Source: Halobaculum sp. MBLA0143
GTDB taxonomy: Archaea; Halobacteriota; Halobacteria; Halobacteriales; Haloferacaceae
DNA length: 64,000 nt
Direction: 5' to 3'
Assembly (NCBI RefSeq): GCF_041361465.1
Contig: NZ_JBGKAC010000001.1
Span: 1,240,001-1,304,000, forward strand
Below are positions 1 to 64,000 of this stretch, piece by piece; positions within the stretch are counted from its first letter, which is position 1; every line of letters begins with the position of its first letter. A program made the position numbers and the translations under genes. The notes beneath the pieces are model-generated. The model saw nothing but the letters and a program-made list of their open reading frames with translations, searched no databases and was not told where the DNA came from.

Positions 1-2456
1 GCGCCGTCGCCGTGACACCGGAGCCGGACGTCTTCGACCGGCGCGTCACCGGTGTTGACGACCGTCAACGAGGGGTTGTCCCCGCCGGTCAGCGAGTCGA
101 CGGCCAGCCCGGACGGGCCGTCGTCCGTCGCCAGTCGCGGCGCGAGCGTGTCGAGACGCCGACGCTCGCCGTCGACGACGAGGTTCAACTGCGCCGGCAC
201 CGCCGTCTTCGAGTCGACGCTCGGCAGCGACTGCGACGCGACCGTGCCGTCGAACGGACACTCGAACTCGAACGGCTCCGGCTGTGAGTCCAGTGTCACT
301 CCCTCCACCCGGCCGGTCACGCCGTCGTCGCCGTCGGCCGCGACACACAGCTTCGGCCCGTCGTCGCCGACCGTCCGCCAGACGTACGGGACGACCGGTC
401 CGTCGGAGGCCGTCAGGTCGACGGCGCTCGTCGACACCCGGTCGCCGTCGACCGCGACGGACAACGGCGGCAGTCGCTCGTCTCGGTAGACGACGACCCG
501 CCGGGTGCCGACCGCCCGCGGCTCCAACGGCAGCGTCGTGTCGTCGTCCAACGGCCGTTCGAGCGTCGCCGTCCGGTCGGCCCCGTCCGTCGACCGGGCC
601 TGGAGTCGGTCCGTGACCGCGACCCCAGCCCAGGCGTCCGTCTTCGCTACCGACCGCTCGACCGTCACCGGCGGACCCGACGCCAGCGTGTCGCCGGTGG
701 CCGCCGACGCGGGGTCGTTGGCTGGCGCCGACGCGGCATCGTCGGTCGTCGCGGCAGCGCCGGTCGCCGTCGCGGTAGGGTCTGTCGTCGCCGCAGCGAC
801 GTCGCCCGTCGGCCGCCGTCGTCCGCGCGTGTCCGCGACGGCCGGGACGACCCCGGGGTCGAGCGTGAGCCGTGCGTTCGCCGTCTCCGTCGCCGCCTCG
901 ACGATGCGTCGCTCCGGGTCGACGGACGGGAGCCGCCAGCACAGACTGCCGGCCGGCGGGAGCGACAGCTCCCGGGTGACCCGGTCGTCGGCCGACGGGA
1001 GTCCCTGGACGACGAGTCGGTCGGTCGTCGGACAGTCGACGCGGCTCTCGACGGTCACCTCGGCGTACCCAGTCTCGTCGGCCGACGCCACGTCGACCGA
1101 CAACGGCTGTTCCGGCACCGCAACGTCAACCGTGCGCTCGCCGAACTTGTCGAGCGTGACGGTCACGCCGTCGACGGGCGGGTCGAGGACCGCCTCGACC
1201 GTGACCGTGTCGCCGGCCGGTACCCGGTCGATCTGGGAGTCTGCGACGTACCCCCCCTCCACCGGCGTGTCCGTCGCGTTCGACACCTCGACGGCGACCG
1301 TCACTCGACCGTCGGTCACACCGACCGGCTCGCCGGTGACGCTCGCCGTCTCCGTCGACTCCCGGACGGTGAGACTCGTCTCGTCGACGGTGCCGTCGCC
1401 GTCCGACAGCCGGACGGTCACCTCACCGGCAGACAGCTCTCGGAGTTCGAACTCTCGGGTGAGACTGTCGCCCGCCCCCAGCGACAACGGGACCGGGCCG
1501 CCGGCGAACGTCACCCCCTCGCCGGTCAGCTGGACGGTGTCGTCCACCGGCACGTCGCCGTCGTTGCCGACGGCGACCGGCAGCGTCGCCGCCGTCTCGT
1601 CGACGGACGCGGCCGGCACGGACACGGACAGGTCCGCGCCGGCGTCGCTGCTGGGCCGGAACACGCCCGCGGTACCGCCGGCCACCACACAGACGACGGA
1701 ACCGTCTGTCGACGGCACGACCGTTCCGTCGGGCGACAGCCCGGTGACGGGGGTCCGGTCGCCGTCCGGACGCAACGCCGCGAGTTCACCGGCCGTCTCA
1801 CACAACAGCCACTCCGTTCCGTTGGACGCCAGCCAGTCGACGCCGGCGTCCTCGCTCCACTGTCGCCGCCCGTCCTCGTACGCGACCGCCGACCCGTCCG
1901 CGAGCACGGCGAACAGGCGACCGTCCAACAGCCCGACCCGTTCCACGGCACCGTCCAGCTGGACCGGCTCCCGCGGCTCACCGTCGACGATCCGGGTGAA
2001 GGAGGTGAAGCTGGCGACGGCCACCGTCCCGTCGCCCGCGACTACGGTCGTCTCCCCGGGGGCGTCGGCGTGGGGGGTCGCCAGTCGTCGCCGTTCCGTC
2101 CCGGTGTCGCCTCGGAGCCAGACGAGTTCGTCGTCGACGGTCTCGACGACCACGCCACGCTCGGTCAGGCCGGCCACCAGCCCGACCGGCTCCAATCCCG
2201 TCGCCTCCCAGCGGCGACTCCCGCCGGTCCCGTAGGCCGTCACCGTCCCGTCGGCGAGCACGTACACGTCCCGCCCGGCGGCGACGTCGGCGACCGGCGT
2301 GCCGGGGCGCCGGAGGGTGAACTGCCCCTCGCTGTCGACGTACCGCACCTGTCCGTTCGGCTCGGCGAGCACGACCCCGTCGGCACCCCCGTCGGCCGCC
2401 GCGACCGTGCCGTGCTCGAACGCCGACTGGCGAGCGAAGGCGACGGGCTCGGTCAC
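1..2456 (-). CDS. Propeller/Ig-like repeat protein, partial (C-terminus beyond left edge)
   Basis: An open frame runs from a GTG at 2456 to the window edge, 818 codons without a stop. The GTG overlaps the TGA of the upstream AAA+ ATPase gene in a GTGA tetranucleotide, so the two are translationally coupled. Residues about 1-270 contain short strand-like units with recurring DGT, DG and aromatic positions, suggesting a beta-propeller of the PQQ/quinoprotein kind. Residues about 275-560 look like successive Ig/CARDB-type domains (for example NDGDVPVDDTVQLTG and VSNATDTPVEGGYV). A Thr/Ala/Asp-rich linker near residues 555-600 precedes more beta-rich sequence. No signal peptide or membrane segment is visible in the part seen, so it may be cytoplasmic and work with the ATPase. 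Function unknown. The frame is secure because of its acidic composition and coupling; the domain names are inference. Confidence 0.8.
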   Translation of the reverse strand, partial: MTEPVAFARQSAFEHGTVAAADGGADGVVLAEPNGQVRYVDSEGQFTLRRPGTPVADVAAGRDVYVLADGTVTAYGTGGSRRWEATGLEPVGLVAGLTERGVVVETVDDELVWLRGDTGTERRRLATPHADAPGETTVVAGDGTVAVASFTSFTRIVDGEPREPVQLDGAVERVGLLDGRLFAVLADGSAVAYEDGRRQWSEDAGVDWLASNGTEWLLCETAGELAALRPDGDRTPVTGLSPDGTVVPSTDGSVVCVVAGGTAGVFRPSSDAGADLSVSVPAASVDETAATLPVAVGNDGDVPVDDTVQLTGEGVTFAGGPVPLSLGAGDSLTREFELRELSAGEVTVRLSDGDGTVDETSLTVRESTETASVTGEPVGVTDGRVTVAVEVSNATDTPVEGGYVADSQIDRVPAGDTVTVEAVLDPPVDGVTVTLDKFGERTVDVAVPEQPLSVDVASADETGYAEVTVESRVDCPTTDRLVVQGLPSADDRVTRELSLPPAGSLCWRLPSVDPERRIVEAATETANARLTLDPGVVPAVADTRGRRRPTGDVAAATTDPTATATGAAATTDDAASAPANDPASAATGDTLASGPPVTVERSVAKTDAWAGVAVTDRLQARSTDGADRTATLERPLDDDTTLPLEPRAVGTRRVVVYRDERLPPLSVAVDGDRVSTSAVDLTASDGPVVPYVWRTVGDDGPKLCVAADGDDGVTGRVEGVTLDSQPEPFEFECPFDGTVASQSLPSVDSKTAVPAQLNLVVDGERRRLDTLAPRLATDDGPSGLAVDSLTGGDNPSLTVVNTGDAPVEDVRLRCHGDG

Positions 2457-4027
2457 GACTCCCCGCCGCCCCGGAGCATCCCCAACTCCTGCGCCTGTTG
2501 TTCCACGTACTCTTTCATCTCCGGGAACCCCTCCAGCTCCTGGGCCTGCTTCATCACGCTGGAGACGTACTGTCGTACCGTCTTCGGCTCCGTCTCCTCC
2601 AGCCGCGCGAGGAGGTACTCCGTGTCCGGCTGGATCGGGTCCCGGTCGTCCAAGGCGACGCTCTCGACGAGCTCCCGTTGGAGGTCGCTGCCGAGCACGC
2701 GGTCTGCGATCTCCGCGGGCGTGTAGCCGACCGACGCCTCACCCAGCTGCCGGCAGTCCACGTCGTCTCGCTCGGTGATCCGTCCCAACGAGGTCTCCCA
2801 CACCTCCGTCATCACGTCCGCGCCCGGCTGCGGGATGAACTGCTGGATCGGGAACCGCCGGGTCGCCGCCGGGTCGATCGAGAAGGGCATGTTGGTCGCG
2901 CCGATCACGAGGAGGTTGTCCTCCACGTCGTTCATCTGTTGGAGGAAGGCGTTCGTCAGCGCTCGCTCGTGTCGCTGGAGGTTGTCGTCCGACCGGTCCG
3001 GGATCAGCGTCTCCACCTCGTCGAAGAAGAGGACGGCGAACCCGCCGCTGGCGATCTCGTGGGCCTGGTCGAACGCCGCCTCGACGTTCTTCTCCGACTC
3101 GCCGGAGTACTTCGACACCACGTCGCTGCCCCGCACCTCCAGGAACACCACGTCGCCGTACTCCTCTTCGATGTCCGTCTCGTACTTCGCCTCGTGGGCG
3201 ATCGCCTCCGAGATCAGCGTCTTCCCACAGCCCGGCGGGCCGTACAGCATCATCCCGCCGCCGCGGTCGGCGAACTCGCGGCCGTAGCTCTCGACGACGG
3301 CGTCCCGGACTCGCGAGTCGAACAACGACAGCACCATCCGTGCCGTTCGTTTCACCTCGGAGAGTCCTGCCACGTCGTCCTCGAAGTTCTTCTCTGGAAC
3401 CGTCGGCTGGATGTTGATCGACGCCCCCTCGTCGCCACGGCCGCCGCCGTCACCGTCGGCGTCGTCACCGCCGCCTCCGCTCCCGCCCCCGTCCCAGCCG
3501 GAGCTCCGTCCGGCGTCGTCGGAGCCGTGAGCCGGCGTCGAACTGTCGGTCTCGAACTCGAACTCCGTCCCCTGTCCCACCATCACCGTCGGCTCGTACG
3601 GCTCGACATCGGTGACGGAGAACTCGACGACCTCGCTCCCGAGGTCGTACCGTTCCACGATCGGGTGTAACAACACCTCCCGATCCTTCAACACCGCTTC
3701 CAGCTTGTCGGCCGGCGTCCCGAGCGGGTTGATCGTCACCGATCCCGCCGGACGAACCTTCTTCGGCGACGGTAGCGAGTAGACGTAGAACGACTCCGTC
3801 CGGTCGATGCCGCCGAACAGCTCCGCGATCTCCGGCGCGATCTTGGCGTCGCTCCCGATGTTGCTGGCCACACGATCGTTCTCCGCATCGACCTGGAGCG
3901 TCACGTTGACGCCACAGTGCTCGATCCGGACGACCTCGTCGTCGGGGTTGATCTTACTCGCTCCCAACGTCAGGTGCGAGGTCGGTTGACTGTCCAACAC
4001 CACCGGTTCTAGGCTCAGTTTACTCAT
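2453..4027 (-). CDS. Single-module AAA+ ATPase with Cdc48-like N-domain
   Basis: 524 residues. Residues about 20-160 resemble the substrate-binding N-domain of Cdc48/VAT (double-psi barrel plus a second beta domain), including a KKVRPAGSVTINP stretch and a terminal TVMVGQGTEFEFE strand. A Gly/Asp linker (about 160-205) follows. The AAA+ core has Walker A GPPGCGKT (263-270), a pore-loop region around KYSGESEKNV, Walker B VLFFDEVE (332-339), sensor-1 GATN (376-379) and an arginine pair RR at 390-391. Classical Cdc48 has two AAA modules; this one has one, followed by a lid and a helical tail. Known relatives unfold or remodel proteins; the substrate here is unknown, and the operon partners are obvious candidates for adaptors. 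Fourth gene of a five-gene minus-strand operon, 55 nt after the preceding gene and overlapping the next by 4 nt. Confidence 0.88.
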   Translation of the reverse strand: MSKLSLEPVVLDSQPTSHLTLGASKINPDDEVVRIEHCGVNVTLQVDAENDRVASNIGSDAKIAPEIAELFGGIDRTESFYVYSLPSPKKVRPAGSVTINPLGTPADKLEAVLKDREVLLHPIVERYDLGSEVVEFSVTDVEPYEPTVMVGQGTEFEFETDSSTPAHGSDDAGRSSGWDGGGSGGGGDDADGDGGGRGDEGASINIQPTVPEKNFEDDVAGLSEVKRTARMVLSLFDSRVRDAVVESYGREFADRGGGMMLYGPPGCGKTLISEAIAHEAKYETDIEEEYGDVVFLEVRGSDVVSKYSGESEKNVEAAFDQAHEIASGGFAVLFFDEVETLIPDRSDDNLQRHERALTNAFLQQMNDVEDNLLVIGATNMPFSIDPAATRRFPIQQFIPQPGADVMTEVWETSLGRITERDDVDCRQLGEASVGYTPAEIADRVLGSDLQRELVESVALDDRDPIQPDTEYLLARLEETEPKTVRQYVSSVMKQAQELEGFPEMKEYVEQQAQELGMLRGGGES

Positions 4028-4082
4028 GTTGTCACCTCTCCGTCCTGTCTCGTGGCGAACCCTCCGCTCTCGTCTCGGTCCG

Positions 4083-4718
4083 TCACGAGAACTCCGCCTC
4101 CGTGTTTGCCGCCAGTGTTCGCTTCAGGAACGCCTGGAGCTGTTCGAACTCCGCAGCGACGAGCGCGTCCGGCGGGTCGAGCCAGAGAACGACTGCCGGC
4201 TGCCACGCGAGCAGCGCCGCCGTGTCACAGCAGGCGCGTTCGAGCCGTTCGAACGCGTCGGCGGCACGCGGCTCGCCGACCGCCTCGAGTCGGCGCCCGA
4301 CGCTCCGGAGCCCCTCGGCGGCCGCTTCCAGCCGCTGGGCGACCCACGGGAACACCACGTACCAGTTCGCAGCAGCCGGTCCCTCGCGGCCCAACGGAAG
4401 CGTGACCTCGTCCCCGGATTGGACCGCCCGCCCCGCCGCAGTGGCGGTCTCGACTGCGTCTGTCGGCGGCTCACCGTCGACGAACCCGTCCAGTATCCGT
4501 CCGACGGCGCGGTCGACCGACTCCGGCGCGGTCTCCGACAGCGACGGGAACCAGTCGACGGCCGAGAGTGTCTCCGACAGCCCGAGCAACGCTCCGTCGA
4601 CGGCGTCGACCGCGGTCCACGGTGACGCGGTCCCCGGGCGGCGCGCCGTGCGGAGGCGAGACACCTCCGCCTCGATCGTCCTTACGGCCTCGGTCCACCT
4701 GTCCGTACACACCTGCAT
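4083..4718 (-). CDS. Small helical protein of the AAA+ operon, unknown function
   Basis: 211 residues from ATG at 4718, 7 nt after the stop of the coiled-coil gene upstream. It looks entirely alpha-helical, with several Trp residues (for example AANWYVVFPWVAQRLE near residue 125 and LLAWQPAVVLWLD near 175) and no recognisable catalytic motif, signal peptide or membrane helix. The ATPase gene follows after 55 nt, the largest gap in this operon. I do not recognise the family. An adaptor or structural subunit is plausible only by context. Confidence 0.8.
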   Translation of the reverse strand: MQVCTDRWTEAVRTIEAEVSRLRTARRPGTASPWTAVDAVDGALLGLSETLSAVDWFPSLSETAPESVDRAVGRILDGFVDGEPPTDAVETATAAGRAVQSGDEVTLPLGREGPAAANWYVVFPWVAQRLEAAAEGLRSVGRRLEAVGEPRAADAFERLERACCDTAALLAWQPAVVLWLDPPDALVAAEFEQLQAFLKRTLAANTEAEFS

Positions 4719-4725
4719 CTGTTCG

Positions 4726-5736
4726 TCACTGTGCCGTCTGTTGGGTCTCGACGTCGCTGAGCTGTTCGGCCTGCTCGGTGGCCGCCTCCATCTCCTCGTC
4801 CGTGCCGAGGCTGTCGAAGAACTCGTCGTCGTCCTCCTCTTCCATCTTCTCTTTGGGGTCCATCATCCCGCTGAGCGACGAGAGGAAGCCGGCGTACTGC
4901 TCGGACAGCTCCACCAGGTCCTCCGGGAAGATCGCCTCCCCGAGCGCGAGCTCTCTGAAGTTCTCCCGGTGGTCGATCATGATCCCGCGCATGGCGTCGA
5001 ACTGCTCCATCACGCGACCCAGTTCCTTCACACGGTCGGAGCCGGGGCCCAGCTCGGGACCCTGTGCCTCCTCCATGTTCTCGTAGAAGTGGTACTGCTC
5101 GCGGAGGTGGTCGAACTCCTGTTTGTCCGCCTCGTTCAGGTCCGACGGCTTCCCGTCGCCGACCAGATTCTCCATCTTCTGGCGGAGCTCCTGTTGTCGT
5201 TCTTCGGGGTTCACGTCGGAACTGCGCCGGTCCGTCTCCGCCTCGCGGTTCTCGAACCGTTCTTTCGCCTGCTCGACGCGGTCGTGGGCGTAGTCGATCC
5301 GTTCGATACAGGTGTCGAACATCGCCGCCCAGTTGTTGTACATCTTGGTGTACTCCGTCTCGGAGAGCTCGTCGAACGGCTTCAGGACGGTCACACCGTC
5401 GTTGTCGGAGGCCTCGACGATGTTCTGATCGTCGAGGTAGTCGATCACCGCCTCCGCCTGCCACTCCGTGTCGGCGAACTGGTCGTCCGACTCGACCAAC
5501 GCGGAGACCGCCTGCTCACGGTCGATCTGTGCTTCACCCTGGTCGCTGATGTCGAGCGCGTTCCCCAGGTCGTGGTCCATCAGTTGGCTGACGAGCCGCT
5601 CCCAGTTGGCCTCCTCCTCGGCGTCATCCTTCCGCTGTACGATACTCCCGTCGAACCTGACGGCCTCGTCCCGGCTGCTCCTCGGAACTGCCGTCACCAT
5701 TCCGTCCGATTGTTTGAAGTCGTCGAACTTCGTCAT
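4726..5736 (-). CDS. Acidic coiled-coil protein of the AAA+ operon, unknown function
   Basis: 336 residues. ATG at 5736 overlaps the stop of the upstream gene by 4 nt. The N-terminal 120 residues include a possible winged-helix-like fold (DREQAVSALVESDDQF, then AVIDYLDDQNIVEASDNDG). Residues about 135-270 are long charged helices likely to form coiled coils. The tail is very acidic (MEEEDDDEFFDSLGTDEE) and ends in Gln/Glu-rich sequence. No enzymatic motif is visible. Translational coupling on one side and a 7-nt gap on the other make it part of one transcript with the AAA+ ATPase. It may be a scaffold or substrate adaptor; that is inference. Confidence 0.82.
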   Translation of the reverse strand: MTKFDDFKQSDGMVTAVPRSSRDEAVRFDGSIVQRKDDAEEEANWERLVSQLMDHDLGNALDISDQGEAQIDREQAVSALVESDDQFADTEWQAEAVIDYLDDQNIVEASDNDGVTVLKPFDELSETEYTKMYNNWAAMFDTCIERIDYAHDRVEQAKERFENREAETDRRSSDVNPEERQQELRQKMENLVGDGKPSDLNEADKQEFDHLREQYHFYENMEEAQGPELGPGSDRVKELGRVMEQFDAMRGIMIDHRENFRELALGEAIFPEDLVELSEQYAGFLSSLSGMMDPKEKMEEEDDDEFFDSLGTDEEMEAATEQAEQLSDVETQQTAQ

Positions 5737-6875
5737 ACGTTCATCTCCTCGTCGATCAGGTCCGAGACGCGCTGTCGGACCTCGTCACGCAGATACTCGT
5801 TGGCCGGTTCCGTCGACGCCATCCGGAGCTCCTCGATCTCCGGTTCGACCTCCTGTTTGAGGCTGCTCGCCGTGTGTGCTCCCTCCTTGTTCACCACCGG
5901 TTGGACCATCGACTCGGCTCTCCCTGCCACCTCCGCGTCGACCTCGTCGGTGTGTTTGGCGATCGGGACACGCCCGTCGGTCTCCTCGATCCCGGTGCCC
6001 GACTCGAACCACTCGGCGACGTGCTTGACGATGTCGTCCTGATCGAGGTCCAGCCCGGGCCGGCTGGACCTGACGGCCGCGAGCACGTTCGAGTAGCTCT
6101 CGATCTGGTCGACGAGCAACGACCGGTACTCCGTCTTCGGCATCGCGTAGCCGGCGTCCTGGAAGGCAGTGACCACCTCCTCCTCGATACCCTCCCAGAG
6201 CCACCGAGCGAACTCGTCGACGTCGTCTCTGACCAGGTACTCCCCGTCGAGGTCGAGGATGTACCCCTCCGACTCCAGGTAGTTGATCACGTCCGACACT
6301 GCCGTCACCGAGATGGCGTCCTCCAGGTTCTCGTGGGTGATCCGACCGTTCATCCCCTCGCTGGCCAGCTTGTCGTTGAGATCTTCACCCCGGCCGTCGA
6401 CCCGTTCTTTCAACTGGGGACCGATCGTGTAGTAGTCCCTGGCGCCGGCCGCGATGCGCAACACGAGCCCACGCTCGTTGTCTTGCAGCTCCTCGACGAA
6501 GAACGAGACGTCGTCGAGCGCGAGGTCGAACTGTCTGCGGAAGTCCTCCGCAGTGGCGACCAGGTCGTGGTCGAACAGCTCCTGTAGTTCGTCCGCAACA
6601 CCCATGTCGAGCCCCTTGTCGAACGGGTCGACGTAGAAGACGCCCGGTCTGATCCGTTCGAACGGGTAGTCCTCTGCCGACGCCATCTCCCTGAGCTCCT
6701 GTTTGATGTCGGTGTTCGACACCGACCCAGAGTGGACGAGACCACTGCCCTCGGACTCGTAGGCGTCCTTGATCGCCTGCTTCTCTCTGTCGACGTACAC
6801 GAATCCGTAGTTCTCCTCGGCGACGGAACGACACGCGTCCGAGAGGACATCGTTGTCGACTGGCCGTATCGGCAT
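5733..6875 (-). CDS. Tandem winged-helix-like protein, first gene of the AAA+ operon
   Basis: 380 residues from ATG at 6875, about 29 nt from a TATA-like CTTTTAG on the minus strand. Several segments have the helix-helix-helix-beta-wing pattern of winged helices: around residues 10-80 (ending in ERIRPGVFYVDP), 85-155 (LLDH-like HDLVATAEDF to DYYTIGPQL), and 165-230 (ITHENLEDAISV to GYILDLDGEYLVRDD). The C-terminal part is helical. Tandem winged helices of this kind occur in PCI-domain proteins and in the UFM1 ligase UFL1, but the resemblance is by eye and could be convergent. No DNA-binding charge pattern stands out because the protein is acidic. It probably brings a protein-interaction surface to the downstream ATPase. 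Confidence 0.82.
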   Translation of the reverse strand: MPIRPVDNDVLSDACRSVAEENYGFVYVDREKQAIKDAYESEGSGLVHSGSVSNTDIKQELREMASAEDYPFERIRPGVFYVDPFDKGLDMGVADELQELFDHDLVATAEDFRRQFDLALDDVSFFVEELQDNERGLVLRIAAGARDYYTIGPQLKERVDGRGEDLNDKLASEGMNGRITHENLEDAISVTAVSDVINYLESEGYILDLDGEYLVRDDVDEFARWLWEGIEEEVVTAFQDAGYAMPKTEYRSLLVDQIESYSNVLAAVRSSRPGLDLDQDDIVKHVAEWFESGTGIEETDGRVPIAKHTDEVDAEVAGRAESMVQPVVNKEGAHTASSLKQEVEPEIEELRMASTEPANEYLRDEVRQRVSDLIDEEMNV

Positions 6876-6898
6876 TGTCGGTACCCACGAAGTAGTGA

Positions 6899-6909
6899 TC
6901 CTAAAAGTT
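6899..6909 (-). promoter_or_regulatory. TATA-like promoter of the five-gene AAA+ operon
   Basis: The minus strand reads CTTTTAGGATC here, centred about 29 nt before the ATG at 6875, the usual haloarchaeal TATA-to-start distance for a leaderless or near-leaderless transcript. No other good promoter is seen inside the operon. Confidence 0.5.
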
Positions 6910-6984
6910 GTCCCCTACCCACCGTACTGGCCGACGGCGACCCCGAACGACCGACTTTTGCTCGCCGGCCCGCACAGACCGGAC

Positions 6985-8109
6985 GTGGACACACGCTTCC
7001 CGGACGGCCACGAACTGACGCTCTCCCGTGCGAGCGGCCGGTACGCCTTCCTGACCCGCGACGGTCTCGTCTCGAAGACGACCGTCCGCCCGGCGGAGAC
7101 GGCCCTGGTCGAGACGCTCGGGGACGCCGACGGCGACGCGGTCGTGTTGGGGGCGGACTTCGGTGTCGTCCCGACGCTCCTGGCCCGGGAGACGGGCTGT
7201 CGGCCGACCGCCGTCACGACGAGCGCGCGGGCGGCCGACTGCTGTCGGGTCAACGCCGACCGCAACGACGCTGCCGTCGGAGTGACACTGGACGCCTGGG
7301 TGCCCGTCGAGCGGGCGGACCACCTCCTGTACGCGCCCGCCGACGCGGTGCCGGCGGCGGTCGCCCGCGAACGGCTCGCCCGTGGTGTCGCCGCGACGGC
7401 CGCCGGCGGGACGGTCGCCGTCGCGGCGCCCGACCCGGACGGTGTCGCGCCGTTCCGGGCCGTGTTCGACCGGTGTTGTCGCGGCGTAACTCGGGAGCGC
7501 GTCGGCGACGCGACGGTGTTGTCCGGCCGGCGTGCGGACGGCGACCCGGAGACGGGACTGGAGCCGAACTCGTTCCGCGCGACCGTCGGCGAGTACACCT
7601 GTCGTTTCCTCACGCTGCCGGGGCTGTTCTCCTGGCGAGGAGTGGACGACGGGACGGCCGCCCTGCTGGAGGCGGTCTCCGTCGCCGACGGCGACCGCGT
7701 GCTGGACCTGGCGTGTGGCTACGGCGCCGTCGGCGCGTTCGTCGGCGCTCGGACGGACTGTCGGCTGTACGCGACGGACGACGACGCGCTGGCGACCCGG
7801 TTCGCCCGCCGCAACTACGAGCGCAACGGCGTCGACCCCCAGACGGTCGTCACCGCGGACGGACTGGACGGCTTCGACGACGAGTCGTTCGACACAGTGG
7901 TGGCGAACCCGCCGACACACGCCGGCAGCGGCGTCACCCGGAAGCTGTTCGCCGGGGTCGCCGACCGACTCACCCCCGACGGCGCGTTCTGGCTCGTCTA
8001 CAACGAGGTGATGGGGTACGACTACACGCTCCGGACGGAGTACGACCTCGCGGTCGACGTGGTCGCGGCGTCGGAGGGGTTCGAGGTGGCGGTCGCTCGG
8101 CCGAATTAA
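6985..8109 (+). CDS. Class I SAM-dependent methyltransferase, RsmC/RlmG-like
   Basis: 374 residues from GTG at 6985. I prefer this over an upstream ATG at 6853 because the latter lies inside the divergent gene, and a TATA-like ACTTTT sits about 27 nt before the GTG. The C-terminal half carries the Rossmann glycine motif LDLACGYGAVGAFVG (about residue 240) and the catalytic NPP motif VVANPPTHAG (about 305) typical of N2-guanine RNA methyltransferases such as RsmC and RlmG. The N-terminal half looks like the degenerate duplicate domain found in that family. The target is probably a guanine in rRNA or another structured RNA, but the exact site cannot be told. Its stop shares a TTAA with the stop of the convergent SDR gene. 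Confidence 0.85.
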   Translation: MDTRFPDGHELTLSRASGRYAFLTRDGLVSKTTVRPAETALVETLGDADGDAVVLGADFGVVPTLLARETGCRPTAVTTSARAADCCRVNADRNDAAVGVTLDAWVPVERADHLLYAPADAVPAAVARERLARGVAATAAGGTVAVAAPDPDGVAPFRAVFDRCCRGVTRERVGDATVLSGRRADGDPETGLEPNSFRATVGEYTCRFLTLPGLFSWRGVDDGTAALLEAVSVADGDRVLDLACGYGAVGAFVGARTDCRLYATDDDALATRFARRNYERNGVDPQTVVTADGLDGFDDESFDTVVANPPTHAGSGVTRKLFAGVADRLTPDGAFWLVYNEVMGYDYTLRTEYDLAVDVVAASEGFEVAVARPN

Positions 8110-8852
8110 GCCTCCTGGAGCCGGCCGCCGTCGACGGCGACGTTCTGGCCCGAGAGGTAGTCGGCCGCCGACGAACAGAAGAACAGGACGGGCGCTGCCA
8201 CGTCGTCGAACGACGCCGGTCGACCACGGGGGTAGTCCACCCCCTCCACGACCGTGTTCTCCACCGCGAACGGGGAGACGGCGTTGACCGTGATCCCGTC
8301 GTCCTGTGTGTCGTACGCCAGCGTCCGGGTGAACGACAACACCGCCCGCTTGGCCGCGAAGTACGGGAAGTTCTCCGGCACCCGGCGGTCGTCGCGGGCG
8401 TCGGCGACGCCGAAGTTGACGATCCGCCCCCACTCGCGGTCGCGCATCCCGGGGAGCACCCGTTCCGAGCAGAGGTAGGTGCCGTACAGACAGCCGGCGA
8501 TCGTCTCTCGCCAGGCGTCGTAGCCGATTTCGTCCCACCGGCCGCCCGGCAACGGCCCGACGGCGTTGACGAGCACGTCCACCCCGCCCAGTTCCGTCTC
8601 GCAGTCGCTCACGAACGCGTCCACCGCCTCGGGGTTCGTCACGTCGCCGGCGACGACCGCCGTCTCGGCGCCGCGGTCCCGGGCGTCGGCCGCCGTCGCG
8701 GTCGCCTCCGCCGCAGTCGACTCGTCGCGGTGGTGGACCGCGACGTCCGCGCCCGCGTCGGCGAGCCGCAACAGGAGCTCTCGTCCGACGCGTACCGCAG
8801 AGCCGGTCACCAACGCCGTCCGTCCGTCGAGGTCGGGATCGAGTGAGTCCAC
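8106..8852 (-). CDS. SDR-family oxidoreductase, pteridine-reductase-like
   Basis: 248 residues from GTG at 8852, chosen because TTTGATACA lies about 27 nt upstream and the Rossmann strand starts soon after (DGRTALVTGSAVRVGREL). The TGxxxRxG pattern, with Arg where most SDRs have Gly/Ile, is typical of PTR1/FolM pteridine reductases. The catalytic YxxxK is present (YFAAK), but the usual Ser about 13 residues earlier is missing: the segment reads NFGVADARDD. PTR1 enzymes use an Asp in place of Ser, which would fit. It is divergent from queD, which makes a tetrahydropterin. A pterin substrate is therefore plausible, but other SDR substrates are not excluded. Confidence 0.8.
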   Translation of the reverse strand: MDSLDPDLDGRTALVTGSAVRVGRELLLRLADAGADVAVHHRDESTAAEATATAADARDRGAETAVVAGDVTNPEAVDAFVSDCETELGGVDVLVNAVGPLPGGRWDEIGYDAWRETIAGCLYGTYLCSERVLPGMRDREWGRIVNFGVADARDDRRVPENFPYFAAKRAVLSFTRTLAYDTQDDGITVNAVSPFAVENTVVEGVDYPRGRPASFDDVAAPVLFFCSSAADYLSGQNVAVDGGRLQEA

Positions 8853-8873
8853 CAGAGTCGACAGGGCCGGCGC

Positions 8874-8884
8874 GTGTATCAAAC
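8874..8884 (-). promoter_or_regulatory. TATA-like promoter of the SDR gene
   Basis: The minus strand reads TTTGATACACG, about 27 nt before the GTG at 8852. This spacing is the main reason for choosing that start. Confidence 0.45.
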
Positions 8885-8972
8885 CCGCGACTGCCCGGAG
8901 CGTCGGCGGCGCCACCCGTCGGGGCGGCGACTCGACCCGCAGACTCAAGTGTCGACCGGATAATATCACAGT

Positions 8973-9449
8973 ATGAACCGAGGATTATCGCACGACAGCG
9001 ACGGGGCCGAGGAAGAGGAGACGGCCGTCGTCGGCACGGAGCGGACGCTCGCCGTCGGCGGCGACAGGCCCATCCGGATCAGCACGGGCCACCGGATCAG
9101 ACACCACGACGGGAAGTGTTCGCGACCGCACGGCCACAACTACGAGGTGTCCGTCGAGCTCCGCGGGACGCTGACGGAGGAGGGGTGGGTCGCCGACAAG
9201 GGGACCGTGACGAGCGTGATCGACGACTGGGACCACCGGTTCCTGTTGGAGGCTGGCGACCCGTTGGTCGAGGCGTTCGCGGCCAGCGGCGACGGGGACG
9301 CCGTCGTGACGCTGCCGGCGCCGCCGACGGCGGAGGTGATGGCCGCGACACTGGAGGAACGCATCGCCGCGGCCGTCCCGGACACGGTCGAAGACGTCGC
9401 GGTGACGGTCCGAGAGACCCGGGAGCTGGGTGCCGTCGGGGGGCTGTAG
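8973..9449 (+). CDS. queD: 6-carboxy-5,6,7,8-tetrahydropterin synthase
   Basis: 158 residues. QueD converts 7,8-dihydroneopterin triphosphate to 6-carboxytetrahydropterin, the first dedicated step to preQ0, which haloarchaea use for archaeosine at tRNA position 15. The zinc histidines and catalytic cysteine are visible in STGHRIRHHDGKCSRPHGHN, with a later DWDHRFLL. An acidic N-terminal extension of about 30 residues precedes the core; the ATG at 8973 is the only good start in frame. A GATAATATC element at 8957-8965 lies too close to this ATG for a standard TATA box, so the true transcription start is unclear. queE follows after one base and queC after queE. Confidence 0.93.
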   Translation: MNRGLSHDSDGAEEEETAVVGTERTLAVGGDRPIRISTGHRIRHHDGKCSRPHGHNYEVSVELRGTLTEEGWVADKGTVTSVIDDWDHRFLLEAGDPLVEAFAASGDGDAVVTLPAPPTAEVMAATLEERIAAAVPDTVEDVAVTVRETRELGAVGGL

Positions 9450-9450
9450 C

Positions 9451-10248
9451 GTGCCCGTGGAGTCGGACCCGGCGGCGGAGTTGGCGGTGGGCGGCAGCGA
9501 CGAGAGTGACCCCGCCGACGCGGACGAGCCGACGCTCCCGATCAACGAGCTGTTCTACTCCCTCCAGGGGGAAGGCCGGCTCGCGGGCGTGCCGTCCGTG
9601 TTCGTCCGGACGAGCGGCTGTAACCTCCGGTGTTGGTTCTGTGACTCCTACCACACCTCCTGGGAGCCGGAGGGGGGAACGAGAACCGTCTCGGAGGTGG
9701 TGTCGGCAGTGGCGTCACACGACGCCGATCACGTCGTCGTCACGGGCGGAGAGCCGATGCTCCACGACGCCGTCGAGACACTGCTCGCCCGGCTGGACGA
9801 CCGTGGCTACCACACGACCGTCGAGACCAACGGGACAATCTACCGCGACGCGCCGGTGGACCTGGCGAGCGTCAGCCCGAAGCTGGCCTCCTCGACGCCG
9901 ACCGCGGAGCGAGACCCGAAGGGAGACGGAGAGTGGGCCGAGCGCCACGAGGCGGCCCGGATCGACCTGGACGCGACCGCCCGGCTGGTGGAGTCGTACG
10001 ACAGCCAGCTGAAGTTCGTCGTCACGGACGAGTCCGACCTCGCGGAGGTGGAGTCGTTGGTCGCCCGGCTGCGCGACCGGGCGAGCGTCCCCGTCCCGGA
10101 CTCGGAGGTGCTCCTGATGCCGGAGGGGGCCACTCGCGAGCGGCTGGCAGAGACTCGCCAGACGGTGGCGGAGCTGGCGGCCGAGTACGGCTACCGCTAC
10201 ACCCCTCGGATCCACGTCGACGTGTGGAACGACGCCCCGGGGACGTGA
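9451..10248 (+). CDS. queE: 7-carboxy-7-deazaguanine synthase (radical SAM)
   Basis: 265 residues from GTG at 9451, one base after the queD stop. QueE rearranges 6-carboxytetrahydropterin to 7-carboxy-7-deazaguanine. The radical SAM cysteines are in SGCNLRCWFCDSY (C57, C61, C64, CX3CX2C), followed by the SAM-binding TGGEP motif and VETNGT. About 25 acidic N-terminal residues precede the conserved LPINELFYSLQGEG; a GTG at 9457 is an alternative start. Its place between queD and queC fixes the pathway. Confidence 0.94.
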   Translation: MPVESDPAAELAVGGSDESDPADADEPTLPINELFYSLQGEGRLAGVPSVFVRTSGCNLRCWFCDSYHTSWEPEGGTRTVSEVVSAVASHDADHVVVTGGEPMLHDAVETLLARLDDRGYHTTVETNGTIYRDAPVDLASVSPKLASSTPTAERDPKGDGEWAERHEAARIDLDATARLVESYDSQLKFVVTDESDLAEVESLVARLRDRASVPVPDSEVLLMPEGATRERLAETRQTVAELAAEYGYRYTPRIHVDVWNDAPGT

Positions 10249-10303
10249 CGGACGACCGCGACGGACGGATCGGATCGGCAGACCACACACCACACAGACA
10301 CCG

Positions 10304-11038
10304 ATGACAGACACGGACACAGACACGAACGCGACGGCGGACAGTGACGACGAGAAGCGGGCGGTCGTCTTGGTCTCCGGCGGGATGGACTCCGCGACGG
10401 CGGCCTACGAGGCCCGCGACCGAGGGTACGACCTCTACTTCCTGCACACCTCCTACGGCCAGGAGACGGAGGCGAAAGAACGAGCGTGCGCCGAGACGCT
10501 GGCCCGCGAGATGGACGTACGAGACTTCCTGGCGGTGGAGACGAGCCACCTGTCGCGGATCGGCGCCTCCAGCCTGACGGACGACGGGATCGAGGTCGGC
10601 GAGGCGGACCTGGACGACGACGAGGTGCCGGACTCGTACGTCCCGTTCCGGAACGCCAACCTGCTGTCGATGGCGGTGGCGTACGCGGAGGCGAACGACT
10701 GTTCGGCGGTGTTCCTGGGCGCCCACAGCGAAGACTACTCCGGCTACCCGGACTGTCGCCCGGAGTTCTTCGCGGCGTTCCAGTCCGTCGTCGACGCCGG
10801 GACGAAGCCGGAGACGCAGATCGACGTGGTCGCCCCGTTCACGGAGTGGTCGAAGACGGAGATCGCGGAGCGTGGGACGGAGTTGGACGTGCCGTTCGCG
10901 GACACCTGGAGCTGCTACCGCGCCGAGGCGCCGGCCTGCGGGACGTGTGACGCCTGCGCCTACCGGCTCCAGGCGTTCCAGCGCGCCGGCCTCACCGACC
11001 CCGTCGACTACGAGGAACGGCCGACGTACGCCGACTGA
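10304..11038 (+). CDS. queC: 7-cyano-7-deazaguanine (preQ0) synthase
   Basis: 244 residues. QueC uses ATP and ammonia to make preQ0 from 7-carboxy-7-deazaguanine. The PP-loop SGGMDS is at residues 25-30, and four C-terminal cysteines for zinc (C204, C212, C215, C218, in CYRAEAPACGTCDAC) are all present. An acidic Asp/Thr-rich leader of about 18 residues is typical of halophiles. It lies 55 nt after queE on the same strand. The tRNA-guanine transglycosylase and amidotransferase that finish archaeosine are not in the window. Confidence 0.95.
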   Translation: MTDTDTDTNATADSDDEKRAVVLVSGGMDSATAAYEARDRGYDLYFLHTSYGQETEAKERACAETLAREMDVRDFLAVETSHLSRIGASSLTDDGIEVGEADLDDDEVPDSYVPFRNANLLSMAVAYAEANDCSAVFLGAHSEDYSGYPDCRPEFFAAFQSVVDAGTKPETQIDVVAPFTEWSKTEIAERGTELDVPFADTWSCYRAEAPACGTCDACAYRLQAFQRAGLTDPVDYEERPTYAD

Positions 11039-11128
11039 TCTCACTTCAATCCTTTGACGACTCTCGGTGCCAGTGACGGTGCCGGGCGGTGTAGGTACGC
11101 TGGATCTGTCGCTACACCAGACGCGTCA

Positions 11129-12037
11129 ATGCAGAATCCAATCGACAGGTGGGCCGTGACGGCCCTCAGATCGTACACAGTGTTGGTGATAGCGGCGTTG
11201 GTCGTCGGCGCCGTCGTCGTGCCGTCTCTCGCCGGCACGCCGGCGTCGCCGGACCGCGTCGTCGTCGTGGAGGTGGACGAACGGATCACGGACGACACGG
11301 CGTTACAGGTGACCCGACAGCTCCGGTCGCTGCGCGACGACGACTCCGTCGCGGCGGTCGTGTTGCGGGTGTCGAGCCCCGGCGGCTCTGCGGCCGCCAG
11401 CGAGGCGATGTACCTCTCCGTCCGGCGACTGGCTGCAGAGAAGCCGGTCGTGACGAGCGTCGGCGGGCTGGCGATGTCCGGCGCCTACTACACCGCGGTG
11501 GGGAGCGACGAGATCCTGGTGACGCCCGCGAGTCTCGTCGGGCACGTCGGCGTGATCGCGTTCGCTCCCAGCGGCGGGCTGTCACCGTCGGCGACGACCG
11601 GCCCGGACAAGGCCAGCGGCGGGCTCACCCGCGATCAGTTCTTCACCCGGCTGGAGTCGATAAAGCGAGCGTTCGTCGGCGCCGTGATGACCGAGCGGGG
11701 GGAGGAGCTGACCGTCTCGCGGTCCGTCGTCGGGGAGGCGTCGGCGTTCAGTGGGTCGAAGGCGGTCGAAAACGGCTACGCCGACGGGATCGGCGGGGTG
11801 GAGGCGGCGATCGCCGCCGCGGCCGACCGTGCCGAGGTGTCGGACTACCGCGTCCAGTACACGGACCCGGCACAGCCGGCACGCGGGCTGTCGCTGGGGA
11901 GCAACACCACCGTCGCCGCGACCGGCCCCGGTGAGTACCGTGGCGTCGACACCGTACGGTACCTGATGCTGTACGGCGTTCCGGAGGCGGACGGCCAGGC
12001 GTACAACGCCACCGCGGCCGCGGAGGTGGGGGCGTGA
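11129..12037 (+). CDS. sppA: SppA-like S49 membrane protease
   Basis: 302 residues from ATG at 11129 (MQNPIDRW). One membrane anchor spans about residues 14-36, leaving the protease domain outside. The S49 nucleophile is S117 in GGLAMSGAYYTA, and K161 in GPDKASGGLTRDQF is the likely general base, aligning with the Lys before the GSP motif of archaeal SppA. Bacterial SppA degrades cleaved signal peptides. The substrate-binding SSPGGS segment is at about 82-87. Its GTGA end is shared with the next gene, so it is coupled to a DUF4350-like membrane protein. Confidence 0.85.
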   Translation: MQNPIDRWAVTALRSYTVLVIAALVVGAVVVPSLAGTPASPDRVVVVEVDERITDDTALQVTRQLRSLRDDDSVAAVVLRVSSPGGSAAASEAMYLSVRRLAAEKPVVTSVGGLAMSGAYYTAVGSDEILVTPASLVGHVGVIAFAPSGGLSPSATTGPDKASGGLTRDQFFTRLESIKRAFVGAVMTERGEELTVSRSVVGEASAFSGSKAVENGYADGIGGVEAAIAAAADRAEVSDYRVQYTDPAQPARGLSLGSNTTVAATGPGEYRGVDTVRYLMLYGVPEADGQAYNATAAAEVGA

Positions 12038-12999
12038 GCCTCCGTGGCGTCCTCGCACGGGCCGGTGTGTTCGTCGTCGTGCTCGGGCTGATCGCCGGCG
12101 GTGGGCTGTTCGTGACCGGGTCCCCGGTTTCGCCGTCGCCGCCGACGGTGTCGGAGGACGCGACGGCCCCGTTCACCGGGCCGGACAAGGTGGTCGCCCC
12201 GTCGCCCGAGAACGGGAGCCTGAACGTCGAGGCGGACGGCGACGGGAAGGTGGTCGTGGTCGACACGGCACACAGCGGAGAGCTGTCGCGGGCAGCGTTG
12301 ACCCCGTTCACGAACGCGCTCGTCGACAGCGGCGCCGAGGTGCGGTACGCGCTCGACGACCGGACCCGCGACGAGCCGTTGAACACGACGCTGGCGGGCG
12401 CCGACGCCTACGTCGTCGTCGGCCAGGGCGCGGCGTACACCAACGACCAGCTCCGCGGGATCGCCAACTTCACCGCGTCCGGGGGGCGGGTCCTGATCGT
12501 CGACGAGCCGAACGCGGGCGTCGGCGGGATCGCCAGCCTCCTGTTCGGCGGCGGTCGCCGCGACACCACGACCCGGTCGCTGGCGCCGTTGGCGTCACAG
12601 GCCGGGATGGGCTTCGGTGACGGGTACCTCTACAGCGTGGAGAACTACGACACGAACTACCGCAACGTGTACGCCACGCCGACGGCGGACGGCCCGCTGA
12701 CGGAAGGTGTCTCCCGGACGGTGTTCCACACGGCGCTGCCGGTGACCGGACCGGGAGTCGTGGCGACCAGCCCGGACACGACCGTCTCGGACACGCGCCG
12801 ACAGGAACGGTTCACCGTCGTCGCGCGGTCGGGTAACACGACGGTCGTCGGTGATTCCAGCGTGTTCGATCCCGAGTACCTCTACCGCGCGGACAACGAG
12901 GTGCTCGTGTCGAACGTCTTGGAGTTCCTGCTGACCGGCGAGAAACGGCCGGCCGACGCCCCCGGGCGCGACTCCGGCGAGAGTCGGTTCGGCGCCTGA
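12034..12999 (+). CDS. Membrane-anchored DUF4350-like protein
   Basis: 321 residues from GTG at 12034, overlapping the sppA stop by 4 nt. One N-terminal membrane helix (residues about 8-28) is followed by an outside domain. That domain has alternating strands and helices like the GATase1-like fold of DUF4350: VVVVDTAHSGELSRAAL, then DAYVVVGQGAAY, then GGRVLIVDEPNAGVGG, and a late VVGDSSVFDPEYLYR that resembles the 'GDSSIFTN' signature of such proteins. There is no catalytic Cys. Proteins of this type often sit beside MoxR/DUF58 genes, but here the partner is an S49 protease. Role unknown. Confidence 0.72.
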   Translation: MSLRGVLARAGVFVVVLGLIAGGGLFVTGSPVSPSPPTVSEDATAPFTGPDKVVAPSPENGSLNVEADGDGKVVVVDTAHSGELSRAALTPFTNALVDSGAEVRYALDDRTRDEPLNTTLAGADAYVVVGQGAAYTNDQLRGIANFTASGGRVLIVDEPNAGVGGIASLLFGGGRRDTTTRSLAPLASQAGMGFGDGYLYSVENYDTNYRNVYATPTADGPLTEGVSRTVFHTALPVTGPGVVATSPDTTVSDTRRQERFTVVARSGNTTVVGDSSVFDPEYLYRADNEVLVSNVLEFLLTGEKRPADAPGRDSGESRFGA

Positions 13000-13044
13000 C
13001 GCCCCGAGATCGGGGCGACGGACCCCGTCTGTCCCAGAGGAAAC

Positions 13045-13053
13045 TGCTTATGC
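13045..13053 (+). promoter_or_regulatory. TATA-like element before the two-gene membrane operon
   Basis: TGCTTATGC lies about 34 nt before the ATG at 13082, compatible with a short-leader haloarchaeal promoter driving 13082-14284. Confidence 0.35.
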
Positions 13054-13081
13054 GGCTCGCGCGCATCTGTCCGTCCACACG

Positions 13082-13309
13082 ATGCTCGGGCAGATCAGTC
13101 GGATGGACTACTTGACGAAGGTACAGTACCTCATGATGCTCCTGTTCGGCGCGGTGACGGCCGTGTTCGCGTTCGCACCGCTCGGCACGCAGACTCGCAT
13201 CATGGGCGCGGGCGTAGCGTTCGGCGTGACCGTCGGGCTCTGGTTCTCACACCTGTTGTCGATGGTCGTCGACGCGGTCGGTGATCTCCGCTCGGGGGCG
13301 GCACAGTAG
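13082..13309 (+). CDS. Small two-helix membrane protein
   Basis: 75 residues with two hydrophobic segments (about 15-33 and 40-60) and short polar ends. Its TAG is followed directly by the ATG of the next gene, so the two are a unit. No family recognised. The downstream partner also has two membrane helices near its N-terminus; a small membrane complex is possible. Confidence 0.72.
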   Translation: MLGQISRMDYLTKVQYLMMLLFGAVTAVFAFAPLGTQTRIMGAGVAFGVTVGLWFSHLLSMVVDAVGDLRSGAAQ

Positions 13310-14284
13310 ATGAGTGAGGAGCGCACAGACGAGGCGTCGAGCCAGACTCGAGCGGTGACGGACGGAGGCGGTGCCACTCGTGGCACGCTCGACACCACCG
13401 CCGCCGCCGACGAGGAACCGACGGAGCCGCCCGAGCCAGTCGAGGAGACCGGCCCGAACCTGGGAGCGTTCCTGCTCACTGCCGGGAGCGTCACCGTCGT
13501 CTTCGTCGCGGTGTTCGTGTTCGCGTTCCCACAGCCGATCAACCAGTACTTCGCGGGGATCGTGCTGTCGGTGACCGTCGTCACGCTCATCGTGGGGATG
13601 GTGTTGGACCTGTTGGGTTACTTCGACGACGAGGCGAAGGTGCCCGCCGCCGGCGACGACGGACCAAGTGAGCCCGAGCAGCTCCAGAGCGTCCGCAAGC
13701 GCCCCAACAAGCCGTTGCCCAAGCAGATCAACTTCGACGACGAGCTGCGGGAGCTGCGCGACCACTTCGACGGGGAGGTGCCCAGCCAGATGAACTCCTT
13801 CCTGACGGAGTACGAGAAGCTGAAGTCCGCCTCGCAGAACCGGAAGGTGATCGCCGGCAGTCTGCGGGCGGCGCTGAACCCCATCAGTGCGCTCGTCACC
13901 GACGAGGAGACGGAGGAGATGGTCGACGAGATGGGCGACCGGTTGTTCGCCTACATCAAGGCCGACCCGGTCGACAACATCGTCGTGACGGAACACGCCT
14001 TCTACGAGGACGGTGTCGTCACGCCCATCGCGGAGCTCCAAGGCGAGCAGGCCCGGATCAAAGCCACCGTCCACAACCAGGGCGACTCCGCGAAGGCGGA
14101 GGTAGCCGTCCGGTTCAAGAACGACTCCGGCGTCCCGGTGAAGACGGCGTACCTCCCCGTCGGGGAGGTGGTGACGGAGGCACAGAAGGAACTGAACACG
14201 AGCGTCTACGTCCCGTCGCTGGCGACGGACGCGGACGTGTTCGTCGTCCGAGCGACCCAGGACACCCCCGTCCTGGACATGTGA
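13310..14284 (+). CDS. Membrane protein with C-terminal CARDB-like domain
   Basis: 324 residues starting on the base after the preceding stop. An acidic disordered N-terminus (1-45) precedes two membrane helices (about 47-70 and 78-100). A charged helical region (residues 125-210, rich in Lys/Arg/Glu) follows, then a beta-rich C-terminus with KATVHNQGDSAKAEVAVRF, which looks like a CARDB/Ig-type fold. With only two helices the N- and C-terminal parts should be on the same side. Function unknown. Confidence 0.75.
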   Translation: MSEERTDEASSQTRAVTDGGGATRGTLDTTAAADEEPTEPPEPVEETGPNLGAFLLTAGSVTVVFVAVFVFAFPQPINQYFAGIVLSVTVVTLIVGMVLDLLGYFDDEAKVPAAGDDGPSEPEQLQSVRKRPNKPLPKQINFDDELRELRDHFDGEVPSQMNSFLTEYEKLKSASQNRKVIAGSLRAALNPISALVTDEETEEMVDEMGDRLFAYIKADPVDNIVVTEHAFYEDGVVTPIAELQGEQARIKATVHNQGDSAKAEVAVRFKNDSGVPVKTAYLPVGEVVTEAQKELNTSVYVPSLATDADVFVVRATQDTPVLDM

Positions 14285-14307
14285 GGAGTAGTCGGTGGTC
14301 GCGCCGC

Positions 14308-14372
14308 GTGTCGACCGCCGACGGCCAGTCGTCCTGTCGTGTGTCGACCGTCGGCAGCCAGTCGTCCCGTCG
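14308..14372. repeat. 33-bp tandem duplication between convergent genes
   Basis: Two 32-nt copies (14308-14339 and 14341-14372) begin GTGTCGACCG and end CCAGTCGTCC-GTCG, with four mismatches and a 33-bp period. It lies in the 140-nt gap after the CARDB-like gene and before the end of the deaminase gene. I see no hairpin or T-run making it a clear terminator. Confidence 0.75.
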
Positions 14373-14425
14373 GCGACGCACCGACGAGCAGGTTGGTTCT
14401 CGCCTCGTTCTGCCGTGATACGGGA

Positions 14426-15811
14426 CTACTCGACGGTCGTCGTCGGCTCGGTGTCGGCCACTCCGGCCCGGTCGAACAACCGACGTGCCTGTCGTTCGGC
14501 GTCGCGTCGCGCCCGGGAGAGGTCGATCGTCGTCAGCGTCCGGTCGCGCATCAACACCTGCCCGTCACAGATCGTGTGTCGCACGTCACTCCCGTCGGCG
14601 GTGTAGACGAGACTGGTGACCGGGCTGTGGCCCGGCCCGAACTTCGGCTCGCTCGTGTCGACGACCGCCAAGTCCGCGTTCGCGCCCGGCTCGATCCGTC
14701 CGCTGTCGATTCCGAGCGCCCGGGCTCCCTCGACGGTCGCCATCTCGAACACTGCCTCCGCCGGCAGTGCCGCCGCGTCCCCGGTCGCCAGCTTGGCGAC
14801 CATCGCGGCGTCACACATCTCGTCGAACAGGTCGAGGTCGTTGTTCGACGCCGGGCCGTCCGTCCCCAGAGCGACCGGCACCCCGGCCGCACGCAGTTCG
14901 GCGACGGGCGCGATCCCGCTGGCGGTCTTCATGTTCGCCGCCGGGTTGTGGACGACCGTCACCCCTCGTTCGGCCAGTCGCTCGATCTCTCGTTCGTCGA
15001 CGTCGACACAGTGTGCGAGCGTGTCGCCCGGCTGGAGCATCCCGAGGTCGTCCGCGTAGACGATCGGACGGCGACCCGTCGCCTCGACCACGTCCGACAC
15101 CTCCCGGCTCGACTCGTTCGTGTGGTAGTGGAGCGGGAGGTCGGCCTCGCGGGCGGTCGGGACGTGCGTCTCCAACACGTCGGTGTCGACCGTCGCCGGG
15201 TTGTGTGGCTGGACCGTCGCCCGGATTCGGCCGTCGGCCGTGCCGTCGACCTCGCGGGCGACCGTGACGCTCCGTTCCATGTCGGCGTGTGCCGCCGCGG
15301 ACTCCTTGCCGACGCTGATCGCGGTGTGGCCCAGCGTCGCCCGGACGCCCGCCTGTTCGACGACGGCCGCGGTCTCGGGCACCTCGAAGTACATGTCCGA
15401 GAAGGCGGTGACGCCGGCGCGGATCATCTCGGCGACGCCCAGCCGCGCGCCGGCCCGCACGTCGGCGGGTTCGAGTGCGGCCTCGACCGGCCAGACGGTC
15501 TCTTCGAGCCACTGTTCGAGCGGCTGGTCCTCGACGAACCCCCGCAACAACGTCATCGCAACGTGGGTGTGGGCGTTCACCAACCCCGGAACGACCAGTC
15601 CGCCGTCGGCGTCGAGGGTGTCGTCGGCGGTGTCGACGGTGTCGGCGGCGGTGTCGACGGTGTCGTCGGCGGTGTCGACGGTGTCGTCTCCACCGTCGAC
15701 CGATCTCACCTCGCGGATCGTCCCCTCCTCTCGGTCGATCAGCACGTCCGCTCGTTCGACGGTGTGATCCGGCAGAACGACCCGCCCACCAGCGACCCGG
15801 AGCGTAGACAC
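14426..15811 (-). CDS. mtaD: MTA/SAH deaminase-type amidohydrolase
   Basis: 461 residues from GTG at 15811; an ATG 9 codons upstream would overlap the likely TATA element TTGTACTTC. Amidohydrolase metal ligands are visible: NAHTHVAM, the HYH of LPLHYHTNES, LAHCVD and LGTDGPASNN. This set matches the family of 5'-methylthioadenosine/S-adenosylhomocysteine deaminases, which deaminate the adenine of these sulfur nucleosides; related members act on other adenosines or chlorohydrolase substrates. An MTA phosphorylase gene lies at 60710. Between strand 3 and the HxH motif there is an odd Asp/Thr repeat (DDTVDTA units) encoded by a 21-bp repeat. Neighbours suggest no operon. Confidence 0.82.
   Translation of the reverse strand: MSTLRVAGGRVVLPDHTVERADVLIDREEGTIREVRSVDGGDDTVDTADDTVDTAADTVDTADDTLDADGGLVVPGLVNAHTHVAMTLLRGFVEDQPLEQWLEETVWPVEAALEPADVRAGARLGVAEMIRAGVTAFSDMYFEVPETAAVVEQAGVRATLGHTAISVGKESAAAHADMERSVTVAREVDGTADGRIRATVQPHNPATVDTDVLETHVPTAREADLPLHYHTNESSREVSDVVEATGRRPIVYADDLGMLQPGDTLAHCVDVDEREIERLAERGVTVVHNPAANMKTASGIAPVAELRAAGVPVALGTDGPASNNDLDLFDEMCDAAMVAKLATGDAAALPAEAVFEMATVEGARALGIDSGRIEPGANADLAVVDTSEPKFGPGHSPVTSLVYTADGSDVRHTICDGQVLMRDRTLTTIDLSRARRDAERQARRLFDRAGVADTEPTTTVE
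15612..15692 (-). repeat. 21-bp in-frame coding repeat inside the deaminase gene
   Basis: About three and a half near-identical 21-bp units encode successive DDTVDTA/ADTVDTA heptads. They lie in a surface linker before the metal-binding core, so copy-number change would not shift frame or touch the active site. Confidence 0.7.
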
Positions 15812-15905
15812 GGGTCCGTATACGGAGAAGTACAACATAGGTGTGCCGACTGGGCCCGTTCACCTCCGGGCGAGCCGGCGGTCGGTCACTGGCCGGGCGT
15901 CCCGG

Positions 15906-17090
15906 TCACTCCTCGGAGCCCGGACTGCTGGGGTGGTACCCGGTGTCGTACTCACCGGGTCGGTCGTCGATCCGGTCGGGGTTGACGCGGCCGTCGAGCA
16001 TGGCGAAGTCGAGGATCGTACACCACAACACCGCCTCGACGACGGGGACGGCACGCGGCATCAGGACGGGGTCGTGGCGGCCGACCACCTGGACGTCCTT
16101 GCGCTCGTCCGTCTCCCAGTCGGCGGTCGTCTGTTCTTTCGGGATCGAGGTGGGCGCGTGCCAGGTCGCCTCGCCGTAGATCGGTTCACCGGTGGTGATC
16201 CCGCCCTGGAGTCCGCCGTGGTCGTTCCCCTCCGGCACCGGGTCGCCCTCGTCGGCGACGACCGGCCCCTCGCCGTCGTGGAACGCCCAGTCTTCGTTGC
16301 GCTCGGAGCCGCGCATCGTCCGAGCGTCGCGGCCGGCGCCGAACTCGAAGCTCGTCGTCGCCGGGATGGCGAACATCAGCTGGCCGAGCCGCGCCGGGAA
16401 CGAGTCGAATCGCGGGGCGCCGAGCCCCCGCGGCACTCCTCGGCACTCGAAGTAGACGGAGCCGCCGATGGAGTCACCCTCCGTCTGGTACTGGTCGATG
16501 GCGTCGCGCATCTCCTCGGCCGTCGGCGGGTGGGCACACCGCACCTCGTTGTCCTCCGTGTGCTCCTGCATCTCTTCGAACGTGACGGGCGGACACTCGA
16601 TGTCGCCGACCTGGTTGACGTGGGCCTCCACCCGGACGTCGAGGTCGCTCTGTTCCAACACCTGGCGGGCGACTGCGCCGGCGGCGACCCAGTTGACCGT
16701 CTCGCGGGCCGACGAACGGCCGCCGCCGCCCCAGTTGCGGGTGCCGAACTTCGCGGAGTAGGTGTAGTCCCCGTGCGAGGGGCGGGGGGCCGTCACGAAC
16801 GGCTCGTACTTCCCGGACCGGGCGTCTTTGTTCTGGACCACCATCCCGATGGGTGTGCCCGTGGTGTAGCCGTCCTGCAGCCCGGAGTTGACCGTCACGT
16901 CGTCGGGCTCGCCGCGACTCGTCGTGATCATCGACTGGCCGGGCTTGCGACGGTCCAACTCTCTCTGGATCTCCTCCGTCGACAGTTCGACTCCGGCCGG
17001 CACCCCGGAGACCGTACACCCCATCGCCGGTCCGTGGCTCTCCCCGTACGTCGTCACCTGGAACAGTCGCCCGAAGCTGTTGCCGTTCAT
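15906..17090 (-). CDS. aroC: Chorismate synthase
   Basis: 394 residues. AroC makes chorismate from 5-enolpyruvylshikimate-3-phosphate with reduced FMN, the last shared step to aromatic amino acids. Signature sequences are GESHGPAMGCTVSGVPAG near the N-terminus, RPSHGDYTYSAKFG, and GGRSSARET, all in family order and spacing; length is normal. An acidic tail (residues about 370-394) is typical of halophiles. The gene stands alone, divergent from the MMPL exporter and convergent to nothing of the pathway. Confidence 0.96.
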   Translation of the reverse strand: MNGNSFGRLFQVTTYGESHGPAMGCTVSGVPAGVELSTEEIQRELDRRKPGQSMITTSRGEPDDVTVNSGLQDGYTTGTPIGMVVQNKDARSGKYEPFVTAPRPSHGDYTYSAKFGTRNWGGGGRSSARETVNWVAAGAVARQVLEQSDLDVRVEAHVNQVGDIECPPVTFEEMQEHTEDNEVRCAHPPTAEEMRDAIDQYQTEGDSIGGSVYFECRGVPRGLGAPRFDSFPARLGQLMFAIPATTSFEFGAGRDARTMRGSERNEDWAFHDGEGPVVADEGDPVPEGNDHGGLQGGITTGEPIYGEATWHAPTSIPKEQTTADWETDERKDVQVVGRHDPVLMPRAVPVVEAVLWCTILDFAMLDGRVNPDRIDDRPGEYDTGYHPSSPGSEE

Positions 17091-17111
17091 GCCGTTCGGT
17101 CGGGCCCGCGC

Positions 17112-17121
17112 GGGCTAAAAC
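17112..17121 (-). promoter_or_regulatory. TATA-like promoter of aroC
   Basis: The minus strand reads GTTTTAG, centred about 27 nt before the aroC ATG at 17090, so the transcript is probably leaderless. Confidence 0.5.
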
Positions 17122-17288
17122 CCCGTGGAGCCTCGGCGGCCGCCGCCGTCCGTCTGCCGCCGCCCGCAGTCGTGTGTCTCTGGCTGCGTAACACTCGCCG
17201 CGTCCCGTGCGGTTGAAGTGTGGCGACCTGTTAGTAGCGAAGTGATAACAACCGTGAGCCACACAGTCGTCTGTCGGAGGCGGTCGTC

Positions 17289-20200
17289 GTGAGTTCGTTC
17301 GACAGGCTCGTCGAACGGGTGACGGATCACAGTCGAATCGCGATCGTGGTGATGCTGTTGCTCACCGCGGGCATCGGTCTCGGCGCCTCCGACGTGAGCC
17401 AGGAGTCGTCGCTGGACCAGTTCCAGACGGACTCCGTCGAGGCGGAGAAGCTGGACTACATCGAGGGGAACTTCTCGGCGGACCAGAACACCACCACGGC
17501 ACAGGTGATCGTCCGCGAGCCCAACGGCAACGTGTTGGACAAGCGGTCGTTGGTGTCACAGTTGGAGCTCCAACGCGCGTTACGGGACAACGAGACGGTC
17601 GACGACAGTCTCGTCGACGACACGCCGCCCGTCGGCATCGCAAACGTCGTCGCCACGGCGGCGATCCAGCGCGACGAGGCGCGAGACGTGCGCGAACTGG
17701 GGACGGAGATCCGCGAACTGAACGCCTCCGTCCAGCAGCGTCGTGCGGCGTTGGCAGCCAACCGGACGGCTCTGCGAGAACGACAGGCGCAGTTGGAGGC
17801 CAACCGGACGGCGCTCCAGGAACGGCAGGCGAACCTGACGGCCGACCGACGGGCGTTGGCCAACCGGACGGACGCGCTGAACGCGACGGCAGCGCAGCTG
17901 CGGGGCGGGCTGACGACGCTCCGACAGAGCCCGAACGCGAGCGTCCGGGCGACGTTCGACGCCGTCGACGCGAACACCACAGTCGAGCTGAACGAGACCG
18001 ACTTCCGGACGTACAGCCGTGCGGCGACCGCGCTGCGGGCCGCGCGAAACGAGACGGCGACCCAGGAGGCGTACCGGCTCGGCACCCGCGGCGTGTTGCG
18101 CGAGGAGTACGCGGCCGTCGAGCGGGAGGGCCAACGGCTCCGAGAACGCGGCGAGCAGCTCCAGGCCGACGCCGAGCAGTTGGAGGCGCGCGGTCGGGAA
18201 CTGCAGGAACGGGCCGAGCAGTTGGAGGAACGCGGCGAGCAGCTCCAGGCCGACGCCGACCGACTCCAGTCGCTCGCAGACGAGTTAGAGACGGAACGGG
18301 CGGGGTTGGAGAACGCCACGGACGCGACGCTGGCCGAGCAGACGGCCAAGCTGCGCTCGCTGAACGGCTCCGAGGTGGACGAGCTCGTCGGGACCGTCCT
18401 CGCCGAAGACGGTGAGGGCGGCAACTCCGTGTTCGGCTTCCTGCCGACGGACTACGACCCGGGCTCGACGGAGGCGAGGGCGACGACGATCCTCGTCACC
18501 CAGAAGTCCGACGGTGCGGCGGCGGCGCCGGGAGCGGCCTCCGGTGACTTGGAGACGGCACAGTTGGCGATCCAGAGTCTCGTGGAGTCGCGCGACGACC
18601 CCGGCCGGTACCTCGTCTTCGGCTCCGGGATCGTCAGCGACGAGATCACCGCGTCCCAGGAGGACAGCCTGACGATCGTCGGGCCGCTCGCGGGGTTGTT
18701 CGTGTTGGTCGCGCTCGTGATCGCGTACCGCGACCTGGTGGACATCCTGCTGGGGCTGGTCGGCATCGCCGCGGTCCTGCTGTGGACGTTCGGGTTCATG
18801 GGCTGGGCCGGAGTGAACTTCAACCAGATCATGATCGCGGTGCCGGTGTTGTTGATCGGACTGTCGATCGACTACGCCATCCACATCTTCATGCGCCACC
18901 GCGAGGAACGGCAGGCCGCAGACGGCGCCGGCCCGCGGCAGTCGATGACGGTCGCGCTGGGCGGCGTCGGAATCGCGCTCGTGTGGGTGACGGCGACGAC
19001 CGTGATCGGGTTCCTGTCGAACCTGACGAGCCCGGTCGCGCCGATCCGCGACTTCGGGGTCGTCTCCTCGTTCGGCATCCTGGCGGCGTTCCTGATCTTC
19101 GGCATCCTGATCCCGGCGGCCAAGGTGGAGGCCGACGAGATCTTAGAGCGGTTCGGGTTCGACCGTCAGATGACGGCGTTCGGCACCGGCGGCGGGGCGT
19201 TCTCCTCGGTGCTGGCAGTCGGGTCGCAGGCGGCCCGTAAGGCTCCGTTCGTCGTGATCGGGATCGCGGTGGTCGTCACCGCGGCCGGCGGCTTCGGCGC
19301 CGCCCAGGTGGACACCTCCTTCAGCCAGGAGGACTTCCTGGCGGAGGATCCGCCCGACTGGATGGACGAACTGCCCGAGGAGCTACGCCCGGGCGAGTAC
19401 ACCGCGAAGTCGAACTTGGAGTTCGTCAACGAGAACTTCGTCCGCGAGGACTCCCAGGCGCAGATCCTCGTGGAGTCCGGCGGCGGCGAGTCCGTGACGG
19501 ATCCGGCGGTGTTGTCGTCACTGGAGACGGTCGCCGACCGGGCGACGGACAAAGACGTGACACAGACGCTGTCGAACGGCGAGGCGGACATCGAGTCGCC
19601 GTTGGTCACGATGCGGACGGTTGCGGCGGAAAACGAGACGTTCAACGCTACGTTCACCGCCGCGGACACGGACAGTGACGGCGTCCCCGACCGGAACGTC
19701 GCGGGCGTGTACGACGCGTTGTACGAGGCGGCGCCCGGCGAGGCCGAGCGGGTGATCGCCCGCGACGACGGCGAGTACGAGGCGGTCCGGGTCGTCGTCT
19801 CCGTGAGAGGCGGCGCCTCCGGCGGCGACATCACGGAGCAGATGCGCGATGTGGCGGACGTGATCGACGACGACGGCGGGCTGGTCGTCACCGCCACCGG
19901 GACGGCGATCCTCAACAAGATCGTCCAAGACGAGCTCCTGGAGACGGTGGTCGTCAGCCTGATCGTGACGCTGATCGCCGTGTTCCTGTTCCTGATGGGC
20001 TCTTACCGCCTGACGGAGGGGTCGGCGACGCTGGGGGCGATCACGTTGTTGCCCGTGTTGCTGTCCGTCGCCTGGATCCTGGGGACGATGTTCCTCCTGG
20101 ACATCCCGTTCAACGTGGTGACGGGGACGATCACGAGCCTCACAGTCGGGTTGGGGGTGGCGTACAGCATCCACCTCTCCGAGCGGTACAACCAGGAGTT

Positions 20201-21263
20201 GGACCGCACCCGCGAGGTGTGGACGGCGATGGACCGCGCGGTGACCGGCACCGGCGGCGCGCTGCTGGGGTCGGCGGCCACGACCGCCGGTGGGTTCGGC
20301 GTGCTCGTGTTCGCCATCCTCCCACCGCTCCAGCAGTTCGGGACGATCACGGCGATCACCATCGTGTACGCCTTCCTGGCGGCCGTGCTCGTGTTGCCGA
20401 GTATGCTCGTCGTCTGGACCCGTCGGGCCGGGCCGGAGTGGGCCGCGAGCCAGATCGGCGACGAGTCAGAAGAGCCGGACACGCCCGAGACCGTGACGGC
20501 GGCAGCGAACGGTGAGGGGGCGACGACAGACGGGACGAGTGCGCCTACGGCGGAGCCGGCCGCGACGGACGCCGGCACGACCGTCGCGGACGACGACCGC
20601 GAGGCCGGCCAGACGGCACAGCCCGGCCAGTTCGAGGAGGGCGGGTTCGTCCCGGCGTCCGTCGTCGAGGGCGGGCCGACGGCCCACCGCGAACTGGACG
20701 ACAGCCACGTCGCCCCGGGGACGACCGTGTCGGCGACGGTCACCGTCGAGAACGCGGACGGCCGGTTCGTCCTCCGGGAGGAGTGTGCAGACGCGGAGCT
20801 GTCCGTCGTCGAGACGGAGCCGGAGCCGGTGGACGTGGTCCAGCGCGGCACGGAGCTGAACGTCGCGTGGGACACGGCCGACGGCGCCACCCTGGAGTAC
20901 GAGCTCCGGGTGGCCGAGGACGCGACGGACGGAGCGACCGTCGGGCTGGACGGTGTGCTCCTGACGGACGCGGCCGACCGCGAGGTGCAGGGTGACCAGA
21001 GCCTGACCGTGGTGGCGAACCTGTTCGAACGGATCGTCTCCGCGGGCGCGGTGACGGACGCGGACCTCCGACTGGCCCGCGAGCAGTACGAGGCCGACGC
21101 GCTGTCGGACGCGCAGTTCGACCGGATCTACCGGGCGTGGCTCCGCGAGGGCGGCGACAGACGCGAACTGCCGGACGGGGAGGCGACGGCCGACCGGCCG
21201 AGCGAGCAGCCGCGGCAGGGCCAGAGCCAGACGGACGGAGGAGACGATGTCGGAACGGAGTGA
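17289..21263 (+). CDS. Large MMPL/RND-family exporter with extracellular coiled coil
   Basis: 1324 residues from GTG at 17289. The architecture is the two-fold RND repeat: one helix (about 15-33), a large outside domain, five or six helices with an SSD-like segment (about 455-650), a second helix and outside domain (from about 650), then another helical bundle (about 895-1045). The first outside domain is unusual: residues about 135-365 are Glu/Gln/Arg-rich heptads with repeated EQLEERGEQLQADA-like units, predicting a long coiled coil. A soluble acidic C-terminus of about 270 residues follows, including a beta-rich domain and a helical end. Such proteins move lipids or hydrophobic compounds; the cargo here is unknown. 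The TrmB-type regulator overlaps its end by 17 nt. Confidence 0.87.
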   Translation: MSSFDRLVERVTDHSRIAIVVMLLLTAGIGLGASDVSQESSLDQFQTDSVEAEKLDYIEGNFSADQNTTTAQVIVREPNGNVLDKRSLVSQLELQRALRDNETVDDSLVDDTPPVGIANVVATAAIQRDEARDVRELGTEIRELNASVQQRRAALAANRTALRERQAQLEANRTALQERQANLTADRRALANRTDALNATAAQLRGGLTTLRQSPNASVRATFDAVDANTTVELNETDFRTYSRAATALRAARNETATQEAYRLGTRGVLREEYAAVEREGQRLRERGEQLQADAEQLEARGRELQERAEQLEERGEQLQADADRLQSLADELETERAGLENATDATLAEQTAKLRSLNGSEVDELVGTVLAEDGEGGNSVFGFLPTDYDPGSTEARATTILVTQKSDGAAAAPGAASGDLETAQLAIQSLVESRDDPGRYLVFGSGIVSDEITASQEDSLTIVGPLAGLFVLVALVIAYRDLVDILLGLVGIAAVLLWTFGFMGWAGVNFNQIMIAVPVLLIGLSIDYAIHIFMRHREERQAADGAGPRQSMTVALGGVGIALVWVTATTVIGFLSNLTSPVAPIRDFGVVSSFGILAAFLIFGILIPAAKVEADEILERFGFDRQMTAFGTGGGAFSSVLAVGSQAARKAPFVVIGIAVVVTAAGGFGAAQVDTSFSQEDFLAEDPPDWMDELPEELRPGEYTAKSNLEFVNENFVREDSQAQILVESGGGESVTDPAVLSSLETVADRATDKDVTQTLSNGEADIESPLVTMRTVAAENETFNATFTAADTDSDGVPDRNVAGVYDALYEAAPGEAERVIARDDGEYEAVRVVVSVRGGASGGDITEQMRDVADVIDDDGGLVVTATGTAILNKIVQDELLETVVVSLIVTLIAVFLFLMGSYRLTEGSATLGAITLLPVLLSVAWILGTMFLLDIPFNVVTGTITSLTVGLGVAYSIHLSERYNQELDRTREVWTAMDRAVTGTGGALLGSAATTAGGFGVLVFAILPPLQQFGTITAITIVYAFLAAVLVLPSMLVVWTRRAGPEWAASQIGDESEEPDTPETVTAAANGEGATTDGTSAPTAEPAATDAGTTVADDDREAGQTAQPGQFEEGGFVPASVVEGGPTAHRELDDSHVAPGTTVSATVTVENADGRFVLREECADAELSVVETEPEPVDVVQRGTELNVAWDTADGATLEYELRVAEDATDGATVGLDGVLLTDAADREVQGDQSLTVVANLFERIVSAGAVTDADLRLAREQYEADALSDAQFDRIYRAWLREGGDRRELPDGEATADRPSEQPRQGQSQTDGGDDVGTE

Positions 21264-22047
21264 GTCACCGCTGGGTGACGACACAGACCACGCCGACGCG
21301 GTGGCGGGGCTGACCCAGCTCGGGCTGTCCACGTACGAGGCGAAGGTGTTCGTCGGCCTCCACGCGCTGGGCACCGGGAGCGCGGGCGAGGTGGCCGAGG
21401 TGACGGACGTGCCCCGGTCGCAGGTGTACGGCGCCGCCGAGGGATTAGAGGAGCTGGGCCTGATCGACGTGCAGGCCGGCACCCCGACGCGGTACCGGCC
21501 GCTGCCGGTGTCGGAGGCGCGGTACCTCCTGTTCGAGCGGATGAAGGAGGCGGGCGACACGGCGTTCGACTACGTGGACTCCGTCGCCGGCACGCACGCC
21601 GACGACGACGACAGCGGCGAGGCCGTCTGGCGGACGGACGGGGGCGAGAACGTCGCCCAGCGCGCCGCGGCGATGGTCGATGCGGCAGAACGACAGCTCA
21701 CCTACGGCGCCGCCGACGTCAGCCGGATCGGCGACGCGGTGTTGACCGCGTTGTCGGAGGCGGACGCCCGCGGCGTGGACGTCCGGGTCGCCAGCGCCGA
21801 CCCCGCCGTTCGGGCGGCCGCGACGGACACCGGTGTCACCGCTGTCGGACTCGCCGAGACGGCGACGCCCGATCTCAGCAACGGGCGCGTGCTCGTCGCC
21901 GACGAACGCGCGGTGCTCCTCTCCGTCCTGCCCGGCGCGGTGCCGCACGTCTCGACGGAGACGGCGTTCTGGAGCGACGACACCGCGTTCGCCCGGATCC
22001 TCGTCACGCTCATCGGCGAGTGGTTCGCGGAACACCTCGAGACGTAG
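21247..22047 (+). CDS. TrmB-family transcriptional regulator
   Basis: 266 residues, ATG inside the last codons of the exporter gene. The N-terminal winged helix (residues about 18-95) has the TrmB pattern LGLSTYEAKVFVGLHALG and DVPRSQVYGAAEGLEELGL, followed by a dimerising helix. The C-terminal half (about 130-260) resembles the phospholipase-D-like effector domain of TrmB without the sugar-binding extension. It likely senses a small molecule and controls the exporter operon, an inference from coupling. No obvious operator is seen before 17289. Confidence 0.85.
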   Translation: MSERSESPLGDDTDHADAVAGLTQLGLSTYEAKVFVGLHALGTGSAGEVAEVTDVPRSQVYGAAEGLEELGLIDVQAGTPTRYRPLPVSEARYLLFERMKEAGDTAFDYVDSVAGTHADDDDSGEAVWRTDGGENVAQRAAAMVDAAERQLTYGAADVSRIGDAVLTALSEADARGVDVRVASADPAVRAAATDTGVTAVGLAETATPDLSNGRVLVADERAVLLSVLPGAVPHVSTETAFWSDDTAFARILVTLIGEWFAEHLET

Positions 22048-22218
22048 CCGGCCGACACCGTCGGCCGTCGGGGTGGATCGTTCTCCGTTCGCGGGCGGTC
22101 GGACGACTGCCGCGCCCCGACACCGACGAGTAACGGGACCGAGGGCGTCGTGGGCGGCGAAGGCGACGGCCGCCGACCGCGAGTGAGTTCCGGCGGCGAG
22201 GTGATGTTGCGAGTCGTC

Positions 22219-23196
22219 TCACTCGTGGCCGCTGACGGGCACCGGCTCGTACGGCTCCTCCAGGTACGCCAGGTCGCTGTCGGAGACGGACAGCTCTAGG
22301 GCTGCGACGGCCTCTTCCAGGTGCTCGACACTGGTCGTTCCGACGATGGGTGCGTCGACGGTCTCCTGTTCGAACAACCAGGCGAGCGCGACCTGTGCCA
22401 TCGACACGCCGTACTCGGCGGCGAGCTCCTCGACACGTTCGTTCACCTCGCGGCCGCCGTTCGCGAGGTACGGGTGGCGCTCGGCTTCCGCCTCGGCCTC
22501 GCCGCGTGCGGTCGTCTCCAGTTCGTCGTGCGGACGGGCGAGGAACCCGCGCGCCAACGGCGACCACGGGATCACGCCCACGTCCTCGCGGTCACACAGC
22601 GGGAGCATCTCCCGTTCCTCCTCGCGGTAGAGGAGATTGTAGTGGTTCTGCATCGTGGCGAAACGTTCCAGCCCGAGTCGCTCGCTCGTGTGCAGCGCAT
22701 CGGCGAACTGGTGTGCCCACATCGACGACGTGCCGACGTAGCGTGTCTTCCCGCGCCGGACGGCGTCGTCCAGCGCCCGCAGGGTCTCTTCGACCGGCGT
22801 GTCGTAGTCCCAGCGGTGGGTCTGGTAGAGGTCGACCGTCTCCATCCCGAGGCGGTCCAACGACGCGTCCAGTTCCTGTTCGATCGCCTTGCGGGAGAGC
22901 CCGCCGGAGTTGGGGTCGCCGTCGCGCATCTGGAAGTACCCCTTCGTGGCGACGACGAACTCGTCGCGGTCGTACTCCGCGAGCACGTCACCGAGGACAC
23001 GCTCGGACGCGCCACGCGAGTACATGTTCGCCGTGTCGAAGAAGTTCACCCCGAGTTCGATCGCGCGTTCGACGAGTTCCCGGCCCGCTTCCTCGTCCAG
23101 CACCCAGTCGCGCCAGGAGGGGTCGCCGAAGCTCATGCAGCCGAGACAGACCTTCGAGACCGTCATTCCGGTGTTCCCGAGTGTCGTGTACTCCAC
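22219..23196 (-). CDS. Aldo/keto reductase
   Basis: 325 residues from GTG at 23196, supported by a GGAGG just upstream and by the family start EYTTLGNTGMTVSKVCLG. Catalytic residues of the AKR fold are present: D and Y in FFDTANMYSRG, K in VVATKGYFQM and H in LYQTHRWDYDTP. The NADPH site includes IVGTTSVEHLEEAV near the C-terminus. The family reduces aldehydes and ketones with NADPH; the substrate is not evident. It converges on the TrmB gene with 171 nt between. Confidence 0.88.
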   Translation of the reverse strand: MEYTTLGNTGMTVSKVCLGCMSFGDPSWRDWVLDEEAGRELVERAIELGVNFFDTANMYSRGASERVLGDVLAEYDRDEFVVATKGYFQMRDGDPNSGGLSRKAIEQELDASLDRLGMETVDLYQTHRWDYDTPVEETLRALDDAVRRGKTRYVGTSSMWAHQFADALHTSERLGLERFATMQNHYNLLYREEEREMLPLCDREDVGVIPWSPLARGFLARPHDELETTARGEAEAEAERHPYLANGGREVNERVEELAAEYGVSMAQVALAWLFEQETVDAPIVGTTSVEHLEEAVAALELSVSDSDLAYLEEPYEPVPVSGHE

Positions 23197-23345
23197 GCCT
23201 CCACGGTGGGGGTAGGGTGTGGAGAAACTACCGCTCCCGGCGGTCCGGGGCGGCGACCCGACGCCCCACACCGCTCTCGTCGCCCGTATCCCGCTGGGCG
23301 AGACCGCCCACGAGACACTTACGCTGGCCGGGCGACGACCGGACG

Positions 23346-23570
23346 ATGTCGACACACGGACGCGGACACGACGGTGACGGCTGTGTCAAGTGCGGCCACA
23401 CGGAGGCGGAGGTCGGAGAGATTTCCACGACCGGTGGTGGCCTCTCGAAGATGTTCGACGTACAGACGAACAGCTTCAAAGTGGTGTCGTGTACGAACTG
23501 CGGCTACTCGGAGTTGTACCGGGACACCGGGTCGGCCGGGAGCGACCTCGTCGACGTGTTCCTGGGCTGA
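23346..23570 (+). CDS. YpzJ-type zinc-ribbon protein
   Basis: 74 residues. Two CxxC knuckles, CVKCGH and CTNCGY, flank a central TTGGGLSKMFDVQTNSFKVV segment, as in the predicted nucleic-acid-binding YpzJ-like zinc ribbons (COG3478). The stop overlaps the ATG of the next small gene by one base. A long frame extends upstream but is the shadow of the opposite-strand reductase, so I start at ATG 23346. The molecular role of the family is unknown. Confidence 0.8.
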   Translation: MSTHGRGHDGDGCVKCGHTEAEVGEISTTGGGLSKMFDVQTNSFKVVSCTNCGYSELYRDTGSAGSDLVDVFLG

Positions 23571-23728
23571 TGGCGGCGGTCGGCGTCGGTCTGGTCGTGT
23601 TCCTGCTCGTGGGGCTCGCGGCCCCACTGGTCCTGTACTGGCTCGTGCGGGCCGAACGCGCGCAGGACGCCGAGAACGTCAGCGACTTCGATACCGCCGA
23701 GCGGGCGGCACGGCGAGACGAGGAGTGA
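23570..23728 (+). CDS. 52-residue single-pass membrane protein
   Basis: ATG overlaps the stop of the zinc-ribbon gene (TGATG). Residues 3-25 are one hydrophobic helix (VGVGLVVFLLVGLAAPLVLY), followed by a charged tail with DAENVSDFDTAERAARRDEE. No family recognised; coupling to the zinc ribbon is the best evidence that it is real. Confidence 0.65.
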   Translation: MAAVGVGLVVFLLVGLAAPLVLYWLVRAERAQDAENVSDFDTAERAARRDEE

Positions 23729-23861
23729 GTCACACGACGGATCGGACGCAGGGTGAGCCGACAGGCGCGATACCAACTTCTTTGTCGGTCCCGCCCGTAC
23801 GACTGTCAACTCTGCGGGGGGTGGTGTCTCGACGGTCACCACTCCCCCTGGGACACGACCT

Positions 23862-25412
23862 ATGACACTCTGGCTCCTCGGAAATCAGTTGTCCACAGAC
23901 GCCGCACCGCTCGCGAGCACAGACGAGGTGTTGCTGATCGAGTCGTACGAGTTCGCCGAACGACTCCCGTACCACCCGTACAAGCTGACGCTGGTGTTCT
24001 CTGCGATGCGTCACTTCCGGGACCGGCTCCGGGCGGACGGCTACGACGTGACGTACATCCGCGCAGAGTCGTTCGCGGAGGGCCTCGCGGAGTACGCCGA
24101 GGCCGCACCGGGAGACGATCTCGTCCTCCAACGGCCCACGGGTCACCGTGCCGGCGAACGACTCGACGAGCTCGCCGCAGACGCCGGACTCACACTCACT
24201 GTCGTCGACAACGACCTGTTCGTCACCAGCCGCGACGAGTGGGACGAGTGGGCAGACGGACGTGGTGACAGCTACCGCCAGGAACACTGGTACCGGCACG
24301 TCCGTCGAGAGACGGGGGTGTTGATGGAGGACGGTGACCCCGTCGGCGGGGAGTGGAACTACGACGACGAGAACCGGGAGACGCCGCCGGACGACTGGTC
24401 ACCGCCGGAGACCGCCGGCTTCCAACCCGACGAGCTCACCCGCGAGGTCCACGAGTTCGTCACCGACCGGTACGACCACCTCTGGGGCAACCACGACCTC
24501 GACGAGTTCTGTTGGCCCGTCACCCGCGCGGAGGCGTTGCAGGCGTTAGAGCAGTTCGTCGAGGTACGACTGCCGGCGTTCGGTCCGTACCAGGACGCGA
24601 TGGTCGGCGACGAGTGGGCCATGGATCACTCGTTGCTGTCGCCGGCGATCAACCTCGGACTACTCGACCCGTTGGAGGTGGTCGAGGCGGTCGAGGACGC
24701 CTACGAGGAACGCGGCGTCGAGCCGGGTGCGCCCGCCGAGACGGTGACCCGCGAGGGGACGGTGCCGTTGAACAGCGTCGAGGGGTTCGTCCGGCAGATT
24801 CTGGGCTGGCGGGAGTTCATGCGACACGTCTACCGGGAGTCGATGCCGGGGCTGTCGGAGGCGAACCAACTCGACGCCACACGAGACCTGCCGGAGCTGT
24901 ACTACACCGGCGACACGGACATGGAGTGCATGAGCGAGGCGGTCGGCCACGTCTGGGACCGGGGGTACGCCCACCACATCGAACGGCTGATGCTGTTGGC
25001 CAACTTCTCGACGCTGTACGGCGCCGACCCACACGAGTTAGACGAGTGGTTCCGGTTCGGCTTCGTCGACGCCTACGACTGGGTGACGACGCCGAACACG
25101 GTCGGGATGGGGTCGTTCGCCACCGACGTGCTCTCCTCGAAGCCGTACACCTCCTCCGCGAACTACGTGAACGACATGAGTGACCACTGTGGGTCGTGTC
25201 CCTACTACCACACGAAGACGACCGGCGAGGGGGCGTGTCCGTTCAACAGTCTCTACTGGGACTTCCTGAAGGAGAACGAGGAGACGCTGCGGGGCACCGG
25301 TCGGATGGGGCTGATGTACAACCACGTCGACAACAAGAGCGACGAGGAGTGGACGGAGATTCGGGGGCGGGCCGACGACGTACGGGCGATGGCGCGCGAA
25401 GGGGAGTTGTAG
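23862..25412 (+). CDS. Iron-sulfur bacterial-type photolyase/cryptochrome (FeS-BCP, PhrB-like)
   Basis: 516 residues. The protein matches the prokaryotic (6-4) photolyase group that binds FAD, a lumazine-like antenna and a [4Fe-4S] cluster. The four cluster cysteines are present: C356 (in DMECMSEA), C443 and C446 (DHCGSCPYY) and C459 (GACPFN), with spacing nearly identical to that of Agrobacterium PhrB. The start LWLLGNQL matches the family N-terminus. A class I CPD photolyase is encoded separately at 50179, so the two probably split (6-4) and cyclobutane lesions. A TATA-like ACTTCTTTG lies about 80 nt upstream, implying a leader or a closer unseen promoter. Confidence 0.92.
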   Translation: MTLWLLGNQLSTDAAPLASTDEVLLIESYEFAERLPYHPYKLTLVFSAMRHFRDRLRADGYDVTYIRAESFAEGLAEYAEAAPGDDLVLQRPTGHRAGERLDELAADAGLTLTVVDNDLFVTSRDEWDEWADGRGDSYRQEHWYRHVRRETGVLMEDGDPVGGEWNYDDENRETPPDDWSPPETAGFQPDELTREVHEFVTDRYDHLWGNHDLDEFCWPVTRAEALQALEQFVEVRLPAFGPYQDAMVGDEWAMDHSLLSPAINLGLLDPLEVVEAVEDAYEERGVEPGAPAETVTREGTVPLNSVEGFVRQILGWREFMRHVYRESMPGLSEANQLDATRDLPELYYTGDTDMECMSEAVGHVWDRGYAHHIERLMLLANFSTLYGADPHELDEWFRFGFVDAYDWVTTPNTVGMGSFATDVLSSKPYTSSANYVNDMSDHCGSCPYYHTKTTGEGACPFNSLYWDFLKENEETLRGTGRMGLMYNHVDNKSDEEWTEIRGRADDVRAMAREGEL

Positions 25413-25418
25413 CGGTCG

Positions 25419-25871
25419 TCACCCGAGCAGCGCCCCGGAGAGCCGTTGTGGAGCGAGGACGATTCCCCTGGCGACGGTGCAGGGGAGGCTCCTGTCCCCA
25501 CCGAGGAGTGTCGCGGCGATCACGAGCGGGGAGACGGCGACGACGGCGACCACTGCGCTGACGGCGCGCATCGGCGAGCCGACCAGTCGACTCGACGCGA
25601 CGTCGACGAGCGCGACGACGCCCGCAGTCAGTGCGATTCCGGCCAACGGTTCTCCCCCCGTGATGACACCCGCGGCGGTGAGCCAGTCGTAACCGAGGAC
25701 GCTCAGCCAGCCGAACAGGAGGAGTTGGACGAACTGCGCGGCGACGCCGCCGAGTGTTGCGAGATTTCGGGCGGGGCCGTCCGTCGGAATCTCCTCGTCG
25801 GAGAGGCTACCGTGTTCGATCCCCTCGGCCGGCCAGTGGAGAACGTGCTTTCGGGTTGTGTCGTCAGTCAT
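25419..25871 (-). CDS. Membrane protein, unknown function
   Basis: 150 residues with about four hydrophobic helices (near 44-62, 75-92, 100-118 and 120-140) after a polar N-terminus (HVLHWPAEGIEHGSLSDEE). It overlaps the upstream membrane-protein gene by 4 nt, so they form a two-gene unit. It converges on the photolyase gene. No family recognised. Confidence 0.7.
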   Translation of the reverse strand: MTDDTTRKHVLHWPAEGIEHGSLSDEEIPTDGPARNLATLGGVAAQFVQLLLFGWLSVLGYDWLTAAGVITGGEPLAGIALTAGVVALVDVASSRLVGSPMRAVSAVVAVVAVSPLVIAATLLGGDRSLPCTVARGIVLAPQRLSGALLG

Positions 25872-26167
25872 GGTGGGACCTCCTCGATCTCGGGGTTGTC
25901 AGTCAGCTGCATTTCGAGTGCAATCTTCAAAAGAACGACGGTGGCGAGAAGCTGTGTCAGCCCCAAGACTGGGACGGCGACGCCTCTGACCGGAACGACC
26001 ATTGACCCGTGGTAAACCACGTCGACGGCCCCGGCGACGACGAGCGCGATCAGTACGCCGAAAGACTTGCCGACGAACGCCCCGACCAGCGCACTGACAC
26101 GAAACAGGTGGTAGATTGCGATTCGGCGCATCTCCTGATAGTCTTCTTCGTCGATTCTGTTTCCCAT
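25868..26167 (-). CDS. Small membrane protein, unknown function
   Basis: 99 residues: a charged N-terminus (MGNRIDEEDYQEMRRIAI), then two or three hydrophobic helices (about 25-50, 55-75, 70-88). It is the first gene of a pair with 25419-25871 and overlaps it by ATGA. A strong TATA-like element lies about 30 nt upstream. Confidence 0.7.
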   Translation of the reverse strand: MGNRIDEEDYQEMRRIAIYHLFRVSALVGAFVGKSFGVLIALVVAGAVDVVYHGSMVVPVRGVAVPVLGLTQLLATVVLLKIALEMQLTDNPEIEEVPP

Positions 26168-26193
26168 CGACCGGTGGCTGTTACCTGAACCTC

Positions 26194-26205
26194 ATAAATA
26201 TATTG
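26194..26205 (-). promoter_or_regulatory. TATA box of the two-gene membrane operon
   Basis: The minus strand reads AATATATTTATG, 27-38 nt before the ATG at 26167. This is the clearest TATA box in the window. Confidence 0.6.
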
Positions 26206-26254
26206 GTCTAGGACAAAATATGTACTCTAGACTACCACCCGTTCCCCACCACCC

Positions 26255-26650
26255 TCACGCCTCGGCCGCCACGAGCGACAACACCTCCACGCGTCGAACG
26301 CCGTCGAAGTTCCGGAGCCGGTACAGCAGTTCCCGGACGCGAGCGGCCTCGCCGCGACAGAACACCGTCTCCAGACACCACTCCCCCTGGTGAGCGTGGC
26401 TCGTCGCGGTGATCACGTCCTGGTAGTGGTGTTGGGTCTCGTGGAGCGGGCCGATCACCTCGTGGTGTTCGTAGTCGAACGCGAGGACGGCGGTCACCGC
26501 GCCGTCGGCGTCGCCCAGCCGGCTGTGGCGTTCGACGTACTCGGCCATCGCCTCGCGGACGGCCCGCGACCGGGAGTCGATCCCCTCGCGCTCCCAGACG
26601 GCGTCGAACTCGGCGAGCAGGTCGTCGGGGACGCGCAGACTCGTTCGCAC
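26255..26650 (-). CDS. nikR: NikR/CopG-type ribbon-helix-helix regulator
   Basis: 131 residues from GTG at 26650. The N-terminus is a ribbon-helix-helix DNA-binding domain (RTSLRVPDDLLAEFDAVWE and SRSRAVREAMAEYVERH). The C-terminus has the ACT-like metal domain, with the NikR nickel ligands in order: H of QHHYQD, HxH in TSHAHQ and C in EWCLETVF. NikR represses nickel uptake genes when nickel is bound. No nickel transporter is adjacent; the closest gene is a purine permease 73 nt downstream on the same strand. It may act at a distance, or on another metal. Confidence 0.85.
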   Translation of the reverse strand: MRTSLRVPDDLLAEFDAVWEREGIDSRSRAVREAMAEYVERHSRLGDADGAVTAVLAFDYEHHEVIGPLHETQHHYQDVITATSHAHQGEWCLETVFCRGEAARVRELLYRLRNFDGVRRVEVLSLVAAEA

Positions 26651-26722
26651 GGTCGTCCGGAAGGCGGCGGCGTGTTTCGCCGTTTCGGTCGCGCCGGGCG
26701 TCGAGCGCCGGTCCGAGGCCGT

Positions 26723-28165
26723 TCAGACCAGCCCCGGGGTCGTCCGGACGAAGAAGTAGGCGACGAACGCGCCCGCCAGCGCCCACTGTCCGAGCCGGAC
26801 GTCGCCGCCCTCACCGGTTGCGAGCTTGACGAACGGGTACGAGACGATGCCGGCGGCGATCCCGTAGGCGATGGAGAAGGTGAACGGCATGACGATCACC
26901 GTCAGTCCCGCCGGAATGGCGGCGGTGGTGTCGTCCCAGTCGATCTCCGTCACGTTGCCGAGCATGATGATCGCCACGACGACGAGCGCGAGGTGGGAGG
27001 CGTGGATCGGTACCGCGGCGGCCAACGGGACGAGCGCGAGCGAGGCGACGAACAGGAGCCCGACGACGAGCGCGGTCAGCCCGGTCCGGCCGCCGGCCTC
27101 CACGCCGGTGGACGACTCGATGTACGTCGTCACCGTTGAGGTGCCGAGCACCCCGCCGACGGTCGTGCCGATCGCGTCTGCCAGCAACGGCCGCTCGATC
27201 CCCGGGAGGTCACCGTTCTCGTCCAGGAATCCGGCGACCTGTCCGACGCCGACGAGCGTGCCCGCGGTGTCGAAGAAGTCGACGAAGAAGAACGTCACCA
27301 TCACGAACAGGAACCTCGCGGGCTCGACGTTCGCCAGCCCCTCCAAGAACGCCCCCGCCAGCGGCGTGATGTCGTAGGCGGCCGCGGAGTAGGTGATCGT
27401 CGTCTGACCGGTCAGCGACGCGGGGGTGTACAGCGTCACCCCGCCGGCCACTGACGGGCCGGGGACGGACAAGCCGAGCGACGCGAGGCCGTACGACGCG
27501 AGCGTCGTGGCGACGATCCCGATCACGATGGCCCCTCGAACGCCGGCGGCGTACAGGCCGGCAGTCAGCAGGAGGCCGATCACAGAGACGACCGCGACGG
27601 GGTCCGTGGCGAACACGGGGTTGAACGTGAGGAACGTCGCCGGGTCGCCGGCGGTGACGTGCATCGCCTGGAGCCCGATAATTGCGAGGAACAACCCGAT
27701 CCCGGCGCCGACGGCCCGTTTGACCGGCTCCGGAAACAGCTTGACGACGTACTCGCGGGCGCCCACGAGCGTCAGGAAGACGAACAGAATCCCCTCGACG
27801 ACGACCGCGGCGAGCGCGGTCTGCCAGGGCACCCCGAGTGCCCCGACGACCGTGAACGCGAAGAAGGCGTTCAGTCCCAGCCCCGGTGCCTGCCCGAACG
27901 GACGATTCGCGTACAACGCCGTCACGAGCGTCGCCACCGCGGCGGCGATCAGCGTCACCACCGCCACCATCTGGACCGTCTCCGCGTAGCTGTGCCCCTG
28001 GAGGATGATCCCCGGCTTCCCGCCCTCGGTCCCGACGAGGACCGAGGGGTTGACGACGACGATGTAGCTCATCGTCAGGAACGTCGTCACCCCGGCTGTC
28101 ACCTCCGTGCCGAAGTCCGTGTCGTGGTCGTCGAACCCGAAGAACGCGGCGAGTCCTGATGCCAT
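26723..28165 (-). CDS. AzgA-type NCS2 nucleobase permease
   Basis: 480 residues with 12-14 membrane helices. The N-terminus GTEVTAGVTTFLTMSYIVVVNP is diagnostic of the AzgA subfamily that imports adenine, guanine and hypoxanthine with protons. Other family marks are GLNAFFAFTVVG and FFFVDFFDTAGTLVGV. A substrate-binding Glu/Asp pair is likely in the last of these. An inverted repeat directly upstream of the promoter zone suggests regulation. The regulator gene nikR lies downstream on the same strand. Confidence 0.9.
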   Translation of the reverse strand: MASGLAAFFGFDDHDTDFGTEVTAGVTTFLTMSYIVVVNPSVLVGTEGGKPGIILQGHSYAETVQMVAVVTLIAAAVATLVTALYANRPFGQAPGLGLNAFFAFTVVGALGVPWQTALAAVVVEGILFVFLTLVGAREYVVKLFPEPVKRAVGAGIGLFLAIIGLQAMHVTAGDPATFLTFNPVFATDPVAVVSVIGLLLTAGLYAAGVRGAIVIGIVATTLASYGLASLGLSVPGPSVAGGVTLYTPASLTGQTTITYSAAAYDITPLAGAFLEGLANVEPARFLFVMVTFFFVDFFDTAGTLVGVGQVAGFLDENGDLPGIERPLLADAIGTTVGGVLGTSTVTTYIESSTGVEAGGRTGLTALVVGLLFVASLALVPLAAAVPIHASHLALVVVAIIMLGNVTEIDWDDTTAAIPAGLTVIVMPFTFSIAYGIAAGIVSYPFVKLATGEGGDVRLGQWALAGAFVAYFFVRTTPGLV

Positions 28166-28198
28166 AGCTTCTGTCTACACACGAAAGTGAAGAATTCT

Positions 28199-28220
28199 GT
28201 GATTTCCAGCAGGGAATCAC
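28199..28220. promoter_or_regulatory. Inverted repeat upstream of the purine permease gene
   Basis: GTGATTTCC (28199-28207), AGCA, then GGGAATCAC (28212-28220) form an almost perfect 9-bp palindrome. It lies about 35-55 nt upstream of the permease ATG at 28165, just outside an AT-rich AATTCTTCAC that may serve as TATA box. Position suits an operator; a terminator for the gene ending at 28262 is the alternative, although there is no T-run. Confidence 0.4.
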
Positions 28221-28261
28221 CGCACATACGTGCACACTAACCCCGACGACAACCCCAACAA

Positions 28262-28930
28262 TCACGTCAGGTCAGTGGTCCCGAGTTGGCTTCCCGCGAC
28301 ACCGACGACTACTGCATGTGCTGTCCCAGAGATGGTCGTCGCCAGGATAGCCCCGACACACTCTGTAACGATGGGACTGACATTGGAAGCGGCCAGCCCT
28401 GGAAGGTCTGCTAGAAAGCTTCCGCCGATGCCGATGGTGGCGGCGACCACGGGAAACTTCAGACTGTGGCCACGGCTACGGTGCCAACTCCACTGGAATG
28501 ACGCGAGGAGTCCATGACCGACAACGACAGCTGCGGGGGCCAGAAACGTCCGACCGACACCGTACAGCGTTATCAGCGCGAGTGGAAGTTCAACTGCTCC
28601 GCTACTCTTAGAACTGATCACATTGAGAATCGCAAACAGTGCTGTAACGAAACCGTGGTATACCAACAATCGAACTGGGTATATGAGTGATAAGCTCGGC
28701 ATTCCGTCTCGTCGGACACCCTTGGCATCATTAGCCGCCACCATCGCCTGACGAATGACATAGGTAGCAGCTACTGCGCTGATGCTAAATAGCACAATAT
28801 TAATACCGATTATAACCATAAATAATAAGGGGTGCACCCATGGCGCTGGTGCGGAAGTGTTTGTGACACTACTTGGTGGCATCGGGATCGGGTACGCAAA
28901 GACCTGACTGAGTCCAGTTCGGATAATCAC
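28262..28930 (-). CDS. Multi-pass membrane protein, unknown function, in an AT-richer stretch
   Basis: 222 residues from GTG at 28930. A TATA-like AATAAAAAAT on the minus strand about 27-35 nt upstream fits a leaderless start. There are about five hydrophobic segments (near 35-58, 88-112, 122-145, 155-180, 195-215). Codons are clearly AT-richer than in neighbouring core genes, suggesting recent acquisition. No family recognised. Confidence 0.65.
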   Translation of the reverse strand: MIIRTGLSQVFAYPIPMPPSSVTNTSAPAPWVHPLLFMVIIGINIVLFSISAVAATYVIRQAMVAANDAKGVRRDGMPSLSLIYPVRLLVYHGFVTALFAILNVISSKSSGAVELPLALITLYGVGRTFLAPAAVVVGHGLLASFQWSWHRSRGHSLKFPVVAATIGIGGSFLADLPGLAASNVSPIVTECVGAILATTISGTAHAVVVGVAGSQLGTTDLT

Positions 28931-29056
28931 ATGAGGTGTAAATGTCGGGAGAAATTTTTTATTACCTTAGCAGCAGATGCAATCCCCCCGACAACAAAGA
29001 ATGCGACAAAAAAACTGTATCTAGAAATATCTAGCGATTTTATTATCATTTTAATA
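28931..29056. other. AT-rich intergenic stretch
   Basis: The lowest-GC stretch in the window, with runs such as AAATTTTTTATTACC and TTTTATTATCATTTTAATATT. It carries the promoter of the 28262-28930 gene and follows the end of the 60-residue gene. No gene or repeat is seen in it. Confidence 0.4.
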
Positions 29057-29239
29057 TTACTTTATATATTTTCCAATAGGATAAATAAGTATGGTTCCTA
29101 TAAATAAAAACAAGATAAGAACGAATATCGACGTTGTTGGATCTGGTAAGCTCACAATGCTCCACGCAAAAATAATAAAAACAGCTGCGTACGTGACGGC
29201 AGCCGCGGTCACATACGGGTGATTCGATCGAAACGACAT
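29057..29239 (-). CDS. 60-residue two-helix membrane protein
   Basis: ATG at 29239, 6 nt after the stop of the secreted protein gene upstream, so cotranscribed. Two hydrophobic helices (about 9-30 and 36-57) separated by SLPDPTTS. AT-rich codons like its partner. It may anchor or export the partner, or be an immunity-type membrane protein; nothing in the sequence decides. Confidence 0.55.
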   Translation of the reverse strand: MSFRSNHPYVTAAAVTYAAVFIIFAWSIVSLPDPTTSIFVLILFLFIGTILIYPIGKYIK

Positions 29240-29245
29240 TTCGGA

Positions 29246-30298
29246 TTAGGTGTTCGGCCAGTTCACCTCAATACTGTCGATCGAGACGAACTTGCGGCCG
29301 GTTGTTGGGTCGAGCGGTTCGTCCTTACGGTAGAAGTCTGACCGGACCGAACCGGGGAGGGGGCTGGAAAGGTCCAGTGCCGACGAGGTGCATTTGATAC
29401 GAGCACCGACTTGGTAGGTCTTGTTCTTGTCGATGTTTGCGAACACTGTGTTGTCTGCTCCGTCCCAGTTGCTGTACGAACTCCGCTTCTGCCAGTAGTC
29501 ACCGTACACGGGGGCAGTGTGGTTGAGGATTTCGCCGGAGTCGATGTCGCTGTCTGTGTCGGACACCTCCCGGATGAACACAGATACTTTCCCAGTCGAA
29601 GAGCACCCAGGAGTGGCGACCATCGACCCGGACCAAGTCCCATTAATCGTGAACTCAACGCCGCCAGAGTCGTACGAGGACACTGTCTTCCACACCTCGG
29701 CAACAGATTCCGCCTGCCCACCAGCGAAGACCTTGGCGTCTGCGTAAGCCTCCTTGTCTTCGGTGATGTAGTCCTCGTTAGTTGATCCCAACGGGATCAC
29801 GTCACTGTCGGTCGCACCGCCCGACGCAGACGAGAAACTGTACGTGTTGTCGTACCCCTCAAAGAGGTTGATGTCTGCAGTGGCGTCAGCCGTCACATCA
29901 ACATTGGTAGAGGCGTTCAGCTCCGCCATACGCCTCATTGCCGCGGATTGGTCAGACTCGGTGAACTCAGGACTGTACCCGACTCCGTCAAGGACTGCAG
30001 GCTTCTCGCCTTCACCCCCGGACAGGCTGCTCCAGTACTGCGCAGTGTAGCCGTCTTCGAACTTGTAGAACGTTCCGATAGCCGGTGTACCAACCGCCCG
30101 CGGTGGCTGACTGCTCACTTGGCCCTCCGAGTACAGTTCATCGTTGTTCCGAACAACAACGACCCCCTCTTGACTCGGTGACCCGTGGCGTTCGATTAGG
30201 CGAGCAAACGCCTTGGCGAGGTCCCGCTTCCCGCCCTGTTCTGCACTTGTGACGCCAACTCCGAAGGGCACTGCTGCTCCAAGCGCCGTTGCAACCAC
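29246..30298 (-). CDS. Secreted protein with Tat-like N-terminus, unknown function
   Basis: 350 residues from GTG at 30298. The start is uncertain. Reading upstream in the same frame gives ISEKTYGRRSVVATALGAAV, an apparent Tat signal with twin arginines; the codon before SEK is ATA at 30328, exactly where a leaderless transcript from the TATA box at 30351-30360 should begin. Starting at GTG would remove the RR. The mature part is Ser/Thr/Asp-rich and beta-like (GYDNTYSFSSASGG, VEFTINGTWSGSMV), with two widely separated cysteines (in TPGCSSTG and IKCTSSA). A membrane partner follows after 6 nt. AT-richer than the core genes around it. No family recognised. Confidence 0.7.
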   Translation of the reverse strand: MVATALGAAVPFGVGVTSAEQGGKRDLAKAFARLIERHGSPSQEGVVVVRNNDELYSEGQVSSQPPRAVGTPAIGTFYKFEDGYTAQYWSSLSGGEGEKPAVLDGVGYSPEFTESDQSAAMRRMAELNASTNVDVTADATADINLFEGYDNTYSFSSASGGATDSDVIPLGSTNEDYITEDKEAYADAKVFAGGQAESVAEVWKTVSSYDSGGVEFTINGTWSGSMVATPGCSSTGKVSVFIREVSDTDSDIDSGEILNHTAPVYGDYWQKRSSYSNWDGADNTVFANIDKNKTYQVGARIKCTSSALDLSSPLPGSVRSDFYRKDEPLDPTTGRKFVSIDSIEVNWPNT

Positions 30299-30350
30299 GC
30301 TCCGTCTGCCGTATGTCTTCTCAGATATCGTTTTTGCTGAGTACAGACAG

Positions 30351-30360
30351 TTTTATATCT
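30351..30360 (-). promoter_or_regulatory. TATA box of the secreted-protein operon
   Basis: The minus strand reads AGATATAAAA. A start of transcription 25-27 nt further on falls at about 30329, next to the ATA codon discussed for the secreted protein. Confidence 0.6.
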
Positions 30361-30512
30361 GTTACGATATATTCTTCCAGTATTTGCATCCAATATCTTT
30401 TCATTTCTTTGAAGCTAACTGCTTTTGGACCTATGGCTATATGTTGTACACTGCATCCATAGCACAAACAGATGCGCACAGACTAAGTGCGTTTCTGAAG
30501 GGAGTAGAGGTG

Positions 30513-31736
30513 ATGACGTTCCAGACGCTGGACGACCTGCCGGCCGCACAGCGCGTCCTCTGTCGTGTCGACCTCAACTCCCCCGTCGAGGACGGGACGG
30601 TCGTGGACAACCGGCGGTTCGACCGCCACGCCGAGACGGTCCGCGAGCTGAGTGAGGCGGGCCACCGGGTCGCGCTGTTGGCCCACCAGGGCCGCCCCGG
30701 TCGGGACACGTTCGTCGGCCTGGAGCAGCACGCCGACCTGCTCGCGGACCACGCCGGCGTCGACGTGTCGTACGTCCCGGACACGTACGGCGAGGAGGCG
30801 CTGGCGGCGATCCGGGCGCTGGAGTCGGGTGACGTGCTCCTCCTGGAGAACAGCCGGATGGTCGACGCCGAACTGCCGGAGGAGTCGCCCGAGACGAAAG
30901 CCGAGACGGCGTTCGTCCAGACGCTGGCGGCCGAGTTCGACGCCTACGTGAACGACGCCTACTCGGCGGCCCACCGGAGTCACGCCTCGCTGGTCGGCTT
31001 CCCGCGGGCCCTCCCGGCGTACGCCGGGCGCGTGATGGAGACGGAGTACGAGGCCAACACCGCCATCGCGTCCCGAGAGTTCGACGGCCCGGTGACGATG
31101 GTCGTCGGCGGGACGAAGGCGACGGACGTGATCCAGGTGATGGAGGCGCTGGGCGACCGCGTCGATCAGTTCCTCCTCGGCGGCGTCGCGGGCGAACTGT
31201 TCCTCCGTGCCGCAGGCCACCCCGTCGGCCGGGATGTCGACGCCGAACTGTTCGACGAGCAGTGGGAGGCGAACGGCGACACTGTCGAGCGCGTGCTCGA
31301 CGAGTACGGCGACCAGATCCGGCTCGCCTCGGACCTCGCGTACGAGACCGACGACGGCGACCGCGCGGAGGTGGCCGTCGCCGACATCGACGAGAAGACG
31401 ACGGACTACCTCGACGTGGGCGCGGAGACCGTCGCCGACTACGAGCCGGTGATCCGCGACAGCGACGCCGTGTTCGTCAAGGGCGCGCTGGGCGTGTTCG
31501 AGGACGAGCGGTTCGCGGACGGCACCGTCGGCGTGTTGGAGGCCGTCGCCGAAACTGACTGTTTCTCGGTGGTGGGGGGTGGTGACACCTCGCGTGCGAT
31601 CGAACTGTACGGCATGGACGAAGCAGACTTCTCGCACGTCTCGATCGCCGGCGGGGCGTACATCCGGGCGCTGACGGGCCAGGAGTTGGTGGGGGTGGCG
31701 GAGTTGGAGCGGGCGACAGAGACGGGACCCGCGTAA
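30513..31736 (+). CDS. pgk: Phosphoglycerate kinase
   Basis: 407 residues from ATG at 30513, preceded by a GGGAG. Pgk interconverts 1,3-bisphosphoglycerate and 3-phosphoglycerate with ADP/ATP in the central lower glycolytic pathway. Family marks are CRVDLNSP, LAHQGRPGR, NDAYSAAHRSHASLVG, VVGGTKATD, VKGALGVFED and the C-terminal GGGDTSRAI. Composition is GC-rich and acidic, in contrast to the AT-richer genes on both sides. Type II GAPDH, its pathway neighbour, lies 1.7 kb away on the other strand. Confidence 0.95.
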   Translation: MTFQTLDDLPAAQRVLCRVDLNSPVEDGTVVDNRRFDRHAETVRELSEAGHRVALLAHQGRPGRDTFVGLEQHADLLADHAGVDVSYVPDTYGEEALAAIRALESGDVLLLENSRMVDAELPEESPETKAETAFVQTLAAEFDAYVNDAYSAAHRSHASLVGFPRALPAYAGRVMETEYEANTAIASREFDGPVTMVVGGTKATDVIQVMEALGDRVDQFLLGGVAGELFLRAAGHPVGRDVDAELFDEQWEANGDTVERVLDEYGDQIRLASDLAYETDDGDRAEVAVADIDEKTTDYLDVGAETVADYEPVIRDSDAVFVKGALGVFEDERFADGTVGVLEAVAETDCFSVVGGGDTSRAIELYGMDEADFSHVSIAGGAYIRALTGQELVGVAELERATETGPA

Positions 31737-31822
31737 GAAGGTATATCAGCTACACTAGTAGAAGACTAAGTGACTATTTTTCTAGAAAATGCTCTTTGGC
31801 CTTTATCAGAAATACTGGTTCA

Positions 31823-32551
31823 GTGTCGCGGTGGGACAACTACGGACAGCCACCGAACGATGGTGACGAAGCGACGGGTGAGTCGAGTGAGACGAAAGAA
31901 GGGTCCACGAGGACGGTCAGCGACGGCTCCGGAACTGTCCCAACAGGTGGCTCATCACAGAAGGCCAAGCTACGAGCGTACGACACACTCCGTGACGAGG
32001 TTTTGTCGGCCGTCGATAGGCAAGTCACTCTGAATTCCCGTGGTGTCGCTGGCATAATTCTGGTCATCGGATACTCGGTTAACTTCGATCAGTTGGCCGT
32101 TCTCGCGTTCGTCCCAGTGATACTCGCGTACCTGCTCGTACGGACTGCCGAGTCGCGGGCCTGGATGGCGAACGCCAGCGGCCAGATTGCCAAGATCGAA
32201 CAGGAACTTACTTCAGATCCGACTGAAGATTCGTTCGGCTTTGAGCATCAGCTCGGCGGGTTCGGAAGCGGAGATATCGACGGTGTCCGACGACTGCGAG
32301 ATGTCCCTGCCGTGATTCGAATTCTCTTCGTCGGTGCCATCTACGCGGTTGCGGTACTCAGTGTGGTCTACGGGGTCTGGCCGCTGGACGAGACACCGCA
32401 ACTGCTGAACGTGGAGGTGACCCGATCCGTTCTCCTAACCGTGTACGGGGTTCTCACTGCCTCTTTTTCAATATCTGCCATTTCTATAGGTTTGTTTGCA
32501 ATCTCTCTCGAAAATCACGTATTGCGAACTGAAGAGCATCAAGACGACTAG
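31823..32551 (+). CDS. Membrane protein with four helices, unknown function
   Basis: 242 residues if begun at GTG 31823; a TTG at 31796 would add nine. The TATA-like GACTATTTTTCTAG at about 31771 supports a start near 31800-31825. A polar Ser/Gly/Thr-rich N-terminus (about 1-45) is followed by two hairpin-like pairs of membrane helices (about 70-105 and 165-230), separated by a soluble helical loop. The region is AT-richer than pgk. No family recognised. Confidence 0.65.
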   Translation: MSRWDNYGQPPNDGDEATGESSETKEGSTRTVSDGSGTVPTGGSSQKAKLRAYDTLRDEVLSAVDRQVTLNSRGVAGIILVIGYSVNFDQLAVLAFVPVILAYLLVRTAESRAWMANASGQIAKIEQELTSDPTEDSFGFEHQLGGFGSGDIDGVRRLRDVPAVIRILFVGAIYAVAVLSVVYGVWPLDETPQLLNVEVTRSVLLTVYGVLTASFSISAISIGLFAISLENHVLRTEEHQDD

Positions 32552-32606
32552 ACACTACTGAACAGCGACCAAAACTTACAGTTCGCTGTCGGTCGACACG
32601 CAGACT

Positions 32607-33167
32607 GTGAAACTCGGCATCGTCTCCGACACCCACGACGACGCGGACGCGGTCACGACGGCAGTCGAACAGTTCCGATCACAGAACGTCGACACGGTGA
32701 TCCACTGTGGCGACTTCGTCGCGCCGTTCTCGGCGACGCCGTTCGACGCCCAGTTCGCGTTCCACGCCGTCCGCGGCAACAACGACGGTGAGTGGGCGCT
32801 GGCGGACACGGTGGAGTCGTTCGGCACGTACCACGGCGAGGCGGCGACGCTGACGGTCGACGGCGTCGCGGTCGCGGCGTACCACGGGACGAGTGAACCG
32901 CTCGTCGACGGACTCGTCGGCTGCGGTGACTACGACATCGTCGTCCGCGGACACACCCACGAACGGACCCGCGAACACCACGCGCCCGACGGCGAGGTGA
33001 CGACCTTCGACACCGACGGGACGACAGAACACGATCTCGACGCGGCGGGGACGCTCCACCTCAACCCCGGCGGCGTTGTGATTCCAGGCCAAGAAGAGTC
33101 GCCGGCGGTGATCGTGATCGACACCGAGGCGGGGACGGTGCGGTTCGAGTCGCTCACAGACGCCTGA
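32607..33167 (+). CDS. YfcE/MJ0936-type metallophosphoesterase
   Basis: 186 residues from GTG at 32607. All calcineurin-like metal motifs are present in order: SDTHDD, HCGDFV, RGNNDG, AYHGTS and GHTHE. MJ0936 and YfcE are phosphodiesterases active on model substrates and cyclic nucleotides; the natural substrate here is unknown. Its last codons overlap the end of the convergent small membrane gene by 14 nt. Confidence 0.88.
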   Translation: MKLGIVSDTHDDADAVTTAVEQFRSQNVDTVIHCGDFVAPFSATPFDAQFAFHAVRGNNDGEWALADTVESFGTYHGEAATLTVDGVAVAAYHGTSEPLVDGLVGCGDYDIVVRGHTHERTREHHAPDGEVTTFDTDGTTEHDLDAAGTLHLNPGGVVIPGQEESPAVIVIDTEAGTVRFESLTDA

Positions 33168-33357
33168 ACCACCACCGAACCAACGAGCCGACAGAGACGA
33201 ACGCGACGAGCGATCCGACGACCAGGCCCGTGGTGGTGAACGGGTACAGCCCGCTCCGTTCGGCCGCCAACACCGACACCTGGAGGAGCACGAGCGACAG
33301 GAGAAGTCGGAGGAGGTACCACCGACCGTCTGTCAGACTCGGGGTGTCGTCGGTCAC
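33154..33357 (-). CDS. 67-residue two-helix membrane protein
   Basis: GTG start at 33357. Two hydrophobic helices (about 13-32 and 40-60), a polar N-terminus (TDDTPSLTDGR) and a basic end (RWWFRRL) that would stay inside. It overlaps the end of the metallophosphoesterase gene tail-to-tail. No family recognised. Confidence 0.55.
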   Translation of the reverse strand: MTDDTPSLTDGRWYLLRLLLSLVLLQVSVLAAERSGLYPFTTTGLVVGSLVAFVSVGSLVRWWFRRL

Positions 33358-33423
33358 GACGGGAACGGTCGACGACGGACGGCTTGTGTGGTTCGGTTTC
33401 GAAGGCAGTGCGGTGTCGCTCCG

Positions 33424-34497
33424 TCAGTCGTCGGCCTCCCGCGGCACGACGCGCTGGCGGCGACCCTGGAACAGCGACTCTAAGCCGACGCCGAGGGTCT
33501 CGTCGGTCGTGGCGACGCTGTCGGCCTTCGGGGCGCGGTCCAGCAGCGCCCGGACGGCGTCGACGTTCTCCGGGATCACGTCGCTCTCCTGGTGGATCGA
33601 CTGGAAGAGGTACAGATCCGACCCCTCCATCGAGACGGAGCTCTCCCAGATGCAGTTCTCCCAGAGGTCGCCGCGAGGACGACCGGTGTCCTGGGCGAAC
33701 TCCTTGAGCTTGCCCGTGCCGTCGATGCCGGCCTCCTCGGGGACGAGGAACAACCGGGACTCGTCGCTCAGCGTCTCGCGCACGTCGTCGGCGGTCGGCT
33801 CGGCCTCCAAGGTGACGTTGACGGAGTGGAGGTGCATCAGCGTCGCCGGCACCTTCACGCCGAGGGTGTCGATCTCCAAGTCGGGGAAGATCTCGTTCAC
33901 GTCCGGACCGTGGTGAGAGGGGATCTCCACGGGGTCCGGGAGGATGTCGTTGATCGGGCCACGCGAGGTCTGGCCGGGGTCGCCGCCGCGCCGGACGAGC
34001 GTCACCCGGGCCTTCTCCACGCCGTACGTCTCTCGGAGCGGGGCGAGGAGTCGGGAGAGCCCGGTCGTGTTGCAGGAGACGACGCGAGCGTACTCCACGT
34101 CGTCCTCGCGGACGGCGTCGTAGTTGGCCCGGGAGACGAAGGAGGCATCGGCCACGTCGGCGTCCTCGCCGCCCTGGAAGATCGCCGGCGTGTCGTACCG
34201 CTCGTACAGCTCCCGGTTCTCGGCACCGATTCCCGACGGCGTCGTGTCGACGATCACGTCCGAACGGACGACCAAGTCGTCCACCTCCCCCGCGAGATCC
34301 ACGCCCGCCTCGTGGAACTGGTCGGACCGCTCCGGAATCGCCGCGTACAACGGGTACCCCTTCCGGACGGCCGCCTCCGCCTCGAAGTTCGGTCGCGTCT
34401 TCGCAACCCCGGTCAGTTCCATGTCCGGCTGGGCCGCCACCGCGTCGGCGACTCGTTTGCCGATGGTGCCGTAGCCGTTGACGCCGACCTGTATCAT
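33424..34497 (-). CDS. gapII: Type II glyceraldehyde-3-phosphate dehydrogenase
   Basis: 357 residues from ATG at 34497 (a GTG one codon earlier is possible). This is the archaeal form, oxidising or forming glyceraldehyde 3-phosphate with NAD(P). The Rossmann motif [15 protein letters not shown] opens the protein, and the catalytic cysteine is in [22 protein letters not shown] and the C-terminal [11 protein letters not shown] are also family features. With pgk at 30513 it forms the 1,3-bisphosphoglycerate node, though the genes are on opposite strands and not cotranscribed. Confidence 0.95.
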
Positions 34498-34610
34498 CAC
34501 TGGGGCGTCGTCACGGCGTCGGGTTAATCGTTACGGCATACTCTGAGAGAAAGCAACTACCATGCGAGTAATCGAGCGGATGGTTTCGGCGGCGTGTGTG
34601 CGGAGGCGAG

Positions 34611-35216
34611 CTACATCGGGTCGATGCGGCGTGTGTCCTCAAGTAGAGATTGGGCAGTCTCGGAGCTGTCGGGGTCGGATGTCGACTCCTCGATTATTAC
34701 AGCTATGAGTTTAGCGATTGCAATAGTAATGATGCTGGACGGAGACAGCCACCAGACGGAGTCCCCAATTCTGTAATCGAACAACGGAGTGACTGCGGCA
34801 CCAAAAACGGTGAGTGTCGACTGGCCAACACCGTTCTCAATCACTCCTGCAACGACGACTCCGAGGCCCAGACGAACTGACACGACTGTCGTTGCGATTA
34901 CTGAGAGGATAGCCAGTAACGAGATCGCAGACGACAGCGTCTCTGGGCTGAGACTCGTATCCGAGTCTGGTTGATCCCCAATTGCACGCATTCCGACGTG
35001 TGCGCTCGCTCCAACAAACGCGATGAGGTAGTACCCGACCATCTCTGGAGACACGAACGACGTGAACAGCAGACCGGGTACAGCGAACACACTGGTGAAC
35101 ACGATCGTTGCCGACCCTCTGAGGAGTGCCGAGAGTAGCCTGTCTCGGAGCTTCGGGTCACCCTCGGTCATGAGTTCACTCGACAGTTGTGCGGGGAAAT
35201 ACTTATGAATTCCCAT
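34611..35216 (-). CDS. Membrane protein, unknown function
   Basis: 201 residues with about four hydrophobic segments (near 32-52, 58-78, 92-125, 130-175) and an acidic tail (STSDPDSSETAQSLLED). AT-richer than nearby core genes. It follows another membrane-protein gene on the same strand by 32 nt, so the two probably form an operon. No family recognised. Confidence 0.62.
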   Translation of the reverse strand: MGIHKYFPAQLSSELMTEGDPKLRDRLLSALLRGSATIVFTSVFAVPGLLFTSFVSPEMVGYYLIAFVGASAHVGMRAIGDQPDSDTSLSPETLSSAISLLAILSVIATTVVSVRLGLGVVVAGVIENGVGQSTLTVFGAAVTPLFDYRIGDSVWWLSPSSIITIAIAKLIAVIIEESTSDPDSSETAQSLLEDTRRIDPM

Positions 35217-35248
35217 ACTCTGATTCTGATTTGGACAATCATCTTATT

Positions 35249-35971
35249 CTAGTTTCTATATTCATCAGACATTTCTAGGTAGGCCGCGAGGACGGTGTAT
35301 CTGATCCAGTCTTCTTCCAGATTTTCTCTGTTTTTGTTTAATATAGCAAAAATCAGAATAGAACTAATTACATAGGCAACAAGTACTTCAAACGGTCGGA
35401 GTACATTCGCAATCCCGTCGGGGACGTACTCGAACCACAGTCCAACTGCGAGTGACCCGCAGAAGAATCCTAACACGACTGTCCCGACTGTCAGCCCGCG
35501 TGCCAGCAGATACAACGCCTGCATCCGTAGTGCCCGGGTGCGACCACGCTGCTCCACGAAAGAGAGAGTCAGCTTGAGTAACGTGTCGTGTGATTCGAAC
35601 TCGCCACTCAGGACGAACTGGTCCTTGCACAGCTCCCAGAAGTATCTCTCGACATCTGAAATGCGATACCGACACGATTCTCGTTGTCCCCTGATACACA
35701 ACATCAGATTGTCGAAGCCGTGGTCGTCGTCGCTGTGTCCGCCGCCGACTTGGAGTAATTGTCCAACGACGAAGGCAACGCCGATGGTAAACAACACCAG
35801 TGGGAGGCCAACGGGGAGTGTCGCCTCGGAGTCAAACGCCAACTCAAACAACGGAACGGGCCTGACTGTCGCGTACAGGCCAGTGAGAACGTACACCCCT
35901 GGCACGATGTTCGCAAACAGATTGTAGAGGTTGATCGTTCTGATCCCTTGGCTCGTGACGGCACGCTCCAT
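35249..35971 (-). CDS. Membrane protein, unknown function
   Basis: 240 residues. Two helices near the N-terminus (about 15-38 and 52-72) and two near the C-terminus (about 150-175 and 185-210) enclose a soluble, cysteine-containing central part (LMLCIRGQRESCRYR and FWELCKDQF). The central region is helical and charged. Probable first gene of a pair with 34611-35216. Low GC for this genome. No family recognised. Confidence 0.65.
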   Translation of the reverse strand: MERAVTSQGIRTINLYNLFANIVPGVYVLTGLYATVRPVPLFELAFDSEATLPVGLPLVLFTIGVAFVVGQLLQVGGGHSDDDHGFDNLMLCIRGQRESCRYRISDVERYFWELCKDQFVLSGEFESHDTLLKLTLSFVEQRGRTRALRMQALYLLARGLTVGTVVLGFFCGSLAVGLWFEYVPDGIANVLRPFEVLVAYVISSILIFAILNKNRENLEEDWIRYTVLAAYLEMSDEYRN

Positions 35972-36103
35972 CTGCCTCTGCCGCGTTTATCCCCGCGGTA
36001 AAATATTTCGTCTTCGGCGTCTATAGTTGTGCATATTTGAGCAGACAGACTCCATCCGTCCGACGGCGCAAGGACTACACGCCCGGCAGCCCTCCAACGG
36101 TCT

Positions 36104-37063
36104 ATGAGCAGCGAGACGGCAGTCGATCCGCTGACACGCGCGGCAGAGACCGCGGTACACCAGGCGTTAGAGTTAGGCGCCGACGAGTCGCTGGCGGTCG
36201 TTACGGACGACGAGCGGCTGGAGATCGGCGAGGTGCTGTACGACGTGGGCAGCGAGGTGACCGACGACGCGACACTCGTGTGCTACCCTCCCGGGGAGCA
36301 ACACGGGACGGAGCCGCCGGCGCCGGTCGCGGCCGCGATGGCCGAGGCAGACGCCTTCCTCGCGCCGACGACACGGAGTCTGAGCCACACCCGAGCGCGG
36401 TCGGCGGCGACGGACGCCGGCGCGCGCGGAGCGACGCTCCCGGGGATCACCGCCGAGGTGTTCACGACCGGGTTGGACGCCGACTACGACGCCATCGCGG
36501 ATCACTCCCGCGAGATCTACGAGCAGGTGGCCGACGCCGACGAGGTGCGTGTGACGACGGCGGCCGGGACGGACCTCACGGTCGAGGTCGCCGACCGAGA
36601 GTGGTACGAGGACACCGGCGACGTGGGAGACTCCGGCAGCTTCTCGAACCTCCCGGCCGGCGAGGTGTTCACGAGCCCGGCGACGGCCGACGGGACGTAC
36701 GTCGTCGACGGGACGATGATGCCCCACGGACTGCTGACGGAAGAGCTCCGCTTCGAGGTGGAAGACGGACTCGTCACGGAGATCTCCGACGACGACATCC
36801 GCGAGCAGGTGGCGACCGCGGCAGAGGAGGTCGGCGACGCGGCGTACAACCTCGCCGAGCTGGGGATCGGGACGAACGTCGGCGTCGAGACACTCGTGGG
36901 GCACGTCCTGTTGGACGAGAAGGCCGCCGGGACGGTCCACGTCGCCATCGGCGACAACGCCTCCATCGGCGGGGAGACGGAGGCACCGATCCACTTAGAC
37001 GGGATCGTCCGGGAACCGACGGTGTACGCCGACGGCGAACCGGTCACCCTGCCGGAGCCGTAG
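36104..37063 (+). CDS. M29-like (thermophilic-type) aminopeptidase
   Basis: 319 residues. The sequence follows the leucyl aminopeptidase group related to family M29 (COG2309): SFSNLPAGEVFTSP, a late NLAELGIGTN and GTVHVAIGDN, with His and Glu/Asp residues able to bind two metals (for example HLDGIV). It probably releases N-terminal residues from peptides. The next gene, an ATP-grasp ligase, starts one base after its stop plus spacer, so the two are cotranscribed. Confidence 0.82.
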   Translation: MSSETAVDPLTRAAETAVHQALELGADESLAVVTDDERLEIGEVLYDVGSEVTDDATLVCYPPGEQHGTEPPAPVAAAMAEADAFLAPTTRSLSHTRARSAATDAGARGATLPGITAEVFTTGLDADYDAIADHSREIYEQVADADEVRVTTAAGTDLTVEVADREWYEDTGDVGDSGSFSNLPAGEVFTSPATADGTYVVDGTMMPHGLLTEELRFEVEDGLVTEISDDDIREQVATAAEEVGDAAYNLAELGIGTNVGVETLVGHVLLDEKAAGTVHVAIGDNASIGGETEAPIHLDGIVREPTVYADGEPVTLPEP

Positions 37064-37064
37064 C

Positions 37065-37925
37065 GTGCGGCTGGCAGTCACGACCCAGAAGGAGACGTTC
37101 GAGCGGCTGAACGACCACCTCCCGGCGTACGGGATCGAGGTCGTTCCCGTCCAGCCCGAAGAGCGACTGCTGCCGGTCGCGGAGTCGCCGTTCCCGGCGG
37201 TCGACGCCGGCTGGGTGTACCCCTCGCGGCTGATGGAGGGGGCAGTCGTCGACACCCACCTGGGCGTCCCCTGGGTGAACGGTCGGGACGCGATCCTGGC
37301 GTCGCGCAACAAGGCCGGCGTGCTCGCGCGGCTCGCGGCCGCGGACGTGCCGGTGCCGGACACTCGCGTCGTGTCGAACCCCGCGAGCGAGACGGCCGTG
37401 ACCGACGCGGCCGCCGAACTGGGGTGGCCGGTCGTCGTCAAGCCCAATTCCACGACCCGTGGGGTCGGCGTGGCGAAGGTGTCGGAGCCGGACTCCGTCG
37501 CCGGCGTGACGGACTACCTGGATCTGGTCCACGACTACCGCGCGACCGGGGACCGATCGTACCTCCTCCAGGAGTTTCTCCCCGACGCGACGGACTACCG
37601 CGTGATGGTGGTCGGCGGCGAGTACGTCGGCGCGGTCCGGCGACGACTCCCGGCGGACCGCCGCGCCGACGGCGCTTGGAAACACAACGTCCACCGCGGT
37701 GCCGTCGCCGAGGGCGTCGAGTTGGACCCGGAGCTCCGGCGGCTCGCAGAGCGGGCGGCCGCCGTCCTGGGGATCGACCTCCTGGGGGTCGACCTCCTCG
37801 TCACCGACGACCGCGCGGTCGTCTCGGAGACGAACGCCCGCCCGACGGTCGACGACCCCGAGAAGTACGTCGACGACTTCTACGACCGGATCGCCGACTT
37901 GGTCCGGGCGACTGCCGAGGGATGA
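37065..37925 (+). CDS. RimK-type ATP-grasp ligase
   Basis: 286 residues from GTG at 37065, directly behind the aminopeptidase gene. ATP-grasp features are PVVVKPNSTTRGVGVAKV (P-loop-like, about 124-141), LLQEFLPDATDYRVMVVGG and the metal site VVSETNARPTVDDPEKY near the C-terminus. The family joins an acid to an amine (RimK, LysX, glutathione synthase and relatives). The substrate cannot be read from sequence; pairing with an aminopeptidase suggests a peptide or amino acid substrate. Confidence 0.85.
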   Translation: MRLAVTTQKETFERLNDHLPAYGIEVVPVQPEERLLPVAESPFPAVDAGWVYPSRLMEGAVVDTHLGVPWVNGRDAILASRNKAGVLARLAAADVPVPDTRVVSNPASETAVTDAAAELGWPVVVKPNSTTRGVGVAKVSEPDSVAGVTDYLDLVHDYRATGDRSYLLQEFLPDATDYRVMVVGGEYVGAVRRRLPADRRADGAWKHNVHRGAVAEGVELDPELRRLAERAAAVLGIDLLGVDLLVTDDRAVVSETNARPTVDDPEKYVDDFYDRIADLVRATAEG

Positions 37926-38003
37926 GACTCCCCGGCGCTGTCCGACTCGTGCACGACTGGAGAGCCGCCGGGGTTGAACCCCGTTCGGCTCTCCGAGGTC
38001 GGC

Positions 38004-38993
38004 ATGGACGGCTACGTCACGCCGAACGGGCGGACAGTCGAGGCTGCCGCGGACGCGACGGAGCTGGTGGGTGACACGCCGTTGCTCGCGCTGGAGGAAG
38101 CGGCGCCGAACCTCTTCGCCAAGGTGGAGTCGTTCAACCCCTACTCCGTCAAGGATCGAATCGCCCGAGAGATGGTTGACCGCGCCGAGGCTGAGGGAGT
38201 CGTCGACGACGACAGCACGCTCGTCGAGCCCACCTCCGGCAACACCGGAATCGGACTCGCGTTCGTCGCGGCCGTGCGGGGCTACGACTGCGTGTTGGTC
38301 GTGCCCGAGTCGGCGAGCGTCGAGCGGCGGCAGCTGGCCCGCGGGCTCGGCGCGACCGTCGAGGTGGTGCCGGCCGAGGCGGGCGTGGAGGGTGCCCGCG
38401 AGCGGGTCGAAGAGATTGTCGCCGACAGAGCGGACGCCGTCCGGCTCGGCCAGTTCGAGAACGAGGCCAACCCCGCGGCCCACCGCCGGACGACCGGCCC
38501 GGAGATCTGGCGGGCGACCACCGGCGGGGTAGACGCCCTCGTCGCCGGCGTCGGCACGGGCGGGACGATCACGGGCACCGCGCGCCACCTGAAGCAGGAC
38601 CGCGACCGCGACGTGCGGACGGTCGCGGTGGAGCCGGCGGCGTCACCGTTGCTGTCGGCCGGCGAGACCGACGATCACGGAATTCAGGGGATCGGCCCGT
38701 CGTCCGTGCCGGAGACGCTCGACACCTCCGTGATCGACGAGGCTCGGACGGTGACACGCGAGCGGGCGGTCGAGCGGGCGCGGTGGCTCGGCCGCGAGAC
38801 GGGCGTGCTCACGGGGCTCTCGGGCGGCGCGGCGACGGCGGCGGCCGTCGAGGTCGCCCGCGAACAGCCGGACGAACTGACGGTCGTTGTTCTCCCGGAC
38901 ACCGGCGAGCGGTACCTCTCGACGGATCTGTTCGAGTTCGAGACCGACGACGAACGGACGGAGCCGACAGGAGAGGCGGGTCGACCGTCGTGA
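38004..38993 (+). CDS. cysK: Cysteine synthase / PLP-dependent beta-synthase
   Basis: 329 residues from ATG at 38004, preceded by GAGGTC. The PLP lysine is in ESFNPYSVKDRIA, phosphate is held by GTGGT, and the substrate loop is TSGNTG; all fit the cysteine synthase/cystathionine beta-synthase fold II family. It would make cysteine from O-acetyl- or O-phosphoserine and sulfide. Which donor is used cannot be told. No CBS domain follows. It lies 78 nt after the ATP-grasp gene. Confidence 0.9.
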   Translation: MDGYVTPNGRTVEAAADATELVGDTPLLALEEAAPNLFAKVESFNPYSVKDRIAREMVDRAEAEGVVDDDSTLVEPTSGNTGIGLAFVAAVRGYDCVLVVPESASVERRQLARGLGATVEVVPAEAGVEGARERVEEIVADRADAVRLGQFENEANPAAHRRTTGPEIWRATTGGVDALVAGVGTGGTITGTARHLKQDRDRDVRTVAVEPAASPLLSAGETDDHGIQGIGPSSVPETLDTSVIDEARTVTRERAVERARWLGRETGVLTGLSGGAATAAAVEVAREQPDELTVVVLPDTGERYLSTDLFEFETDDERTEPTGEAGRPS

Positions 38994-39005
38994 GTGTCGT
39001 CTCGG

Positions 39006-39374
39006 CTATAGGTCGATGCTGGCGGAGTCGTCCACCGCGTCGAACGTCACCTGCAGCACGCCGTTGTTGTACGAGGCGTCCGCGGAGTGCTCGTCGACGC
39101 GAGTCGGGAGCCGAACCCGTTCCTCGTACTGGCGCGTCTCCCCGTTGGCCGCCAGGGTGAGCGTCTCTCCGTCGCACTTGAGGTCGATGCTCTCTTTGTC
39201 CACCCCCGGGAGGTCCGCGACGACTCGGACCTCGTCGTCACTCTCGTAGGTGGAGACGTGCGTCTCCGAGCCGAAGCCGGCGTCGGCTGCGCCGTCGGGT
39301 CCGGCCATCCCGTTCATCATCCGCTCAATCTCGTCGAAGATATCCCCGAACGGATCGTCACGATCATCCCGCAT
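39006..39374 (-). CDS. hsp20: Hsp20/alpha-crystallin small heat-shock protein
   Basis: 122 residues. An N-terminal segment (DPFGDIFDEIERMMNGMAG) precedes the alpha-crystallin core, which includes VVADLPGVDKESIDLKC and the NGVLQVTF signature. The C-terminal IxI motif is weak (ASIDL). It acts as an ATP-independent holdase. A TATA-like CTTTTGAG on the minus strand is about 27 nt upstream. It converges on cysK. Confidence 0.9.
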   Translation of the reverse strand: MRDDRDDPFGDIFDEIERMMNGMAGPDGAADAGFGSETHVSTYESDDEVRVVADLPGVDKESIDLKCDGETLTLAANGETRQYEERVRLPTRVDEHSADASYNNGVLQVTFDAVDDSASIDL

Positions 39375-39516
39375 ACACGAGTGGATACGTCTCTCACCCT
39401 CAAAAGCCTTCTCTCGGTGCGCCGGCCGTCACCGGCGGCGTCGCGGCTCGTTCGGGACGCTCGGCCACGGCGACTGCCCGGGTCGCGTTCACGGCCCACC
39501 GTGAGAACTGAGCCCG

Positions 39517-39920
39517 ATGTCCCCACCCAGACGGCGTCTGCCCGACGTAGTCGCCCGTCTCGACCGGGACTACACGGTCGATCTGGACCCTCACCCGGGG
39601 CACCGTGCCGCGCCGCTGGCGTGGGTCCAGGCGTGGGCTCACGAGGCCGACCGCGTGGACGTGTGGGCGACCGGGAACCGACTCCTGGCCCGCGAGGCCC
39701 GCGTCCCGGACTGGACCACCGCGGGCGCAGTCTGGAACCGATGTCACGACGATGGCGTGATCGACGCGCACGACGACGCAGACGGTGAGCTGTGTCGTGT
39801 CCACCCGGAGTGGGTGGACTCTGCCCGGTCGAAGGAGCGTGCGACGCCGTCGTGGACTCGCCTCGGTTCGTCGTCGACGATCACGACCTCTCGGGGTCTG
39901 CGGGCGACACGGAGGCCTAG
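39517..39920 (+). pseudogene. Unknown haloarchaeal protein, frame disrupted near 39828
   Basis: From ATG 39517 the protein looks typical and acidic up to about residue 103 (PEWVDSA). The frame then turns Arg/Ser/Thr-rich, which is not haloarchaeal coding style. A different frame, offset by two, takes over at 39828 with VEGACDAVVDSPRFVVDDHD and ends at TAG 39918-39920. This points to a one-base deletion (or sequencing error) near CCCGG at 39824-39828. The intact protein would be about 134 residues. After that, in the original frame, a further 60 residues to 40119 (DDPVAFHRPAPVRAVDAE) again look coding. No family recognised. Confidence 0.6.
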
Positions 39921-40116
39921 AACCACGAGGCGCCGTGGGCGCTCCGTGATCGGTGCGGACGGCACCGCGCCGCTCCCGCAGCCTCCCGCCGACGGCCGGG
40001 GGGCGGATCAGTCGACCGTCGACGACCCCGTCGCGTTCCACCGCCCGGCGCCGGTCCGGGCCGTCGACGCGGAGACCTGGGAACACCCCGCGTCCGAACG
40101 GCCGTTCCCCGGGCCG

Positions 40117-40225
40117 TGAGTGAGTAGGTGAGTGTGTGGGTGGGTGAGTGGGTGAGTGGGTGAGTGGGTGAGTGTGTAAATGAGTGTGTGGGTGAGTGAG
40201 TGGGTGAGTGTGTAGACGAGTGAGC
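40117..40225 (+). repeat. Degenerate GTGA/GTGG simple repeat, about 110 bp
   Basis: Starts with the TGA at the end of the disrupted region and continues as GTGAGTGG and GTGAGTGT units, with a few interruptions such as TGTAAATG. Almost no C on this strand, so it is a strongly strand-biased microsatellite-like tract. It is unlike anything else in the window. Confidence 0.85.
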
Positions 40226-40323
40226 GACCCGTGTGACGCCGTGTGTCGGCGCCCAGCGCCTGCCCGCGCCGTCTCCGTGCCCAACCCAAAGAGGCTTGCC
40301 TCGCGGTCCCGAACCGAAATCCG

Positions 40324-40551
40324 ATGCGTGATCGGTACAAGGAGTTGATGCTCCGTAGCTTCAAGGACGCGATGGACGTGGTCGACGAGTACAACGAGTG
40401 GGCCGCAGACGCCTTCGACAGTGCTCCGCCCGTCCCGCCGCAGGCCGTCCCGCAGGTGGCGATGGCGCTGTACCAGTCCCGGGTGATGGACGGCTGGGGC
40501 GGCGACGGCGGGTTCGACATCCCGGAGTTCGACGACAAGATGTTCGAGTGA
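40324..40551 (+). CDS. Small conserved-looking haloarchaeal protein, unknown
   Basis: 75 residues from ATG 40324: RDRYKELMLRSFKDAMDVVD, then a Pro-rich centre (PPVPPQAVPQ) and an acidic end (DIPEFDDKMFE). Well-formed acidic composition makes it likely real. No membrane helix or metal motif. It stands alone downstream of the simple repeat. Confidence 0.65.
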   Translation: MRDRYKELMLRSFKDAMDVVDEYNEWAADAFDSAPPVPPQAVPQVAMALYQSRVMDGWGGDGGFDIPEFDDKMFE

Positions 40552-40699
40552 CGCGGAGACGAGGCCTCGGTGGCTGGGCGATTCTCACGACGGATCTCTC
40601 GACAGCGACGGAGACTGTGCACTCGGCACGCGACGCGTCCACGACCGCGTCGGTCGATAGATCCGAGCTGCTATCACGGCGTCTGGCGAGTGTCGTAGT

Positions 40700-41164
40700 G
40701 TGAAGCGGAGAACACTCCTCGGGTCGGTCGTCACCGCCGGGGTCGCGAGCGCGGGGTGTGGGCGCCGACCCAGTCGCACGGGACGCGGTGGACGCCAGGG
40801 CGGCGAGAGTGCGCCCGCGTCGGCGACGCCGACCGAGACGGCGACCGGGACGCCGACCGACCGACCGAACCCGTACCCGGACGCTTGGGCGTACGACCCG
40901 CGCACCGAGATGGTGATCTTGACTGCAGAGGGCACTGTCGAGCAGTTCGGCGTCACGATCGCCGGCGAGGCGCTCAACGCGAGTGACACGGCGTACGACT
41001 ACGTCTCGCTGCAGTTCGGACTGTTCGACGAGACGGACGCCAAGCTCGGGTCTGCGCTCGACAACGTGAGCAACCTCGACGCCGGCCAGCGGTGGCGTTT
41101 CGAAGCCTTCGGGACGGCGGACGACGCCGAGACGTTCAGCATCGAAGAGATAACCGTGTACTGA
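40700..41164 (+). CDS. Tat lipoprotein with FxLYD-like domain
   Basis: 154 residues from GTG 40700. The signal is KRRTLLGSVVTAGVASAGCG: twin arginine, hydrophobic core and a lipobox ending in AGC (Cys20), so it should be exported by Tat and anchored by lipid. A Thr/Pro linker (ATPTETATGTPTDRP) follows, then a single beta domain with VTIAGEALNASDTAYDYVSL and LDAGQRWRFEAFG, matching the FxLYD fold found in many haloarchaeal lipoproteins. Role unknown. No partner gene. Confidence 0.8.
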   Translation: MKRRTLLGSVVTAGVASAGCGRRPSRTGRGGRQGGESAPASATPTETATGTPTDRPNPYPDAWAYDPRTEMVILTAEGTVEQFGVTIAGEALNASDTAYDYVSLQFGLFDETDAKLGSALDNVSNLDAGQRWRFEAFGTADDAETFSIEEITVY

Positions 41165-41513
41165 TCACTCGGGCGGACGCGGACGGGGACCTCGACACTG
41201 CTCCGCCGGCCCGTTCTCGATTCTGTCGTCGTCCTACGCTCCCGGTCGAGTGCTCGACTCTACTACTCGGCAAACCCGGCAGGAATCGTGCCGGGAGACA
41301 CGGGTTCCTCGCGCGCCTCCCACTCCGTCTCGTCCCCGTGATCGTCGTCACGGGTGCCTCGACTTACGTCCACGGTGACGTCTCGAGCGCGCTTCAGGTT
41401 CACCGTCGACTCGTGCGCGGCGACAGGCTCGGGGAACGCCACACAGTCCCCGAGCGGCGTGACAGACTCCTGTGGCGTGTTCTCGGGGGTGTCGACCCCC
41501 AGGAGCGGTGCGT
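41165..41513. other. Gene-free stretch with a perfect hairpin
   Basis: No convincing gene on either strand. The only structure seen is CCCGGCA at 41275-41281 and TGCCGGG at 41289-41295, a perfect 7-bp stem with a 7-nt loop. It is not followed by a T-run, so a terminator for the lipoprotein gene is possible but not supported. Confidence 0.5.
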
Positions 41514-41966
41514 TCAGTCCGCTGCGCCGGGGGTCCGCGCCGGCGACGCCGGCGGGGTCTCGACGGCCGTGAACAACAGCGACGACAGCGCGTTGAGTGC
41601 GTCGTCGCGTTCGGCCGCGGTGAGGACGTACTCCTCCGCCGGAACACCGGCCTCCAGCGCGCGCGACTCGGGCACCTCGCCCTCGGGGACGACGGTCGCC
41701 GACTCCAGATCCGCCATCGCCTCCGCGACGGCGGTCACGAGCGCCGGGGTCCGCTCCCCGTCGCCGCGGTCGTTGTCGAGCCGCCGCTGGGTCTCGACAC
41801 AGAGTGTCACCAGTTCCTCGATCCGCGTCTCCGGCAGCTTCGTGTTCCGCAGGCTGTCGATGGATGCGCCGTAGTCCGACAGCAGTCGCTCCCGGGAGAT
41901 CTGGGTCGATTCGTCCGGCTGGGTCGCGCCGTCACGCTTTTGTGACGGAGAATCGTTCGAACACAT
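41514..41966 (-). CDS. Helical protein of unknown function
   Basis: 150 residues from ATG 41966 (CSNDSPSQKRDG). It looks all-helical with an acidic surface: ISRERLLSDYGASIDSLR, a central VETQRRLDNDRGDGER and AEEYVLTAAERDDALNAL. The C-terminal tail is Pro/Ala-rich. No motif or membrane segment. No family recognised. Confidence 0.65.
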   Translation of the reverse strand: MCSNDSPSQKRDGATQPDESTQISRERLLSDYGASIDSLRNTKLPETRIEELVTLCVETQRRLDNDRGDGERTPALVTAVAEAMADLESATVVPEGEVPESRALEAGVPAEEYVLTAAERDDALNALSSLLFTAVETPPASPARTPGAAD

Positions 41967-42182
41967 GTCGTGTGAAGGCCGCACGACACGCAGGGTGAGG
42001 GTGTTAGGCCACCCTCGCCACCTTTACCGCAGTGACGACGCCCGCGTGTCGTATCCGGAATGTAGTCCTAGCCACCGATATAGTTTATTGTTTTATAGAT
42101 ATGGATAAGTCTTCGAAGGAAAGCGGGGTTCGTGGGGGGCGAGGGCGTCACCTATTCGTCCGTCGCGGTCGGACGATGCGGT

Positions 42183-42428
42183 ATGTCCCGGCTGGATCTC
42201 TCCGACGGCTTCGATGTCCACGACCACCGTTCGAAGCTGAAGCTGCTGAAACAGGACGAGAACTCGATGCAGCTCCAGAACCGCGACGACGTGGGGTGTG
42301 CCGCCTGCGGGCGCGTCTTCCAGCGGCTGTTCGTCACGAGCGACGAGACGGTGACGTTCGACAGCGCGCCCAGCGGGCCGGTGTGTGTGGCGCGGACGGA
42401 CGAGCAGATTCTCGTGTTCGCGCACTGA
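42183..42428 (+). CDS. Small protein with one CxxC knuckle (DUF7385-like)
   Basis: 81 residues from ATG 42183. A helix-forming start (SRLDLSDGFDVHDHRSKLKL) is followed by DVGCAACGRVFQRLFV, a lone CxxC, and a beta-rich end (PSGPVCVARTDEQILVF). This resembles the haloarchaeal small proteins named DUF7385 or 'flagella cluster protein', from memory only. With one knuckle, zinc binding would need a dimer or the later Cys. AT-rich DNA at 42070-42115 may hold its promoter. Confidence 0.65.
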   Translation: MSRLDLSDGFDVHDHRSKLKLLKQDENSMQLQNRDDVGCAACGRVFQRLFVTSDETVTFDSAPSGPVCVARTDEQILVFAH

Positions 42429-42430
42429 GG

Positions 42431-43198
42431 TCAGTCGTCCGACTCGGAACTCGAACCGGAGTCGGACCCTTCGTCAACCTCCCAACTGCTCCAGGACCTC
42501 TGTGGTCCCGTGTTCTCCTCGAGCATTCTACGCAGGAGTTCGTAGTTCGCCCGCAGAATCCCCACCATCTCATCCGACTGGAGATCACGGTGGTATGCTG
42601 TGAAGACGCCACGCTTCTTGAACCCCTGTTTCAGAGTCTGGCTTTCGGGGTTCAACTCCATCCTCAGTCTGCGCCGTTCCTCGTCCTCGTGACGCTCGTA
42701 GGCGTCGGTTCCCATGACATCCCCCCGGTCCTCGATCGTGATCGACTCTGGCTCCATCCGACCACTGGGAAGGAACTTCACCTCAAGCAGATCGTCTGCT
42801 TGCGCCTCGGCCATCTTCATCGCGGAGGATATAAACTCCTCAGTTTCGAGCACGATGCCGTCTGTGAACTCACGCTCGAACATGTCCACCATCGACTCTC
42901 GGTAGTCGTTGGTGGAGGCAGTCTCGACGAAGAACAGGTTCCCTCCCAGAACGCCCATCAGGCGCTTCTCGCACTTCGGCACCTGTTCGGTGCCGTCAAG
43001 CTTCTCGACCTCCTCCGTTCTCCAGTTCCCATACTTGAAGTACGCTGTATCGTCTGAAGGGACGTTCAGCGTCTCTGGTATGGCACCCTGACCGCTCTCT
43101 TCATCACCCTCCCTGATCGACCACTCGCGGACCACCTCCTCAATGTTGTCGAGGGCGAGGTTCTCCTGTGGAACCCGTGCGAATTTGAAGCTAACCAT
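42431..43198 (-). CDS. Partner of the ATPase/winged-helix protein, unknown function
   Basis: 255 residues. ATG at 43198 lies inside the end of the ATPase gene (8-nt overlap), so translation is coupled. The protein is mixed alpha/beta: FKFARVPQENLALDNIEEVV, a central LMGVLGGNLFFVETAS, and ADDLLEVKFLPSG. The C-terminus is an acidic Ser/Asp tail (DSGSSSESDD). No catalytic motif. Composition is AT-richer than the core genome. The pair looks like an accessory cassette; the role could be regulatory or defensive, but nothing here proves either. Confidence 0.7.
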   Translation of the reverse strand: MVSFKFARVPQENLALDNIEEVVREWSIREGDEESGQGAIPETLNVPSDDTAYFKYGNWRTEEVEKLDGTEQVPKCEKRLMGVLGGNLFFVETASTNDYRESMVDMFEREFTDGIVLETEEFISSAMKMAEAQADDLLEVKFLPSGRMEPESITIEDRGDVMGTDAYERHEDEERRRLRMELNPESQTLKQGFKKRGVFTAYHRDLQSDEMVGILRANYELLRRMLEENTGPQRSWSSWEVDEGSDSGSSSESDD

Positions 43199-44333
43199 TG
43201 ATCTCCACCTCCTTCTCTAGTCTCATCTGGACGATTGGCTTGATAAACCTGTCCACGCTGTACCTCACGGACCTTCCTTCGGTCACTGAGTCGACCAGAC
43301 CGCGTGACAGCAGGTCGTTGAGGTGGTACGATATTGTCGACTTGTCTCTGTCGAGCAGTTCCACGAGCCGCTTGGGGCGAATTCCCCTCGGATCTTGATC
43401 GATGAGCATGTGTCTGATGAGCTGTAGTTTGGCCTGTGACAGCGACCCAACCCGTTCGGTTGCGTCGGTGATTCCGAGCTGGTCCACTGCTTGGTCGATT
43501 GACTCGGAATCCCAGGGTTCCTGACCCTCGAGAAATGCCTGCTTGAGGCTCTTCACGAGAACCTGGATGAACAGCCCTGGGATACCGTTACTGTGCTTGA
43601 ATGCGGGCACGACTGCATCCTCTGACAGAGCAGCGTCTCCACCGATGAACTCTACAAGAGCGCTGGCGAGTTCGCTACACTCTGTTTTGCTGAGCCCCGG
43701 TAGTTTGATCTGTTTTGTTGTGTCGATCTCCCGTTCGATCTCGTCTCTGTCGTACCCCCACAGTTCTGGACTCCAGAACGTCACGAAGAGACCATTTTCG
43801 ACACTGGATTCGAGACGGGTCATGGACTTACGCGCCCGCTTGTCCTCACCACAGTCGTCGAGGATGAACACCGCGTTCTCATCCCCGGCTACGTCCTCGG
43901 CAACCTTCTGTAGGCGGGACTCTTCGTACGTCTCCATTGACGGGTCTGACTCGCCGATTGTAACCTTATCACCGAGGTCGTTGCACTCGAACGAGTAGAC
44001 TTCGAGACCGGCCTCTACACGGTCTAGTGCGTCTTCCACGGTTCGTCTGAACAGAGTCTTGCCGACACCTGAAACGCCAGTGACGGCCAGGTGGATGGTT
44101 CCACCCCTTGCGGCGAAGTGCCCAGCGAACTCCCCGACCTCCTGAAGTTGCTGGTCGTAGTCAACCGTCCTCTCCGTGTGCTCTGTGAAGTGGCTTCGTA
44201 TCACTTCTGTACTGACCCTCTCTGGTCGGAATCCGTGGGATTCGAGCCACGTCTCGTAGTCGCTGACCTGTCCTCGCTGTCCGTTCTCGAACGCTGCCTC
44301 AAACTGACCGAATTTACTGTCCTTGTTGTCCAT
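43191..44333 (-). CDS. P-loop ATPase with C-terminal winged helix (STAND/Orc1-like layout)
   Basis: 380 residues from ATG 44333. A helical N-terminus precedes the ATPase core: Walker A GVSGVGKT (86-93), Walker B VFILDD (155-160) and a sensor-like VTFWSPELWG. A helical lid follows (about 200-290). Residues about 300-370 form a winged helix (LIRHMLIDQDPRGIRPKRL, then KSTISYHLNDLLSRGLVDS). The order ATPase-lid-winged helix is that of Orc1/Cdc6 and of STAND regulators. The ATPase core does not look like canonical haloarchaeal Orc1. It probably binds DNA and may control its own promoter, where an inverted repeat lies. Confidence 0.78.
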   Translation of the reverse strand: MDNKDSKFGQFEAAFENGQRGQVSDYETWLESHGFRPERVSTEVIRSHFTEHTERTVDYDQQLQEVGEFAGHFAARGGTIHLAVTGVSGVGKTLFRRTVEDALDRVEAGLEVYSFECNDLGDKVTIGESDPSMETYEESRLQKVAEDVAGDENAVFILDDCGEDKRARKSMTRLESSVENGLFVTFWSPELWGYDRDEIEREIDTTKQIKLPGLSKTECSELASALVEFIGGDAALSEDAVVPAFKHSNGIPGLFIQVLVKSLKQAFLEGQEPWDSESIDQAVDQLGITDATERVGSLSQAKLQLIRHMLIDQDPRGIRPKRLVELLDRDKSTISYHLNDLLSRGLVDSVTEGRSVRYSVDRFIKPIVQMRLEKEVEING

Positions 44334-44363
44334 ATTGGGGAGTGGCGTGCCACGACTCCAACT

Positions 44364-44410
44364 AGCCAAACGATGGCACCATATTTAAATCCTATGTCAG
44401 TCATTTGGCT
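44364..44410. promoter_or_regulatory. Promoter with flanking inverted repeat upstream of the ATPase gene
   Basis: On the minus strand the TATA-like ATTTAAATAT (44381-44390) lies about 50 nt before the ATG. It sits between AGCCAAA (44364-44370) and TTTGGCT (44404-44410), a perfect 7-bp inverted repeat whose half-sites are 40 bp apart, about four helical turns. This suits an autoregulatory operator. Confidence 0.4.
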
Positions 44411-44663
44411 GTATCGGTCTACTTGTGGCTCTACACCGGCTTTCGCACTACAGATCTTAAATAGGTCTAACTATTTGAAACCCACCAAACCAGATTCGAC
44501 GAACCGGATTGCTGCTACATTGGGAACTCTTTTCACTGCGGACGAGTCAATATGTGGTATAAGTATCAAAGGTACGGTCGAACACCTCTCAGATGAACTA
44601 GGAATCGAACGAAGCGCCCGCGCCCGCGAGATGATAGAGAGGGTCGTACACATCAGGGACTAA
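44394..44663 (+). pseudogene. Possible remnant of a TFB-like (transcription factor B) cyclin fold
   Basis: The frame from ATG 44394 gives 89 residues; only the last 50 or so look protein-like. IAATLGTLFTADE, ISIKGTVEHLSDELGIERSARAREMIERVV resembles the helices of a TFB cyclin repeat (compare a typical EIDRMASALGVPKSVREVAS). The start has no sensible promoter: the TATA-like CTTAAATAGG at 44457-44466 would start transcription inside the frame. A decayed fragment is more likely than a working gene. Confidence 0.3.
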
Positions 44664-44693
44664 ACGGGGTTGATCGGTCGTTGTCCCGCATTA

Positions 44694-44728
44694 CTTTCCG
44701 AGAGTCCACACACCCGTCACTCGGAAAG
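44694..44728. repeat. 9-bp perfect inverted repeat
   Basis: CTTTCCGAG (44694-44702) and CTCGGAAAG (44720-44728) with a 17-nt loop. It lies 30 nt after the TFB-like remnant; it could be a terminator stem, an operator or an element end. Confidence 0.5.
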
Positions 44729-44787
44729 CGTGTGAACGAGTAGATGTGTGTTCCCGCCCTCACCCCCGTTTCCCCGCGAAGCCTGTC

Positions 44788-44869
44788 CGGGAAGTGGCCT
44801 TCTGGCTGATTAGGCCGCGCAGTTGTGGTCTACGAGACCACGTCAGCATCTTCAGTGCGCCACTTCCCG
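44788..44869. ncRNA. Nested stem structure: candidate structured RNA or mobile-element footprint
   Basis: Three stems nest inside one another. The outer stem is CGGGAAGTGGC (44788-44798) with GCCACTTCCCG (44859-44869), 11 bp and perfect. The middle is GCTGA (44805-44809) with TCAGC (44843-44847). The inner is GTGGTC (44825-44830) with GACCAC (44836-44841) around a TACGA loop. It lies in a gene-free stretch of about 310 nt (44664-44977). No tRNA T-loop or CCA-like end is present. The strand cannot be decided. Confidence 0.35.
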
Positions 44870-44977
44870 TTCAGCTTCTCGTCTCACCTCTCGGCAGGGG
44901 CGATGGGACGGACTCTCAACGCCAACATCTGGTGCTCCGAGTTGACTATATCAACTCTAAAGTGTTGGCCTTTTCGC

Positions 44978-45451
44978 TCACTCCCCGGCGAGGTAGCCCG
45001 CACCGGCCACGACCGCACCCACGACGGTCAACACGAGCGTGAGGACGAACCCGAGCCCGAACAACGCGGGAGCGAACCCGAGCCCGAAGACGAACCCGAT
45101 CACCGCGCCGTTGCCGGCCGCCAGCAACGGCGACCCCTCGTCTGCCCACCCGCCGACGCCGGCGCCGACGCCCAGCCCGACCAGCCAGGTCAGCGGCAGC
45201 GGGAGGAGTCCGGCGAGGAACGCACCGAGGATGGTCAGGCCGGCGAGCTTCAGCGCGCCGCCGGAGTCGTCCCGGGAACGCCCGGAGCCCGAGCCGAGTG
45301 CGACGTTGTACGCGCGCTTCGCCAGTCCGGACCAGCTCGTCCGGTTGGACACCGTCGCACGCGACGACCCGCCGGAGCGTCCGCCCCGGTCGTCGTCCGT
45401 CTCTCCGTCCCGTTCCCGCTCCCGTTCTCGCTGGCGACCGTCCCGAGACAT
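44978..45451 (-). CDS. Membrane protein with Arg/Glu-rich N-terminus
   Basis: 157 residues from ATG 45451. A highly charged start (SRDGRQRERERERDGETDDD) is followed by three or four hydrophobic, Gly/Leu-rich helices (about 68-150). Glycine-zipper-like repeats (VGLGVGAGVGGW, FGLGFAPALFGLGF) suggest tight helix packing. A TATA-like CTTGAGTC on the minus strand lies about 25 nt upstream. No family recognised. Confidence 0.7.
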   Translation of the reverse strand: MSRDGRQRERERERDGETDDDRGGRSGGSSRATVSNRTSWSGLAKRAYNVALGSGSGRSRDDSGGALKLAGLTILGAFLAGLLPLPLTWLVGLGVGAGVGGWADEGSPLLAAGNGAVIGFVFGLGFAPALFGLGFVLTLVLTVVGAVVAGAGYLAGE

Positions 45452-45560
45452 ACCCGAACCGAGGCGGCCGAGACTCAAGAGTGTGGTCACCGTGTCGCGC
45501 GTCGTGTGGGTGTCGCGCCGGTGCGGCGGAACACGGACGTGGTCGCCGTCGCGCCGCCGA

Positions 45561-45983
45561 CTACTCCGCGTCTTCGTACTCTAACGCGACGGAGTTGATA
45601 CAGAACCGTTCGCCGCCCTTGTCGTCGGGGCCGTCTTGGAACACGTGGCCGAGGTGACCGTCGCAGTTGGCACACAACACCTCGACGCGGCGCATACCGT
45701 GGCGGTCGTCCTCCTTCCGGACGACGTTCCCGTCCTCGGCGGCGTAGAACGCCGGCCAGCCACAGCCGGAGTCGTACTTCGTCTCGCCGTCGAACAACAC
45801 CTCGCCACAGCCGGCACAGACGTACTCTCCGTCGCCGTAGTGGTCGACGAACTCCCCGGAGAAGCGCGCCTCCGTCCCGCGCTCCCGGAGAATCTCGTAC
45901 TCGTCGTCGTCCAGCTCCTCGCGCCACTCCTCGTCACTGTCCGGCACCGTTCGGTCGTCCCGCTGGGTCTCGCTTCCAGCCAT
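45561..45983 (-). CDS. msrB: Peptide-methionine (R)-S-oxide reductase
   Basis: 140 residues from ATG 45983. MsrB repairs R-methionine sulfoxide. The four zinc cysteines are in YVCAGCGEV and VLCANCDGH, the substrate motif is GCGWPAFY, and the catalytic cysteine is in ERFCINSVALEY. All are in family order. An acidic N-terminus of about 20 residues precedes the core. It lies beside a thiol-related ligase gene. Confidence 0.94.
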   Translation of the reverse strand: MAGSETQRDDRTVPDSDEEWREELDDDEYEILRERGTEARFSGEFVDHYGDGEYVCAGCGEVLFDGETKYDSGCGWPAFYAAEDGNVVRKEDDRHGMRRVEVLCANCDGHLGHVFQDGPDDKGGERFCINSVALEYEDAE

Positions 45984-46061
45984 ACCCACGGTTGGTGGCG
46001 GAGACTGAAGGCGGTTCTGCTCGTTCGGGTCCAGGTTCCCCGTCACTCTGCCGGGGAGTGT

Positions 46062-47624
46062 TCACGTCCAGTCGACGAACGAGCCGTCCAACAGCGTGTC
46101 GCGCTGGCGGGCGAGGTAGTCCTGTTGTGCCCGTCTGACCGCCGCGGAGAACGAGCGACCCTCGTCGGCGTGCTCGCGGGCGCGGTCCAGCTTCCAGCCG
46201 GCGGGCGTCGTCCGCGTCTCCACACGGTGACGCAACGGCTCCAGCATCCCGGCGGCCTCCCGTTCCGAGCAGCCGGCGCCGACGAGTCCGGCCTCGGCGT
46301 GGTCCAACACGTCGGCGAACACGCGCTCCGTGTCCGTCGTCTCGACGCCCTCGTTGGTGATCCAGCGCAGGTCGGCGTCGATCCCGTCCGCGACGGCCGC
46401 CCGGAAGTTCTCCCGAGCGGTCTCCCACGAGAGGCTGGCGGCGGGGTGACGCCGTTGCGGGAGACACTCCATCAGCCCGGCGAACGCCGCCAGGAACGCC
46501 ATCGAGTCGCGGACGGTCGGCTGGGCGGGGATCACCCGGAACTCCAGACGGGCGTTGGCGGCCGCCCGAGAGCCGCCGTCGAACACCGGCCGCACCCACC
46601 GCCAGTAGGTGCCGTGTTTCCGGCGGAGGGTGGCGAACTCGTCGTCGAACCGGTTGCCGTCCACGAGCTCCTCTTCGGGCATCGGGACGATCACGTCGTC
46701 GCGAGCGACGCGGTCGACCGCCTGCTCGACGCTGTCGAGGTCCTGCGGCAGACACACCTTCGGGGAGTCCGTCGTGTTGAGTATCTCGAAGGCGTGGACT
46801 CGGTTCTCGCGAGCGCCATCTGCGACGACGGTCTCCAGGTCGACCCCGTCGTCGTACAGCTCCGGCGGGAGCAGGGGCGTGTTCACCCCCAGCGCCAGCA
46901 ACGGGCCGACGAGCCGGACGGCGTAGTCGTGGTAGACGGGGATGTCGCTCGCGGTCGGCACCTGGTAGTGGGGCTGGATCGACGTAGTGAGCGAGACCGG
47001 CATCACCGTCTCCGCCTCCAGGCTCGACAACGGCGCCGGCAGGTCGAACGTCACGTCGGCGTTGGGGCCGTTGGCCATCGCGTGGTAGCGAGCGGAGTCG
47101 CTCATGTTGGTGGCGATCGCGTGGCCGCGGCGGGTGACGACGTCACCGACGTACGAGCCGGCGGTCTCGCCGGCCGGAGCGGCCGTCCACAGCCCGTCGG
47201 AGACGAGCCGCATCCCCTCCTGGTGTGTCGTCTCCAACGCCGCCCGGAGCCGGCTCCGCACCTCGGCCGCCTGCGCCCGCAGCCCGTCCGTGTTGAACGG
47301 CTGGGGGCTCGTCGTCATCTCGGCGTTGTGGAGGCCGAGTTCCTTCTCGAAGCCGACGAGTCGGAGGAGCCGCCGGGGCACCCGCGCCAGATCCCCCCGG
47401 CTGATCCCCCCCGTCCCGTCGCCGGCGTCCCACCGGCCCTGTGACACCGCGTAGAACTCGTACTCGAAGCCGACGATCGACTGGTGGTTGTCGAAGGTGC
47501 CGTCCGCCAACTCCGATTTCACCGTCTCCGCGTCCAGTTCCGCCCGTTCTTGGAACTCCTCGGAGTCTACTCGGAGAATCTCTTCGACCCGCTCCGCCAG
47601 CGTGTCGACGCCCCGTTCTGCCAT
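46062..47624 (-). CDS. Glutamate-cysteine ligase family (GCS2-like) protein
   Basis: 520 residues from ATG 47624. The N-terminal SIVGFEYEFYAV carries the ExE metal motif of carboxylate-amine ligases of the GCS2 group. Other supporting parts are GLHNAEMTTSPQPFNTDGL, a TSIQPHYQVP segment and the late RLEFRVIPAQPTVRDSMAF. It is longer than the 350-380-residue GCS2/YbdK type, from memory, so it may be a separate subfamily. Haloarchaea use gamma-glutamylcysteine as their main thiol. The product here is not proven. MsrB, the next gene on the strand, also deals with redox. Confidence 0.72.
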   Translation of the reverse strand: MAERGVDTLAERVEEILRVDSEEFQERAELDAETVKSELADGTFDNHQSIVGFEYEFYAVSQGRWDAGDGTGGISRGDLARVPRRLLRLVGFEKELGLHNAEMTTSPQPFNTDGLRAQAAEVRSRLRAALETTHQEGMRLVSDGLWTAAPAGETAGSYVGDVVTRRGHAIATNMSDSARYHAMANGPNADVTFDLPAPLSSLEAETVMPVSLTTSIQPHYQVPTASDIPVYHDYAVRLVGPLLALGVNTPLLPPELYDDGVDLETVVADGARENRVHAFEILNTTDSPKVCLPQDLDSVEQAVDRVARDDVIVPMPEEELVDGNRFDDEFATLRRKHGTYWRWVRPVFDGGSRAAANARLEFRVIPAQPTVRDSMAFLAAFAGLMECLPQRRHPAASLSWETARENFRAAVADGIDADLRWITNEGVETTDTERVFADVLDHAEAGLVGAGCSEREAAGMLEPLRHRVETRTTPAGWKLDRAREHADEGRSFSAAVRRAQQDYLARQRDTLLDGSFVDWT

Positions 47625-47691
47625 ACCCGGGTCGTACGGTGCCGCCGACTTCAACCCCTTGGGAGTCGGCGTTCGTCCGACCGGCCCGCTC

Positions 47692-48294
47692 TCACTCCGG
47701 GCCGCGGCGGTCGTACTCCAGCGTCGCCGCGACGGCGTCGGCCGTCGCCGTGTCGAACGCGCGTTCGACGAGGTGCAAGGCGAGGTCGACCCCGGACGTG
47801 ACACCGCCCGCGGTCACCACGTCCCCGTCGTCGACGACCCGGGCCTCCCGCACGACGGCGTCCGTCTCCCGGAGGTCGTCTAACGCGCCGTGGTGGGTGA
47901 CGGCCGGACGACCGTCCAACAGTCCCGCGGCCGCCAGCAGCATCCCGCCGGTGCAGACTGACGCCACCGTCGCGCCGGCGTCGTGGTGGGCCGCGACCGC
48001 CGCCGGCACCGCCCCGCGTTCGTGTTCTGCCCACGCACCCGCCGTCGAGCGGTCGTTCCACCCGCCGCCGGGGACGACCAGGAGATCAGACGCCTCGTCG
48101 TCGTCAGGCTCCGGGAGCGTCCCGTCCGGCTCGACGCGCATGCCGTGGCTGGCTGTCACAGTTTCTGTGGGTTCCAGCGTGACGAACCGCGCCCGGCAGT
48201 CGGCCCCCTCGCTCGCGGCGTTCTGGAACACCTCGAACGGCCCGACCGCGTCCAGTTCGTCGAACCCCTCGTAGAGGACGATGTCGACGTTCAC
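47692..48294 (-). CDS. DJ-1/PfpI-family protein
   Basis: 200 residues from GTG 48294. The flavodoxin-like GATase1 fold is complete: VDIVLYEGFDELDAVGPFEV, then DLLVVPGGGWN, the nucleophile elbow VASVCTGGMLLAAAG (Cys) and VVTAGGVTSGVDLALHLVE. The last segment is typical of the isonitrile hydratase/AraC-type subgroup rather than of true glyoxalases. A protein-repair or small-molecule hydratase role is possible; the substrate is unknown. Confidence 0.87.
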   Translation of the reverse strand: MNVDIVLYEGFDELDAVGPFEVFQNAASEGADCRARFVTLEPTETVTASHGMRVEPDGTLPEPDDDEASDLLVVPGGGWNDRSTAGAWAEHERGAVPAAVAAHHDAGATVASVCTGGMLLAAAGLLDGRPAVTHHGALDDLRETDAVVREARVVDDGDVVTAGGVTSGVDLALHLVERAFDTATADAVAATLEYDRRGPE

Positions 48295-48340
48295 GGCGAC
48301 GCTACGCCCGGCGACGGGAGGAATGTATCGGAGCCAGCCG

Positions 48341-49033
48341 TCACCGGTTCGGGAGTTTGTCGACTTCGCGGGTGAGGCCGGCCTTGTCGGTCCAGTCGTA
48401 CAGCCGGTCGACGCTGTCGAACAGACCGAGAACGTCTTCTTGTGGCTGACTGTACGGGTTCGTCGGGTCCACGCCGTTGTTCAGTTCGTCTGGGTTCAGG
48501 CCCTCGTAGTTACGGCGGAAGGCGTGGGTCTTCTCGAAGAAGTTGTTCCGGATCTCGCCCAGTTCCACAGATGGCCCCGCGTGTCGACCCTCGAACACTG
48601 GGACGAGATAGTCGGCGTACGAGGCCAGGAGGTAGAATTTGCAGTGGGTCTCCGGTGGGTCGCCGGGTGAGTCTCCGGCTCCTTCGGTGTGCTCGTCGTC
48701 GGTGCTCGCCTCGCTCGCTCCGTTTTCCGTCTCGCCCGTCTCGAACTGACTCGGATCGAGGAGGTCACACAAGAGAAACGCATAGGTTCGTGTCCGCGCG
48801 TTGAGTTCCGTTTCCACGAACTGGAGCCGTCTGATCGGGTACGTATCGTAGCTCCCGAGAACGAAGAAACAGGTCTGTCCGCTGAAGAACGGATACGAGT
48901 TCTCTACGAAGAACCGCAGTACCCTGTTCACGAACGCCGGGCCGTAGTCGACGCCGTTCGTCGCCTCCAGAACCTTCGATTCGACCTCTTCCGAACACTC
49001 TGTCACGTCCGGAACTTCTGGGGGACGGCTCAC
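48341..49033 (-). CDS. Unknown protein, divergent from a winged-helix/HEAT protein
   Basis: 230 residues from GTG 49033 with a TATA-like GCTATTTAGTC (minus strand) about 27 nt upstream. Sequence is mixed: VNRVLRFFVENSYPFFSGQTCFFVLG, an acidic low-complexity insert (about 115-140, ENGASEASTDDEHTEG), and a late YLLASYADYLVPVFEG with GEIRNNFFEKTHAFRRNYEG. No catalytic motif or membrane segment. It shares a 112-nt promoter region with the gene at 49146. No family recognised. Confidence 0.7.
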   Translation of the reverse strand: MSRPPEVPDVTECSEEVESKVLEATNGVDYGPAFVNRVLRFFVENSYPFFSGQTCFFVLGSYDTYPIRRLQFVETELNARTRTYAFLLCDLLDPSQFETGETENGASEASTDDEHTEGAGDSPGDPPETHCKFYLLASYADYLVPVFEGRHAGPSVELGEIRNNFFEKTHAFRRNYEGLNPDELNNGVDPTNPYSQPQEDVLGLFDSVDRLYDWTDKAGLTREVDKLPNR

Positions 49034-49145
49034 AATCTGTGCTGAACGCCGTAGCTATTTAGTCTTTATTACTTATTCGGCGTACGCTCCGAATCACCGA
49101 TTCGGCTCTCCCGAATCTTTTCAGTCGGCAACTCGTAGTGGCTGT

Positions 49146-50150
49146 ATGCACGAGATCAGGGACGCCCCGTTCGCGGGCGAGGAGGAGACGTACCACTTCC
49201 TCACGCAGGAGACGCGGTACCTGATCCTCCAGTACGTCCTGGCGCACCCCGAAAATCTCCCGTCTCTCGACGAGCTGGATCACGCGATTCCGAAGGGGAA
49301 GAGCACGATCCACGAACACCTCGGGAAGCTCCGAGAGCGTGACGTGGTCGACAGCTACGAGGTCGACGCGGAGGATCGGAGCCGCGACCTCCCCTCGACG
49401 TTCTACGGGCTGACGGAGTACGGGATCTACCTCCTGGAGGAGTTCGATCTCCTCCAGGGGAAGCCCGCGTTGCAGGCGATGTACGCGAACATGGAGAAAC
49501 CGGAACGGATTCGCCGGTACGAGGACGCTCCCCGACCGTCGAAGAAGAGTGAGGACGAACTCCGCGAGGAGCTAGACGAGGTCACTCGGGACGGCGACGT
49601 AGACGACGCGACGGCGGCACGGAAGGCAACGGGAATCTCCAGTCTGCTGAACGGTGGTGGGAGGGAGAGTCGAACGATCAGCGAAGGCGACGACGTGTCA
49701 GCCCAACTCGAACTTGGGTCAAGCGTGCTCCGACTGCTCGAATCGGACGACAGTGACGACCGCGCGGCTGCCGTGTCGGCGTTGTCCGAGATTGCGAGTG
49801 CCAGCCCGGAGAGTGTCGTCCCAGCGTTGCCGACGCTCGCCGAGCGGATCGACGATCTGCCCCTCGAACGACAGCGGGCGGTGTCGGCGATCTTTGCGGC
49901 AGTCGCCTCGGACGCTCCCGGCGGGATCTCCGACGAGGTGATCGGCCGCTTGGGCGAGTTCTACGCCCAGGACATCGACCACTGGCGACAGGACCCCGAA
50001 GTGGCACGCGAGACGCTACAGACCGGACTCGCTGTCGCTGCTAGCGTCGGTGCATCGAGGGTCCGTTCCGTGTGCCTCGGTGCTCTCGAGAGCATCGATT
50101 CCGTTGAAGAGAACCACGACGTGACGGCGGATCGTCCCGAGACAGTGTAA
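49146..50150 (+). CDS. Winged-helix protein with C-terminal HEAT-like repeats
   Basis: 334 residues from ATG 49146, about 27 nt after a TATA-like ATCTTTTC. Residues 15-90 are an ArsR-like winged helix (ETRYLILQYVLAHPENLPSL, then KSTIHEHLGKLRERDVVD and a wing). A charged linker (about 120-190) precedes HEAT-like helices: DDRAAAVSALSEIASASPESV, LERQRAVSAIFAAVASDAP and ARETLQTGLAVAASVGA. DNA binding joined to a protein-interaction solenoid is unusual for a haloarchaeal regulator. It is divergent from a gene of unknown function and converges on the photolyase gene. Confidence 0.75.
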   Translation: MHEIRDAPFAGEEETYHFLTQETRYLILQYVLAHPENLPSLDELDHAIPKGKSTIHEHLGKLRERDVVDSYEVDAEDRSRDLPSTFYGLTEYGIYLLEEFDLLQGKPALQAMYANMEKPERIRRYEDAPRPSKKSEDELREELDEVTRDGDVDDATAARKATGISSLLNGGGRESRTISEGDDVSAQLELGSSVLRLLESDDSDDRAAAVSALSEIASASPESVVPALPTLAERIDDLPLERQRAVSAIFAAVASDAPGGISDEVIGRLGEFYAQDIDHWRQDPEVARETLQTGLAVAASVGASRVRSVCLGALESIDSVEENHDVTADRPETV

Positions 50151-50178
50151 CGGTCCCGTTCGGTTCTGACAGCCGACT

Positions 50179-51603
50179 TCAGTCCGCCGTCCCCTCCTCG
50201 TACTCCCCGCGAGCGCGCTCGAACATCTCTAACGCCTCCTCGCGCATCTCGGAGTGGTCGACCACGGGATCGGGGTACTCCGGCGCCACCTCGCGGCGCC
50301 GGCCGACGGACAGTTCGTGCCAGGAGTGAACGTCGTCGGCGGGCACGCCCTCTAGCTCCGGAACGTACTCGGCGATGTACTCCGCGTCGGGGTCGTAGCG
50401 CTCCCCCTGCGTCATCGGGTTGAAGATCCGGAAGTACGGCTGAGCGTCCGTCCCGGTGGAGGCGGCCCACTGCCAGCCGCCGTTGTCGTTGGCGGTGTCG
50501 TGATCCGCCAGCTTCTCTCGGAACCAGTCGTACCCCTCGCGCCAGTCGATCAGGAGGTCCTTCGTGAGGAAGGAGGCGACGATCATCCGGACGCGGTTGT
50601 GCATGTACGCCTCCTGGCGGAGCTGTCGCATCCCCGCGTCGACGATGGGGTAGCCCGTGAGGCCGTCCTTCCAGGCCTGGAGATCCTGCTGTGCCCGCGA
50701 TCCGGTGCGCCAGCCGATCTCCTGTTCGTACTCCTTGTAGTTGTCCGAGACGACGTGCGGGTGCGCCCACAGCACCTGGGTGTAGAACTCCCGCCAGGCC
50801 AACTGTGACTGGAACTCCTCGACGGAGTCGGCGTCGTCGCCGGCGACCTGGGCTCTCGCCTCGGCGGTCTTCTCGTACACCTCCCGCACGCCGATGGTGC
50901 CCCACTTCAGATCCGTCGACAGCCGCGAGGTGTTCTCGTCTGCGGGGTAGTCCCGGCGGTCTTCGTAGTCGTAGACGGCCTCGTCCAGAAAGGCGTCGAG
51001 CCGTTGGCGGGCGTACTCGGTTCCGGCGGGCTGGACGGTCGCCTCCGGCTCCGAGAAGCCCAGGTCCTCGATGGACGGGAGTGGGTCGCCGGACACGTCC
51101 GCGAGGTCGCTCGTGTCCGGCGCGGGCAGGGGGTCCTCCTTGCCGCGGTCACGCCACTTCTTCCAGAAGTACGTGAACACGGAGTAGGGGTCGCCGGCGT
51201 TAGTGGTGATCGACCCGGGCTCGTGGTGGACCAGATCCTGGTGGTCGTGACGGCCCACGTCGGCGTCGGCCAGCGCCCGTCGGACGGCGGCGTCGCGCTC
51301 GCGGGCCAGCCCGGAGTAGTCTTCGTTCCAGTGGACCGCCTCGGCGTCGTGGGCGGCCGCCAGCGCCGGCAGTTCCTCGCGTGGGTCACCCCGGACGGTC
51401 ACCAGGTCCGAACCGTGGTCGCGGTACCACTCCCGGAGCGCCGACAGCGCGTCCAGCATGAACCGGACCCGCGGCGGCCCGGCGTGCTCCAAGACGGCGT
51501 CGTCGAACACGAACACGGGGACGACCGGCCCGGCCTCGGCGGCGGCCGCCAGTCCGCGATTGTCTGCCGCACGGAGATCCCGGCGGTGCCAGAACAGTCG
51601 CAT
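50179..51603 (-). CDS. phr: Class I CPD photolyase
   Basis: 474 residues from ATG 51603; upstream codons are Arg-rich and not conserved-looking. The N-terminal antenna domain begins RLFWHRRDLRAADN. The FAD domain has TSRLSTDLKWGTIGVREVYE, then ELAWREFYTQVL-type sequence (QLAWREFYTQVLWAHPHV), MRQLRQEAYMHNRVRMIVAS and the late YDPDAEYIAEYVPEL. It splits cyclobutane pyrimidine dimers with blue light. It complements the iron-sulfur photolyase at 23862. Confidence 0.94.
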   Translation of the reverse strand: MRLFWHRRDLRAADNRGLAAAAEAGPVVPVFVFDDAVLEHAGPPRVRFMLDALSALREWYRDHGSDLVTVRGDPREELPALAAAHDAEAVHWNEDYSGLARERDAAVRRALADADVGRHDHQDLVHHEPGSITTNAGDPYSVFTYFWKKWRDRGKEDPLPAPDTSDLADVSGDPLPSIEDLGFSEPEATVQPAGTEYARQRLDAFLDEAVYDYEDRRDYPADENTSRLSTDLKWGTIGVREVYEKTAEARAQVAGDDADSVEEFQSQLAWREFYTQVLWAHPHVVSDNYKEYEQEIGWRTGSRAQQDLQAWKDGLTGYPIVDAGMRQLRQEAYMHNRVRMIVASFLTKDLLIDWREGYDWFREKLADHDTANDNGGWQWAASTGTDAQPYFRIFNPMTQGERYDPDAEYIAEYVPELEGVPADDVHSWHELSVGRRREVAPEYPDPVVDHSEMREEALEMFERARGEYEEGTAD

Positions 51604-51710
51604 ACCGCTACCACGGACGGAAAGCCCCTCAAACTGTCGACGGGCCGCGACCGCGACCACGACGCACTACGACCCCTCGACCACTCCCGTGTGACGGACG
51701 TTTTCGGTGC

Positions 51711-51752
51711 GCCTAAACTTCGAAACTCTCTTGAGTTTTAGGCCTGCCTAAA
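51711..51752 (+). promoter_or_regulatory. DtxR-type iron box over the promoter of the DUF5059/cupredoxin gene
   Basis: TTTAGGC-CT-GCCTAAA (51737-51752) is a perfect palindrome ending 6 nt before the GTG at 51759, so it overlaps the transcription start. A second half-site GCCTAAA is at 51711-51717. The TTAGG..CCTAA pattern is that of DtxR/IdeR/SirR metal-dependent repressors. TTGAGTTTTAG at 51731-51741 may be the TATA box. Confidence 0.65.
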
Positions 51753-51758
51753 CCAGAC

Positions 51759-54242
51759 GTGCAACGAGACAGACGGCGGTTCCTGATCGGTGCCGGTGCG
51801 GGACTGACTGCGGCGCTGGCGGGCTGTAACACACAGAGCGAGGAGGAGACGACGGCGACGGAGTCCGCGGCGGACGGCGAGTCGACGGGGACGGACGCGG
51901 CGACGGACGGCGCGGCGGCCACGAGCGTCGGCGCGGCGACGGCGGTCGCCGCCGAGTGGACGGCGATGCGGGCTCGGCTGTTCGACGCCGTCGCGCTGGC
52001 GGCGGCCGGCCGGCCGGCCGCCGGCGCCGCCGTCACCCAGTCCGTGTTCGCTCGCTTCGAGAACGCGAGCGGGGAGTGGGGCGCCCACGAGCAGTTAGAA
52101 CATACGAACGCCGACAACTACGAGACGTTCGAGGCGAATCTCTCCAGGCTGTCGGAGGCGTTGTCGGCGGGCGAGGTCGCCGAGGCCCGCGAGGCGGCCG
52201 TCGCCGCGAGCGACAACCTCCGCGCGGCGGCGTTAGGTCGGACGGACCAACCGACCGCTCACGCCCTCGAACTCCAACTGCTGGGCACCCACGTCCGCAA
52301 CGCCGGACTGCTGGCGGCCGCCGGTCACACGGACGGCGCCGTCGCGGTCGGGCAGGCGACGCTGACGGCGTTCGAGCAGGCCGCGGTCCACGACGCCGTC
52401 GAGGAGACCGCACCGGAGGCGTACGAGACGTTCGAGGGTGAGCTGAAGGCGACCGTCGCGGCCGCCGAGGCCGGCGACGGCGCGGCCGCCCACGAGGCGA
52501 GCGAGGCGTCGCTGTCGGCGGCGGTCGAGGGGTCGTACGCGCTGGCGGACGCCCAGACGGCCGGCGCCGGCGAACTCGCGGTCGCACAGGCCCGGGCGTT
52601 CGACGCGACGGCGGTGTCGAGCCTCGGCGGCCCCGGCGTCGGACTCGCACACGCGACGACGCTGACGAGCTACCGGGCGCAGGCCTACGACGCCGTCCGG
52701 CTGGCCGACGCCGGCGAGACCGATGCTGCCTCCGCGCTGTTGCGCGAGGTGTTCGCGGACTTCGAGGGCGCGACCGCTCACGACCCGTTCGAGGAGGCGG
52801 ACGCGGAGTCGTACGAGGCGTTCGAGCGCGGGCTGTCGGCGCTCCGGTCGGCCGTCGAGAACGGCGAGGCGACGGCCGAGCCCCTGGCGACCGTCGACGA
52901 GAGTCTGCTCGCGGGCGTCACCGCGCTCGGGGGCCAGCAGGCGACGACGCTGGAGGCCGCCTTCTTCCGGGCTCGTTTCTCTGACGCCCGGCAGGCGTAC
53001 GCGACCGGCGACGGCGAGACGGCCGCGGCGCTGGCAGAGTCGTTGTTCGAGCGGTTCGAGCAGAACGAGGCGGGAGTCCACGAGGCCTTAGAGGAGACCA
53101 GCGCGGAGCTGTACGAGTCGTTCGAGGACGAACACCTCTCCGGGCTGATCGAGGCGTTCCGCGCGGGCGACGACGAGGCCGTGGCGACCCACTACGACGG
53201 CGTCCAGTCGGCGTTGTTCGAGTTCCAGACGCAGTTCGCCGGCACGGCGGCCGTTTCGGCCGCGGGGGCGGCGTACATGGACGCTCGCGTCTTCGACGGC
53301 GTCGCCGCCGCGCACGTCGGCGACGGCGAGCGGGGCGCGAGTCTCGTCGGCTCCGCGTTCGAGTACTTCGAGTCCGGCGCCGGCGGCTTCCACGAGGCGT
53401 TAGAGGAGGCGGACGCGGAGACGTACGAGACGTTCGAGTCGGAGTTGGGCGCCGTCCGGTCGGCGATCGAGTCCGACGGCGACGCCACCGCCGCGGGGCT
53501 GGCGTTCCACGACCGGGCGGTCGCCGCGGCGACGGCGGTCGTCGGCGCCGGCACGGGCGGCTCCCTCGACGGACTCCCGGGGACGGCCGCGCAGGCGACG
53601 TTCCAGGCGTTCGAGGCGGCTCGCGTCCACGAGACGTTGGAGGAGGCGGACGGTGAGACGTACGAGTCGTTCGAGGCCGCGCTCGGCGAGTTCGTCGGCG
53701 CCGTGCAGGACGGCGGCGACGCCGCGGGCGCCGTCTCGACGTTCGCCGATCACGCCGCCCGCGCGCAGTTCGCGGTCGTCGGCGGGCTGGGGAAGGCACC
53801 GGCCGTCGCCGGCGCGTCGATGGACTCCGGAGAGTCCGACGAATCGGAGGCGTCTGGCGACACGGAGTACGAGGGCGGCCCGAACGTCGTGAGTGCCGAC
53901 GAGGTGCCGGAGGACGCGACCGTCGTCGACCTACAGGCGGTCGCGTTCACACCGGAGACGGTCACCGTCTCGGCGGGCGATACGATCGCGTTCGTCCACG
54001 CCGGGGGCGAGGCGCACAACGTCGTCGCCTACGCCGACCAGACTCCCGAGGGCGCGCCGGAGTGGAACTCCGCGGGCGCCGACTCGGAGTCGGCCGCCGT
54101 CGAGGCCTGGGAGGAGGGACGGGGAGCCGTCGTCTCCGGACGGGCGTACGTCCGGACGTTCGAGACCGTCGGCGAACACGGCTACTACTGCACCCCTCAC
54201 GAGATGGCCGGCATGGTCGGGACGGTGATCGTCGAGGAGTGA
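51759..54242 (+). CDS. Tat lipoprotein with DUF5059-like repeats and C-terminal cupredoxin domain
   Basis: 827 residues from GTG 51759. The signal has RRR and the lipobox AALAGC (Cys23). An acidic Thr linker follows. Residues about 60-690 hold seven or so related helical repeats of about 85-100 residues, each with an E/D-SYE-x-FE-type core (NYETFEANLSRL, AYETFEGELKA, SYEAFERGLSAL, TYETFESELGAV). The C-terminal 110 residues are a plastocyanin/halocyanin-like domain with copper ligands H (GEAHNVV), C and H (YYCTPHE) and M (MAGMVG). The combination recalls EfeO, which joins a cupredoxin to helical iron-binding repeats, though in another order. Control by an iron box makes an iron-uptake or metal-binding role likely. 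Held outside the cell by lipid. Confidence 0.84.
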   Translation: MQRDRRRFLIGAGAGLTAALAGCNTQSEEETTATESAADGESTGTDAATDGAAATSVGAATAVAAEWTAMRARLFDAVALAAAGRPAAGAAVTQSVFARFENASGEWGAHEQLEHTNADNYETFEANLSRLSEALSAGEVAEAREAAVAASDNLRAAALGRTDQPTAHALELQLLGTHVRNAGLLAAAGHTDGAVAVGQATLTAFEQAAVHDAVEETAPEAYETFEGELKATVAAAEAGDGAAAHEASEASLSAAVEGSYALADAQTAGAGELAVAQARAFDATAVSSLGGPGVGLAHATTLTSYRAQAYDAVRLADAGETDAASALLREVFADFEGATAHDPFEEADAESYEAFERGLSALRSAVENGEATAEPLATVDESLLAGVTALGGQQATTLEAAFFRARFSDARQAYATGDGETAAALAESLFERFEQNEAGVHEALEETSAELYESFEDEHLSGLIEAFRAGDDEAVATHYDGVQSALFEFQTQFAGTAAVSAAGAAYMDARVFDGVAAAHVGDGERGASLVGSAFEYFESGAGGFHEALEEADAETYETFESELGAVRSAIESDGDATAAGLAFHDRAVAAATAVVGAGTGGSLDGLPGTAAQATFQAFEAARVHETLEEADGETYESFEAALGEFVGAVQDGGDAAGAVSTFADHAARAQFAVVGGLGKAPAVAGASMDSGESDESEASGDTEYEGGPNVVSADEVPEDATVVDLQAVAFTPETVTVSAGDTIAFVHAGGEAHNVVAYADQTPEGAPEWNSAGADSESAAVEAWEEGRGAVVSGRAYVRTFETVGEHGYYCTPHEMAGMVGTVIVEE

Positions 54243-54372
54243 GGCGACGCGAGCGGCGGACTCCCGCCGCGTCGGACTCGACAGTGGGGTCCCGTCGTCC
54301 CCCCCACCCGGGATGGGCATCCCCGGTCTGACGACGGGAAGCTTCTTGCTCGCTGGCGTCCGAGCCGGTGGC

Positions 54373-55491
54373 GTGACAGACGCCACGCCACCGGAGCGAC
54401 GCACTCGCGCGGCCCAGGAGCGACTGCGCGCTCACGGCGACGACGCGGCCGTGTTGTTCCCCAGCCACAACCTCACCTACGCGACCGGGTTCAGCGAGGA
54501 GCCGGGCGAGCGGCACCTCCTGGCGTTCCTCCCGGCCGACGGCGACCCCGTGTTCCTCGTGCCGGAGCTGTACGACAGTCAGGTTCGGCGGGCGACGTGG
54601 ATCGACGACGTTCGCACCTGGAGCGACGACGGCGACCCCGCCGCGCGGATCGCGGACCTGGTCGCGGAACTGGACCTGGACGGCGGCCACGTCCTCGTCG
54701 ACGACACGATGCACGCCCGATTCACCCAGGATCTCCGGACGGCGGCGCCCGACGCCACCTTCGGACTGGCCTCGGAGGTGTTCGCCCCGCTCCGGGTCCG
54801 GAAGGACGACGCCGAACTGGCCGCGCTCCGGCGGGCGGCCGAGGCGGCCGACGCCGTCGTCCGTGACCTCCGCGAGCGCGGGTCGGAGTTGGTCGGGGAG
54901 ACGGAGCGGGCCGTCGCGGGACTGATCGAGGACCGACTCGCCGCTCACGGCGGTGACGGCGTCTCCTTCGGGCCCACCGTCGGCGCCGGCCCGAACGGCG
55001 CGATGCCACACCACACATACGGCGACCGCGAGATCCAGGCGGGCGAGCCGGTCGTGTTGGACTTCGGCACCCGGATCGACGGCTACCCTTCCGACCAGAC
55101 CCGGACGCTCGTCTTCGGCGACGAGCCGAGCGACCGCGTCCGCGAGGTTCACGACCTCGTCTGTCGCGCCCAGCAGGCCGCCGTCGACGCCGTCGCGCCC
55201 GGGGTGACGGCCGGCGAGGTCGACGCCGCCGCCCGCGACCCCATCGAAGCCGCGGGCTACGGCGACCAGTTCGTCCACCGCACGGGCCACGGCGTCGGCT
55301 TGGCCGTCCACGAGGAGCCGTACATCGTCGCCGACAGTGACTGCGAACTGGAGCCGGGAATGGTGTTCAGCGTCGAGCCTGGGGTGTACCTCGACGACGA
55401 GTTCGGCGTCCGGATCGAGGACTTGGTGGTAGTGACCGAAGAGGGGTGTGAGCGGCTGAACGAGACTGTGCGGGGACTTGGAGTGAACTAA
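54373..55491 (+). CDS. M24 family Xaa-Pro aminopeptidase-like protein
   Basis: 372 residues from GTG 54373, about 28 nt after a TATA-like AAGCTTCTT. The creatinase N-domain is followed by the pita-bread catalytic domain with all five metal ligands: D in VVLDFGTRI, D in YPSDQTRTL, H in TGHGVGLAVHE, E in SVEPGVYL and E in RIEDLVVV. PHHTYGD is the usual substrate His motif. It cleaves N-terminal residues before proline in peptides. No operon partner. Confidence 0.92.
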   Translation: MTDATPPERRTRAAQERLRAHGDDAAVLFPSHNLTYATGFSEEPGERHLLAFLPADGDPVFLVPELYDSQVRRATWIDDVRTWSDDGDPAARIADLVAELDLDGGHVLVDDTMHARFTQDLRTAAPDATFGLASEVFAPLRVRKDDAELAALRRAAEAADAVVRDLRERGSELVGETERAVAGLIEDRLAAHGGDGVSFGPTVGAGPNGAMPHHTYGDREIQAGEPVVLDFGTRIDGYPSDQTRTLVFGDEPSDRVREVHDLVCRAQQAAVDAVAPGVTAGEVDAAARDPIEAAGYGDQFVHRTGHGVGLAVHEEPYIVADSDCELEPGMVFSVEPGVYLDDEFGVRIEDLVVVTEEGCERLNETVRGLGVN

Positions 55492-55605
55492 CCGTCCGTG
55501 TCGGGTGCCCGTCAGGCTCCGCGTTCACCTGTTCTCCAGAGAATTTTACGGGCAGACCTCTATCTACGGTTTCGCGTGTGACGTGTTAGCGACCGCCTTA
55601 TCAAC

Positions 55606-55642
55606 CTTTAAGCGATTCCCGTTCCACTGTGAGAGTGGAGGT
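55606..55642 (+). promoter_or_regulatory. Promoter and Shine-Dalgarno of sod
   Basis: TATA-like CTTTAAG at 55606-55612 is 40 nt upstream of the ATG, and GGAGGT at 55637-55642 is 8 nt before it. A leadered, Shine-Dalgarno start is unusual beside the mostly leaderless neighbours. Confidence 0.55.
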
Positions 55643-55650
55643 AATCACGA

Positions 55651-56253
55651 ATGACTGACTACGAACTCGACCCACTCCCGTACGACTACGACGCACTGGA
55701 ACCGCACATCTCCGAGCAGGTGCTGACGTGGCATCACGACACCCACCACCAAGGCTACGTCAACGGCTGGAACAGCGCCGACGAGACGCTGGCCGCGAAC
55801 CGCGAGGAACACGACTTCTCCGGCTCGGCCGGCGCCATCCGTGACGTCACCCACAACTCCTCGGGCCACATCCTCCACGACCTCTTCTGGCAGAACATGT
55901 CGCCGGAGGGCGGCGACGCGCCGGACGGGGAGCTCGCCGACCGCATCGAGGAGGACTTCGGCTCGTACGAGGCCTGGGAGGGTGAGTTCCGTGCTGCCGC
56001 CAGCGACGCCTCCGGCTGGGCGCTCTTGGTGTACGACACCTTCTCCAACCAACTCCGGAACGTGGTCGTCGACAACCACGACGAGGGTGCGGTCTGGGGT
56101 GGACACCCGGTCCTCGCGCTCGACGTCTGGGAGCACTCCTACTACTACGACTACGGCCCGGACCGCGGCGACTTCGTGGACAACTTCTTCGAGGTCGTCG
56201 ACTGGGAGGAGCCGAGCGCTCGGTTCGAGCAGGCCGTCGAGCTGTTCGAGTAA
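55651..56253 (+). CDS. sod: Manganese/iron superoxide dismutase
   Basis: 200 residues. The metal ligands are H28 in LTWHHDTHHQGYVN, H in GHILHDLFWQN, and D and H in ALDVWEHSYYYDYG. The GGHP segment and terminal helix are standard. The DVWEHSYY motif is shared by both metals; haloarchaeal enzymes are usually Mn. Acidic surface and length are typical. It turns superoxide into peroxide and oxygen. Leadered promoter described separately. Confidence 0.96.
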   Translation: MTDYELDPLPYDYDALEPHISEQVLTWHHDTHHQGYVNGWNSADETLAANREEHDFSGSAGAIRDVTHNSSGHILHDLFWQNMSPEGGDAPDGELADRIEEDFGSYEAWEGEFRAAASDASGWALLVYDTFSNQLRNVVVDNHDEGAVWGGHPVLALDVWEHSYYYDYGPDRGDFVDNFFEVVDWEEPSARFEQAVELFE

Positions 56254-56358
56254 GCCGACTCGGTCGCTCGCTTTCCGCTTTCTTTCGACGCCGCTCGAGT
56301 AGCCCCCGGCTTCGCCGTCGCCGGTAGCTTCAGGCCGTTCGCGGCCGAGGCTCCGACG

Positions 56359-57045
56359 ATGCTCCCCGACAGCGTCCACGACCTCACCGTGACCGGGCGA
56401 CAAAGTGACCGCGAACTGACGATCCACCCCGTCGCCGTCGACACGCCGACCGGGCTCGTACTCGTCGACACCGCACTCCCGGGGCAGACTGACGAGCTGG
56501 CAGACGCGCTGGCGGCCGTCGGCCGCGGCTTCGACGACGTCGCTGGCGTGTTCCTCACCCACCAAGACGGCGACCACGCCGGCTGTCTGGCCGACGTGCG
56601 CGAACGGGTGACAGCGGCTCGTGGAACCGAGCCGACCGTGTACGCCCACGTCGCCGACGCGCCGTACGTCGACGGCCGGGCGGAGCCGATCAAGTCCGAC
56701 GGGGATCGGTACCCTCCGGCGGCGGTCGACGTGGAGGTGGTCGACGGCGTCGTCTTCCGGACGGACGCCGGGCCGATGCGGGTGATCGAGACGCCGGGTC
56801 ACACTCCCGGACACGTCTCGCTGTACCTCCCGGACGAACACCTGCTGCTGGCGGGTGACGCGCTCACCACGGACGACGACGGACTCGCCGGACCGGCAGA
56901 GGCGTTCACGCCCGAGACGGAGACGGCCGCCGAGTCGGTCGCGGCGCTGTCGGAGCTGACGTTCGACACGGTCCACTGTTTCCACGGCGGCAGCGTCGCC
57001 GCGACAGCGGTCGACGCGGCCGACGTCGCCGACGAGCTCCAGTAG
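56359..57045 (+). CDS. Metallo-beta-lactamase-fold hydrolase with altered metal motif
   Basis: 228 residues. The MBL fold is clear: LVLVDTALPG, then the metal motif VFLTHQDGDHAG, the TPGHTPGHVSLY histidine, LLAGDAL and a last His in VHCFHGGS. The usual HxHxDH reads HxDxDH, as in some flavoprotein-like and lactonase-related members, so one zinc site may be Asp-based. Substrate unknown; lactone or thioester hydrolysis is typical for relatives. Its stop abuts the stop of the next, convergent gene. Confidence 0.84.
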   Translation: MLPDSVHDLTVTGRQSDRELTIHPVAVDTPTGLVLVDTALPGQTDELADALAAVGRGFDDVAGVFLTHQDGDHAGCLADVRERVTAARGTEPTVYAHVADAPYVDGRAEPIKSDGDRYPPAAVDVEVVDGVVFRTDAGPMRVIETPGHTPGHVSLYLPDEHLLLAGDALTTDDDGLAGPAEAFTPETETAAESVAALSELTFDTVHCFHGGSVAATAVDAADVADELQ

Positions 57046-57447
57046 CTACTCGCCGTCGACGGTCACCGACTCGTCGGCGACGCAGTCGTACAGCGTCCGG
57101 GTCAGCTCGGGGAACGAGACGGCCACCTCCGGATCGAAGCTGGCCATCAGCCCGACCGGTCGGTCACCGTCGCCGAGGAACGTGCGGTACAACAGGAACT
57201 CGCCGAACCCCCGGATCGTGAACTCGTAGTCCGTGTAGTGGAGCGACTCCCAGGTGTTCCGGGTGACGTAGCCGTACCGCTCGTTGTCGATGTACTGCTC
57301 CACGTTCAGGTCCGTCACCCGGTCGCGCACGTCCGGGCGGAGGTACAACGACTCGTGGCCGGTCTCGTCGAACAGCCAGGCGTCCCGGAGGCCGTCGCCG
57401 CCGGCGTCCCGTAGTGCCGACACGAGGTCGTCTTTCACACCACTCAT
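57046..57447 (-). CDS. Haloarchaeal protein of unknown function
   Basis: 133 residues from ATG 57447. Acidic, mixed helix and strand: VKDDLVSALRDAGGDGLR, DVRDRVTDLNVEQYIDNERY and FTIRGFGEFLLYRTFLGDGD. This style is common among conserved haloarchaeal proteins with DUF names; I cannot name the family securely. The gene ends on the base next to the MBL gene stop, tail-to-tail. Confidence 0.75.
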   Translation of the reverse strand: MSGVKDDLVSALRDAGGDGLRDAWLFDETGHESLYLRPDVRDRVTDLNVEQYIDNERYGYVTRNTWESLHYTDYEFTIRGFGEFLLYRTFLGDGDRPVGLMASFDPEVAVSFPELTRTLYDCVADESVTVDGE

Positions 57448-57634
57448 GGCAACTGTTGTCGTATTCCGAACTCATGAATCCACCGTCTCGTGGGTTGGGA
57501 TCGCACGACTCCGCCGCCACGACCCACCCCACGACCCCGCCCGCGTCTGCCGTCAGTACCGTGTGAGCCTGCGGCTGCGGCTCTGCTGGCGCGTGACCGT
57601 GTCGTACTTGTGGGCGGGGCGCTCACGGCCGGGC

Positions 57635-57925
57635 GTGCCACGTCCGAAATCCGAGTTCGACGACCTGTACCCCTGTGACTTCTACACCCCGACGGAGCTG
57701 TTGGAGTCGGGTCAGATGTACACCGTCTACGAGATCGCCCGGCTGCTCCAGGATCTGGAGGCGGACGCGGAGCTAGAGCCCGGCGAGGAGGAGATCCTGC
57801 TGGACTGGGCGATCCCGTGGCTGCTGTCTCACGGCGACGACCTGGTGATCGCAGAGCCGCCGACGGACGCCGACCCGGGCTTCTACGGGCTGCGGGAGGA
57901 CGGCGACCTCCCGGGCGAGTCGTGA
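57635..57925 (+). CDS. Small acidic protein coupled to a P-loop ATPase gene
   Basis: 96 residues from GTG 57635 (PRPKSEFDDLYPCDFYTPTE). Helical, very acidic, with YTVYEIARLLQDLE and an end of DLPGES. Its TGA overlaps the GTG of the ATPase gene (GTGA), which supports the frame. Codons upstream of 57635 are Arg-rich and part of the opposite gene's shadow. No family recognised. Confidence 0.68.
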   Translation: MPRPKSEFDDLYPCDFYTPTELLESGQMYTVYEIARLLQDLEADAELEPGEEEILLDWAIPWLLSHGDDLVIAEPPTDADPGFYGLREDGDLPGES

Positions 57926-58722
57926 GGCTACTCGTCGCCGGCGGCGACCGCGTCGACGCCGGGAAGACCACGTTCGCCGTCGGGCTCGCGGCCCGGCTGG
58001 ACGACCCGTTGGCGGTCAAGCCCCGCGCCGGCAACGACCTGTGGTTCGACCACGACGACGCCGTCCGGGCGCTGTCGGCGGGTCGACTGTACGGTAAAGA
58101 CGCCGCCCGGCTCGCGGCGGCGACGGACGCCGACGGCCCGGAGGCGATCAACGCCGTCCACCGGCTGTGGCGGCCCACGCCCGGTCGGACCGGGATGCTC
58201 GGCGAGACCGACCGGACGTTCCTGGCCGACCGCGTCGCCACCGGCGACGGCGACCGGGTCGTCGTCAACGACCGTGTCGATCTCCCGGGGGCCGTCCGCG
58301 ACCTCGCCGACGACCCCGTCCGGGTCGACGACGTCGCCGCGTTCAACGACGCGATGGCCGACTGGCACCTGGACGCGCTCTCGCGGCTGGGCGAACGAGT
58401 CCGAACGGCCGACCGCCCCGTGATCGTGGAGTCGTACGCCGACGTGGCCGACCCGTTGCGGGCGCCGACGTACGACGCCGTCGCCGTCGTAGAGCCCGGT
58501 CGGTGTCGGGTGTACGACGGCCGTCGGTGGGAGATCGCCCGCGAGGCCGCCGGTGATCGCGCCGACGGTCGGTTGGAACAACGCGTCGCAGGCGTCACCG
58601 ACGGGCTCGAACCCCTGTCGACACACGACCTCCGGCCGTTGTCGTCCGAGGCCCGCACGAACCCCGCAGCCGTCGCGGACGCCAACCACGACGCCTACGA
58701 CGGACTGTTGGCGGCCGTCTGA
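57922..58722 (+). CDS. P-loop ATPase/GTPase-like protein
   Basis: 266 residues from GTG 57922. The start RLLVAGGDRVDAGKTTFAVGLA is a Walker A of the GxxxxGKT type with the loop GDRVDAGKTT. A later VVVNDRVDLPGAV and VDDVAAFNDAMADWH, and RPVIVESYADVADPL could form Walker B-like and switch regions. DLWFDHDDAVRAL is typical of a small family of archaeal predicted ATPases. The role is not known. It is coupled to a small acidic protein, and a 30-bp tandem repeat starts at its stop. Confidence 0.78.
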   Translation: MRLLVAGGDRVDAGKTTFAVGLAARLDDPLAVKPRAGNDLWFDHDDAVRALSAGRLYGKDAARLAAATDADGPEAINAVHRLWRPTPGRTGMLGETDRTFLADRVATGDGDRVVVNDRVDLPGAVRDLADDPVRVDDVAAFNDAMADWHLDALSRLGERVRTADRPVIVESYADVADPLRAPTYDAVAVVEPGRCRVYDGRRWEIAREAAGDRADGRLEQRVAGVTDGLEPLSTHDLRPLSSEARTNPAAVADANHDAYDGLLAAV

Positions 58723-58873
58723 GTCGCTGCCCGACTACCGCCGGAACGACAACTCGCTGCTCGGCTACCGTCGGAACGACAACTCGCTGCTCGGCTACCG
58801 TCGGAACGACAACTCGCTGCTCGGCTACCGTCGGAACGACAACTCGCTGCTCGGCTACCGCCGGAACGACAGC
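58721..58873. repeat. 30-bp tandem repeat, four full units plus partial ends
   Basis: Full units start at 58741, 58771, 58801 and 58831. The last three are identical and the first differs by one base (C for T). A unit begins TCGGAACGAC and ends TCGGCTACCG. Partial copies flank the array. It fills the gap between the ATPase stop (58720-58722) and the convergent hydrolase gene. No spacers, so not CRISPR. Confidence 0.92.
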
Positions 58874-58883
58874 CTGCCGCCCG

Positions 58884-59501
58884 TCACAGCTTCGCCGCAC
58901 GCACCGACAGCTCCAGACTCGCGCCGGGCTCCGTCTCGATGGGTGGGCCGTGCCCCGTGTACACCGCCGTCAGATCGTCGCCGACCCACTCCCGCAGTCG
59001 TTGGATACTGTCGATCAGCGTCTCCCGGTCACCCTCCGGGAGGTCCGTCCGGCCGAAGGCGCCGTCCGCGAACACCAGGTCGCCGGCGAACAACACGCCG
59101 CTGTCGCGGTCGAACAGACACAGGTGGTCGTCCTTGTGGCCGGGCGTGTGCAGCGTCTCGAACGTCGCGGTCCCGGCTTCGACGGTGTCGCCGTCCGGCA
59201 GTTCCGCGTCCACCGCGTCGTGGCTCGGGTCGAACCCGACCGTCTCGACGCCGAACGCCTCCCGTAGTTCCGGCAGCGTGCCGACGTGGTCCGGGTGAGT
59301 GTGGGTGAGCACGACCCCGTCCAGGTCGTCGACGTGCTCGCGGACGGCCGCGACGGCGTCGTAGTTGGCTCCACAGTCGACGAGGACCCGACGGCCCGTC
59401 TCCCCGTCTGCCGTCTCTCGCGCGCGTCCACCCGGCTCGCCAGTCACCAGGAAGGCGTTGCTCGTCATCCCCGCTGCGTCCGTCGCCAAGTTCGTGATCA
59501 C
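58884..59501 (-). CDS. MBL-fold hydrolase, glyoxalase II-like
   Basis: 205 residues from GTG 59501. Metal ligands are in VVLTHTHPDHVG (HxHxDH), LHTPGHKDDHL, LFAGDLVFADGAFGRTDL and YTGHGPPI. The GRTDLPEGD segment is common in glyoxalase II-like and persulfide dioxygenase-like members. It may hydrolyse a thioester of the cell thiol. A TATA-like GTTCTTCG lies about 27 nt upstream on the minus strand. Confidence 0.87.
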   Translation of the reverse strand: MITNLATDAAGMTSNAFLVTGEPGGRARETADGETGRRVLVDCGANYDAVAAVREHVDDLDGVVLTHTHPDHVGTLPELREAFGVETVGFDPSHDAVDAELPDGDTVEAGTATFETLHTPGHKDDHLCLFDRDSGVLFAGDLVFADGAFGRTDLPEGDRETLIDSIQRLREWVGDDLTAVYTGHGPPIETEPGASLELSVRAAKL

Positions 59502-59598
59502 GGCCTCGCTTCACGGGCGAAGAACTTCCCCGTTCCGTCGTCGGTCTCTCCTCGTCGTCGGACGGCAGATTAACCCTCCTGGGCTCCAACGTTCGGCC

Positions 59599-60051
59599 AT
59601 GTCACTGGACGTTCCGCTTCCGGAGCCGCCGTCGCTCGACACCGTCGACCCCAGCGAGTACGAGGACGCCGACGTGGGCGGCGACGAGTACCACCGCGAA
59701 GACCTGGAGGAGTCTCTCCGAGAGGGCGCCTGGGAGACGGCGTTCGAGGACTGGGCCGCCGAGACCTCCCTGTCTGCCGACGAGTGGGCGGTCGTGACGG
59801 ACCTGGAGCTCGTGTCCCACTTCGACTTCTTCTGGGACGACTTCGCCGACCGGGTGGGCTACCACGCCCCCGGGCTGCCGGAAGACTGGCAGGAGCGCGA
59901 TCTCCACCCGGAGCTGGAGTCGTGGGCCACCGTCTCCGGGATCAACGCCGGGCTGACGGAACTGGGCCAGCGGGTCTGTGAGGTGTTGAAAGAGGAGTAC
60001 GTCGACTGGGAGTCGGAGTTCGAGGCGCCGGACGACCTGCCGGACCTGTAG
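59599..60051 (+). CDS. Acidic haloarchaeal protein of unknown function
   Basis: 150 residues from ATG 59599. Strongly acidic with many aromatics: DVGGDEYHREDLEESLREGA, WETAFEDWAAETSLSADEW, FDFFWDDFADRVGYHAPG and the end EFEAPDDLPDL. Likely helical, no motif or membrane segment. A TATA-like GATTAACC lies about 30 nt upstream. No family recognised. Confidence 0.75.
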   Translation: MSLDVPLPEPPSLDTVDPSEYEDADVGGDEYHREDLEESLREGAWETAFEDWAAETSLSADEWAVVTDLELVSHFDFFWDDFADRVGYHAPGLPEDWQERDLHPELESWATVSGINAGLTELGQRVCEVLKEEYVDWESEFEAPDDLPDL

Positions 60052-60130
60052 CCCGCGGCGCAGACGCGGGGCTGGTGCGTGGTCGTCGCGCTTCGACGGA
60101 GCGAAGTGGCTCCCGCCGTTCCCGTCTGTC

Positions 60131-60604
60131 GTGCTCGACACTGGAACCCAGGCGCCGACGTTCGAGTTGGAGGATCAGGACGGCGAGACGGTCTCGCTGT
60201 CGGAGTTCGACGGCCAGCGAGTCGTCGTCTACTTCTATCCCCGTGCCGACACGCCGGGGTGTACGCGGGAGGCACAGGCGTTCGACGAACGGCTCGCCGA
60301 GTTCGCCGACCACGACGTGGCCGTCCTCGGCGTCAGCGACGACTCGGTCCCCGACTTGGCCGACTTCGAGCAGAAACACGCACTCGGGGTGACGCTGTTG
60401 TCCGACCCGGAGGGGGCCGTCGCCTCCGCGTACGACTCCTACGGCGAACGGAAAATCGGCGACCGACGGATGGAGATCACGAGCCGCAACACGTACCTGA
60501 TCGGTCCGGACGGGGAGATCGAACGGGCCTACGAGGGTGTCTCGCCGGAGGAACACCCCGAGGAGGTGCTCGCCGACGCCGCCGAACTCGCGGGCGAGGA
60601 CTGA
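60131..60604 (+). CDS. bcp: Bcp/PrxQ-type peroxiredoxin
   Basis: 157 residues from GTG 60131. The peroxidatic cysteine is in PRADTPGCTREAQAF. In classical PrxQ the resolving cysteine is five residues later; here that place is Q, and no other cysteine exists in the protein, so it should act as a 1-Cys enzyme with an external thiol. Arg in the active site (ITSRNTYLIGPDG) is present. It removes hydroperoxides. Confidence 0.92.
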   Translation: MLDTGTQAPTFELEDQDGETVSLSEFDGQRVVVYFYPRADTPGCTREAQAFDERLAEFADHDVAVLGVSDDSVPDLADFEQKHALGVTLLSDPEGAVASAYDSYGERKIGDRRMEITSRNTYLIGPDGEIERAYEGVSPEEHPEEVLADAAELAGED

Positions 60605-60679
60605 CGCGGCGACCGTCACGGCGCTCGCTCGGCCGGATCGTGCGACTGCCGTCCCACTGGCCCACCTGGACCGACACCG

Positions 60680-60686
60680 TTTATCC
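60680..60686 (+). promoter_or_regulatory. TATA box of the MTA phosphorylase gene
   Basis: TTTATCC centred 27 nt before the ATG at 60710, fitting a leaderless transcript. Confidence 0.55.
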
Positions 60687-60709
60687 GGCCGGGTGGCAAC
60701 TGGCTGGCG

Positions 60710-61573
60710 ATGACAATCGGCTTCATCGGTGGGAGCGGTATCTACGACGCGCTCCCGCTGCACGACACGCGGACCGTCTCCGTCGACACGCCGTACGGCG
60801 AGCCGTCGACGGACCTGGAGATCGGCGCGTTCGGCGACACCGGCGAGGAGGTGGTGTTCCTCCCTCGCCACGGCCCGGACCACCAGCTGTCGCCCACGCA
60901 CCTCCCGTACCGGGCGAACATCTACGCGCTGGCCCAGCAGGGGGTCGACTACGTGATCGCCAGCAACGCCGTCGGCTCGCTCCAGGAGGAGCTGGCGCCG
61001 GAGACGCTCGTGATCCCGGACCAGATCTACGACGAGACGAAACACCGGGAGCTGTCCTTCTACGGCGACGGCGTCGTCGTCCACCAGTCGTTCGCGGAGC
61101 CGTACTCCCCAGAGCTGGCGGCCCACCTCGCGGAGTCGGCCCGCGAGGCGACGGACACCGAGGTGGTGGAGGACGGCACCTACGTCTGTATCGAGGGGCC
61201 ACAGTACGCCACGCAGGCGGAGTCGGAGTTCTACCACGACCAGGGCTGGGAGCTGATCGGGATGACGACGATCCCGGAGGCGAAGCTGGCCCGCGAGGCC
61301 GAGATGGCGTACGCGACGATCGCCGGCGTGACGGACTACGACGTCTGGCGCGGCAAGATGGACGACCGGCTGGGCGAGGTGCTGGAGCACGCGAAACACA
61401 ACGAACGCGCGATCAAAGCGACCGTCGAGCACGCGATTCGACACTTCCCCGAGGACGTGGAGCCGGACGCACACACGGCGCTGGAGGGGACGATCAACAC
61501 CCCCGCGGAGGCGATTCCGGCGGAGACCCGCGACCGGGTCGATCCGTTGCTCGGGGAGTACCTCGACGACTGA
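60710..61573 (+). CDS. mtnP: S-methyl-5'-thioadenosine phosphorylase
   Basis: 287 residues. It cleaves methylthioadenosine with phosphate to adenine and methylthioribose 1-phosphate. Family marks are IGFIGGSGIYDAL, LPRHGPDHQLSPTHLPYRAN, NAVGSLQEELAPE and YVCIEGPQYATQAESEF with GMTTIPEAKLAREAEM. The NAVG/HxxP pattern separates MTA enzymes from purine nucleoside phosphorylases, though activity on inosine cannot be ruled out. An MTA/SAH deaminase-type enzyme is encoded at 14426. Isolated gene. Confidence 0.93.
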   Translation: MTIGFIGGSGIYDALPLHDTRTVSVDTPYGEPSTDLEIGAFGDTGEEVVFLPRHGPDHQLSPTHLPYRANIYALAQQGVDYVIASNAVGSLQEELAPETLVIPDQIYDETKHRELSFYGDGVVVHQSFAEPYSPELAAHLAESAREATDTEVVEDGTYVCIEGPQYATQAESEFYHDQGWELIGMTTIPEAKLAREAEMAYATIAGVTDYDVWRGKMDDRLGEVLEHAKHNERAIKATVEHAIRHFPEDVEPDAHTALEGTINTPAEAIPAETRDRVDPLLGEYLDD

Positions 61574-61579
61574 CCCGGA

Positions 61580-61945
61580 CTACCGCTCTCGGCTGTACAG
61601 CACCGCCACGACGGCCACGAACAGGATCTGTGCGGTCTTGTCGACGAGCCCGAACGTCGAGAAGTTCGGCGCGTTGACGAGGTACCACAGCACGATCTGA
61701 CCGAGCGTGAACGGAATCCCGAGGAGGTACAGCTGTGTCCGGCGGTAGTTCGCCAGCACCGCGGCCCCGCCGACGAGGAAGCCGACCCCGGCGACGACGA
61801 ATCCGATCCCGAGTCCGCCGGGCAACAGCCCGGGGGCGAACGCGAGGTGGAGTAGTCCCGAGATCGCCGCCAGGAGGACGCCGGCCCAGTGGAGTGGTGT
61901 CACCGTGTCGAGCGCGAGAAAGCCGCTGTCGTCGACTGTCGCCAT
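61580..61945 (-). CDS. Four-helix membrane protein
   Basis: 121 residues from ATG 61945, with a TATA-like ATAAGT about 25 nt upstream on the minus strand. Hydrophobic helices lie at about 18-38, 45-64, 73-90 and 100-118. A conserved-looking HWAGVLLAAISGLLHLAFAP starts the membrane part. Its promoter lies within the end of the glycosyltransferase gene. No family recognised. Confidence 0.72.
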   Translation of the reverse strand: MATVDDSGFLALDTVTPLHWAGVLLAAISGLLHLAFAPGLLPGGLGIGFVVAGVGFLVGGAAVLANYRRTQLYLLGIPFTLGQIVLWYLVNAPNFSTFGLVDKTAQILFVAVVAVLYSRER

Positions 61946-61969
61946 ACGTCTACAAGGGGCCACACCGAC

Positions 61970-63097
61970 TTATGTGGTGTGGCGGCGGCGAGCCGCGTCC
62001 GGCAGCGTCTCCCGGACGACCGCCCGGAACCGGTCGTGGAACCGTTCGTGCCGGAAGCGGTCGCGCGCCCGTCGCGGTCGGTCACCCCGCTCGACAGCCG
62101 CTGCCAACAGAGTCGCCCCCTCCGCCGGCGAGCCGTACAGTCGGTCCGGGTCGCCGTCCAACACGTCACGCTGACCGCCGGAGTCGGGCGCGAACGCCAC
62201 CATCCCTGCGGCGACGTACTCCGCGACGGCCATCCCGAAGTGTTCGCCCGGCTTGGCAGACAGGCCGTACTTGTTCGACGTGAGTAGTCGTTCCAACTCC
62301 GCCCGAGAGGCGTCGCGGTGGAGCCGGGCGTGCGGCCGCTCGGCGACCGCCGCCGCCACTCGCTCGGCGTACTCTCGGTACGCCGGCGCCGCCGTCCCGA
62401 CGACGTGGACGGACAGGTCCGCGCCGCGCTCGCGGGCTCTGTCGACGAGCTCCAACGCCGCGAGCGTCCGTTTGTCCGGCGCGAGCCGACCGAGGATCAC
62501 GACGCCGTCCTCGCGGTCCGGCCACTCCGCGGCGCCCTCGATAGGGTCGACCGGGGGGTGGAGCACGGACGGCGTCCGACCGTAGCGACGCTCGACGGCC
62601 GCAGCCGTGTACGAGGAGTTGGCGAGCAGCCGTGCGTCGTCCGGCAGCCCGTCGGAGACGGCCAGCCGGCTCCAGAGTCGGTTCCCGAGCCCCCCCTCGT
62701 CGTCTGCGGCCGCCCGAAACTGCGGGTAGTGGACGTACTGGACGGACGGCCCCGGGACGTCGAACTCGTTTGCGGTGCTGACGACCAGGTCGAACTCCCC
62801 GCGCCGACGGGCGAGGAGTCGGTCCAACAGGGCACTCCGGGCGGGCAGTTGCGGGCCGACACGTGGCGCGGCGGCGGCGAGCACCCGCCCGAGCGCCCGG
62901 CCCGCGGGCGGTGTCACGACGTCGACGCCGGCCGCGTCCGTGTCGAACAACGCGTCCAGCTCCGACAACGGCGGGTGTGACAGCGTGACGAGCGTCACGT
63001 CGTGGTTGCGAGCCAGCGCCTCACAGGCGTGGAGACAGACGGCGTCGGCGCCGCCACGGAGGTCGAGTGTGTTGTGAACGACAGCGACACGAGCCAC
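61970..63097 (-). CDS. GT4-type glycosyltransferase
   Basis: 375 residues from GTG 63097. The two Rossmann-like domains of GT-B enzymes are seen: VAVVHNTLDLRGGADAVCLH at the start, and VVILGRLAPDKRTLAALELV with the donor-binding KPGEHFGMAVAEYVAAG and an EX7E-like acidic pair. The GEHFGMAVAEYMAAG type recalls eukaryotic ALG11 mannosyltransferases. It adds a sugar to a lipid or glycan acceptor, probably in N-glycan or glycolipid synthesis; sugar and acceptor are unknown. Confidence 0.85.
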   Translation of the reverse strand: MARVAVVHNTLDLRGGADAVCLHACEALARNHDVTLVTLSHPPLSELDALFDTDAAGVDVVTPPAGRALGRVLAAAAPRVGPQLPARSALLDRLLARRRGEFDLVVSTANEFDVPGPSVQYVHYPQFRAAADDEGGLGNRLWSRLAVSDGLPDDARLLANSSYTAAAVERRYGRTPSVLHPPVDPIEGAAEWPDREDGVVILGRLAPDKRTLAALELVDRARERGADLSVHVVGTAAPAYREYAERVAAAVAERPHARLHRDASRAELERLLTSNKYGLSAKPGEHFGMAVAEYVAAGMVAFAPDSGGQRDVLDGDPDRLYGSPAEGATLLAAAVERGDRPRRARDRFRHERFHDRFRAVVRETLPDAARRRHTT

Positions 63098-63123
63098 TGA
63101 GGTGTGGATGGGTCCCGGCCGGT

Positions 63124-63201
63124 TTCAATCCGACGACCGCGTAGTCCGGCGGTTCCCGTCTCTCCGACTTCAATCCGACGACCGCGCAGTCCAGCGGTTC
63201 C
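63124..63201. repeat. Two direct repeats, 45-bp period
   Basis: Copies at 63124-63156 and 63169-63201 share 31 of 33 bases, beginning TTCAATCCGACGACCGCG and ending GCGGTTCC. The spacer is 12 nt. They lie in the divergent gap between the glycosyltransferase and oxidoreductase genes, upstream of the TATA-like CTTCTTG at 63213-63219. Could be operator-like as well as a chance tandem duplication. Confidence 0.8.
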
Positions 63202-63242
63202 TCTCCCCCCGGCTTCTTGTTCGTCCGGCCCGTAACTCGTTC

Positions 63243-64000
63243 GTGAACTGTCTGTTCGTCGGCGCGGGCGCGGCCGCCGAGGCGTACGCCACCGGGCTCT
63301 CGGCCACTCGCCTGTCTCTCTCGGCCGTCTGTGATCTCGACGCCGACCGCGCCGAGCGGCTGGCAGCCGAGACGGACGCCGCCGCGTACACCGACGTGGA
63401 CACGATGCTGGCCGCGGAGTCGGCGCCGTTGGTCGTCGTGTTGACGAGCCACGCCGCCCACGCGGCCGTCACCCGGACTGCCCTCGCCGCGGACCGTCAC
63501 GTCTTCTGTCAGAAGCCGTTGGCGCTGTCGCCCGACGACGCCTGGAGCCTCGTCGAGCTGGCCCGCGACCGTGGGCTGGCGCTGGGCTGTGCCCCCGTCT
63601 CCCCCCGCCACCCGGCACAGCGCCGTGTCGGCGAACTGCTGGCCGACGGCCGACTCGGCCCCGTCCGGCTGGGGTACGTCCACGCCCACGTCGGCCGGGT
63701 GACGGAGTGGCACGACAGCCCGGACTCGTTTCTCGACGTCGGCCCGTTGTACGACGGCGCCGTCTACCCGCTCACGTTGTTGACGGCGTGGTTCGGCCGC
63801 GTCGACCGGGTCCGGACGGCCGACGCGAGCGACCCCTGGCCGGACGACCGCCGGACGCCGTCGGCGCCCACTCACGTCGAGGCGACGCTGTCGTTCGCCG
63901 ACGGCCCGCTCGTCCGGCTGACGACCAGTCTGTACGCCCCGCACCGCTCGCGGGAGTTCTCCAGTCTCGAACTCCACGGCGACGGCGGCTCGCTGTACCT
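63243..64000 (+). CDS. Gfo/Idh/MocA-family oxidoreductase, partial (cut by right edge)
   Basis: GTG at 63243 starts an open frame of 252 codons that runs off the window. A TATA-like CTTCTTG is about 27 nt upstream. The NAD(P)-binding start is NCLFVGAGAAAEAYATGL and the catalytic lysine motif is HVFCQKPLALS (the usual EKP reads QKP). The C-terminal domain begins with RLGPVRLGYVHAHVG and GPLYDGAVYPLTLL. These enzymes oxidise or reduce sugars. Divergent from a glycosyltransferase gene, so a glycan sugar is a likely substrate. Confidence 0.85.
   Translation, partial: MNCLFVGAGAAAEAYATGLSATRLSLSAVCDLDADRAERLAAETDAAAYTDVDTMLAAESAPLVVVLTSHAAHAAVTRTALAADRHVFCQKPLALSPDDAWSLVELARDRGLALGCAPVSPRHPAQRRVGELLADGRLGPVRLGYVHAHVGRVTEWHDSPDSFLDVGPLYDGAVYPLTLLTAWFGRVDRVRTADASDPWPDDRRTPSAPTHVEATLSFADGPLVRLTTSLYAPHRSREFSSLELHGDGGSLY

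Follow-up and report, generated by a model that had tools for sequence, protein, structure and literature searches.

A probable Halo_adaptin-type ESCRT-like locus in Halobaculum sp. MBLA0143: an AAA+ ATPase operon with a convergent tubulin-like gene block

The DNA analysed (the window) was a stretch of 64,000 nucleotides from Halobaculum sp. MBLA0143, at the start of which five genes, A to E, are read on the minus strand behind a TATA-like element (Table 1). The original prediction of five co-directional genes with short overlaps and gaps was confirmed by the gene calls, with 4-nt overlaps at the A/B and D/E junctions and gaps of 7 nt (B/C) and 55 nt (C/D). Gene E is truncated by the window edge; the whole protein has 904 aa and ends 259 bp outside (L011:11742-14456). 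The neighbours of the operon within the window are housekeeping genes. The five genes turned out to make up only one half of a locus of ten genes. The remaining five, F-G-H-X-I, form a block that is convergent with A-E and adjoins the window (L011), and it was missed originally because it lies just outside.

Table 1. Positions of the genes and the promoter element of the operon in the window.
Feature	Position	Strand	Description
TATA-like element CTTTTAGG	6907-6900	minus	25-32 nt before the gene A start codon; picked by eye
Gene A	6875-5733	minus	380 aa, tandem winged-helix protein, first gene of the operon
Gene B	5736-4726	minus	336 aa, winged helix and coiled coil
Gene C	4718-4083	minus	211 aa, helical, directly upstream of ATPase gene D
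Gene D	4027-2453	minus	524 aa, AAA+ ATPase
Gene E	2456 to beyond base 3, reaching the window start (1..2456)	minus	PQQ/WD40-type propeller and Ig-like (CARDB)

Judged by its sequence, the product of gene D is a single-ring AAA+ ATPase of the Vps4 clade that has an N-domain of Cdc48/VAT type and lacks MIT. It comprises a Cdc48/VAT-like N-domain (residues ~1-160), a Gly-rich linker and one AAA module (~215-450), in which Walker A (GPPGCGKT), Walker B (LFFDE), the sensor-1 N and the RR pair (arginine finger) are all invariant and the aromatic pore loop SKYSGESEK is conserved. The N-domain was aligned with Cdc48 N-domains by HHalign with a probability of 75 (E = 2.6e-5, score 38), while shuffled profiles scored 19 or less, in agreement with the Cdc48-like N-domain on a single-module ATPase that had been proposed. 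The ATPase core had been called Cdc48-like as well, and this was not borne out. In a tree with a single Vps4 reference (L198) and a long stem, the core grouped with this MIT-containing Vps4 (support 91/97) and not with Cdc48 D1/D2, standing apart from the Cdc48 D1 and PAN-like rows. The N-domain is shared by D and Cdc48/VAT, although D has one AAA module and Cdc48 two; the AAA core is as in Vps4/CdvC, whereas the MIT domain of Vps4 is lacking in D, and no match to an MIT domain was found in this genome. A match of D to EccA covered the AAA module only, as did those to IetA and TRIP13, and a stand-alone N-domain paralogue was rejected as a component of the system, being present in this genome only.

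The Pfam, NCBIfam and PADLOC scans returned no significant match for genes A, B or C. The tandem winged-helix character foreseen for the first gene was upheld by an AF2 model of A (mean pLDDT 87.9), which contains four winged-helix units plus helices, together with Foldseek and VIA-align. The best Foldseek matches were UFL1 chains (E = 1e-6), with TM-scores of 0.22-0.29, while VIA-align placed ESCRT-II Vps36 first (2zme_B, Z 9.1, rmsd 5.9, 140 aligned), the Z of ESCRT-II being tied with those of single winged helices such as SelB and MarR. The comparison with UFL1 that had been offered as a weaker idea is thus matched by the Foldseek ranking and by the tandem winged-helix architecture common to both proteins, but family identity was not established, since the TM-scores are low and VIA-align does not single UFL1 out; additionally, no UFM1 pathway genes were recognised among the ten of the locus. 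A match of the C-terminal part of A to glucose-6-phosphate dehydrogenase (profile against PDB sequences, E = 1e-4) was judged spurious. The AF2 model of B (pLDDT 68.6 overall) shows an N-terminal beta region, a winged helix (~45-118) and long helices or coiled coil, with higher confidence in the N-terminal domain and low confidence in the helical part. Its matches to PDB folds were generic coiled coils and hairpins and unspecific; the Vipp1/PspA chains among the weak structural matches were not usable, and a WXG100 match (E = 0.03) was not significant.

For C, no detectable similarity to haloarchaeal PspA was found by HHalign (probability 0.5), nor to Snf7/PspA in Pfam, and no ESCRT-III/PspA identity of C, B or F rose meaningfully above shuffled and reversed controls in HHalign. 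By its position directly upstream of the ATPase gene, C is a putative derived ESCRT-III/PspA-like gene, and because no PspA/Snf7 similarity was detected in it the ESCRT-defining polymer stays putative here. Gene E, which has no signal peptide, had been read as a long propeller/Ig-like protein, and this was borne out by PQQ_2 matches above the Pfam cut-off in five of ten E orthologues; CARDB in E itself fell just below the cut-off.

Outside the window, gene G encodes a divergent FtsZ/tubulin-like GTPase of 402 aa. It matched Pfam Tubulin (PF00091) above cut-off, as its sole tubulin-type match in Pfam, and its nearest solved structure was CetZ 4b46 (E = 5e-13). The GTPase motifs T1, T4 and T7, which are common to G and CetZ, are conserved, GGGTGNGS and the D..D of T7 being invariant. 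The CetZ C-terminal domain PF21011 was matched below cut-off (E = 0.16, 11.8 bits against 21.6), and in the tree G sits on a long branch from the CetZ outgroup. The product of F has two TM helices and a coiled coil. Each of H, X and I carries a signal peptide and a large ectodomain, and their TM segments are C-terminal or central. These four are the membrane proteins among the ten genes.

All ten genes were found in 24 of 242 Halobacteria genomes, in 13 genera, and the named carriers include cultured Halorubrum, Halobaculum and Natrinema species. The co-occurrence of the five window genes in other genomes was confirmed, with the A-B-C-D-E order identical in every one of the 24 carriers (C is missing in one, at a contig end) and kept in the named records with long enough contigs; an order so preserved is not due to chance. 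Genes A and G co-occur in 24/24 carriers (Fisher p = 4e-31, kinship not corrected for), and in some carriers the halves are unlinked, separated by 80 to 260 kb or placed on different contigs, yet both are present. This near-perfect co-inheritance of unlinked halves indicates a joint function of the tubulin-like and ESCRT-like parts. No convincing A was found outside haloarchaea in 247 genomes of the phylum, and the species scan returned haloarchaeal records only. One further match to A, in genome G026 (E = 4e-4), is of the same family and covers only 81 C-terminal positions.

Taken together, the ten-gene locus is probably an ESCRT-like system of the Halo_adaptin type for membrane remodelling and cargo sorting. 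The Halo_adaptin ESCRT system was described by Makarova et al. (2024, mBio 15:e00335-24, PMC10936438), who proposed that this haloarchaeal system is related to the ESCRT machinery that remodels membranes in eukaryotes, predicted that it sorts cargo or forms vesicles, and linked it with arCOGs 11740 and 11741 and WP_014555335.1. Its proximal duplicated-winged-helix gene, placed first, is matched by A, its winged-helix and coiled-coil gene corresponds to B as the second gene, and D matches its Vps4-like ATPase, which lacks MIT and bears a Cdc48/VAT-type N-domain. The derived ESCRT-III is proposed directly upstream of the ATPase, where C lies, although its PspA similarity was not reproduced. The propeller/Ig adaptin-like protein is matched by E, while no counterpart was identified for a second such protein, and the CetZ-related tubulin-like protein, the Ig proteins and the membrane protein are matched by G, H, I, X and F (L011). 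No difference between the described system and the window copy was established. The original prediction of a dedicated remodelling machine with its own adaptors holds for the AAA+ machine, its N-domain, the winged-helix and propeller proteins and their strict co-conservation, but neither for an undescribed system, the gene set being already described, nor for the operon as the whole locus. The two convergent five-gene blocks, the counts over 242 genomes, the unlinked halves and the absence of A-D beside FtsZl1 modules go beyond that description. No experiments on any member of the locus were found in a literature search.

In the proposed mechanism, F, through its two TM helices and cytoplasmic coiled coil, and the cytoplasmic parts or tails of H, X and I would tether G filaments beneath the membrane and organise them, and the ectodomains of the latter three proteins are predicted to face the cell surface. 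E would bind cargo or membrane partners, and A and B, with their winged helices and coiled coil, would bridge these to C, which may polymerise. Recruited via its N-domain, D would use its central pore to pull on a scaffold of coiled coils, either B or C or possibly G, and this disassembly would drive vesicle budding or surface-protein sorting.

Katanin and spastin are Vps4-branch relatives that sever microtubules. D might similarly extract G subunits from membrane-tethered filaments and so regulate the shape of the cell or where surface complexes are positioned, with A, B, C and E as targeting adaptors. The Vps4 branch and aromatic pore loop of D, the CetZ relationship of G and the joint inheritance of A and G even when unlinked speak for this reading, but the N-domain is of Cdc48 type and not MIT, and G, like F, H, X, I and E, persists in genomes without D (G042 and G048). 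This reading is considered unlikely. A little less likely still is an apparatus for secreting surface proteins or assembling the envelope, in which the signal-peptide and TM proteins would form an export or S-layer-linked complex fed with cargo by D as unfoldase, with G as scaffold. The ectodomain proteins H, X and I suit it, as does the precedent of archaeal loci with Ig-like membrane proteins and AAA+ ATPases read as secretion complexes (PMC5898192); however, the AAA+ of those loci belongs to COG0714 (MoxR type) and is accompanied by a vWA protein, unlike the locus here, and no channel-forming protein or protease was recognised among the ten genes.

The N-domain of D and the UFL1 matches of A could also suggest a machine for protein quality control that resembles Cdc48 and has a UFL1-like scaffold of winged helices. 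This is very improbable given the structural scores of A, for which the first places in VIA-align went, with tied Z, to winged helices of ESCRT-II, SelB and MarR; none of the ten genes was recognised as coding for an E1, an E2 or a ubiquitin-like modifier, and the membrane proteins and the tubulin-like gene would be left unexplained. Least probable of all is a defence system. Despite the patchy distribution and the matches of D to the IetA (E = 1e-26) and TRIP13 (E = 1e-18) profiles, these matches are confined to the AAA module, no effector nuclease or toxin domain was recognised in the ten genes, and the window neighbours are housekeeping genes. The Halo_adaptin-type system is the reading preferred here.

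New here is the observation that A-D can be absent, with a different tubulin/GTPase set next to the genes that remain. In genomes G042, G048 and G205, F-G-H-X-I and E are present and A-D absent, which shows that the ATPase is not always needed by the tubulin-like half. In all three, an FtsZl1/membrane-GTPase module adjoins the F-I and E genes, and no fewer than two independent events (G042; G048 with G205) are needed to account for the trees. The FtsZl1 of L110 matched PF13809 (Tubulin_2); a second FtsZ-like match in G048 (L103) was dropped, as it sits among ribosomal genes. The FtsZl1 system (Makarova and Koonin 2010, PMC2875224) likewise pairs a GTPase of the tubulin superfamily with membrane proteins encoded in a gene neighbourhood that is conserved, but FtsZl1 has Tubulin_2 and a long coiled-coil C-terminus, both lacking in G, and its membrane GTPase is absent from the ten-gene system of the window. 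With a likelihood somewhat below even, F-G-H-X-I and E may form a common platform served by either of two engines, A-B-C-D or FtsZl1 with the membrane GTPase, exchanged at least twice.

The window copy is an ordinary instance of a predicted system, and the partner exchange is of modest interest. If the exchange is real, two separately predicted archaeal membrane-remodelling systems would be one exchangeable system, and the three FtsZl1-adjoined genomes offer a natural comparison of the two engines. Halo_adaptin is a predicted relative of ESCRT in archaea that also use FtsZ for division. Its ATPase still has a Cdc48-type N-domain, and the system has been proposed as a pointer to the beginnings of ESCRT protein sorting.

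The five minus-strand genes A−E of the window (G000:C1:1240001-1304000), whose arrangement was confirmed, are one half of a larger ten-gene locus, and this locus is a new instance of a system already known from comparative genomics, the ESCRT-like haloarchaeal Halo_adaptin of Makarova et al. (2024; PMC10936438), and not an undescribed system as the original prediction had proposed. Gene E, truncated by the window edge, encodes 904 aa at full length, and directly past it lies a convergent second block, F, G, H, X and I. The genes 5' of A, across a short divergent region, are housekeeping genes, encoding a methyltransferase, a short-chain dehydrogenase, a QueD-like PTPS and a QueE-like radical SAM protein, the last two being an ordinary archaeosine/queuosine-type pathway pair.

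Coordinates of the locus features and related genes (L011 positions convert to window coordinates by subtracting 12000)
Feature	Coordinates	Strand	Description
F	L011:954-3035	opposite to E	693 aa, two N-terminal TM helices, coiled coil
G	L011:3091-4299	opposite to E	402 aa, FtsZ/tubulin-like
H	L011:4306-7167	opposite to E	953 aa, signal peptide, central TM
X	L011:7192-8271	opposite to E	359 aa, signal peptide, C-terminal TM
I	L011:8268-11663	opposite to E	1131 aa, signal peptide, Ig-like repeats, C-terminal TM
QueD-like and QueE-like pair	window:8973-10248		PTPS and radical SAM
D-type N-domain paralogue	L012:7026-7793 (G000:C1:847026-847793)		255 aa, coiled-coil tail, lacks ATPase module
A copies of LUM.70	L126:1699-2820, L139:1550-2191		separate contigs
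FtsZl1 module, G048	L110:2453-9462	same as E	FtsZl1 and multi-TM GTPase-like proteins, 5' of E
FtsZl1 module, G205	L117:5309-12646	same as E	FtsZl1 and multi-TM GTPase-like proteins, 5' of E
FtsZl1 module, G042	L116:2848-13079		FtsZl1 and multi-TM GTPase-like proteins, past F
AAA protein beside FtsZl1, G173	L124:6889-12298		Cdc48-like, 613 aa, just 5' of FtsZl1
E-like protein, G081	L119:14929-18312		propeller/Ig, directly 3' of FtsZl1 and a membrane protein

Of the 242 Halobacteria genomes searched, 24, from 13 of 74 genera, hold gene A in single copy, and the ten-gene set accompanied it in all 24, the only losses being C once at a contig end and F once where the examined stretch ends; the five operon genes are strictly co-conserved. 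The ten genes were retained even in three genomes of genus g4 with unlinked halves, which lie about 260 kb from each other in one, on separate contigs in another and 80 kb from each other in the third. G (E-value below 1e-80) and I were found in 26 genomes, namely the 24 carriers, G042 and G048, with a fragment of I in G205, and A co-occurred with G at a Fisher p of 4e-31 (242 genomes, uncorrected for kinship). A species-wide scan detected A in haloarchaea only (Halobaculum, Halorussus, Halopenitus, Natrinema, Halobiforma, Halorubrum, Haloarchaeobius, Natronomonas, Salinarchaeum, Halovenus and unclassified Haloferacaceae MAGs), and none of the matches in the phylum sample beyond Halobacteria was convincing. 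The MAG Haloferacaceae archaeon LUM.70 holds two differing copies of A and is possibly a mixed bin.

The ATPase D has one AAA module, whose catalytic motifs GPPGCGKT, FFDE, GATN and RR are kept in 15 orthologues; the window copy has SKYSGESEK as its pore loop. In a tree with a long stem and only one Vps4 reference, its AAA domain clustered with an MIT-containing Vps4 (91/97), separately from Cdc48 D1 and PAN-like domains; a search of this genome for MIT domains found none. The N-terminal part and Cdc48 N-domains could be aligned over 78 columns (HHalign probability 75, E-value 2.6e-5, score 38, against at most 19 for 40 shuffled profiles), in agreement with the Cdc48-like N-domain first proposed. 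A D-type N-domain paralogue, about 395 kb from the locus, was found in this genome only, the remaining matches being D itself.

The model of A, of good confidence (mean pLDDT 87.9), is a tandem array of winged-helix units, as originally predicted. Since UFL1 ranked first in Foldseek (E-value 1e-6) and the ESCRT-II chain 2zme_B, taken as Vps36 from residue numbers, ranked first in VIA-align (Z 9.1, rmsd 5.9, 140 residues), on a par with winged helices of SelB and MarR, A is assigned on its model to tandem winged helices without an exact family; the suggested comparison with UFL1 is favored by the former ranking but weakened by the latter and by the TM values of the UFL1 chains (0.22−0.29). The model of B (mean pLDDT 68.6) comprises a winged-helix region and long helices, with no specific match in fold comparison. 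C is a fast-evolving protein of 211 aa with no detectable relatives.

The propeller/Ig-like nature foreseen for E is supported, with PQQ_2 above the Pfam cut-off in five of ten orthologues, besides Ig/CARDB-like parts. G exceeds the Pfam Tubulin cut-off, its closest solved relatives being haloarchaeal CetZ-type chains (5e-13 for 4b46, which we take to be CetZ), and the conservation in 18 orthologues of a GEGG-type T1, GGGTGNGS (T4) and the D..D pair of T7 predicts GTP binding and hydrolysis by G. Past the TM helix, X and I have similar tails (LGDIL and ALGDFL); a G-x-[FI]-[LV]-like motif in these short cytoplasmic tails, common to several genomes, is a possible docking signal.

Gene content, motifs, topology and co-inheritance are shown, and the ATPase, winged-helix, propeller and tubulin features of Halo_adaptin were reproduced independently in this locus. 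The PspA similarity claimed there for gene C was not reproduced, so the ESCRT-III part of the system rests on the published analysis and the position of C. Makarova et al. predicted cargo sorting or vesicle formation (PMC10936438); in the literature searched, no other work uses the name Halo_adaptin and no experimental test of the system was found. In the best-supported reading, an ATP-driven remodeller would work at the inner face of the membrane on a scaffold of winged helices and coiled coils, joined through E together with F, H, X and I to tubulin-like filaments and the cell surface, and the output would be vesicle formation or sorting; each interaction, like the output, is one that we infer.

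Three genomes (G042, G048 and G205, the last with only the fragment of I on its contig) carry the F−I half and E without A−D, and in all three this half is adjoined by genes for FtsZl1, of a separate tubulin-superfamily membrane-remodelling system, and membrane GTPase-like proteins. Among the 24 A−D carriers, FtsZl1 occurred in G173 only, on a different contig (Fisher p 0.001 within carriers, small sample). In G173, a Cdc48-like AAA protein precedes FtsZl1, also on a contig other than that of the ten-gene locus. In the E tree, G042 falls within the A−D carriers (99, SH-aLRT, quick tree) and G048 and G205 share a branch elsewhere, a topology that calls for no fewer than two separate events; with moderate support, the G tree places G042 likewise. 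An E-like protein beside FtsZl1 in G081 suggests that E-type proteins also serve FtsZl1 systems. The adjacency of FtsZl1 and the separate events in the E tree suggest, as a lead from three genomes, an exchange of the A−D and FtsZl1/membrane-GTPase modules on a common platform of F−I and E. The FtsZl1 module beside this half in related genomes devoid of A−D is new, and the locus would gain importance should the module exchange be borne out by more genomes.

Follow-up and report, generated by a model that had tools for sequence, protein, structure and literature searches.

Which role a lipoprotein that joins DUF5059 to a cupredoxin plays, and whether iron controls it, is the question raised by one gene of the window (the whole 64-kb stretch of DNA analysed here). 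The gene (51759..54242, + strand, as for all features of the gene and its promoter below; 827 aa) starts with GTG at 51759, where its relatives in the sequence comparison have ATG. The encoded protein consists, in this order, of a twin-arginine lipoprotein signal, an acidic linker, DUF5059 and a copper-binding domain. The Tat-type signal comprises residues 1-23 (51759..51827) and ends in the lipobox LAGC; R5, R6, G22 and C23 were invariant in the alignment (n = 63 sequences). With both the twin-arginine pair and the lipobox cysteine present, the protein is a predicted Tat lipoprotein. A Pfam scan matched PF16502 (DUF5059) to residues 62-681 (E 2.9e-217; 723.7 bits against a gathering cut-off of 25, profile positions 1-619, thus full-length) and PF00127 (Copper-bind) to residues 721-826. 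The initial annotation, which had described a lipid-anchored protein with a cupredoxin, was therefore confirmed by the invariant R5, R6 and C23 and by the PF00127 match. Family and architecture are identical to those of HVO_1228 (hcpE) of Hfx. volcanii, and HFX_RS06015 (hcpG) of Hfx. mediterranei belongs to the same family of haloarchaeal DUF5059 halocyanins with the same domain content (PF16502 plus PF00127). In the portions of the literature considered here, these halocyanins appear by name only, and the iron operator, the unit architecture and the His/Glu signature are undiscussed.

Regarding the promoter, the palindrome TTTAGGCCTGCCTAAA at 51737-51752 is the single match within the window, and 0 of 100 dinucleotide shuffles of the window yielded one. 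It was first described as lying over the start of the gene; its existence stands, while its 3' end falls 6 nt upstream of the GTG at 51759. Inside it lies a perfect iron box, TTAGGCCTGCCTAA (51738..51751). A second, distal box, TTCGGTGCGCCTAA (51703..51716), was found 35 bp upstream of this proximal box, with one mismatch to TTAGG-N4-CCTAA and one arm degenerate; the half-site at 51711, where the feature as first annotated had its left edge, is part of it. The two boxes frame a BRE/TATA-like sequence (TTCGAAA...CTTGAG, 51717..51737), which is the putative core promoter.

This layout of box, core and box recurs in the aligned upstream regions of the orthologues. Upstream regions came from 60 loci in GTDB genomes as well as close relatives, and 64 were left once identical copies had been removed. 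Two of these were set aside, one with a misassigned start (L044, in which the box is nonetheless there, at 5642) and one belonging to a shortened, probably decayed gene (L086), leaving 62. A perfect TTAGG-N4-CCTAA was detected 3-8 nt before the start codon in 61 of the 62 distinct haloarchaeal regions, and the sole exception carries a single mismatch. In 60/62 regions, the proximal box is accompanied by a further one, 33-37 bp upstream and with no more than one mismatch, whereas a control stretch 50-61 bp upstream always showed at least three mismatches; since the 62 regions share descent, these counts are not independent. Changes in the distal box almost always affect one arm only, at an A/T position adjoining GG or CC. 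In the case of the proximal box, the two central bases vary freely while the arms are invariant, which argues for a palindrome bound by protein. On the basis of the sequences, we conclude that the DUF5059 gene sits behind a conserved, predicted double operator of the DtxR type that frames the promoter.

The TTAGG-N4-CCTAA box is the core of the published DtxR consensus TTAGGTTAGCCTAACCTAA (PMC7762939), and the search was extended to whole genomes. In the window organism's own genome (two contigs, 3.58 Mb), 9 perfect boxes were found compared to 0 for the reversed control, nearly always 4-11 nt before a start codon. Besides the DUF5059 gene, single boxes precede the genes for an extracellular solute-binding lipoprotein (SBP_bac_8/1/11/6 matches), a family-2 glycosyltransferase, a gluconate-2-dehydrogenase-subunit-3-like protein (C1:1688627), a 60-residue DUF7331-like protein, an FAD oxidoreductase and a putative 10TM heavy-metal exporter (ArsP_2; C2:322192, L004/L013). 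The remaining two (C1:37706 and 37734, L006) lie before an RGP-like gene adjoining the boxed solute-binding gene; they are a mere 28 bp apart. Judging from its family and its box, the solute-binding protein is presumably ferric. The genome also encodes a regulator with DtxR, metal-binding and FeoA domains, a candidate for the repressor. The boxed ArsP_2 gene adjoins a DtxR-like regulator that lacks a match to the usual metal-binding domain, as well as a ferritin-like gene, and this locus may serve manganese or iron efflux or storage.

Similar results were obtained in relatives, with 27 boxes in Hfx. larsenii (control 0) and 24 in Hfx. sulfurifontis (control 1). In Hfx. larsenii, perfect tandem boxes exactly 36 bp apart (L130, 1892 and 1928) stand upstream of a siderophore cluster (iuc, IucA/IucC family), the first long siderophore gene of which begins at 2056. 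Tandems with the same 36-bp spacing also precede several Peripla_BP_2 lipoproteins of the Fe-siderophore-binding type, and other Peripla_BP_2 lipoproteins are preceded by single boxes or box pairs. Taken as an iron regulon, the set thus has a TTAGG-N4-CCTAA operator at the promoter and shares this operator with siderophore and iron-uptake genes. According to the sections of PMC11349517 considered here, the fhu operons of Hfx. volcanii bear a FerR regulon signal, and the FerR or DtxR-type haloarchaeal iron regulons (Leyn and Rodionov 2015, cited therein) have the same operator type, promoter position and siderophore-uptake co-members. The difference to these is the tandem with a weaker distal box, measured in the present analysis. 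Two further observations were made in this search. The gluconate-2-dehydrogenase-subunit-3-like gene is boxed both in the window genome (L010) and in Hfx. larsenii (L140), an unexpected conserved iron-box gene. Also in Hfx. larsenii, a short ORF (L130:1960-2076; ATG, MQTQSTRVHSAATWCQC...) begins a few nt past the proximal box, before the first long siderophore gene, and could possibly be a leader peptide or an unannotated small protein.

Published expression data provide an independent view on this control. In the tables of PMC7714728, HVO_1228 rises by log2 4.2 upon CRISPRi of endA (tRNA splicing endonuclease repressed) in Hfx. volcanii, which places it among the top ten raised genes; five genes from the siderophore locus rise alongside it, and iucA/B/D and iron-ABC genes are among those raised. 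The table of PMC9051519 gives a decrease by log2 2.92, along with iucA and diaminobutyrate genes, in the cas1 fen1 double mutant. Both tables are indirect evidence, as they compare strains at unvaried iron. Because the box is conserved, precedes siderophore genes in relatives and belongs to a gene whose HVO_1228 counterpart moves with siderophore genes, control of the DUF5059 gene by iron is predicted with high confidence. The DtxR-type iron-box control proposed initially is hence well borne out as a prediction, by the conserved box, by its sharing with siderophore and siderophore-binding genes, and by published transcript co-regulation with the siderophore cluster.

To describe the protein itself, its structure was predicted from 63 sequences (mean pLDDT of 88.8 for the whole protein); residues 56-291 predicted alone reached 95.9, with a pTM of 0.92. 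In the predicted model, DUF5059 is built of units of about 100 residues, each with four long helices and a short one, and the units are mutually homologous (hhalign probabilities of 98-99.6%). Six units were counted instead of the 'about seven' helical repeats first reported, five of them contiguous and one split. U1 (residues 57-163, 51927..52247) and U2 (residues 164-264, 52248..52550) are followed by an isolated helix (residues 265-291, 52551..52631), probably helix 1 of U6, which is parted from the rest of that unit by the helical units U3 (residues 292-392, 52632..52934), U4 (residues 393-495, 52935..53243) and U5 (residues 496-600, 53244..53558). Helices 2-5 of U6 then comprise residues 604-681 (53568..53801). 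In a 503-aa homologue (L025/L083, probably a single species), precisely U3-U5 are missing and the isolated helix and U6 are retained, which suggests that three units were gained or lost within the loop of the last unit.

Each unit carries a signature of three motifs: helix 2 ends in FxxFE, the short helix contains HExxE, and YxxFE is found in helix 4. All three are invariant in U1, and in U2 the signature is degenerate. The series E/H/E/Y/E (Glu of FxxFE, His and second Glu of HExxE, Tyr and Glu of YxxFE) is conserved essentially everywhere in U1, U3, U4, U5 and U6, and glutamates of the signature account for 18 of the 25 acidic positions that are best conserved in DUF5059. This pattern is consistent with a putative repeated carboxylate/histidine metal site; a structural hydrogen-bond network is another possible reason for the conserved His and Glu. 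Searching solved structures by sequence with DUF5059 gave nothing significant. Searching by structure with the whole model returned cupredoxins only, and the matches listed for the two-unit model were only generic helical bundles (best Foldseek E 0.33; VIA Z of at most 11.7, which is under the level that VIA deems meaningful for bundles). The unit fold is a common helical-bundle arrangement. As an example, U2 aligns over the full chain of the small metal-binding protein SMBP (3u8v; 83/83, rmsd 2.3) with a Z of 10.2, a value that unrelated helical bundles also reach, and no sequence similarity was shown.

The C-terminal domain (residues 705-827, 53871..54239; PF00127) has the plastocyanin fold and matched plastocyanin 2plt in VIA with a Z of 14.9 and an rmsd of 1.1 over 91 aligned residues. 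The type-1 copper ligands H753, C811, H814 and M819 are 100% conserved. Fold and all four ligands are the same as in halocyanin and plastocyanin, so that the domain is predicted to be a plain type-1 (blue) copper domain of this type. In contrast to those proteins, it follows 600 residues of helical units, under an iron box.

Altogether, what is new and most useful on this gene is that its operator is a tandem, that the siderophore system shares this operator, that published data show the co-regulation, and that the units carry the signature. An extracellular function related to iron in some way is likely. More specifically, we consider at about even chances that the protein is a surface lipoprotein induced by iron starvation in which iron binding in the units is coupled to copper redox chemistry. 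When iron is plentiful, a metal-loaded repressor of the DtxR family would occupy both boxes and block TBP/TFB and the start of transcription. Under iron scarcity, the DUF5059 gene would be turned on along with the synthesis and uptake of siderophores. Its product would then be anchored on the outer side of the membrane, where iron or a different metal could be bound by the carboxylate/histidine clusters in the units and the blue-copper domain could exchange electrons with the unit-bound iron or with a partner. Iron would thereby be captured and put into the right redox state for uptake. The extracellular metal or redox role proposed from the first reading can thus be kept as something that we infer, given that the type-1 copper ligands are intact and that the His/Glu signature of the units is invariant. 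Still more tentative, with the odds somewhat against it, is the proposal that DUF5059 represents a new multi-site extracytoplasmic iron-binding module, in which units of about 100 residues, each with a Glu/His/Glu/Glu iron site, would be wired to a blue-copper domain.

Besides the commonness of the unit fold, the possible hydrogen-bond role of the conserved His and Glu and the unvaried iron in both expression tables, two observations speak against iron capture. Firstly, no conserved gene neighbour was found across the DUF5059 family, the neighbours being lineage-specific, and hence none links the gene to a transporter; the gene accordingly stands alone with its own promoter. Secondly, HVO_1228 is missing both from the proteins changing more than 10-fold and from the main text of the iron-starvation proteome of Hfx. 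volcanii (PMC11349517). DUF5059 was found in 12/60 relatives and, in a phylum-wide sample of 294 genomes, in 11, all within the window organism's own order. Its distribution is patchy, and it occurs with and without siderophore synthesis genes. None was found in a search of viral contigs.

Regarding other explanations, the protein could be an iron-sparing electron carrier, in which the blue-copper protein replaces surface haem or FeS carriers and the units do no more than form a stalk or docking scaffold under the S-layer. The cupredoxin is of the plain plastocyanin/halocyanin type, the number of units is variable (3 vs 6) as in a stalk, and, as stated in the sections of PMC11349517 considered, cytochrome and ferredoxin proteins drop in iron-starved Hfx. 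volcanii. However, the invariance of E/H/E/Y/E in five of the six units is unexpected for a mere stalk, and copper halocyanins already serve haloarchaea for one-electron transfer (PMC8305020), so that little iron would be left to spare at this step. Overall, we regard this explanation as unlikely.

A lower probability still is assigned to a manganese or general metal box, that is, an operator read by an MntR-like DtxR protein and a lipoprotein that handles Mn, Cu or Zn. The one boxed ArsP_2 gene, which has a DtxR-like regulator and a ferritin-like gene as neighbours, would agree with this. The fit of the box to the DtxR consensus core, the boxes before siderophore and Fe-siderophore-type genes and the FerR signal on the fhu operons all argue against it. 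Very unlikely is an extracellular ferroxidase or an iron/copper detoxification protein that guards the surface rather than feeding uptake: a type-1 copper beside carboxylate/His sites could in principle oxidise Fe(II), but the co-expression with siderophore genes points to iron scarcity and not to excess.

Iron capture coupled to copper redox chemistry, the reading that we prefer, would work in the manner of EfeO of EfeUOB, to which the initial annotation had likened the protein. In EfeO, a cupredoxin is joined to an imelysin (M75) domain, and for EfeM, an M75 protein, the binding of metal was measured (PMC3143127, PMC9174327). In both cases, an extracytoplasmic cupredoxin is fused to a helical-bundle module with a His/Glu motif under iron regulation, all of this being predicted for the window protein. 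Differences are that the cupredoxin is at the opposite end here and that the helical part consists of repeated single-bundle units. True homology to EfeO/imelysin, which would make the protein the extracytoplasmic component of an EfeUOB system that has diverged, is hardly credible despite the shared combination of cupredoxin and helical bundles and the His/Glu motif on a short helix, since the Pfam scan found no PF09375 (M75) match in the protein, hhalign gave a probability of at most 5% for DUF5059 against the M75 domain of EfeO, the conserved motif is H-E-x-x-E with an invariant Glu as fourth residue after the His and not as third as in GxHxxE, which is absent, and neither FTR1/EfeU nor M75 was found above cut-off in 60 haloarchaeal genomes including the organism's own. 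Imelysin is likewise absent among the matches listed for the two-unit model in the structure search, although this is no proof by itself. The likeness in design, a cupredoxin plus a helical module, is therefore retained, and the family relation is dropped.

If the multi-site iron module were true, haloarchaea would have reached the design of EfeO independently, for redox-coupled iron capture. The window protein suggests that different domains of life have convergently combined cupredoxins with helical metal modules for iron uptake. In practical terms, a domain of unknown function becomes a testable candidate for iron acquisition in a genetically tractable group (HVO_1228 of Hfx. volcanii), and the conserved two-box haloarchaeal iron promoter can be used for listing iron-regulated genes.

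Two features further downstream in the window are worth recording. A haloarchaeal Mn superoxide dismutase (NF041312) is encoded at 55651-56253, 1.4 kb downstream of the DUF5059 gene, with no perfect iron box upstream of it. At 58724-58871, at the 3' end of or just after an ORF at 57817-58722, lies a tandem array of a 30-bp unit with 4.9 copies and 96% matches.
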